Below are positions 1-29,169 of a DNA stretch of 29,169 nt, piece by piece (positions within the stretch are counted from its first letter, which is position 1; every line of letters starts with the position of its first letter). Both the position numbers and the translations under genes were made by a program. Below the pieces are notes generated by a model. The model saw nothing but the letters and a program-made list of their open reading frames with translations. It was not told where the DNA came from and did not search any database. The stretch is from a virus. The stretch spans positions 1-29,169 of the IMG/VR virus record IMGVR_UViG_3300010354_000428; one strand, given 5' to 3'.

Positions 1-1
1 C

Positions 2-3000
2 CTGAATCCATCAAAACCAGAAGATATTAATGATGCGATAACTTTATGCTATTTGCATATTCCAGCATTCACTAGTAATAGTAAGGATGTTAGAATATTG
101 CCAGTAGATAATAAACGCTATACGATGAAAGATATTGGCAAATTAGAAAAGCGTATAGAAAGACTAGAGTATTATACAACTTTAAGTATTTTGGAGCAAC
201 AAGCTCTAAATATGCAAATAAAAGATGATATTGGATTTGATAGATTTAAATCTGGTTTTATTGTTGATAATTTTGAATCTCATGGTATAGGAAATGTAAA
301 ATCAGTTGATTATAAATGTTCTATTGATACACAACAATCTGTACTAAGACCAGAATCAAAAGAAAGTAATTTTTCTTTAAAAGAAATTAACACTAGAGAT
401 GATCAAAGATTTATAAATGGTTATAAAAATTCGAATAATGTAATTACACTACCATTCAAATCAATTTCTCTTTTAGGAAATAATAACGCAACAAAGAAAA
501 TAAACCCAAATCCATTTGTTGTTCTACAATATGCAGGTGATTGCCATATCACCCCATCGGTGGATCAATGGTATGATGATACTATTGCACCTTTAATTTT
601 AAATACAAATACAGATCATTATATAGTATTTTTATCAAAATTAGATGCAAAAGAATCGTTAGCTAGTTATTATAATTCTTTTATTGTTAATTGGATAGGA
701 ACATCTAGTGACTTACTTGGTATAAATTCTTTAGCTATTTCAAATAATGAAAAAATAAATTCTGAAATTTCAGTAGCTAAAATTTCTAGTTCTTCTAATG
801 TTAATCCACAAAATAATGAAATAGCAAAAGGAATTTCTTCGAAGACACAAAATTCTTTATCTGTTTCATCTGATATAACATTTTTCTGTAGATCTATTCC
901 AGTTAAATTTAAACTAGAAAGATTAAAAGCAAATACAAAAATTAATGTCTTTATTGAAGGAAGAAATATTAATAGATGGGTTGTTCCAGATTCAAAATTT
1001 ACAGGAATTGCTGGAAATTCATTGACAGTTTTTAATTCTGATTTAATAACTGACTATAAAGGAAGTTTGAGTGGAATTATTTTAATTCCTGCTGGTTATC
1101 CACCATTAGAAGGATCTTCTTGGACTGGTGATGTCACACAAGTACTCTATGATACTTCTGCAGAAAAAATTAATTTCACTTCTGGAGAAAAAACCATAGT
1201 ATTTACTTCTGCATCTGCTTATGAAGAAAGATTCTCTTCTATTACTTTTGCTGAAACTAAATTCTATTCAACAGGAAGTATTCCAGAAAATCCTTCTTCT
1301 ATCGTTTCAACTTCTCCATCATACTTTAAAGCTAATGAAGGAGTACAGTTAGTAAACCAATCAACATCACAAGAATCAAAACCAAATCCTCTAATCCAAA
1401 CATTTAAAATTGAGAATTATAATGGTGGATTATTTGTTACTGGATTGGATTTATTTTTCAACAAAAAAGATTCAACTATTCCTTTAAAAACATACTTAAC
1501 CAATGTAGATAAAGGGAAACCAGGAAAATATATTGTTCCTGGTTCTGAGAAAACTTTATATCCAGAAACATATTTAAAAGTTTATGTTAGCGGAATTACT
1601 AGTGATTCTGATTCTATCTTAGTGAAAAAAGGAGAACTAGTAAAAGGTAAAACCACAAATGCATCAGGACCAATTTTAAAGGTATATGATAAAAATAATT
1701 TGTTAATTGGAGATGAAAATTCAACATCATTCCAGTTATCAAGAAATCAAGTATACACATTAGTTTTAAATAACCACAACGGGAAATCATTTAAAGAAAA
1801 TGAAATTTTAGAAGTTGCTTCTATCGAAGAATATAAAGTATCTAACAACAAACCTTTAATCAATCTAAATATTGCAAAAAATTCTGGTAGAGTTGTAGAT
1901 TTAAAATTAAATAAAACTGGAGTTAATTACGAAAGTGCTTTAATAACTATAGAAAGTCCACAACTTCCTGGAGGAAGTACAGCAACAGCTGATGTAAAAG
2001 TTTCCGATTCAAAGATTTATGATGTTGAATTAATATTTGGTGGAAGTGGTTACACAGAAGCTCCATCAGTAATAATTAGAGGTATCGGATCTGGATCTAG
2101 TGGAGCAGAAATAGATTCAATCATTGAATTTGATAGCCCAGCAGTTATTATGGGAATATCTTCTGATAATGATGATCAAACTTCTTTGGCTTCAATACCA
2201 ACCCATTTTAACTTTGACTATCCAGTTTATTTACAAAATAATACTGAATATTGTCTAGCTATAGAAACTGATTCTAATAATTATGAATTGTGGGCTTCTA
2301 GATTAGGCGAAGAAGAAATAATTTCTAAAACAACTGTAAATTCTCAACCTTCTTTAGGTTCTGTTTATAGGTCCCAAAACATTGATAATTGGACAGAAGA
2401 TTTATTAGAAGATATTAAATTTAATCTATATCGTGCAGAGTTTGATATTTCAAGACCAGCAGAGTTATATTTACAAAATGAATATAATAAATTTGAAAAA
2501 TTATCAGCAAATGCTTTTGAAACTAGTGTAAGATCTAGATCTAATGCTACATCAGATTTGTTTAAAAATAATAATTATATTGTTAAAGTAAATCATAGAG
2601 ATCATGGATTTGAAGACCTTGGAAAATCTTACGTATTTTTCAAAAACTGTGAGGATGTTGGTGGCATATCATCAACTATTTTAAATAATAATTTATTCAA
2701 GATTTCAAATTCTGGTTTAGATTCATATAATATTGTATCAAGTTCCAAAGCTGGTTCGAATGATTTGGGCGGAGGAGCAAATGTATTTGCATCATTCAAT
2801 AGAAAGTATGAAAAATTATATGCTCATGTAAATTATCTTCAATTTGAAAATACAGAAATACAAACATACGTAAAAACAACTAATATTGTTCCAGTAGATT
2901 CGGCAAGTAACATTTTTGTTTCTTACACACAATCAGATTACGAAAAAACTTTCCTTAATCAAGAGCATTATTTTACAAATCAAAAAGTAGTATGTTCTAG

Positions 3001-4150
3001 AATAAATGAAATATCTAATAACATTAATAATTCATTAAATTATAAGTTTATATTATCTTCAAATGTTTCTTACTTATCCCCATTAGTTGATTTGAGATCT
3101 GCCTCTGTAAAAGCAATTAACAATAGAGTAGAAAATTCTACTGGCTTTGAGAATAGATACGGAAAAAGAAATCAAATTCTTAAATTTACATCTTTATACA
3201 AACTTAATCTTGGTATTACATCAGGTCAAGATTTGATAGGTGAAGGCCAAACTATTAATGGTATTACTTCAAATGCATCAGCAAAAGTGGTTGAACTTGT
3301 ATCAAATAATCAAATTTTAGTCAATTTAATATCAGCAAATAATTTTGTTCAAGGAGAATCTTTGAATTTAATTTCTTCTGATGGTGCTAACATAAATGGA
3401 TTTTCTTCTATAGTATCTCAAATTACTGAAGAGGACTATAGTTTTAGTGAAGGGGCAGATTTAATTGCATACTATCCACAAAATACAAATATAAATTATT
3501 CAAATATTGTAAACGGTAATATATTACAGTGGGACTCTAAAGATAAAGAATTAGTAGTTGAAAACTCATATTATCCTATTAATGGAAATTATAATTCTCC
3601 TATTACTTCTGGAAGTTCTTATACAAGAACTTCAACAAATCAACAACAAGATATTTTTAGAGTTGGAGATGTCATTAAATCAAATGAAGGTAAGTATGTA
3701 CAAATATCAGAAATGACATTCTCTCCTGGAGTTGATTACATCGATGAACTTAATGCAAATAATTCTTCATCTATTTGTAAGTATGTGACTAAAGAAGTAT
3801 CATTAAATAATCCAGGTACTTCTATAACAGTAAAATTATTATGTTCTACAAAAGATGTAAACAATATTAAATTATTATATAAAACAAAAGAGTCCTCAAT
3901 GCAAACTAGTTTTGAAAATACAACATGGGATTATTTTAATGAAACTGGCAATCCAGATACTAATGTGTATCCTACACAATCAAATTCAATTTCTGGATTA
4001 TTTGAATCACAAGATCTATATAAAGAATACACCTTTACTGCAAAAAATTTAAATGAATTTGATTCATTTGCTGTAAAAATACTTTTAAAATCATCGGATC
4101 CTTGTTATGTACCAAAAGTACAAGATATAAGAATTGTTGCATCATACTGA
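2..4150 (+). CDS. Large virion structural protein, 5'-truncated (DUF4815-like, T4-like marine phages)
   Basis: The reading frame is open to the left edge (frame starts at base 2), so this is the C-terminal 1382 residues of a larger protein; the TTG at 53 is not a credible start. A conserved stretch near the visible N-terminus reads KRYTMKDIGKLEKRIERLEY, then a DRFKSGFIVDNF motif. I associate this pattern with a large structural protein (DUF4815-type) of T4-like cyanophages. The rest is beta-rich, Ser/Asn-rich and repetitive: a GGSGYTEAPSVIIRG module near bases 2036-2095, and two segments of the type 'G-T-T/S-NAS...V' (near 1650-1800 and 3240-3370) that look like repeated small beta domains. 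It precedes the fibre genes, so a baseplate or fibre-anchoring role is likely. Recognition of the family is from memory and moderately sure; the exact position in the virion is unknown. Confidence 0.7.
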   Translation: MNPSKPEDINDAITLCYLHIPAFTSNSKDVRILPVDNKRYTMKDIGKLEKRIERLEYYTTLSILEQQALNMQIKDDIGFDRFKSGFIVDNFESHGIGNVKSVDYKCSIDTQQSVLRPESKESNFSLKEINTRDDQRFINGYKNSNNVITLPFKSISLLGNNNATKKINPNPFVVLQYAGDCHITPSVDQWYDDTIAPLILNTNTDHYIVFLSKLDAKESLASYYNSFIVNWIGTSSDLLGINSLAISNNEKINSEISVAKISSSSNVNPQNNEIAKGISSKTQNSLSVSSDITFFCRSIPVKFKLERLKANTKINVFIEGRNINRWVVPDSKFTGIAGNSLTVFNSDLITDYKGSLSGIILIPAGYPPLEGSSWTGDVTQVLYDTSAEKINFTSGEKTIVFTSASAYEERFSSITFAETKFYSTGSIPENPSSIVSTSPSYFKANEGVQLVNQSTSQESKPNPLIQTFKIENYNGGLFVTGLDLFFNKKDSTIPLKTYLTNVDKGKPGKYIVPGSEKTLYPETYLKVYVSGITSDSDSILVKKGELVKGKTTNASGPILKVYDKNNLLIGDENSTSFQLSRNQVYTLVLNNHNGKSFKENEILEVASIEEYKVSNNKPLINLNIAKNSGRVVDLKLNKTGVNYESALITIESPQLPGGSTATADVKVSDSKIYDVELIFGGSGYTEAPSVIIRGIGSGSSGAEIDSIIEFDSPAVIMGISSDNDDQTSLASIPTHFNFDYPVYLQNNTEYCLAIETDSNNYELWASRLGEEEIISKTTVNSQPSLGSVYRSQNIDNWTEDLLEDIKFNLYRAEFDISRPAELYLQNEYNKFEKLSANAFETSVRSRSNATSDLFKNNNYIVKVNHRDHGFEDLGKSYVFFKNCEDVGGISSTILNNNLFKISNSGLDSYNIVSSSKAGSNDLGGGANVFASFNRKYEKLYAHVNYLQFENTEIQTYVKTTNIVPVDSASNIFVSYTQSDYEKTFLNQEHYFTNQKVVCSRINEISNNINNSLNYKFILSSNVSYLSPLVDLRSASVKAINNRVENSTGFENRYGKRNQILKFTSLYKLNLGITSGQDLIGEGQTINGITSNASAKVVELVSNNQILVNLISANNFVQGESLNLISSDGANINGFSSIVSQITEEDYSFSEGADLIAYYPQNTNINYSNIVNGNILQWDSKDKELVVENSYYPINGNYNSPITSGSSYTRTSTNQQQDIFRVGDVIKSNEGKYVQISEMTFSPGVDYIDELNANNSSSICKYVTKEVSLNNPGTSITVKLLCSTKDVNNIKLLYKTKESSMQTSFENTTWDYFNETGNPDTNVYPTQSNSISGLFESQDLYKEYTFTAKNLNEFDSFAVKILLKSSDPCYVPKVQDIRIVASY

Positions 4151-4151
4151 T

Positions 4152-4343
4152 ATGCTTAAAGTTGTTGGGCATGAAAATTTATACAGAGATCCAAAATCTG
4201 GTGCTATAATAAATAACCAACCCATTCTTGAAAAAAATACTTTTCAAGAAAATTTTCATCAAGTAAAAGTTGAAGTTGATGTTTTAAAATCAGAACTTCA
4301 AGAAATTAAATCTTTATTGAAAATTTTAATTGATAATAAATAG
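4152..4343 (+). CDS. Small conserved phage protein, function unknown
   Basis: 63 residues from the ATG at 4152, just after the stop of the large structural gene. A TTG at 4134 would add six residues but overlaps that gene, so ATG is preferred. The N-terminal motif VVGHENLYRDPKSGAIIN resembles a small protein family seen often beside structural genes of T4-like cyanophages (G-H-x-N-L-x-R-D-x-x-S-x-A-I-x-N). The C-terminal half (residues about 30-63) is a predicted amphipathic helix or coiled coil rich in Leu, Lys and Glu. There is no signal peptide or membrane segment. Its position suggests a virion or assembly helper; no function can be assigned. Confidence 0.65.
   Translation: MLKVVGHENLYRDPKSGAIINNQPILEKNTFQENFHQVKVEVDVLKSELQEIKSLLKILIDNK
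4335..4342 (+). promoter_or_regulatory. Putative late promoter -10 octamer (AATAAATA)
   Basis: It matches the T4-type late consensus TATAAATA at seven of eight positions and overlaps the TAG stop at 4341-4343. It would drive the small coiled-coil gene at 4394. A transcript starting roughly 10 bases downstream would lack the 5' arm of the surrounding hairpin. Confidence 0.5.
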
Positions 4344-4381
4344 TAGTAAGCATCTTTGATGTGAGTACTATTTATTTTTTT
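4335..4381 (+). terminator. Rho-independent-type hairpin containing a late-promoter octamer
   Basis: An 11-bp perfect inverted repeat (4335-4345 with 4366-4376) encloses a small inner stem (CATC 4351-4354 with GATG 4358-4361) and is followed directly by seven T residues (4375-4381). The outer stem is AT-only apart from one G-C pair. The 5' arm is the late-promoter octamer AATAAATA itself and covers the stop codon of the 63-residue gene. Termination by such an AT-rich stem is inferred. Confidence 0.6.
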
Positions 4382-4393
4382 AAATTACTGCAT

Positions 4394-4594
4394 ATGGAAA
4401 ATACTGCATCTGTAAAAGAAAACTTCGAAAAGCAACTTGGAGAAGTTGAAATTAAGATAAAAAATCTTGAAAAAGAACTTGAAAATCTAAAGGAATACAA
4501 ATTTAAGCTTATTGGTGGTTTAGAAACTTTAATGTTGCTGGAATCTCCTCAACCTACATTTGAAGGAGCACCCTGCGAAGATAAAGAGGATTGA
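4394..4594 (+). CDS. Small coiled-coil protein, function unknown
   Basis: 66 residues from the ATG at 4394. The frame is open upstream to a GTG at 4361, but that GTG lies inside the terminator-like hairpin, so the ATG is the better start. Residues about 8-40 form a strong predicted coiled coil (heptad-like Leu/Ile with Glu and Lys, e.g. VEIKIKNLEKELENLKEY). The tail is acidic and has one Cys (GAPCEDKED). No ribosome-binding site is evident. It sits alone between a terminator-like hairpin and a second hairpin with a promoter, so it may be a separate transcription unit. An assembly chaperone or oligomerisation helper would fit; nothing shows this directly. Confidence 0.6.
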   Translation: MENTASVKENFEKQLGEVEIKIKNLEKELENLKEYKFKLIGGLETLMLLESPQPTFEGAPCEDKED

Positions 4595-4603
4595 TATTTT
4601 TAA

Positions 4604-4637
4604 CTTCCCTTTTTAAATAAATACTTGAAAAGGGAAG
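4604..4637 (+). promoter_or_regulatory. Hairpin hiding the ribosome-binding site of the gene at 4645
   Basis: CTTCCCTTTT (4604-4613) is the exact reverse complement of AAAAGGGAAG (4628-4637), with a 14-base loop. The 3' arm contains the purine-rich AGGGAAG that lies seven bases before the ATG at 4645 and is the only plausible ribosome-binding site. The loop carries a late-promoter octamer (4616-4623). Read-through transcripts would fold and block translation; transcripts starting in or after the loop would not. Confidence 0.65.
4616..4623 (+). promoter_or_regulatory. Putative late promoter -10 octamer (AATAAATA) in a hairpin loop
   Basis: Differs from TATAAATA only at the first base. Located 22 bases before the ATG at 4645 and inside the loop of the 10-bp hairpin at 4604-4637. 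Confidence 0.55.
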
Positions 4638-4644
4638 TATAAAT

Positions 4645-4983
4645 ATGTCTGCTTTTGTAGCTAACATTACAATAGAACAAGGTACTGATTTTGAAACCAG
4701 TTACAATGTATTTGATCCCAATTCACAGGCTGCAGTAAATATATCTGGCTATTCTGTTCAAGCTAGAATGAAACATTCGTATTTTACAGAATCTTATATT
4801 AATTTAAATCCAATATTTGTAAATCAAATATTCGGAATTGTAAGAATAAAATTAACTGCAGAAGAAACAAAAGTAATAAGAGCAGGAAGGTATGTATATG
4901 ATGTTGTATTGGTTTCTCCTGGTGGAATAAAAAAAAGAGTTGTAGAAGGAGTTGCTGAAGTTGTTCCTGGAGTAACATTATGA
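4645..4983 (+). CDS. Small virion structural protein, Ig-like/beta-sandwich type
   Basis: 112 residues, starting MSAFVANITIEQGTDFETSY. The pattern (N-terminal strands with I-x-Q-G-T-D-F, a central 'SGYSVQARMKHS', then 'AGRYVYDVVLVSPGG' and a C-terminal 'RVVEGVAEV') is that of a small conserved protein found beside fibre genes in T4-like cyanophages. It resembles the Ig-like domain of phage baseplate upper proteins, where a G-R-Y-x-Y-D turn precedes the last strands. The start is supported by AGGGAAG seven bases upstream. It overlaps the next gene by ATGA at 4980-4983, so the two are probably translationally coupled. A fibre- or baseplate-attached role is inferred. Confidence 0.65.
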   Translation: MSAFVANITIEQGTDFETSYNVFDPNSQAAVNISGYSVQARMKHSYFTESYINLNPIFVNQIFGIVRIKLTAEETKVIRAGRYVYDVVLVSPGGIKKRVVEGVAEVVPGVTL

Positions 4984-5336
4984 GTAATTATATTGCAATA
5001 CCAAATTATACAAATGATGTTATAAAAACTCCATTTTATGATGCATCAGCAGTTTTAACGCCATATCAACCACAACAAACAATAAGAATTCCATTGGAGG
5101 AGAAACCAGCAATGATATTAGAAGATTTAATCAATGTAGATACTTCTATATTAGATAAAACCTCAAATAATACAACAAAAAATTACGTATTAGTTTATGA
5201 TGGTGTAACTGGAAAGTATAAATTTGTAAATCCAGACAATATTCTAATAACAGCTGCTTCAGAATCGGAAACAATTAGTCCTGGACTGCCAATAGAATTT
5301 TTAGAATCAATTGATTTAGATGCTGGTACATTTTAA
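4980..5336 (+). CDS. Small fibre-associated structural protein
   Basis: 118 residues, coupled to the previous gene by an ATGA overlap. The N-terminal third is Pro/Tyr/Thr-rich and extended. Residues about 70-85 contain YVLVYDGVTGKYKFVNPDNI, a motif I recognise from many cyanophage fibre proteins ('VLVYNSTTGKWE...'), which marks a fibre-shaft or adaptor module. The C-terminus is acidic (EFLESIDLDAGTF) and resembles the 'IDGG.F' endings of neighbouring fibre proteins, for example the one at 5373. No signal peptide or enzyme motif is visible. It is probably a short fibre or an adaptor between baseplate and fibre. Exact role unknown. Confidence 0.6.
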   Translation: MSNYIAIPNYTNDVIKTPFYDASAVLTPYQPQQTIRIPLEEKPAMILEDLINVDTSILDKTSNNTTKNYVLVYDGVTGKYKFVNPDNILITAASESETISPGLPIEFLESIDLDAGTF

Positions 5337-5344
5337 TATAAATA
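5337..5344 (+). promoter_or_regulatory. Putative late promoter -10 octamer (TATAAATA)
   Basis: Exact T4-type late consensus, starting directly after the TAA stop (5334-5336) and 28 bases before the ATG at 5373. It probably starts the fibre-gene operon. Confidence 0.65.
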
Positions 5345-5372
5345 GTTTTAATTAAAAATAACCGCATTAAAA

Positions 5373-6635
5373 ATGGCAACATCTACTCTAAGAGTAAAAA
5401 GAGGTTCCCAAGCCAATATCCCTGGATTATCCTTGGGAGAACCAGCTTTTACAACGGATGAATATAATTTTTATATTGGTTCGGATGCAACAACATCTGG
5501 TAACAAAATTATTGGTTCTGCTAGATATTGGAGAAAAGAAACTAGTAATGCTGGAAGTGGAGTTAAATTAGTAGAAAAAATAGGTGGGGGTGGAAATTCT
5601 GTAACATTAGCATCGCCAGCAGAATTAGCATCTGATATTGTTTATACTTTTCCATCATCATATCCATCAACTTCAGGGGACGTTCTATCGTCAGATACTT
5701 CAGGTAATTTATCTTGGGTATCTGGCGGAAGTGGTACTGGAGGAGCCCCTAGCTTTGAAGTTTTAGATTCAACTGCTGTAGGAGATAGTTATTCAGAAAC
5801 AGGATCTTTTTCTACTACATCTTCATCAACTGTAAAATTTATTTCTTCTGATGGTATAGATTTTGATATTGATGCCACAAATAAAAAGATTAAAACAGGA
5901 TTAAAAAATGCTAGTGCATTTACAGATGATTACTTATTAATTTGGAATACAGGAAATTCGCAATTTGTAAATTCTAGAATTTCCCAAACTACAACTGATG
6001 TAAATATAAATGATAGCGTTATTATTGTAGAAGATTTGGCTGTAAATGGTGGTGATATTACAACCAATCAAACTACAGCATCTATTTTCAACTCTACTGC
6101 AACAACTGTTAATATTGGTGGAGCATCAACTTCTGTAAATATTGGTGCTACAACTGGAACAACAACAGTTAAAAATGATTTAACTGTAAATGGAAATTTA
6201 CAGATAAAAGGTAGTACAACCTTTGTTCAAACAACTACTTTAGAAGTAGAAGATAATCTTATTGAGCTTGGTAAAGTAGATGGGGCTGTTCCTACTTCAG
6301 ATAATAACACTGATTTAGGATTAGTATTTCATTACTATGATACTCAAGCAAGAAAATCTAGTGTTTTTTGGGATGAGAGTACTGGAAGATTTGTATTCGG
6401 AAGAATAGTATCAGAATCAAGTGGACAAGTATCAGTATCTGCTCCTACTGGAGCTGGAAATTTAAATAATTATGCAGTTGTAGAATTAGGAGAATTATAT
6501 ATTAATGACTATGCCGATACTTCAAGTGGAGTTGCAGAACCTGTAATTCAATATAAAGCATTGGGTAGTTTGTATACAGACAGTCCAGCTGGAAGATATC
6601 TACAAAATATCATAATTGATGGCGGAATTTTCTAA
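5373..6635 (+). CDS. Tail fibre-like virion protein
   Basis: 420 residues. The N-terminus, TSTLRVKRGSQANIPGLSLG followed by EPAFTTDEYNFYIGSD, is the common attachment module of marine T4-like fibre proteins ('IRIKRG...LxxGE.gFtTDT...fIGsd'). A low-complexity beta-rich shaft follows (residues about 100-270), with the repeats TVNIGGAST and SVNIGATTG near 245-262. The C-terminal part carries LEVEDNLIELGK, then FHYYDTQARKSSVFWDESTG and ends IIIDGGIF, again typical of fibre tips in this group. Probably a trimeric fibre protein. It stands first after an exact late-promoter octamer. Receptor and position on the tail are not known. Confidence 0.75.
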   Translation: MATSTLRVKRGSQANIPGLSLGEPAFTTDEYNFYIGSDATTSGNKIIGSARYWRKETSNAGSGVKLVEKIGGGGNSVTLASPAELASDIVYTFPSSYPSTSGDVLSSDTSGNLSWVSGGSGTGGAPSFEVLDSTAVGDSYSETGSFSTTSSSTVKFISSDGIDFDIDATNKKIKTGLKNASAFTDDYLLIWNTGNSQFVNSRISQTTTDVNINDSVIIVEDLAVNGGDITTNQTTASIFNSTATTVNIGGASTSVNIGATTGTTTVKNDLTVNGNLQIKGSTTFVQTTTLEVEDNLIELGKVDGAVPTSDNNTDLGLVFHYYDTQARKSSVFWDESTGRFVFGRIVSESSGQVSVSAPTGAGNLNNYAVVELGELYINDYADTSSGVAEPVIQYKALGSLYTDSPAGRYLQNIIIDGGIF

Positions 6636-6656
6636 AATTTATAATTAAAATATGTT

Positions 6657-6884
6657 ATGCAAGAAACTAATATAGATATAGAATTAGATTATAATATTTT
6701 ATTTGGATTGTATCAAAAAAAGATTAATAATTTAACTAACCAAAATTTATTATTGGAAGCCAAATTATTAACTTGCAATTCCAAAATAGAAGAATTACAA
6801 AATAATTTAATTTCTTTATCAGAAAAGAAAGAATCTAAATCTAATTCCAAATCAAAATTACCTGAGTCTGAAGAAAATATTTAA
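6657..6884 (+). CDS. Small coiled-coil protein between fibre genes
   Basis: 75 residues from the ATG at 6657. Residues about 15-58 are a predicted coiled coil (KKINNLTNQNLLLEAKL..., with Leu/Ile heptads), followed by a Ser/Lys-rich tail (KKESKSNSKSKLPESEENI). It is inserted between two fibre genes with short gaps on each side. Fibre trimerisation chaperones of T4-like phages (gp38, gp57A) are small proteins in similar places, but no sequence match to either can be claimed. Function unknown; a fibre assembly chaperone is one guess. Confidence 0.55.
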   Translation: MQETNIDIELDYNILFGLYQKKINNLTNQNLLLEAKLLTCNSKIEELQNNLISLSEKKESKSNSKSKLPESEENI

Positions 6885-6902
6885 TCATTTCGTTGAAATC
6901 CT

Positions 6903-7562
6903 ATGTCTGCAACACCTATAATCAAGTTAAGAACTACTAGTGTACCAGGAAGAATTCCATCCACTTCAGATTTGGTGTTGGGAGAACTTGGAATAAACAC
7001 GCATGATGGAACAGCGTTTTTGAAAAAAAGTGATGGACAAAATGAATCTATCATTAAATTAAACCTTACAGCAGATGAAGTAAATGCATTAACTAAAATT
7101 GCAATTTTCCAAAATGGAACTTCTGTAGGTAATGCATCTACATTAAATTTTACTGGTACTGGAGTATCTTCAACAATATCTGAAAATACTGCTACCATTA
7201 CAATTAATAATCCAGAATATGTTGATGTTACAGGAACAAATTTTTATCTAGTTTCGACATCATCTATACTAAATACATATAATGAAGCAATCATAGATTA
7301 TTTTTCATTATCTCTTTTTAGATCTGCAAAATATTTGATACAAGTTACACAATCGAATACGAACAATCATTATTTTGGAGAAATCTTAATTTTACATAAT
7401 GGTACTGAGGTTACATTAACAGAATATGGTTCTTTAAATGTTGGCAATTCTCCTGTTTCTTTTTTTGACGCTGATATAAGTGAAGGTAATGTTCGGTTGA
7501 AATTTACCCCATCAGTTTCTAATTCTAAAATAATTTTAACAAGGACTTCTTTTAAAGTATAG
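6903..7562 (+). CDS. Fibre protein with shared C-terminal domain
   Basis: 219 residues. Residues 1-50 match a phage fibre N-terminal module (IIKLRTTSVPGRIPSTSDLV, then LGELGINTHDGTAFLKK), known from many phage fibre proteins as 'LGELAINT.DG..F.KK'. Residues about 135-219 form a domain (AKYLIQVTQSN, EILILHNGTEVTLTEYGSL, ending KIILTRTSF) that recurs at the C-terminus of the next gene at 7575. The long minus-strand frame at 7370-7711 is a shadow of this gene and the next. It is probably a short fibre or a fibre tip; receptor unknown. Confidence 0.7.
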   Translation: MSATPIIKLRTTSVPGRIPSTSDLVLGELGINTHDGTAFLKKSDGQNESIIKLNLTADEVNALTKIAIFQNGTSVGNASTLNFTGTGVSSTISENTATITINNPEYVDVTGTNFYLVSTSSILNTYNEAIIDYFSLSLFRSAKYLIQVTQSNTNNHYFGEILILHNGTEVTLTEYGSLNVGNSPVSFFDADISEGNVRLKFTPSVSNSKIILTRTSFKV

Positions 7563-7574
7563 GAGAAAAAATAA

Positions 7575-9608
7575 ATGGCAACAACAAGACCACTAGACAT
7601 TAAATATGGCATTTCAATAGGTGGAGAAGTAATTATAGATTCTGAAAGGAATCTTTCTGTTGAAAATGCTGAAGTTAAAAATTTAAATGTTACTGGATCA
7701 TTAACCAGCATAAATGCAACAAATACTCTATTAAGAGATAATAAAATTACCTTAAACTCTGGTAATGCGGTAGGACAAATTACTGCTTTTGGAACTATAA
7801 CTGGAGGTAGTGGTTATACACAAGGTTCTTATAAAAATGTTCCTTTAACTGGTGGTACAGGTACTGGAGCTACAGCAGATATAACAGTTAATTCATCTGG
7901 TGTAGTTACTTCAGTAACATTGCAATTTGGTGGTTATGGGTATTTAACTACAGATAGTTTACAAGTATCTGCAGCTGATGTGGATTCAGGAACTGATGGG
8001 ATAAATTTTGCAGTAGAAGTAGATACAGTAAGTACAGGAGCTTCTTCTTCCGATGCATTTATCTATGTTTCTAGAGGATCTACTGGAACTGACACAGCAA
8101 TAAAATGGAATGAAAGTAGTGATAAATGGCAATTTACTAATGATGGTACAACTTATTATAATATACCAACAGCAGATACAAATACTACCTACAATACGTC
8201 AGTAGTAGATTCATCTGGAATAAAATTAAGATTATCTGGTTCCGATGCAACATCAGATGATATAACTTTTGCTGGAGCTGGATCAGTATCTGTATCAAGA
8301 ACTGATGATAGTACCATTACTATAACTGGAACTGATACAAACACAACTTATAGCATTTCCGCAGAAGTTGTAAGTAATGTAGCAAGACTAAGATTAACTG
8401 ATTCTAGTTCTGGCACAGATGATGTAATTTTTGTTGGTTCTGGAGCAACTACAGTTACAAGAAGTGATGCAAGTACTATCACATTTTCCAGCACAGATAC
8501 TAATACCACATACACTCAAGAAGTAGTATCTGATGGTGGAATAAAATTAAGATTAGCAGGTAGTGATAGTGTAAATGATGACATAACATTCCAAGCTGGT
8601 AGCAATGTAACCATTACTACTGGTGGTACATCAAATATTACAATCGCAGCAACAAATACTGACACAACCTATGCTATTTCTGCAGAAACTTCTTTAACCA
8701 CAGACGCAGCAAAATTAACTTTAACTGCTGGTGGATCTGGTTCAGGAACTGATGATGTAACTTTTGTTGGAGCAAATGGAATTGTAGTTTCGAGGACTGA
8801 TGCCAATACCATCACAATTAATGGTGGTGGCGTAACAGATACAAACACAACGTACAGTATATCTGCTGTAAATGATAGTGGAGTAAAGCTTCGCTTGACA
8901 GCTGGCGGATCTGGTTCAGGAACTGATGATGTAACTTTTGTTGGTTCTGGGGGTACTTCTGTTACAGTTGCCAATGATACTATTACAATCTCTAGTGTTG
9001 CTAATACAGATACAACTTACGCAATTTCTGCAGAAAGTACAGCTGGTGGTGCTAATTTACGTTTAAGTGCTGGTGGATCTGGTTCAGGAACTGATGATGT
9101 AACTTTTGTTGGTAGTGGATTAACTAGTGTATCCCAAACAGATGCCAACACTATAACAATTTCTACAACAACGCAAACTCTATCAACAGTAACTACTGCT
9201 GGTAATTTAACTTCAAATACAATTGGAGTTGGTGAGATAAAGTTAAATAATGGAAGTAACACAACAGAAATTGGAAATATTGTAGCAAAAAGTCCATCAG
9301 CTCTTAATGCGAATACTGCAACAGCGATTGATACTTTCACTGTTTCTGGATATACAACTGCAAAATATTTAATACAGGCGATACAAAATACTACAGGAAA
9401 GCGTGAAACAACAGAAATTCTATTATTCGAAGATGGAACTACAGTTTATATGACTGAGTATGGAACAATAACAAATCAATCAAATAATGCTTCTTGGATT
9501 ACTTTTGATGCTTCAAGTGATGGAACTACAGTTTCGCTAACTGCACAAGTTTCTGATGCAGCAACTAATAATGTTACTATAAAATTAATTAGACAAACTA
9601 TAGTATAA
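7575..9608 (+). CDS. Long repeat-rich tail fibre protein
   Basis: 677 residues, AGGAG at 7561-7565 nine bases before the ATG. Residues about 75-135 have a glycine-rich 'GGSGY...GGTGTGATADI' module like one in the large structural protein at the window start. Residues 200-531 are six tandem repeats of 52-61 residues, each beginning T-D-T-N-T-T-Y and containing '(L)RL...GTDD(V/I)TFVG' and 'D-A-N-T-I-T-I'. Residues about 575-677 are the same C-terminal domain as in the gene at 6903 (AKYLIQAIQ, EILLFEDGTTVYMTEYGTI, IKLIRQTIV). It is most likely a trimeric fibre shaft ending in a tip domain. Several antisense open frames over the repeats are artefacts of their composition. Confidence 0.75.
   Translation: MATTRPLDIKYGISIGGEVIIDSERNLSVENAEVKNLNVTGSLTSINATNTLLRDNKITLNSGNAVGQITAFGTITGGSGYTQGSYKNVPLTGGTGTGATADITVNSSGVVTSVTLQFGGYGYLTTDSLQVSAADVDSGTDGINFAVEVDTVSTGASSSDAFIYVSRGSTGTDTAIKWNESSDKWQFTNDGTTYYNIPTADTNTTYNTSVVDSSGIKLRLSGSDATSDDITFAGAGSVSVSRTDDSTITITGTDTNTTYSISAEVVSNVARLRLTDSSSGTDDVIFVGSGATTVTRSDASTITFSSTDTNTTYTQEVVSDGGIKLRLAGSDSVNDDITFQAGSNVTITTGGTSNITIAATNTDTTYAISAETSLTTDAAKLTLTAGGSGSGTDDVTFVGANGIVVSRTDANTITINGGGVTDTNTTYSISAVNDSGVKLRLTAGGSGSGTDDVTFVGSGGTSVTVANDTITISSVANTDTTYAISAESTAGGANLRLSAGGSGSGTDDVTFVGSGLTSVSQTDANTITISTTTQTLSTVTTAGNLTSNTIGVGEIKLNNGSNTTEIGNIVAKSPSALNANTATAIDTFTVSGYTTAKYLIQAIQNTTGKRETTEILLFEDGTTVYMTEYGTITNQSNNASWITFDASSDGTTVSLTAQVSDAATNNVTIKLIRQTIV
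8172..9167 (+). repeat. Six tandem fibre repeats with near-identical DNA cores
   Basis: Repeats start at residues 200, 252, 307, 360, 421 and 477 of the fibre at 7575. Three share a 44-base core at 8727-8770, 8901-8944 and 9069-9112; the first and third are identical and the middle one differs by one base. Spacing is 174 and 168 bases. This close DNA identity suggests recent duplication or gene conversion. Confidence 0.8.
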
Positions 9609-9613
9609 AATAA

Positions 9614-10558
9614 ATGGCAACTAAATTAAAATTTAACACAAATTTTGGTTTTGATGGAGATTCTGAAGGAACCCTTATAGTAGATGATATTAACGATAGA
9701 GTTGGTATTAAAACATATACTCCTGGGTATACATTAGATGTAGCTGGAGATATAAATTTTTCTGGATCTTTATATCAAAATGGAGTTGCCTTTTCTGGTG
9801 GCGGTGGCGGAGGAGGAGGCTCTGGAACATTTGATACTGGTATTACAGGATCAATTTATGTTCCAGTAACTTCTGGTATCGGCACAAATCAAACCACAAC
9901 GAATGATATTTTACAGGGTCCAGGAATTTCATATACATTTCCATCAACTGCAGGAAAAGAATATATTATAGAATCTATTCACATTGTAAATATATTCTCG
10001 AATGAATTGTATTTTGTAGCTAGGCATGATTTTAATGGTGGCTCAAATGTTCCTTTAGCTCAAAGAGTTATTATTCCATATCAAGGTGCATTACAATTCT
10101 TAGAGCAACCAATTATTGCAAATCCATCAGATACATTAAGATTTCAGGCACTTTCAAATACTAGTTCAACAGCAACAGGTATTGATGGTGGTTTAGACGC
10201 ATGGATCATATACTCAGAAAAAACTGATACTAATTATATTGGTACAGGTAAAGTCGTAAGCACTGCAGCAGGAACTGAAATATTTCAGGCATCTACAAAT
10301 CCAGCAATGCTTCAATCTATTAGACTTTGCAATTATAGTTTAAATATTGACATTGATGTTTCTATTTCAATTTATCGAGGATCTTTAGCGACAGGAGTAA
10401 GATTAGGATATTTAGCTTATAATCTTACGATTCCGAAAAATAGTGTGGTTGAAATATTACAAAAACCTGCGTATCTATCTGCAAGTGATTCCATAGTTGC
10501 TGCGGCATCATCTGCAAGTGTTTTATCAGTCACTTTATCTGGTAAATATATAGTATAG
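9614..10558 (+). CDS. Tail fibre protein with duplicated C-terminal beta domain
   Basis: 314 residues, start ATG five bases after the previous stop. The N-terminus contains RVGIKTYTPGYTLDVAGDIN followed by SGSLYQNGVAF, the standard fibre module 'vGIgT.sP.ytLdV.Gdi..tG.lyqNG..f'. A poly-Gly linker follows (residues about 61-70). The remainder appears to be two related domains of about 100 residues: 'IESIHIVN...LAQRVIIPYQGALQFLEQPIIANPSDTL' and 'LQSIRLCN...LAYNLTIPKNSVVEILQKPAYLSASDSI' (each summarised, with gaps). The duplicate suggests two stacked beta-sandwiches at a fibre tip. No catalytic motif is visible. It closes the block of fibre genes before the modification island. Confidence 0.7.
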   Translation: MATKLKFNTNFGFDGDSEGTLIVDDINDRVGIKTYTPGYTLDVAGDINFSGSLYQNGVAFSGGGGGGGGSGTFDTGITGSIYVPVTSGIGTNQTTTNDILQGPGISYTFPSTAGKEYIIESIHIVNIFSNELYFVARHDFNGGSNVPLAQRVIIPYQGALQFLEQPIIANPSDTLRFQALSNTSSTATGIDGGLDAWIIYSEKTDTNYIGTGKVVSTAAGTEIFQASTNPAMLQSIRLCNYSLNIDIDVSISIYRGSLATGVRLGYLAYNLTIPKNSVVEILQKPAYLSASDSIVAAASSASVLSVTLSGKYIV

Positions 10559-10573
10559 ACGAATTGATATTTT

Positions 10574-11233
10574 ATGTCTTTGCTAATTGCTTTGCCTTGT
10601 TACGGTGGAATCGTAAGTGATAAAACTGCTAAAGGATTATTTAATCTTGGAAAAGAACTAAGAACTGCGGGTATAGATCATGGTTTACTTACAATAGCAA
10701 ACGAAAGTTTGATTACTCAAGGGCGTTCTAAGATGGCCAATTTTTTTATGAATAATACTGAATACGAAAGAATTTTTTTTATTGATTCTGATATTGGTTT
10801 TACTTCGGAAGATGTTTTTAATCTTTTGAAGCATGATAAAGATATTGTTTGTGGAGCATATCCAATGAAGAGTATTCCATTGAGATATAATTATAACATA
10901 TCAAAACCAGAAATTTCTGAAAATGAATTAATAAAAATTGAAAATGTTGGGTTTGGTTTTGCAATGATTAAAAGAAAAGTATTTGAAGATATTGTAACAA
11001 GTTATGGTGAAGAATTAAAGTATTATCCACCATCAAACAATAGTAATTATCCACCAACAGAAAAAGAATATAATAATTCATATCATTATTTTCTAGAACT
11101 TAAGAAAGATATGAATTATCTACCAGAAGATTTTTCGTTTTTTGAAAGGGCAAAAAATGTTGGATACTCTGCTTGGTTAAATACTAATATTAGACTTGCC
11201 CATGTAGGGTCTCATGTTTTTCAAGAAGGATAA
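10574..11233 (+). CDS. Glycosyltransferase, GT-A fold
   Basis: 219 residues. It begins LLIALPCYGG, the first beta strand of a GT-A nucleotide-sugar-binding fold, and has FFIDSDIGF at residues about 68-76, whose D71-S-D73 is the DxD motif that binds the metal and nucleotide sugar. 'ITQGRSKMANFFM' (47-59) matches the 'R...iA..fL' helix of phage and fungal ANP1/MNN9-like transferases. 'CGAYPMKS' and 'GFGFAMIKRKVF' also fit. The length is that of a single catalytic domain. It is cytoplasmic, with no membrane segment. It lies four bases before the first propeller gene with AAGGA at 11226-11230 between them, which hints that it acts on that protein. Donor sugar and acceptor are unknown. Confidence 0.75.
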   Translation: MSLLIALPCYGGIVSDKTAKGLFNLGKELRTAGIDHGLLTIANESLITQGRSKMANFFMNNTEYERIFFIDSDIGFTSEDVFNLLKHDKDIVCGAYPMKSIPLRYNYNISKPEISENELIKIENVGFGFAMIKRKVFEDIVTSYGEELKYYPPSNNSNYPPTEKEYNNSYHYFLELKKDMNYLPEDFSFFERAKNVGYSAWLNTNIRLAHVGSHVFQEG

Positions 11234-11237
11234 CTAA

Positions 11238-13106
11238 ATGGCATTTGGAGTCTTTGGATTACGCAAAATTTATCTAAAACAGGTTAAGAATATAACTGAC
11301 AACAACTTTGCAAGTTGGCCAGAAACTGCTTCTTATGGATATTATGGAGGAGGATATGTAGGTCCTCCTGGAGTAACTAATTCTATTGTGAGATATGATT
11401 TTAGTAACGAAAATTTTAGTTTTCCTGGAAAAAATTTATCTGCAGCAAAATCAAGAGGTGCATCTGCATATAGTAGTCTTTATGGTTATTTTTATTCTGG
11501 ATCTCCTGGAAGTGGTGGAGTTAGTAACATTGAAAGATTAGATTTTTCTACAGAAAATATAAGTGCTTCAACAAATAATGCACCATTTGGTTCAAGAATT
11601 TTTTCTGGTGTTTCAACTAATTATTATGCATATTTTGCTGGAGGATTTACTCCTGGCACCACTAGTAAAATTACAAGATTGGATTTTTCCAATGAAATAG
11701 TAAGTGAACCAGGGAATAATCTACCTGTAGCTTCTACTACTACTTCAGTATTTAGTGATTTTTATGGATATTTTTCTCTTGGGCGTTCATTTAGTACAAT
11801 TGCAAGGATTGATTTTTCGAATGAAACTGTAAGTAATCCTGGAAAAAATTTTCCAAGTCCTAAAGATTCTTGTCCTGGAACTGCTAGTAAAGAAAATGGT
11901 TATTTTGGGGGTGGATATACAAGTCCTCCAGCAACATCATACAATTCTATCACTAAATTAAATTTTTCATCAGAAACTATAAGTACTATTCCTGCTGCAT
12001 TATCGACACTTAGAGCAAATTCTGAAACAGTTAATAATAGTTCTTATGGTTATTTTACCGCAGGATTTATATCTCCACCATTTAGTTATGTATCTAATGT
12101 AAGTAGACTTGATTTTTCGACAGAACTTACAGCATCACCAGGAAGAAATTATCCTTCTAATAATAATGGGTTGTATGGTTTTTCTGGTGGAGCATCAGTT
12201 TCTAAACAAGTTAAAACTTATGGAGCTGGATATGTTGGTGGCGGAGCCTTGGGTCCTGTTCCTGGAAGTTCTAGTACAATTACAAGACTTGATTTTTCTA
12301 ATGAAACTGCAAGTAATCCTGGAAAAAATTTACCAACCGCATATAATGCACAAGCAGCAACAGCAAGTGTTCATTACGGATATTTTTGTGGTGGTTATTC
12401 CCCTATAACACAAAGTGTTGTTATAAGACTTGATTTTTCTACTGAAAATGTAAGTTTACCTGGAAAGAATCTACCAACACAACAATATAGATTCGCAGCA
12501 TTCTCAAGTAATTCTTATGGATATTTTGGTGGAGGTTATGCTGGAGCACCTTTTTATATTCAAAATACAATATCAAGACTCGATTTTTCAAATGAAATTG
12601 TAAGTAATCCTGGAAAAACATTAATAGAAAGAAGAGGTTCCCATGCAGCGATTGCTAGTAATTCTTATGGTTATTTTGGGGGTGGAGTAGATCCAAATTT
12701 TAGTTGTAAAATTACAAGACTTGATTTTTCTAATGAAACTATAAGTAATCCTGGAAATAATTTAGCATATGCAGCCACAGATTGTGGATCTGTTCAAACT
12801 AATTTTTATGGCTATTTTTCTGGTGGTAGAAATCCAGTAGTTAGTACAGTTTCAAGACTTGATTTTTCAAATGACACTATAAGTCAACCAGGAAAAAATC
12901 TTCCCACAATAAGATTATATCATAGTGGAAATTTGTCTAATAATCAAAATGGTTATTTTATTGGTGGTAATACTGGAAATTCTCCAGTTACTGCTTATTC
13001 TTCATTTGCTAGAATAGATTTTTCTAGCGAAACCGTAACTAATATGACTACTGGTAGTTTACCAAGTACAAGACTTTGGGCCGCAGCAGTATCAAATTCA
13101 AATTAA
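11238..13106 (+). CDS. Double kelch-like beta-propeller protein (paralogue A)
   Basis: 622 residues. After an N-terminal segment (FGLRKIYLKQV, then FASWPE) come twelve repeats of about 44-52 residues. Each has an aromatic-GG start (YGYFGGG), a middle 'T-I-x-R-L-D-F-S-N-E' strand and an end 'NPGKNLP..R'. This layout, with the double glycine, the R-(L/I)-D-F strand and the LP turn, fits kelch repeats. An extra stretch after repeat 6 (FSGGASVSKQVK) splits the array into 6+6, so I infer two six-bladed propellers. The gene at 16566 has the same plan. It is probably a virion adhesin or fibre tip. No enzymatic motif is seen, and galactose-oxidase-like activity is unlikely without catalytic Cys/Tyr/His residues. 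Confidence 0.65.
   Translation: MAFGVFGLRKIYLKQVKNITDNNFASWPETASYGYYGGGYVGPPGVTNSIVRYDFSNENFSFPGKNLSAAKSRGASAYSSLYGYFYSGSPGSGGVSNIERLDFSTENISASTNNAPFGSRIFSGVSTNYYAYFAGGFTPGTTSKITRLDFSNEIVSEPGNNLPVASTTTSVFSDFYGYFSLGRSFSTIARIDFSNETVSNPGKNFPSPKDSCPGTASKENGYFGGGYTSPPATSYNSITKLNFSSETISTIPAALSTLRANSETVNNSSYGYFTAGFISPPFSYVSNVSRLDFSTELTASPGRNYPSNNNGLYGFSGGASVSKQVKTYGAGYVGGGALGPVPGSSSTITRLDFSNETASNPGKNLPTAYNAQAATASVHYGYFCGGYSPITQSVVIRLDFSTENVSLPGKNLPTQQYRFAAFSSNSYGYFGGGYAGAPFYIQNTISRLDFSNEIVSNPGKTLIERRGSHAAIASNSYGYFGGGVDPNFSCKITRLDFSNETISNPGNNLAYAATDCGSVQTNFYGYFSGGRNPVVSTVSRLDFSNDTISQPGKNLPTIRLYHSGNLSNNQNGYFIGGNTGNSPVTAYSSFARIDFSSETVTNMTTGSLPSTRLWAAAVSNSN
11334..13103 (+). repeat. Twelve kelch-like coding repeats (6+6)
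   Basis: The repeats start at YGYYGGG (residue 33) and run to the C-terminal VSNSN. The DNA repeats are partly near-identical: the 38 bases at 12717-12754 recur at 18162-18199 in paralogue B with one mismatch. Confidence 0.75.
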
Positions 13107-13109
13107 ATT

Positions 13110-13946
13110 ATGAAAAAATTTCACTTTATGTCTGGTCTTCCAAGATCAGGTTCGACTCTATTAACAGCACTACTCAATCAAAATCCAGAAATACACGCAT
13201 CTACTAATTCTCCACTTTTGGATACAATACATTATACCGAAGAATATCTTTTATATAATTCAGAACAATATAAAGCACACCCTAAACAAGAATGTGCTCA
13301 CAAGGTTCTGTCTTCTATTCCAGAAAATTATTACTTCAATACTTCACAAAATATTATTATTGACAAATCAAGAGGTTGGGTTAATCAAATAGAACATATT
13401 CAAGATTACATTACATCACAACCAAAGATTATTTGTCCAGTAAGAGATATTCAAGATATCATATCTTCATTTCTAAATCTTATTTACCATTCTAAGAAAA
13501 CATCATTCATTGATGAGGCACTAATCAAAAATGGTATAGAAATCACTAATGATAATCGTACTGATTACTTAATGTCTCCCCAAGGTATTATTGGAATGTC
13601 ATATCATGCACTTTCGGAAGCATTTCGTAAAGGTAACAATAAGTATTTGTTGTTAGTTGAGTATGATGATTTAGTAAATAACCCGCAACAAGAATTGAAT
13701 AAAATTTATGATTTTTTAGAACTTCCAAGATTTACACATACTTTTGAAAATATAAAACCAAAGTTTGATGAAAATGATGAAGTTTATAAGTTAGAAAATA
13801 TGCATATAGTAAGGCATAAAGTAGAAAAAATACATCGTGACAATTCAAAATTCTTAAGTGATTATGTAATCCGCAAATATAGTAATATGGAGTTCTGGAA
13901 AAAAAGAACTCAAACGTATTCTATTTTTGGATTATTAAGTCTTTAA
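13110..13946 (+). CDS. Sulfotransferase (PAPS-dependent type)
   Basis: 278 residues. Residues 9-18, GLPRSGSTLL, are the 5'-phosphosulfate-binding loop of PAPS sulfotransferases; the form is closest to the 'G(V/L)PRSG(T/S)TL' of the tyrosyl-protein and bacterial Sulfotransfer_3 group. Residues 109-123 (CPVRDIQDIISSFLN) give the Arg and Ser of the 3'-phosphate-binding site (R112, S119/S120). 'LLLVEYDDLVNNPQQELNKI' is the usual C-terminal helix region of the family. The length is normal. It would move sulfate from PAPS to a hydroxyl or tyrosine. It sits three bases after propeller A and before the GT fusion, so fibre residues or attached sugars are possible acceptors; this is inference. Host PAPS would be required. 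Confidence 0.8.
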   Translation: MKKFHFMSGLPRSGSTLLTALLNQNPEIHASTNSPLLDTIHYTEEYLLYNSEQYKAHPKQECAHKVLSSIPENYYFNTSQNIIIDKSRGWVNQIEHIQDYITSQPKIICPVRDIQDIISSFLNLIYHSKKTSFIDEALIKNGIEITNDNRTDYLMSPQGIIGMSYHALSEAFRKGNNKYLLLVEYDDLVNNPQQELNKIYDFLELPRFTHTFENIKPKFDENDEVYKLENMHIVRHKVEKIHRDNSKFLSDYVIRKYSNMEFWKKRTQTYSIFGLLSL

Positions 13947-13953
13947 AATTTAA

Positions 13954-13961
13954 ACTAAATA
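13954..13961 (+). promoter_or_regulatory. Putative late promoter octamer (ACTAAATA)
   Basis: Followed by AAAAC; the same ACTAAATAAAAA string occurs at 18394. Located 23 bases before the ATG at 13984. Weaker match to the late consensus than TATAAATA. Confidence 0.4.
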
Positions 13962-13983
13962 AAAACACTTACATCATTTTGAT

Positions 13984-15684
13984 ATGAAATCTGGAGCAAC
14001 TGAAAGTTCTTTTTATTATCTAAATCAATATTATTCATTTCCAAATAATATTGAAGTTTCAAGAAGTATAGAAATTTTAGCACAATCAAATAAGCAATAT
14101 AAAATACTGTGGGCACATGATAATTGTGACCAACCACAACTTTTAAGACTTCCAGAACTTGTATCACAGATTGATTTAATTGTCTGTGTATCAAACTGGG
14201 AAGCAGAACAATATATTAAATATAACCGAGCACCAGCAGATAAGATTGTAGTCATTCCAAATGGTGTTGCAGATATTTTTTGTCCCAAAACACCAAAATC
14301 AAAAACAGCAATTTATTTTTCTGGACCACATAAAGGTATCACACCGCTTCCAAAAATTTGGAAACAAGTTATTAAAAATCATCCAGATGCAAAATTAAAA
14401 GTATTTTCTTCTCATAATCTTTATGGTGAACAATATGAACAGCATTTTAAAATACCAGAACATTTAGAAGCAATTGAAGAACTTAAGTCTCTTCCTGGAG
14501 TAGAATATTCTCCATGTATTGATCGAGAACAACTTCTTCCTCATATTCAGGATGCAGCATTCTTCGTTCATCCTAACGTCTGGGAAGAAACTTTTTGTGT
14601 ATCTATGGCAGAAGCAATGGTATGTGGTTGCTATCCAATCACAAGTGATATAGGAGCACTGAAAGAAATTTCATTCAATCGTGGTAAATATATTCCCATG
14701 GATGGAAAGAATACTCCAGTTGGTTGGGAAACATCTTCAAAGTTTGTGGATGAATTCTCACAAGAACTATCAAGATGTTTTGAGTTTTTTGATAAAGAAC
14801 CACAAACATTTTATGCTGCAACAAAAGAACTTTCACAAGTTTCAAAAGATACTTATGATTGGAAAAAAATTGCAGTTATTTGGGAAAAATTGATACAAAA
14901 TTTTTTAAAAGAAGAACGACCAAAATATTATTGTATGGTACACATGAAGTGTTCGGAAAAATATACGCATCTTGCATTAGATACATTTTTCAGAAATAGT
15001 ATTTTTGAAAAACAAGATAAGTTTTTCTTGATTGATAATGACAAATCATTTACCAAAAACTATGAGAATATTACAGTAATCTCAAACGCATCTTCAAAAT
15101 CTTTTGCAGAGAATATGAATTTCATTCTTAAGCAAGCAATTATAGATGGTGTTGATTTTGTTGGATTAAATAATGATATTGCTTTCACAAAAAACTGGAA
15201 TCAAAATTTAGGTGATTTAAACTCAATTTCAATTCCATTATGTAATCAACATTTATATGGTAATTGGATAAAAAGTGAAATGGAACTTGAAGAATTTATT
15301 GGTAAAGAAGAATCACTCAATCAAATTGCTTCACAAATTATATCACATCCACAAAATCTAGCACCAAATTTAATTAAAGCATTCTATTGTTTTTATATTC
15401 CTCATGAAGTTAGTTCGAAGATTGGATTATTTGATGAAGAATTTGGGAAAGGTGGGGGAGAAGATATTGATTATAGTTTAAGAGCAGAACAACTTGGCAT
15501 TGAAACGAAGTTCAATGCTAACTCTTACTTACTTCATTTTTCCCATAGAACTTTGGATAATGAGACTAAAGAAGAAAAAGATTCGAGAACAGAACAATTA
15601 TATTTGCATTTTTGTAAAAAATGGGGTAAAGAAATTGCTGATAGAAGATTGTCTCTTGCGGTTACACAACGGTTCTCATCATAA
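13984..15684 (+). CDS. Two-domain glycosyltransferase, GT4 fused to GT2-like
   Basis: 566 residues. Residues 1-300 look like a GT-B/GT4 transferase: KILWAHDNCDQPQ (40-52), IVVIPNGV (88-95), and the donor-site motif EETFCVSMAE (201-210), an E-x7-E pair at E202/E210, followed by GCYPITSDIGALKE. The N-terminal Rossmann half is short: only about 90 residues precede IPNGV, and an upstream in-frame stop (13960-13962) blocks extension. Residues 314-566 resemble GT-A/GT2: strand 'FFLIDND', 'FVGLNNDIAF' (NND 396-398 as the DxD-like site) and 'GGGEDIDYSLRAEQLG' (491-506), the ED motif of GT2 enzymes. It may add two successive sugars. It is probably cytoplasmic. Acceptor unknown; the propellers on either side are candidates. 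Confidence 0.7.
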   Translation: MKSGATESSFYYLNQYYSFPNNIEVSRSIEILAQSNKQYKILWAHDNCDQPQLLRLPELVSQIDLIVCVSNWEAEQYIKYNRAPADKIVVIPNGVADIFCPKTPKSKTAIYFSGPHKGITPLPKIWKQVIKNHPDAKLKVFSSHNLYGEQYEQHFKIPEHLEAIEELKSLPGVEYSPCIDREQLLPHIQDAAFFVHPNVWEETFCVSMAEAMVCGCYPITSDIGALKEISFNRGKYIPMDGKNTPVGWETSSKFVDEFSQELSRCFEFFDKEPQTFYAATKELSQVSKDTYDWKKIAVIWEKLIQNFLKEERPKYYCMVHMKCSEKYTHLALDTFFRNSIFEKQDKFFLIDNDKSFTKNYENITVISNASSKSFAENMNFILKQAIIDGVDFVGLNNDIAFTKNWNQNLGDLNSISIPLCNQHLYGNWIKSEMELEEFIGKEESLNQIASQIISHPQNLAPNLIKAFYCFYIPHEVSSKIGLFDEEFGKGGGEDIDYSLRAEQLGIETKFNANSYLLHFSHRTLDNETKEEKDSRTEQLYLHFCKKWGKEIADRRLSLAVTQRFSS

Positions 15685-15687
15685 ATA
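15680..15687 (+). promoter_or_regulatory. Putative late promoter octamer (CATAAATA)
   Basis: Seven of eight match to TATAAATA, overlapping the TAA stop of the GT gene (15682-15684), 31 bases before the ATG at 15719. Confidence 0.5.
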
Positions 15688-15718
15688 AAAATAACATTAT
15701 TGAATAAATTAAATAAGT

Positions 15719-16558
15719 ATGTCTAACAATTATGAAGCAATTGCATTGGCGACATCTAAGGAAGTCTTAGATGATAGTAATGAATTTATGATTAAAGTTC
15801 TTCAAGAGGCAACTCGTTGGGAAGAAAGTGAAACAGAATTAGCCCAAGGTCGTTCAGATTTCCAGATTGAAAAGTTTATTATTCATGATAATTTTACAAT
15901 TCCATCAGCATTTAAAGCAGCACTCATTAACCGTAGAAGTGTAGCAGAAGGTCTTTTACAACAAGTTATTGAAGCAAAAAGAGCAGCAAGAGAGTTTCAT
16001 TATAAGTGGGATGGGAAAGATAAGACTCAACCAATTTGGTGGAAAACCCGTGAAGGAGGTGAAGAACTTGCTTGGTATGATATTGATGAGTTTCATTTTC
16101 ATCGTATGCTTGAGGGATTAAATCGTGGATTTAAGGCAGCAGTAGAAGAACTTGAGTGCTTTGATAAACTAATCAATCGGTTGATTCAATTAAATGATGG
16201 AAAATTGGTTTCTAGAGAACAATATAATGAAGACCAACCAAATTACTGGGAGCGTAGGCTTGCTAATCAATCGTTAGATGATTTACTTTCTGCAAGAACT
16301 GGTGTAAATGCTGGTAATATTCGTTCCATGCGACGAGCAAGTGCTCCTACAGTATTAACTGATGATATAAATCGTACTAAAGGTAGTTTTGGGGATCCTA
16401 GTAATCCTATGGACTTCTTGAATAGTCTTCAACAATCAGTTGCTGCTGGTATTGAAGAAATTACAGGAGTGGGCCAACAACTTCTCCGTGGTCTTGAAGA
16501 ACAAGAGCAAAAGCAAATTCCCCAATCATTATTCAATCCAGATTTAAAAGTAGAGTAG
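15719..16558 (+). CDS. Helical protein of unknown function
   Basis: 279 residues, not recognised with certainty. It is mostly helical, with many charged residues and no membrane segment or signal peptide. Features: an acidic N-terminal region, a Trp-rich stretch (REFHYKWDGKD, PIWWKTREGG, LAWYDIDEFHFHRML; residues about 90-138), a basic segment (NIRSMRRASAP near 200-215) and a Gln/Glu-rich C-terminus (GLEEQEQKQIPQ). I have a weak memory of similar proteins annotated as hypothetical in T4-like cyanophages beside fibre genes. It is seven bases before propeller B, so it could be an adaptor, chaperone or virion part of that fibre. Codon use (CGT, GGT, CTT) looks a little less AT-biased than in the fibre genes. 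Confidence 0.6.
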   Translation: MSNNYEAIALATSKEVLDDSNEFMIKVLQEATRWEESETELAQGRSDFQIEKFIIHDNFTIPSAFKAALINRRSVAEGLLQQVIEAKRAAREFHYKWDGKDKTQPIWWKTREGGEELAWYDIDEFHFHRMLEGLNRGFKAAVEELECFDKLINRLIQLNDGKLVSREQYNEDQPNYWERRLANQSLDDLLSARTGVNAGNIRSMRRASAPTVLTDDINRTKGSFGDPSNPMDFLNSLQQSVAAGIEEITGVGQQLLRGLEEQEQKQIPQSLFNPDLKVE

Positions 16559-16565
16559 AAACAAA

Positions 16566-18398
16566 ATGCCCCAGTTTGTTGGAGATGTTTTTGGATTAAG
16601 TTCTGTTTATGAAAAACAAGTCACAAATGTAGAGAATAGAAAGTTTGATAGTTGGCCAGAAGGTGCTACTTACGGTTATTATGCTGGAGGAACAACACCA
16701 AATGCTGGTATATCTAATATAAGTCGTCTTGATTTTTTAACAGAAACAACAAGTCAGCCAGGAAAAAATATGCCTGGAGCTGCACAATTATGTGGAACAG
16801 TAGAAAATAGTTCTTATGGATATTTTGCAGGTGGGTTTAATCCAGGAGCAACATATTTTTGCACTATTATGCGACTTGATTTTTCTAGTGAAACTATAAG
16901 TCTTCCTGGAAAAAATTTTTCAAATAATAGAGCTGCAATTTCTTCTGGGGCTTCAACTAGTAGTTATGGATATTTTGGTGGAGGAGAAACATTTCCTCCA
17001 TCAATTGCGATTAATACAATCACAAGAATTGATTTTTCTAGCGAAACTATAAGTAATCCAGGAAATAATTTACCAACAACAAGATACAATCCAGGAGTAG
17101 TTAAAAATTACTCATATTCTTACTTTGGAGGTGGAGGATTAACTACAATATCAAGGCTTGATTTTTCCAATGAAACTATAAATAATCCAGCAAATAATTT
17201 CCCTGCTGTACGATGGAACGCACGGGGAGTTTCTAGTTTAGCATATGGATATTTTGGTGGGGGAGGATGGACCACATATGCTAAACTTGATTTTTCTAAT
17301 GAGTTAATAACTGTTCCTGGAGGTAGTCTGCCCTCATTAACATTAGAAAGTGCTTCGTCAAGTAATCAAAATGGATATTTTGCTGGAGGATTTGTTTCTG
17401 CAGCAGCTCCATACAGATCAAGTTCAATATCAAGACTCAATTTTTCAACAGAAACTGTAACAGCTTTAAGTTCTAAATTAATAAATGATGTTGAAAGATT
17501 ATTTGCACTTTCTGGTGGCTCATCAATCTATAGAGTAAATGGATTCAAGACTTATGGATATTTTGTTGGTGGATCAAATCCAACATCAACTTCCACAATT
17601 GATAGAATTGATTTCACTACAGAAAGTTTTAATTTACCAGGAAATAATTTACCTACAGGAAGAAGTACTTTAAGTATGGTTGCAAGCAATTCTTATGGAT
17701 ACGCTGGAGGAGGTGCTTCTAATTTAGTTTTCCGACTTGATTTTTCTAATCAAACAATAAATCAACCAACAAATAATTTACCACAAATTTTTACTGGTGC
17801 TGCATCATTTTCTAGCAATAATTATGGTTATTTTGGCGGTGGATATGTATCCCCTAATATATATCAATCATCAATTAGAAGAATTGATTTTTCAAACGAG
17901 ACATCAAATAATTTACAAAATAATTTACCATCAACTATAGCTTATACTACTTCAACTTCAAATCATTTATATGGATATTGGACTGGAGGAAATTTTCCAC
18001 ATGTTAGTACTGTAAGAAGAATTGATTTTTCCAATGAAACTATAAGTCTTCCTGGAAAAAATTTACCTTCAAATAATTCTTTTGCTGGAGGAATTTCAAA
18101 TAATTCTTATGGATATTTTGGTTATGGATTCACAGGAGTAAGTAGAATTAATACTGTCACCAGACTTGATTTTTCTAGTGAAACTATAAGTAATCCTGGG
18201 AAAAATTTCCCCCAATCAAAAAATGGTATTGCAGCAAACACCAGTAGTTTTTATGGGTATTTTGCTGGTGGATATGATGGAGCATCTTTTACTGCTGTAA
18301 CTTCTAGGCTTGAGTTTGCAACAGAAAATGTAAATAATATACCAGGAGTTTTACCTACTGCAAGATCTGCTGTGGCAGGAGTTTCAAACTCAAACTAA
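16566..18398 (+). CDS. Double kelch-like beta-propeller protein (paralogue B)
   Basis: 610 residues and the same plan as the protein at 11238: an N-terminal segment (DVFGLSSVYEKQVTN, then FDSWPEGATYGYY) and twelve repeats of about 42-50 residues with YGYFGGG, 'I-x-R-(L/I)-D-F-S-(N/S)-E-T' and 'PGKNLP'. A longer stretch after repeat 6 (LFALSGGSSIYRVNGFK) again gives 6+6, so two six-bladed kelch-like propellers are inferred. It ends GVSNSN, as paralogue A ends AVSNSN. Repeats 4, 5 and 8 are short, which shows blade-loop variation. It is probably a second adhesin or a fibre partner of A. It is followed by two 2-oxoglutarate oxygenase genes, and its repeated Pro and Asn positions are possible substrates (speculative). 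Confidence 0.65.
   Translation: MPQFVGDVFGLSSVYEKQVTNVENRKFDSWPEGATYGYYAGGTTPNAGISNISRLDFLTETTSQPGKNMPGAAQLCGTVENSSYGYFAGGFNPGATYFCTIMRLDFSSETISLPGKNFSNNRAAISSGASTSSYGYFGGGETFPPSIAINTITRIDFSSETISNPGNNLPTTRYNPGVVKNYSYSYFGGGGLTTISRLDFSNETINNPANNFPAVRWNARGVSSLAYGYFGGGGWTTYAKLDFSNELITVPGGSLPSLTLESASSSNQNGYFAGGFVSAAAPYRSSSISRLNFSTETVTALSSKLINDVERLFALSGGSSIYRVNGFKTYGYFVGGSNPTSTSTIDRIDFTTESFNLPGNNLPTGRSTLSMVASNSYGYAGGGASNLVFRLDFSNQTINQPTNNLPQIFTGAASFSSNNYGYFGGGYVSPNIYQSSIRRIDFSNETSNNLQNNLPSTIAYTTSTSNHLYGYWTGGNFPHVSTVRRIDFSNETISLPGKNLPSNNSFAGGISNNSYGYFGYGFTGVSRINTVTRLDFSSETISNPGKNFPQSKNGIAANTSSFYGYFAGGYDGASFTAVTSRLEFATENVNNIPGVLPTARSAVAGVSNSN
16671..18395 (+). repeat. Twelve kelch-like coding repeats (6+6)
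   Basis: Runs from the first YGYYAGG (residue 36) to the C-terminus. The DNA repeats are shared with those at 11334-13103 and lie in the same orientation, so the two arrays form long imperfect direct repeats around the sulfotransferase-GT cassette. Confidence 0.75.
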
Positions 18399-18401
18399 AT
18401 A
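18394..18401 (+). promoter_or_regulatory. Putative late promoter octamer (ACTAAATA)
   Basis: Overlaps the TAA stop (18396-18398) of propeller B, 22 bases before the ATG at 18424. Same ACTAAATAAAAA string as at 13954. Confidence 0.4.
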
Positions 18402-18423
18402 AAAATATATACAATATTCTATT

Positions 18424-19083
18424 ATGAATGATATTCTTGCTAATGTTTTAATTCAGCCTAAAGTTGTAACACCAGAAGGTTTGAAGTTTTTAACTGATTA
18501 TATGAGACAATCCCATAAAGAAAGAATGTCAGTTTTTGATGCAGAAAAAAGTGATGAGACAAGGCAGAGAGAATCAAAAATAGATAAGAATATTAGAGAT
18601 GTGGAATGTGCCGATTTAATTCCAGTCTTTTCTCAAGTAAAAGATTTACTTGAAAATATTGTAACAAATGTTATAAATCCTTTTTATGGATTTGAAGTAA
18701 GAGATAGCGAAGATCCACAATTACTCTGTTATAGTCCAGGTGGACACTATAAACCCCATAATGATGCAGAAGGTTTGTGGACAAATCCTGATGGAACACA
18801 AGTATGGAAGAAAACAATAGACAGAGATTTATCAACTGTTCTTTTTTTAAACGATGATTTTGAGGGTGGGTATTTTTCTTTTCCAGATTTAAGAATTAAA
18901 ATCAAACCAGAGCCAGGACTTCTGGTTTGTTTTCCATCATCGAGATGGTTTACGCATATGGTAGAACCAGTAATCTCTGGAAATAGATATACTCTAGTAA
19001 CTTGGATGAGAGTTAAAGGATTTAAAACTAAAGATGAGATTGATAAAGAACTTTCAGACAAATATGGTGTAGAAGTTTATTAA
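18424..19083 (+). CDS. 2-oxoglutarate/Fe(II) oxygenase, prolyl 4-hydroxylase-like
   Basis: 219 residues. The double-stranded beta-helix core is clear: 'LLCYSPGGHYKPHNDAEG' (100-117) holds the HxD metal ligands H112 and D114, 'STVLFLNDDFEGGYFSFPD' (137-155) is the following strand pair, 'PEPGLLVCFPSSRWFTHMVE' (162-181) gives the distal ligand H178, and R188 in GNRYTLVTW is the 2-oxoglutarate-binding Arg at the expected ten-residue spacing. This is the P4Hc pattern common in cyanophages. It hydroxylates a substrate, often Pro in a protein, using O2 and 2-oxoglutarate. The substrate here is unknown. Its stop codon overlaps the stop of the opposite-strand oxygenase. Confidence 0.85.
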   Translation: MNDILANVLIQPKVVTPEGLKFLTDYMRQSHKERMSVFDAEKSDETRQRESKIDKNIRDVECADLIPVFSQVKDLLENIVTNVINPFYGFEVRDSEDPQLLCYSPGGHYKPHNDAEGLWTNPDGTQVWKKTIDRDLSTVLFLNDDFEGGYFSFPDLRIKIKPEPGLLVCFPSSRWFTHMVEPVISGNRYTLVTWMRVKGFKTKDEIDKELSDKYGVEVY

Positions 19084-19658
19084 TAATTTAATAGGTCAAA
19101 ACATTTTTGATTTTTATCATAAGCATATTCAGAACAAGGACCATTTTTTCTTACAAAGTGCAAAAATAATTGCATAAATCTATCATTTTTATGAGTTCTT
19201 AAAGGACTTCTCCAGTGAGGAACTTCCATTCCAAGATAAGCAAGACCACATCCAATTGGAGTTATCACTGATTGTTTATTTCCTTCCAAATCTTTTAATT
19301 TAATAGGCCATGCAGTATCACCACAAATATTCATCGTGACTGATACTTCACATGATGGCCTATCAGTATGACAATTCATCCACCCTTTATTGTGATATGT
19401 TGTGGAAAACCAATATGAAGGTATAAGTTCTTCGCCAACTAAATTTTCTAGTGTTGGTTGAATTCTTTTCATAACAAAAGCACAGGCTGGTGGTGCGTAG
19501 CAGGTTAATACATTACCTCTTTCTGGATCGAAGTGGGTTTTTAATCCTCCAAGATCTTTTAGTGCCCCACTTAAATTTTTATATTTAATTTGTATTGCTT
19601 CTTCTTTTGTAATTATATCGGGAATATAATACCACCCTTTTTTCAAAAAGTTATTCAT
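19080..19658 (-). CDS. 2-oxoglutarate/Fe(II) oxygenase-like protein on the opposite strand
   Basis: 192 residues from the ATG at 19658. Longer in-frame starts exist (19721, 19826), but the upstream part is low-complexity, and 19826 would overlap the start of gp13. Residues 95-102 (NCHTDRPS) give HxD ligands H97 and D99. 'VPHWRSPL' (147-154) gives distal H148, and R160 in DRFMQLFLHFV is a likely 2-oxoglutarate contact. 'WPIKL' and 'GLAYLGMEVPHW' match a viral and bacterial hydroxylase subgroup ('HxDRxxCE...WPl...PHWR'). It is distinct from the neighbour at 18424 and not a recent duplicate. It is the only minus-strand gene in the window, convergent with 18424 and divergent from gp13. Substrate unknown. 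Confidence 0.75.
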   Translation of the reverse strand: MNNFLKKGWYYIPDIITKEEAIQIKYKNLSGALKDLGGLKTHFDPERGNVLTCYAPPACAFVMKRIQPTLENLVGEELIPSYWFSTTYHNKGWMNCHTDRPSCEVSVTMNICGDTAWPIKLKDLEGNKQSVITPIGCGLAYLGMEVPHWRSPLRTHKNDRFMQLFLHFVRKNGPCSEYAYDKNQKCFDLLNY

Positions 19659-19731
19659 ATAATAATATTCTTCAATATTTAAATTATTACTATATATAAA
19701 AAATTTAACATTCCTATTCATAGTTAAAAAA

Positions 19732-19739
19732 TATTTACA
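19732..19739 (-). promoter_or_regulatory. Putative late promoter octamer (TGTAAATA), minus strand
   Basis: Seven of eight match to TATAAATA, mirror position in the same palindrome. It would give a leader of roughly 65 bases before the ATG at 19658 and would place the alternative ATG at 19721 almost at the transcript start, which favours the shorter protein. Confidence 0.4.
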
Positions 19740-19748
19740 ATACCGTAT

Positions 19749-19756
19749 TATAAATA
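19749..19756 (+). promoter_or_regulatory. Putative late promoter octamer (TATAAATA) for gp13
   Basis: Exact T4-type late consensus, 51 bases before the GTG start of gp13; lies in the right arm of the palindrome. Confidence 0.6.
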
Positions 19757-19796
19757 TTTTTAATGAAATAAAACATATAGAGTAAAATGTTTTTCT

Positions 19797-19801
19797 GGGA
19801 G
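19797..19801 (+). promoter_or_regulatory. Ribosome-binding site fixing the GTG start of gp13
   Basis: GGGAG six bases before GTG 19808. No in-frame ATG gives a gp13 with the conserved AKPSSR start, so this site decides a GTG start. Confidence 0.6.
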
Positions 19802-19807
19802 TAACTA

Positions 19808-20638
19808 GTGGCAAAACCATCATCAAGATTAGAATTAAAAAATTATTGTTTACGTAAATTAGGATTTCCTATTTTAGAAATTAATATTGATGAAGATCAA
19901 TTAGATGATTTGGTAGATGATACTATTCAATTTTTCCAAGAACATCATTATGATGGTATAGAAAGGATGTATTTAAAGCATCAAGTTACTGCTGATGATG
20001 TAGAAAGATTCACTTCATCAAATGAAGAAAATAGTACTACTAATCCATATGGTGCTACTTGGGAAAATAGAAGAAACTTTATTGAAGTTCCCGATCATGT
20101 TATTGGTATATCAAAAGTGTTTGGGGTTTCATCCAATTGGGTTCGTAATGATTTGTTTGGTTTAAGTAATCAATATTTTTTGATGGACGTATTTTCGTTT
20201 TCATCTGGTTTTGCTTTTGGAAATTTTGATATGACAAATTATTATATGATTCGTCAGTATTTCGAAACCTTGGATATGGTTGTTAATACTGGTGCTTTAG
20301 TAGAGTATAGATTCAACAAGAGACAAGATAGATTGTTTATTGACATTGATTCAAGTAGATTAACGGAAGGAAACTATATTTTAATTGAATGTTACAGAGC
20401 TTTAAATCCAGAAGAATTTAATCAAATTTATAATGATACCTTTGTAAAAAAATATTTGACTGCATTAATAAAAAAACAATGGGGGCAAAATTTAACTAAG
20501 TATAAAAATATACAACTTCCAGGTGGCATTAGTATGAATGGAGAAGAATTATTAATGCAAGGAACTGCTGAAGTTGCAGAACTAGAATCAAAAATGCTTA
20601 CAGATTATTCATTACCACCATTAGATGTAGTAGGATAA
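19808..20638 (+). CDS. gp13: Neck protein gp13
   Basis: 276 residues from a GTG start (T4 gp13 is 309). AKPSSRLELKNYCLRKLGFP, then ILEINIDEDQLDDLVDDTIQ and FFQEHHYDGIERMYLKHQVT, is the well-conserved N-terminus of gp13 in T4-like marine phages. In T4, gp13 and gp14 form the neck collar that seals the filled head and joins it to the tail. 'FNKRQDRLFIDIDSSRLTEG' is another family segment near residue 170. The gene opens the conserved block 13-14-15-16-17-18-19 and follows its own late-promoter octamer. It is two bases from gp14. Confidence 0.93.
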   Translation: MAKPSSRLELKNYCLRKLGFPILEINIDEDQLDDLVDDTIQFFQEHHYDGIERMYLKHQVTADDVERFTSSNEENSTTNPYGATWENRRNFIEVPDHVIGISKVFGVSSNWVRNDLFGLSNQYFLMDVFSFSSGFAFGNFDMTNYYMIRQYFETLDMVVNTGALVEYRFNKRQDRLFIDIDSSRLTEGNYILIECYRALNPEEFNQIYNDTFVKKYLTALIKKQWGQNLTKYKNIQLPGGISMNGEELLMQGTAEVAELESKMLTDYSLPPLDVVG

Positions 20639-20639
20639 A

Positions 20640-21518
20640 ATGCCAACCAGTCATTATTTTCCACAACGTTATGGTGGAAATAAATCAGAACAAAGATTAA
20701 TACAATCTTTAGCAGATGAACAAATAAAATTATTTGGAAGTGATGTGTATTATCTTCCTAGAAAAATATTACAAGAACAAGCGTTAAACGATGTAATTTT
20801 TAGTGAGTATACAGAAAGTATAATCATAGAAATGCTATTGCAAAATGTGCAAGGTTTTGATGCAAATTCTGAATTTATTAGTAAATTTGGATTAAAAATT
20901 ACAGATGAAGTAACATTTATTGTTTCTCGATATAGGTGGGAACAGGAACAGAGCAAGTTAAATCTAAACGCTCAAGGAAGACCTAATGAAGGAGATTTGA
21001 TATATTTACCAATAACAAAATCTTTATATGAAATTAAATTTGTAGACAGAAGAACTCCATTTTATCAATTAGGAGAAATATTTTTTTACACTATAACAGC
21101 AGAAATTTATGAACTTGGAGATGATAATATTGATACTGGTATAAGAGAAATTGATGAAATTGAAGAAATGCTGGCTCAAGAAATGATTTTAAACTTGTAT
21201 GCAGGAGGATCTTTAGACTTTTTAGTTGGGGAAAGAGTTACTGCTCAAATAAGTGGTGTCGAAGCTGTTGTTAGCGAATGGAATGTCAACACTAGAACAT
21301 TAAAAGTAATTGATAGAACTGGATTATTTGGAGAAAACGAAGGTATTTCTGGACAAACTTCGGGAGCACAGTGGATAGTAGATACGTATAGTACATTTGA
21401 TGATACTAATTCATTGACTGATCAAAATAAATATATAGAAGATAATGCAGATGATTTTCTTATTTTTAATGAAGAAAATCCATTTGGCGAATATGGAAAT
21501 ATTCCAGGGAGCTTTTAA
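20640..21518 (+). CDS. gp14: Neck protein gp14
   Basis: 292 residues (T4 gp14 is 256). The N-terminus SHYFPQRYGGNKSEQRLIQS, then LADEQIKLFGSDVYYLPR and LNDVIFSEYTESIIIEMLLQ, is diagnostic of gp14, as is 'FVDRRTPFYQLGEIFFYTIT'. With gp13 it closes the packaged head and gives the platform for the tail. The C-terminal part (residues about 180-292) carries an acidic linker and a small 'ERVTAQISGVEAVVSEWN' beta module. The stop overlaps the gp15 start by one base (TAATG at 21516-21520), so translation is probably coupled. Confidence 0.93.
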   Translation: MPTSHYFPQRYGGNKSEQRLIQSLADEQIKLFGSDVYYLPRKILQEQALNDVIFSEYTESIIIEMLLQNVQGFDANSEFISKFGLKITDEVTFIVSRYRWEQEQSKLNLNAQGRPNEGDLIYLPITKSLYEIKFVDRRTPFYQLGEIFFYTITAEIYELGDDNIDTGIREIDEIEEMLAQEMILNLYAGGSLDFLVGERVTAQISGVEAVVSEWNVNTRTLKVIDRTGLFGENEGISGQTSGAQWIVDTYSTFDDTNSLTDQNKYIEDNADDFLIFNEENPFGEYGNIPGSF

Positions 21519-22324
21519 TGTTAGGACCACATTTTTATAACGAAGCAATACGAAAAACTGTAGTTTCTTTTGGAACTTTGTTTAATAATATACAAATTAA
21601 CAAAAAGGATCCAACTACTGGAGATATTATCAATGTAGAAAGGGTGCCAATTACTTATGGTCCTAAGCAAAAATTTCTATATAAATTAACAGAAGAACAA
21701 CAGTTAGATAGTAGAAGAATATCTCTTGTCTTACCAAGACTATATTTTGAGATGACTAATATTTCTTATGATTCTGCTAGAAAAGTTAGTCCAGTTCAAA
21801 AATATAAAAATATAGTAAATGATGAAGGAAACGAAGTAAGAGTTCAATACGTACCAGTACCATACAATATAGATTTTGAATTAGGATTAATTTCAAAATC
21901 TCAAGATGATGCTTTACAAATTATCGAACAAATTTTACCATATTTCCAACCAAATTTTAATGTCACTATAAATTTTATTCCTGAAATGGATGAAAAGAGA
22001 GATGTTTCTATAATTTTAAATGATATTAATTATGAAGATGATTGGGAAGATAGTTTCATGCAAAGAAGAAGTATTATATGGACGTTAAATTTTTCTGCAA
22101 AAAGTTATATCTATGGTCCATTTAATCAAGCAAGTATTATTAGAAAAGCAATCATATACGAAACACTTGGTGATTATAATGAAAGTAAGAGAAATGCTTC
22201 TTTTACTTACTCACCAAAAGCATTAGAAGATAAAAATAATGATAATGTAATAAATCAATTAGATGATGCATTGATAATGCCAGATGATGATTTTGGATTT
22301 AATGAATTTGTAGAATTTTTATAG
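21518..22324 (+). CDS. gp15: Tail sheath stabiliser and completion protein gp15
   Basis: 268 residues (T4 gp15 is 272). The start MLGPHFYNEAIRKTVVSFGT, then LFNNIQINK, and later 'PVPYNIDFELGLISKSQDDA', 'QIIEQILPYFQPNFNVTINF' and 'LNDINYEDDWEDSFMQRRSI' are hallmark gp15 segments. In T4 it caps the tail tube and sheath at the head-proximal end and allows head joining. The C-terminus is acidic (MPDDDFGFNEFVEFL). The order next to gp14 is exactly as in T4. It ends six bases before gp16. Confidence 0.93.
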   Translation: MLGPHFYNEAIRKTVVSFGTLFNNIQINKKDPTTGDIINVERVPITYGPKQKFLYKLTEEQQLDSRRISLVLPRLYFEMTNISYDSARKVSPVQKYKNIVNDEGNEVRVQYVPVPYNIDFELGLISKSQDDALQIIEQILPYFQPNFNVTINFIPEMDEKRDVSIILNDINYEDDWEDSFMQRRSIIWTLNFSAKSYIYGPFNQASIIRKAIIYETLGDYNESKRNASFTYSPKALEDKNNDNVINQLDDALIMPDDDFGFNEFVEFL

Positions 22325-22330
22325 TAACCA

Positions 22331-22756
22331 ATGAATGAATTTGAAAAGAGTATGGAACAAGTTTTTGATATTGACATCACTTCTGAAGAAATTGCAGTAG
22401 TTGAACAAAAGAAAGAGGATCCTCGTAAGAAGGAAGATCCAGAAAAGGATTATGAATATACCAGAGGACAGCTCTATGACCTCATAGAGAAGGGCCAGGA
22501 GGCCGTACAAGGTGCCTTAGAGGTCGCTCAGGAGTCAGGACACCCGAGAGCCTTTGAAGTCGCTGTGAACGCCATGAAGCAGGTCTCAGACATGACCGAC
22601 AAACTTATTGATCTCCAGAAGAAGATGAAGGATCTTGACGCTCCTATTAAAGGTAAAGGTCCAACCACAGTTAACAACACTATGTTTGTTGGTTCAACTG
22701 CAGATCTTCAAAAGATGATTAAAGAAATGGGCAAGGCATTGCCAGAAGATAAATAA
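22331..22756 (+). CDS. gp16: Small terminase subunit gp16
   Basis: 141 residues (T4 gp16 is 164). 'DYEYTRGQLYDLIEKGQEA' (40-58), 'HPRAFEVAVNAMKQVSDMTD' (71-90) and 'KGPTTVNNTMFVGSTADLQK' (109-128) match the gp16 family: an N-terminal arm, a central helical coiled region for ring assembly and a C-terminal tail. It recognises concatemeric DNA and stimulates gp17. The middle of the gene (about 22471-22640) is far richer in G and C than the rest of the window, with codons such as GCC, GTC, CAG, GAG and AAG, while both ends are AT-rich. That could be recombination with another phage, or constraint from a packaging site inside the gene. Confidence 0.88.
   Translation: MNEFEKSMEQVFDIDITSEEIAVVEQKKEDPRKKEDPEKDYEYTRGQLYDLIEKGQEAVQGALEVAQESGHPRAFEVAVNAMKQVSDMTDKLIDLQKKMKDLDAPIKGKGPTTVNNTMFVGSTADLQKMIKEMGKALPEDK
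22748..22755 (+). promoter_or_regulatory. Putative late promoter octamer (GATAAATA)
   Basis: Seven of eight match to TATAAATA, overlaps the TAA stop of gp16 (22754-22756) and lies ten bases before the ATG at 22766, which leaves almost no leader; it may serve the gene at 23395 instead. Confidence 0.35.
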
Positions 22757-22765
22757 AAATAAAAA

Positions 22766-23392
22766 ATGTCTTACGTTAGACACGATACAGATTGTAATCC
22801 AGTTGCTACTCAACCGACATCAAATACCATAACAGTATTTGATGGCTGTGAAGGGTGGTCAGAAATTACTTATGAAGATTGGAATGGAGATTATGTTGCT
22901 AGAAATTCTGATAATACAGTAAGAACTCCTGGAGTATTTCAGGCAAGAAATGCTGATAATACTGTTAGAACTCCAGCAACATATCAACGTCACGATATTA
23001 ACAATCAACCAATTAGCGATTGTCCAGCTATTGGAGAAGATGACCCAGCAAATGCAGCAGAACCTGATGCTACAGCATGGGTATTGATGGATGGTCCATT
23101 ATACAATACTCCAGGAGATCCAAATTCTGGATTTGTTGGTGGCCAAAGTTGGAGAAAAATGGCTCCACTTGGATATTCTCCATACGGAAAAGAAACTTAT
23201 AGTTATGGGGATGAGCAAGTGAGGTGGAATGGTGCTTATTGGGCGTATGTCAACGATACGGCTGGAAGAACTTTTGCTACTTCATATGATAATGTCCAAT
23301 GGCCATGGTTAGCAACATGGAGTGATGATTTTACTGGAGCAAAAATTACATCAACATACGTGAAGACAACTAATTACCCAGCGGTTCCCTAA
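22766..23392 (+). CDS. Accessory structural-type protein with short repeats
   Basis: 208 residues, not recognised. It is rich in Tyr, Trp, Asn, Asp, Pro and Thr, with no Lys/Glu coiled coil, membrane segment or signal peptide. Residues about 45-74 are two 15-residue repeats (ARNSDNTVRTPGVFQ and ARNADNTVRTPATYQ), and weaker copies (YVRHDTDCNPV at the N-terminus; YQRHDINNQPI after the pair) extend the pattern. The C-terminal half has many aromatics (SWRKMAPLGYSPYGKETYSY, VRWNGAYWAYVND, VQWPWLATWSDDF). The make-up suggests an extracellular, surface-exposed virion protein such as a decoration or fibre part. It sits between the terminase genes, two bases before the next structural gene, and probably works with it. 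Confidence 0.55.
   Translation: MSYVRHDTDCNPVATQPTSNTITVFDGCEGWSEITYEDWNGDYVARNSDNTVRTPGVFQARNADNTVRTPATYQRHDINNQPISDCPAIGEDDPANAAEPDATAWVLMDGPLYNTPGDPNSGFVGGQSWRKMAPLGYSPYGKETYSYGDEQVRWNGAYWAYVNDTAGRTFATSYDNVQWPWLATWSDDFTGAKITSTYVKTTNYPAVP
22898..22987 (+). repeat. Two tandem 45-base coding repeats
   Basis: 22898-22942 and 22943-22987 encode 15-residue copies that differ at four residues (Ser/Ala and the last GVF/ATY). Confidence 0.75.
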
Positions 23393-23394
23393 AA

Positions 23395-24789
23395 ATGGCA
23401 CAGTATAGTAAGCATTACGAAGATTTTCTACCACAGGAAAAAACAAATTTTGAAGTAGTTATGCTTGCCGACAACTTCGGCAATCTTACTGCTGGTACTG
23501 GTTCTACCGCTTCAGATGCTTTTGGTAGATCAAGGACTTCTAGTTTATTCACTCTCGGTGATTACAAGCACATCTACGCTGTCGATCCAAACTTTTTAGA
23601 TAAGTTAGAGAATGGTGGCACTGTTACGTTCCCAGCAAATCAAGCAATGGGAACGTTAGCAACATCTTCAAACCCTGCTTCTCGTGCCGTTCACCAATCA
23701 AAATTCTACCATCATTATCAGCCAGGTAAATCCCAACTGATTTTTAGTTCCATTACTTTTGGTTATGCCCAGCAGAATGTAACCAAAAGAACTGGATACT
23801 TTGATGACAGAGATGGTATTTACTTTGAGCAAGTTGGCGGTCCTACTGCTAACGGCACAGATAATGGCACACTAAACTTTGTGATTCGTTCCTATGTTAG
23901 TGGTAGTGTTAATGAAGCGAATGTAGGAGATTATAAAAGAAGAGTTCCACAATCAGAATGGAATATTGATCCCTGTGATGGAACTGGTCCTTCCAAATTT
24001 AATATCAATACTTCAAAAACTCAACTGATTTATATGGATTTCCAGTGGCTTGGAGTTGGTAGAGTTCGTTGTGGATTTGTTCACAATGGACAAATTGTTT
24101 TGGCACACGAATATTACCACTCAAATGTACTTGACGAAGTTTATATTTCAACTCCCAATCTACCTGTAAGATGTGAGATTAAAAATACTGGTACCACATC
24201 AGGTGGTTCGATGAAGCAAGTTTGTGCCACTGTAATGTCTGAAGGTGGATATATTGAAAGTGGTATTGACTGGACAACAAACTCTGGTTCTGCTAGAACT
24301 ACATCTACGACTGCTGGAACAAGATTACCTCTTTTAGCAATTCGTTTAAAAAATACTTTCCAAGGTTATCCAAATAGAATTACCGTAAGACCAAATAATA
24401 TTAGCATGTATGTTTCTACTAATGATGTTTATTATGAGTTAATCAAAGTTCCTGGAGCATCTTCGTTAGCAACAACAGATGTTGGAGGTCTTGTATGGAC
24501 TTCTGTTGATGATAGTAGCGGTGTTGAGTATTGTAGAAATGCTACATCATTTGCTGTTGGATCTAATTTAGATATCTTTGCTTCTGGTATTGTTGTGGCA
24601 GGAAATTCACAAAACTCATTATCCCCAGTTAATTCTGGCGAACTTACATCGGCAAAGAAAAATACTATTGTTCAAAATTTTGATTCAACTGATTCAGAAA
24701 TATTTGTTGTATCGATAAGAACAATTATTTCTACTGGCAATAGCACTGCTAGTGCTGCTGCTACTCTTCAATGGAGGGAGATTTACTAA
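23395..24789 (+). CDS. Phage virion structural protein of the DAFGRxRTS family
   Basis: 464 residues. 'ASDAFGRSRTSSLFTLGDYK' (residues 39-58), 'SKFYHHYQPGKSQLIFSS', 'RTGYFDDRDGIYFEQ', 'IYMDFQWLGVGRVRCGFVHN', 'LAHEYYHSNVL' and 'TPNLPVRCEIKNTGT' form a pattern I recognise from a widespread family of large beta-rich phage structural proteins ('DAFGRLRtS...YQPGKSQ...DfeWLGvGRVRfGFv.nG....HeF.HaN'). A lectin-like sandwich is plausible. The role is probably a surface appendage or fibre; no catalytic assignment is justified. GC content is higher than in the fibre genes upstream. Its position between gp16 and gp17 is not T4-like, so it was probably inserted with the gene before it. A terminator-like hairpin follows. 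Confidence 0.65.
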   Translation: MAQYSKHYEDFLPQEKTNFEVVMLADNFGNLTAGTGSTASDAFGRSRTSSLFTLGDYKHIYAVDPNFLDKLENGGTVTFPANQAMGTLATSSNPASRAVHQSKFYHHYQPGKSQLIFSSITFGYAQQNVTKRTGYFDDRDGIYFEQVGGPTANGTDNGTLNFVIRSYVSGSVNEANVGDYKRRVPQSEWNIDPCDGTGPSKFNINTSKTQLIYMDFQWLGVGRVRCGFVHNGQIVLAHEYYHSNVLDEVYISTPNLPVRCEIKNTGTTSGGSMKQVCATVMSEGGYIESGIDWTTNSGSARTTSTTAGTRLPLLAIRLKNTFQGYPNRITVRPNNISMYVSTNDVYYELIKVPGASSLATTDVGGLVWTSVDDSSGVEYCRNATSFAVGSNLDIFASGIVVAGNSQNSLSPVNSGELTSAKKNTIVQNFDSTDSEIFVVSIRTIISTGNSTASAAATLQWREIY

Positions 24790-24825
24790 GTTAATTTTAC
24801 ATAACTTAAGTAACTATTGTAACAG

Positions 24826-24865
24826 AATGAACAGTGTATAATAAATAGTATACTGTTCATTTTTT
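24826..24865 (+). terminator. Terminator-like hairpin with a late promoter in its loop
   Basis: AATGAACA (24826-24833) pairs with TGTTCATT (24854-24861), and GTATA (24836-24840) with TATAC (24849-24853), with a two-base bulge. The eight-base loop is ATAAATAG. Six T residues follow (24860-24865). This is a good Rho-independent form after the structural gene at 23395. Confidence 0.75.
24840..24847 (+). promoter_or_regulatory. Putative late promoter octamer (AATAAATA) in a terminator loop
   Basis: Located 23 bases before the ATG at 24871. RNA started here would lack the 5' arm of the hairpin and so would not form the terminator. It would drive the Cys-rich gene, gp17 and the zinc-finger gene. 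Confidence 0.6.
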
Positions 24866-24870
24866 AAACT

Positions 24871-25107
24871 ATGGAAACTAGAACTTGTCCCAAGTGCAAA
24901 GCAACTTGGATCGATGGTCAGCATTACTGGACAGGAACAAATAAGAAAGGTAATGAAACCGAGTTAGCTTCTCTTGTGTGTGACAAGTTTGGAGATGATT
25001 CATGCATCAACCCATGCAAAGGAACTACTGATGGAAAAGGTTGGGAAAATAGATTAAATAATATGGATGCTATTGATAAAGATTTGAAGAGGACATTGAA
25101 TGAGTAG
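24871..25107 (+). CDS. Small Cys-rich protein coupled to gp17
   Basis: 78 residues. Cys are at 6, 9, 37, 45 and 49, with His18: CPKCKATWIDGQHYW, later 'LVCDKFGDDSCINPCKG'. A CxxC knuckle followed by further Cys suggests a small zinc-binding or disulfide-free metal fold. I recall similar small hypothetical proteins in T4-like cyanophages beside the large terminase, but no function is known to me. It overlaps the gp17 start by eight bases (25100-25107), so the two are probably translationally coupled. A role in packaging or in handling of gp17 is an inference from position only. Confidence 0.65.
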   Translation: METRTCPKCKATWIDGQHYWTGTNKKGNETELASLVCDKFGDDSCINPCKGTTDGKGWENRLNNMDAIDKDLKRTLNE

Positions 25108-26749
25108 TGATCAGATTTATTTGGGCAACCCGTTATTAAAAAAAGCGAATGTTGCCCATGATTGGACTAAAGAAGAAATTCAAGAATATATCAAATGCAA
25201 AGAAGATCCTGTATACTTTGCAGTCAATTATGTAAAGATTGTTTCTGTTGATGAAGGTTTGATTCCTTTTAGAATGTATGAATTCCAAAAGGAGTTAGTT
25301 CAAAAATTTCATAACAATCGATTTAATATTGCTAAGCTACCAAGACAGACAGGGAAATCAACCGTTGTGGTTTCCTATCTGCTTCACTATGCTTTGTTTA
25401 ATGATAGTTCTAACATTGGTATTCTAGCAAACAAAGCTTCAACTGCTAGAGATCTACTAGGAAGATTGCAGACAGCATATGAGAATCTTCCTAAGTGGTT
25501 GCAGCAAGGTGTGATTGCGTGGAACAAAGGTTCTATGGAACTGGAGAATGGTTCCAAGATCATGGCAGCATCAACATCAGCATCTGCTGTTCGAGGAATG
25601 TCATTCAACATTATCTTCTTGGACGAATTTGCTTTCGTTCCAAATCATATTGCTGATGACTTTTTCTCATCTGTATATCCTACTATTTCATCTGGTCAAA
25701 GAACCAAAGTTATTATCATTTCCACGCCTTATGGTATGAACCACTTCTATAAGTTGTGGGTGGATGCACAGAATAAAAGAAATAATTATATTTGGACCGA
25801 GGTTCACTGGTCAGAAGTTCCAGGTAGAGATCAGAAGTGGAAAGAAGAAACAATTAAGAATACTTCTGAACGTCAGTTTACTCAGGAATTTGAATGTGAA
25901 TTTTTGGGATCTGTTGACACACTTATCTCAGCATCAAAACTTAGATCACTTGTATTTGATACTCCAATCAGTTCAAATAAAGGATTGGATGTTTACGAGA
26001 AGCCAGATGAAAAATCAGAATACATTATTACTGCTGACGTTAGCAGAGGGATTGGTGGTGATTATTCTGCTTTCATTGTTTTTGATATCACAACTGTTCC
26101 ATATAAAATAGTTGCAAAGTATCGTAATAATGAAATTAAACCGATGCTTTTCCCTAACGTAATTAATGACGTTGCCAGAGCATACAATAACGCATATGTT
26201 CTTTGTGAAGTTAATGATGTTGGTGATCAAGTAGCATCGATTCTTAACTATGACCTTGAGTATCCAAATGTTCTCATGTGTTCAATGCGTGGTCGTGCTG
26301 GACAGATTGTTGGACAAGGATTCTCTGGAAACAAAACTCAACTTGGTGTAAAGATGAGTATTACAGTTAAGAAGGTTGGTTGTGCTAACTTAAAACAAAT
26401 TATTGAAGATGATAAGTTGTTGTTTAGAGATTACGATATCATTAATGAGCTTACCACATTTATTCAAAAAAAGCAATCCTTTGAAGCTGATGACGGATTT
26501 CATGATGACCTTGTTATGTGTCTAGTAATCTTCTCCTGGATGGCAGTTCAAGATTACTTTAAGGAAATGACGGACAATGATGTTCGCCAAAGAATCTACG
26601 AAGATCAAAAGAATCAGATTGAACAAGATATGGCACCATTTGGGTTTATTACAACAGGTCTTGAAGGTGATGAAGGTTTTGCTTCGGATGGAGCAGTTTG
26701 GTATGGAGATACACAAGAAGATGTTTCTTATATGTGGGATTATAGATGA
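25100..26749 (+). CDS. gp17: Large terminase subunit gp17 (packaging ATPase and nuclease)
   Basis: 549 residues (T4 gp17 is 610). ATPase domain: 'FRMYEFQKELVQKF' (57-70) is the adenine-binding Q region, PRQTGKST (81-88) is the Walker A loop, IIFLDEFAF (171-179) is Walker B with catalytic Glu176, and 'IIISTPYG' (205-212) is the coupling motif. Nuclease domain (RNase H fold): D313 in ITADVSRG, E370 in VLCEVND and the Asp pair in GFHDDLVM (469-470) are the expected metal ligands. It cuts concatemers and drives DNA into the head. The family order is conserved. It overlaps the gene before it by eight bases and the gene after by four (ATGA, 26746-26749). Confidence 0.95.
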   Translation: MSSDQIYLGNPLLKKANVAHDWTKEEIQEYIKCKEDPVYFAVNYVKIVSVDEGLIPFRMYEFQKELVQKFHNNRFNIAKLPRQTGKSTVVVSYLLHYALFNDSSNIGILANKASTARDLLGRLQTAYENLPKWLQQGVIAWNKGSMELENGSKIMAASTSASAVRGMSFNIIFLDEFAFVPNHIADDFFSSVYPTISSGQRTKVIIISTPYGMNHFYKLWVDAQNKRNNYIWTEVHWSEVPGRDQKWKEETIKNTSERQFTQEFECEFLGSVDTLISASKLRSLVFDTPISSNKGLDVYEKPDEKSEYIITADVSRGIGGDYSAFIVFDITTVPYKIVAKYRNNEIKPMLFPNVINDVARAYNNAYVLCEVNDVGDQVASILNYDLEYPNVLMCSMRGRAGQIVGQGFSGNKTQLGVKMSITVKKVGCANLKQIIEDDKLLFRDYDIINELTTFIQKKQSFEADDGFHDDLVMCLVIFSWMAVQDYFKEMTDNDVRQRIYEDQKNQIEQDMAPFGFITTGLEGDEGFASDGAVWYGDTQEDVSYMWDYR

Positions 26750-26976
26750 TGGATACTGATAAACTTTTTACTTTAGAGCATCTTATATTTAAAGAAAGGG
26801 AGTGTAGAGCTTGTGGAAAAGTAAAAAGTTTAATGGATGATTTTTATGTAACAAGAAAAGATAGAGGAACTATTGCATCTGCGTATTCTTATGAATGCAA
26901 AGAATGTACAATTAAAAGAGTTAAAGAATCGAGACAGAGAAAGGATAGTATAGATTTTGTATACCCAGATTGGTGA
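26746..26976 (+). CDS. Small zinc-finger protein coupled to gp17
   Basis: 76 residues; a second Met directly follows the first. C20-x2-C23 and C51-x2-C54 (ERECRACGKVKSLMDDFY ... SYECKECTIKRVKESR) form a four-Cys zinc knuckle. The pattern 'C.xCG..K.L.DFY...........Y.CKEC' is the zinc-binding half of many phage HNH-type proteins, but no HNH nuclease core follows, so this is a stand-alone finger. The basic tail would suit nucleic-acid binding. It begins inside the stop of gp17 (ATGA). It may be a relic of a homing endonuclease or a conserved small partner of packaging. Function not known. Confidence 0.7.
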   Translation: MMDTDKLFTLEHLIFKERECRACGKVKSLMDDFYVTRKDRGTIASAYSYECKECTIKRVKESRQRKDSIDFVYPDW

Positions 26977-27014
26977 TGTTCACGCTAGATTTCCCCACTC
27001 AAAGAAGTCAAAAT

Positions 27015-27022
27015 AATAAATA
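27015..27022 (+). promoter_or_regulatory. Putative late promoter octamer (AATAAATA) for gp18
   Basis: 37 bases before the ATG at 27060, with a strong ribosome-binding site AGAGGAG at 27047-27053 between them. A short inverted repeat (TTTAGAT 27025-27031, ATCTAAA 27041-27047) touches the ribosome-binding site edge but is weak. Confidence 0.55.
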
Positions 27023-27059
27023 ATTTTAGATTACATGGATATCTAAAGAGGAGAAAAAC

Positions 27060-29039
27060 ATGGCAAGTCAAGTCTCGCCTGGAATTGTTTTAAAAGAGCG
27101 TGACCTAAGTAATGTTGTTGTTACTGGTGCTCGTCAAATTACAGCAGCTTTTGCTTCTACTTTTAAAACAGGTCCGATAGGACAAATAGTTAACGTAAAT
27201 ACTCAACAAGAATTTGTTAGTATTTTTGGAAAACCAACAGATTCGAATGCAGATGATTGGTTCGTTGCATCTGAATTTTTAAACTATGGTGGAAGATTAG
27301 CAATTGTTCGTGCATCTACTGGTGTTGTTAATGCTACTTCAGATGGAAGTGCTGTTTTGGTTCAAAACAAAGCTGCATGGGATGCTGGAACAGGATCTGG
27401 AGAAACCTTCGTTGCTCGTTCTGCTGGAACATGGGCAAATCAGGCTAAGGTTGTTGTAGTTGATAGAGGAGCTGATCAAACAGTAACATTGGCTTCAACT
27501 CCTTCATCTGTACCAGTAGCAGGTTCCAATGTTACATTTAATATTTCAATAAATGGAACTCCAACTGCAAAAACAGCTGAAGTTTATTCCTATAACGATA
27601 CCACGAAAAAATTAGCAGTTATTTTAGATGATCCAACTTATTTAATTTCTACAACATCGACATTTGAAAATGGAGCAACTGACATTGCAGTTACTGCGGT
27701 TGAAGATTGGTATTTGAATTCTTCTGTCGGAACTACTGGCATTGCACTTTCAGAAATTGGTCCTAGACCAGGAACTTCTGCTTTTGCTCAAGCAAAAGGA
27801 ATTAAATATGATGAATTGCACGTAGCAGTTATTGATACTACAGGAGAAATTACAGGAACTGCAAATACTATCGTAGAAAGATTTGCATATGTTTCTAAAC
27901 TATCGGATGCAAAATCATCCGAAGGAGCATCATCTTATTACAAAGATGTAATTAATTTGTCATCTTCCTACATTTATTCTGGAATTGCTCCAACTGCTAC
28001 GGTTAATCCATCTACTGCTGGAGCTGGATCTACTTGGGGAGTAGCATCAACAACTTTATCATCTGGAGCACTTTTTGCACTATGTGGCATTTCGGAATCT
28101 ACCCTTTCTGGTGGAACAGATGATTACGCTTATACAACTGCAGAAATTGGATCTGCATATGATATGTTCTTAGATACAGAAGAAACTGCAATTGACTTTG
28201 TATTGATGGGAGCATCACTATCAACAGAATCTGATACTTTAGCAAAAGCGAATAAAGTTATTCAAATTGCGACTTCAAGAAAAGATTGTATTGCTTTTGT
28301 ATCTCCTCATAAAGGAAATCAAGTTGGTTCTACTGGGGCTCTAACAACTACTCAGCAAAGAGATAATACTATTGCATTTTTCCGTGGCTTAACTTCAACA
28401 TCATATGCTGTTTTTGATAGCGGATACAAGTACTATTATGATCGTTTCAATGACAAGTATCGTTATCTACCATGCAATGGTGATGTTGCTGGTCTTTGTG
28501 TATCAACTTCAGCTACTCTAGATGATTGGTATTCACCTGCTGGTGTAAATAGAGGATCACTAAGAAATGCTATTAAATTAGCTTATAATCCAAATAAAGC
28601 AGATAGAGATGCTTTATATCAAAATAGAATCAATCCAATTGTTTCTTTCCCTGGCTCTGGAGTAACATTGTTTGGAGATAAAACTGCTCTTGCTTCTCCT
28701 TCGGCGTTTGATAGAATTAACGTTCGTCGTCTATTCCTCAACATTGAAAAGAGAGCAGAAGGACTTGCAAAGCAAGTTCTATTTGAACAAAACGATGAAA
28801 CAACTAGATCATCTTTCTCGGCTGCTTTAAATTCATACTTGAATGAAATTCAATCAAAAAGAGGTGTTACTGACTTTTTAGTTGTATGTGATGAATCAAA
28901 CAATACCCCAGATGTGATTGATAGAAATGAGTTTGTTGCTGAAATTTATATCAAACCAACACGCTCCATTAACTTTGTCACCATTACCTTCACCGCAACG
29001 AAGACTGGTGTTTCATTTAGTGAAGTTGTCGGACGATAA
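27060..29039 (+). CDS. gp18: Tail sheath protein gp18
   Basis: 659 residues, the same length as T4 gp18. The start ASQVSPGIVLKERDLSNVVV and 'GPIGQIVNVNTQQEFVSIFG', 'DDWFVASEFLNYGGRLAIVR' are standard for the contractile sheath N-terminus. The C-terminal domain shows 'YKYYYDRFNDKYRYLPCNGD', 'GSLRNAIKLAYNPNKADRDA', 'RINVRRLFLNIEKRAEGLAK', 'FEQNDETTRSSF' and 'NEFVAEIYIKPTRSINFVTI', the core handshake region. It polymerises on the tube and contracts at infection. The strong ribosome-binding site and own promoter fit a highly expressed protein. Codon use is richer in preferred codons than the fibre genes. Confidence 0.96.
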   Translation: MASQVSPGIVLKERDLSNVVVTGARQITAAFASTFKTGPIGQIVNVNTQQEFVSIFGKPTDSNADDWFVASEFLNYGGRLAIVRASTGVVNATSDGSAVLVQNKAAWDAGTGSGETFVARSAGTWANQAKVVVVDRGADQTVTLASTPSSVPVAGSNVTFNISINGTPTAKTAEVYSYNDTTKKLAVILDDPTYLISTTSTFENGATDIAVTAVEDWYLNSSVGTTGIALSEIGPRPGTSAFAQAKGIKYDELHVAVIDTTGEITGTANTIVERFAYVSKLSDAKSSEGASSYYKDVINLSSSYIYSGIAPTATVNPSTAGAGSTWGVASTTLSSGALFALCGISESTLSGGTDDYAYTTAEIGSAYDMFLDTEETAIDFVLMGASLSTESDTLAKANKVIQIATSRKDCIAFVSPHKGNQVGSTGALTTTQQRDNTIAFFRGLTSTSYAVFDSGYKYYYDRFNDKYRYLPCNGDVAGLCVSTSATLDDWYSPAGVNRGSLRNAIKLAYNPNKADRDALYQNRINPIVSFPGSGVTLFGDKTALASPSAFDRINVRRLFLNIEKRAEGLAKQVLFEQNDETTRSSFSAALNSYLNEIQSKRGVTDFLVVCDESNNTPDVIDRNEFVAEIYIKPTRSINFVTITFTATKTGVSFSEVVGR

Positions 29040-29078
29040 TTTTTTAAAAAACACATAACACTAAAGAGGTAAAAACAA

Positions 29079-29169
29079 ATGGCATTACCAAGCAAAATTA
29101 GCGAATTCATTTCAAAGGTTGGTCAAGGCGTTAAGCCTAATATGTTCCAGGTGGAAATTAATTTTCCAG
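29079..29169 (+). CDS. gp19: Tail tube protein gp19, 3'-truncated by the window edge
   Basis: The first 30 residues are visible: ALPSKISEFISKVGQGVKPN, then MFQVEINFP. This is the conserved start of gp19 in T4-like marine phages (T4 gp19 is 163 residues). AAGAGG at 29064-29069 is a good ribosome-binding site nine bases upstream. The place after gp18 is the T4 order. The short gap (29040-29078) has only an A/T-rich self-complementary run and no clear terminator. Confidence 0.9.
   Translation, partial: MALPSKISEFISKVGQGVKPNMFQVEINFP

Follow-up and report, generated by a model that had tools for sequence, protein, structure and literature searches.

Genes for a sulfotransferase, glycosyltransferases and 2-oxoglutarate (2OG)-Fe(II) oxygenases alternate with genes for hypervariable Kelch propellers in a conserved locus, which is carried by a widespread group of viruses whose hosts are cyanobacteria of the sea and other waters. 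Both the locus and the way it is built from modules are matters of observation. Beyond this, we infer, at about even chances, a tail-adhesin locus whose enzymes act on a feature of virion proteins that stays constant, the candidate substrate. Of the readings considered, modification of virion adhesins has the best support, followed by remodelling of host glycans and a passive recombination hotspot. The preliminary description of this DNA had proposed such a system for fibre or propeller proteins: the finding of one conserved modular enzyme/propeller locus among tail-fibre genes speaks for that proposal, and for two of the residues it named the case is weaker: tyrosine sulfation by the rules of protein-tyrosine sulfotransferases (TPST) is not supported, and the variation at the Asn fits a turn preference better than a sequon. 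No description of the enzyme–propeller locus was found in the open-licence literature. As the locus ties sulfotransferases and 2OG oxygenases to hypervariable adhesins, it offers a substrate that can be tested in a phage already isolated, S-SKS1.

Layout of the locus

The window, that is, the whole stretch of DNA analysed, is the virus fragment IMGVR_UViG_3300010354_000428 (IMG/VR) of 29,169 nt. By its sequence it is a T4-like cyanophage fragment: gp13, gp14, gp15, gp16, gp17 and a sheath gene (gp18) are found in its right half, and its best DNA matches are Synechococcus phages. The left part encodes one large structural protein along with several proteins resembling fibres, and an island of eight ORFs sits between the tail-fibre genes and gp13–gp18. 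The fibre gene fib314 (9614–10558, plus strand) usually lies just before the block, some relatives having long collagen-like versions of it. It is followed on the plus strand by genes for a GT-A glycosyltransferase (10574–11233), Kelch propeller A (11238–13106), a PAPS sulfotransferase (ST, 13110–13946), a GT4 glycosyltransferase with a GT2-like C-terminal half (GT4-GT2, 13984–15684), a helical protein (HEL, 15719–16558), Kelch propeller B (16566–18398) and a 2OG-Fe(II) oxygenase (OG1, 18424–19083). A second 2OG-Fe(II) oxygenase gene (OG2, 19080–19658) lies on the minus strand, and the core structural genes gp13, gp14 and gp15 (19808–22324, plus strand) flank the block. All eight ORFs listed in the preliminary description are intact, with intact catalytic motifs, and lie in a structural region as it had said. 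Its picture of a gene row with almost no gaps is accurate for the seven plus-strand ORFs, which are 3–37 nt apart, and has to be amended for OG2, which is not in the operon because it lies on the minus strand, convergent with OG1. The T4-type late promoter TATAAATA occurs at four sites against 5.7 expected by chance. A search for a diversity-generating retroelement gave no match to the reverse transcriptase profile PF00078 in 10 records, mostly fragments.

Recurrence and modular order in relatives

IMG/VR was searched with ST, HEL and a propeller alignment, and the window proteins were then mapped onto all loci. An alignment was required as the propeller query, since a single propeller sequence matched only a near-identical sibling. 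Dozens of IMG/VR contigs carry the block, as do the isolate S-SKS1 and the single-cell virus AG-345-L05. Co-occurrence of the enzymes with the propellers, which the preliminary description had put forward as a check, is borne out in close relatives: propellers are present in all 37 contigs with a close ST (loci L009–L045, at least 49% identity) and in 80 of 80 contigs with HEL, and each of the 15 further contigs found through propellers has a block enzyme. Enzymes independent of propellers, named there as the contrary outcome, do occur in the case of OG2 and of more distant homologues of the other enzymes, which speaks in part against the proposal. After removal of duplicates about 96 loci remain, in which a propeller is most often preceded by HEL (82 cases), ST (51) or GT-A (38); recurrence on this scale places the pattern far beyond chance.

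The basic module consists of an enzyme gene followed by a Kelch propeller gene, the enzyme being GT-A, ST, or GT4-GT2 together with HEL. The series of modules ends in a 2OG oxygenase and usually also in a tail-fibre-assembly chaperone (u0; PF16778 / phrog_4912 ‘tail fiber assembly’), which most relatives have and the window lacks. Complete loci most often run in the order fib314, GT-A, propeller, ST, propeller, GT4-GT2, HEL, propeller, 2OG oxygenase, chaperone and a minus-strand 2OG oxygenase. This order permutes, ST and its propeller standing either before or after the GT4–HEL–propeller module, and some loci add PF13759 oxygenases, DUF6445, a carbamoyltransferase or an FkbM methyltransferase. 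Proteins of the DUF6445 family, for which PHROGs gives the label ‘minor coat protein’, are repeatedly found next to propellers and oxygenases (L044 9367–9999, and relatives).

Between ST and GT4, a whole propeller is present in relatives (L021, L159 and others) and a 95-amino-acid remnant in L010–L015. The 37 nt that separate the ST stop codon from the GT4 start in the window (13947–13983) contain AAACTAA, the common 3′ end of propeller genes, and after it the spacer that follows the propeller in relatives. The window is a deletion derivative that has lost one propeller and kept the scar.

Conserved enzymes and hypervariable propellers

The median identity between phages is about 78–80% for ST, HEL, GT-A and OG2, 65% for OG1, 52% for GT4-GT2 and 48% for the propellers. 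The dN/dS ratio is about 0.04–0.2 for the enzymes and about 0.4–0.75 for the propellers, whose pairs are best matches and not certain orthologues. The enzymes are under purifying selection and the propellers are hypervariable.

These data bear on the idea that propeller repeats merely drive exchange and that functionally unlinked accessory genes gather between them. Such a hotspot would account for the permuted modules, the common 3′ end sequence and spacers of the propellers, the deletion scar in the window and the clustering of propellers by phage. Random cargo would, however, turn over, yet contigs that have diverged widely still have a near-constant enzyme set under strong purifying selection; we therefore regard a mere hotspot as unlikely. 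It could also be imagined that each enzyme modifies only the propeller encoded after it, as complete loci have one propeller per enzyme module. Propellers do not track the adjacent enzyme, which makes dedicated enzyme–substrate pairs highly improbable: those that follow the same enzyme are 48% identical, as are those that follow different enzymes, against 56% within one phage, and the propeller tree groups largely by phage. Moreover, the window retains ST without a propeller of its own.

Structure of the propellers

Kelch repeats were detected in both propeller genes, with 12 blades per gene. A model of propeller B built from 47 sequences (pLDDT 83.7) has two six-bladed rings and a short low-confidence N-terminal helix, and the same arrangement is expected for propeller A from its homology to B, so that a tandem pair of six-bladed Kelch propellers is the best model for either gene. 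The blades are four-stranded, of about 45–50 amino acids, with a GG motif and six to a ring, as in Kelch proteins, and the propeller profile matches solved Kelch protein chains (E to 3e-17) and many viral Kelch models. The frame of the blade is near-invariant (YGYFGGG...TI.RLDFSNET.S.PG.NLP), and the loop between GGG and TI is variable in length and rich in Pro, Ser/Thr and aromatic residues. A rigid frame with variable loops is the pattern expected of adhesins whose binding surfaces can be exchanged; any action of the enzymes on propellers would then be directed at the frame and not at particular loops. From the location of the genes and by analogy with the Kelch proteins of other phages, the propellers are probably part of the virion.

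Each propeller has about 10 X-Pro-Gly sites, and Pro-Gly is found 14 and 11 times in the two propellers of the window. N-E-T is found in 561 of 936 blades, and Ser/Thr stands at +2 in 93% of blades with the Asn and in 73% of those without, the blades not being independent of one another. Since the sequon Asn is replaced almost only by Ser/Thr, its variation fits a turn preference better than N-glycosylation. Under eukaryotic-type substrate rules, none of 78 propeller tyrosines has a TPST-like acidic context of at least three D/E within five residues.

The enzymes

ST matches PF13469 (E 2e-18). Its R12, G14 and T16 in the 5′-PSB loop and R112 and S120 in the 3′-PB are invariant in 73 of 73 sequences, as befits a PAPS sulfotransferase. 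Its only PDB sequence matches are TPST1/2; they are weak (E 0.0015) and lie mainly in the cofactor loop. The catalytic Glu of TPST, which we take to be E99 of TPST2, was mapped onto ST through the TPST alignment and falls on N33, a variable position (N, E, I, L, S and others). Tyrosine sulfation of the TPST type is unsupported, the catalytic Glu not being conserved and the propeller tyrosines lacking acidic contexts. Distant STs in IMG/VR are mostly without these propellers, and that of S-SCSM1 adjoins the recombination genes gp46/gp47. Glycine-rich fibre tips lie beside 15 of 48 distant STs against a background of 130 of 668, which is suggestive only. In two loci (L142 14551–18339 and L004 30302–34182), a second, diverged ST, then two unknown proteins and a carbamoyltransferase, lie outside the propeller modules. 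In another (L047 7472–14887, and L046–L051), two PF13759 oxygenases, an ST and a third oxygenase stand in a row without propellers and precede a large protein resembling virion proteins. The role of phage sulfotransferases was still unclear in a study of OM43 phages (2023; PMC10580990).

OG1 matches 2OG-FeII_Oxy_3 (PF13640, E 3e-15) and has the H-x-D...H motif and the 2OG-binding Arg of this family; H112, D114, H178 and R188 are each invariant in 56 of 56 close homologues. It is prolyl-hydroxylase-like, its best PDB matches being prolyl 3-hydroxylase 1, 5c5t (labelled prolyl 4-hydroxylase and presumably a chlorella-virus enzyme) and PiuC-type hydroxylases. In S-SKS1 and one IMG/VR contig (L002 6202–6890, L135 15470–16158), OG1 is split by differing single-base deletions in short base runs, either sequencing errors or independent frameshifts; the S-SKS1 propellers are likewise fragmented.

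In OG2 the Fe-binding H-x-D...H is invariant in 45 of 45 homologues and the Arg is present in 32 of 45. Public records name its family ‘ferrochelatase’ (phrog_2954 / phrog_3531; many cyanophages, e.g., NC_020851 SWZG_00283), but judging from these residues the family looks like a 2OG-Fe(II) oxygenase. Of the 154 phage records with a homologue, nearly all lack these propellers; OG2 is a common cyanophage gene and probably not specific to the block. Cyanophages commonly carry 2OG oxygenases, most of them unexplained; 253 phage records were matched.

Hydroxylation of collagen-like proline was considered and rejected, as the collagen-like fibres encoded at the start of the block in several relatives are nearly Pro-free and do not track an extra 2OG oxygenase (OG5). 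Those with long G-X-Y runs have 0–2 GXP each; X-Pro-Gly is common in the propellers instead. Fibres of the fib314 type with 67–100 consecutive G-X-Y triplets and almost no proline are encoded in L155 (1804–4890), L120, L147 and L159.

GT-A matches phrog_1574 (E 8e-34) and, under the Pfam cut-off, PF00535 (E 0.015); its DxD motif, D71/D73, is conserved in at least 95% of sequences. The GT4 domain matches PF13692 (E 6e-9) and has the EX7E motif of GT4 enzymes (E202, E210), and the GT2 half of the fusion gives a weak profile match to phrog_2456 (E 3e-4). In the sets searched, HEL was always accompanied by propellers, and no HEL was found in cellular genomes by the patterns used. Its model is a low-confidence coiled-coil hairpin (pLDDT 66.6) with the coiled-coil hairpin of prefoldin as the best PDB match (E 0.2), which is only a hint of a chaperone-like fold.

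Possible targets of the enzymes

Given the GT2 and GT4 families, which often make LPS or capsule, the enzymes might instead remodel host surface glycans (LPS or exopolysaccharide) late in infection, for example to block re-adsorption of progeny to debris or to exclude rivals; they would then adjoin the adhesins because receptor and adhesin co-evolve. The carbamoyltransferase and FkbM methyltransferase of some loci, typical modifiers of sugars and small molecules, a nucleotide-sugar epimerase near the S-SRM01 region and the lack of a diagnostic acceptor site in the propellers also point this way. Against it, enzyme genes repeatedly alternate singly with propellers and the fibre-assembly chaperone, a prolyl-hydroxylase-like 2OG enzyme is present in nearly every locus, and HEL, which is fused to GT4 in AG-345-L05, accompanies only propellers. 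On balance we consider host-glycan remodelling somewhat unlikely.

Modification of virion proteins is favoured in addition by the nearest PDB sequences of ST and OG1, which are protein modifiers. In outline, the propellers would be late-made fibre tips or decorations touching the host, and the enzymes would work inside the infected cell, ahead of assembly, on a feature that stays constant in the propellers or in neighbouring virion proteins. The oxygenase would hydroxylate side chains, for which each propeller offers its X-Pro-Gly sites, the glycosyltransferases would add sugars, ST would sulfate a glycan or a side chain, and HEL might assist folding or assembly. Such decoration could stabilise, charge or shield the adhesin, whichever loops it presents. 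In its most specific form, a phage assembly line that hydroxylates, glycosylates and sulfates (and in some relatives carbamoylates or methylates) the constant frame of swappable propeller adhesins, the scheme is a tentative possibility. If it is true, loop-based variation of host range would be uncoupled from a conserved chemical coat, and hydroxylation and sulfation would join the known chemistry of phage particles.

Comparison with known systems

In mycobacteriophages, phage-encoded glycosyltransferases glycosylate the virion (Freeman 2023, cited in PMC12619734). The island likewise encodes glycosyltransferases, but action on virion proteins, shown there, is only inferred here; capsid and tail tube are decorated there, against propeller adhesins here, and the cited account describes no set of ST and 2OG oxygenases. 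Chlorella virus prolyl 4-hydroxylase (Eriksson 1999, cited in PMC9301287) is also a virus-encoded 2OG hydroxylase and acts on peptides; it belongs to a eukaryotic virus with another candidate substrate, whereas the island's collagen-like fibres are almost Pro-free. In phage CBB, a jumbo phage, the Kelch protein CBB_552 was shown in the virion by mass spectrometry (PMC5259590). It is six-bladed like the propellers of the island; unlike in the island, no paired modification enzymes are described for jumbo-phage Kelch proteins in that account.

The isolate S-SKS1 (Llyrvirus; SWZG_00283–00291 and the start of the record) has the same propellers, HEL, an ST of 78% identity and 2OG oxygenases. It is already sequenced, but its propellers and HEL are annotated as hypothetical; NrdC, not gp13, follows the locus, and GT-A and GT4 were not found in the stretches examined. 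In S-SRM01 (NC_070963), propellers, a 2OG oxygenase, an ST and a GT-methyltransferase come after baseplate and fibre genes as in the island, but the propellers are of the RCC1 type, unmatched by the Kelch profile, and HEL has no match. The tail-fibre cluster of S-ShM2 (L163 1025–18311) is directly preceded by a tryptophan halogenase and followed by DUF6445, a weak HEL relative (phrog_1409) and three 2OG oxygenases, and is a candidate for another fibre-modification region in ordinary cyanophages.
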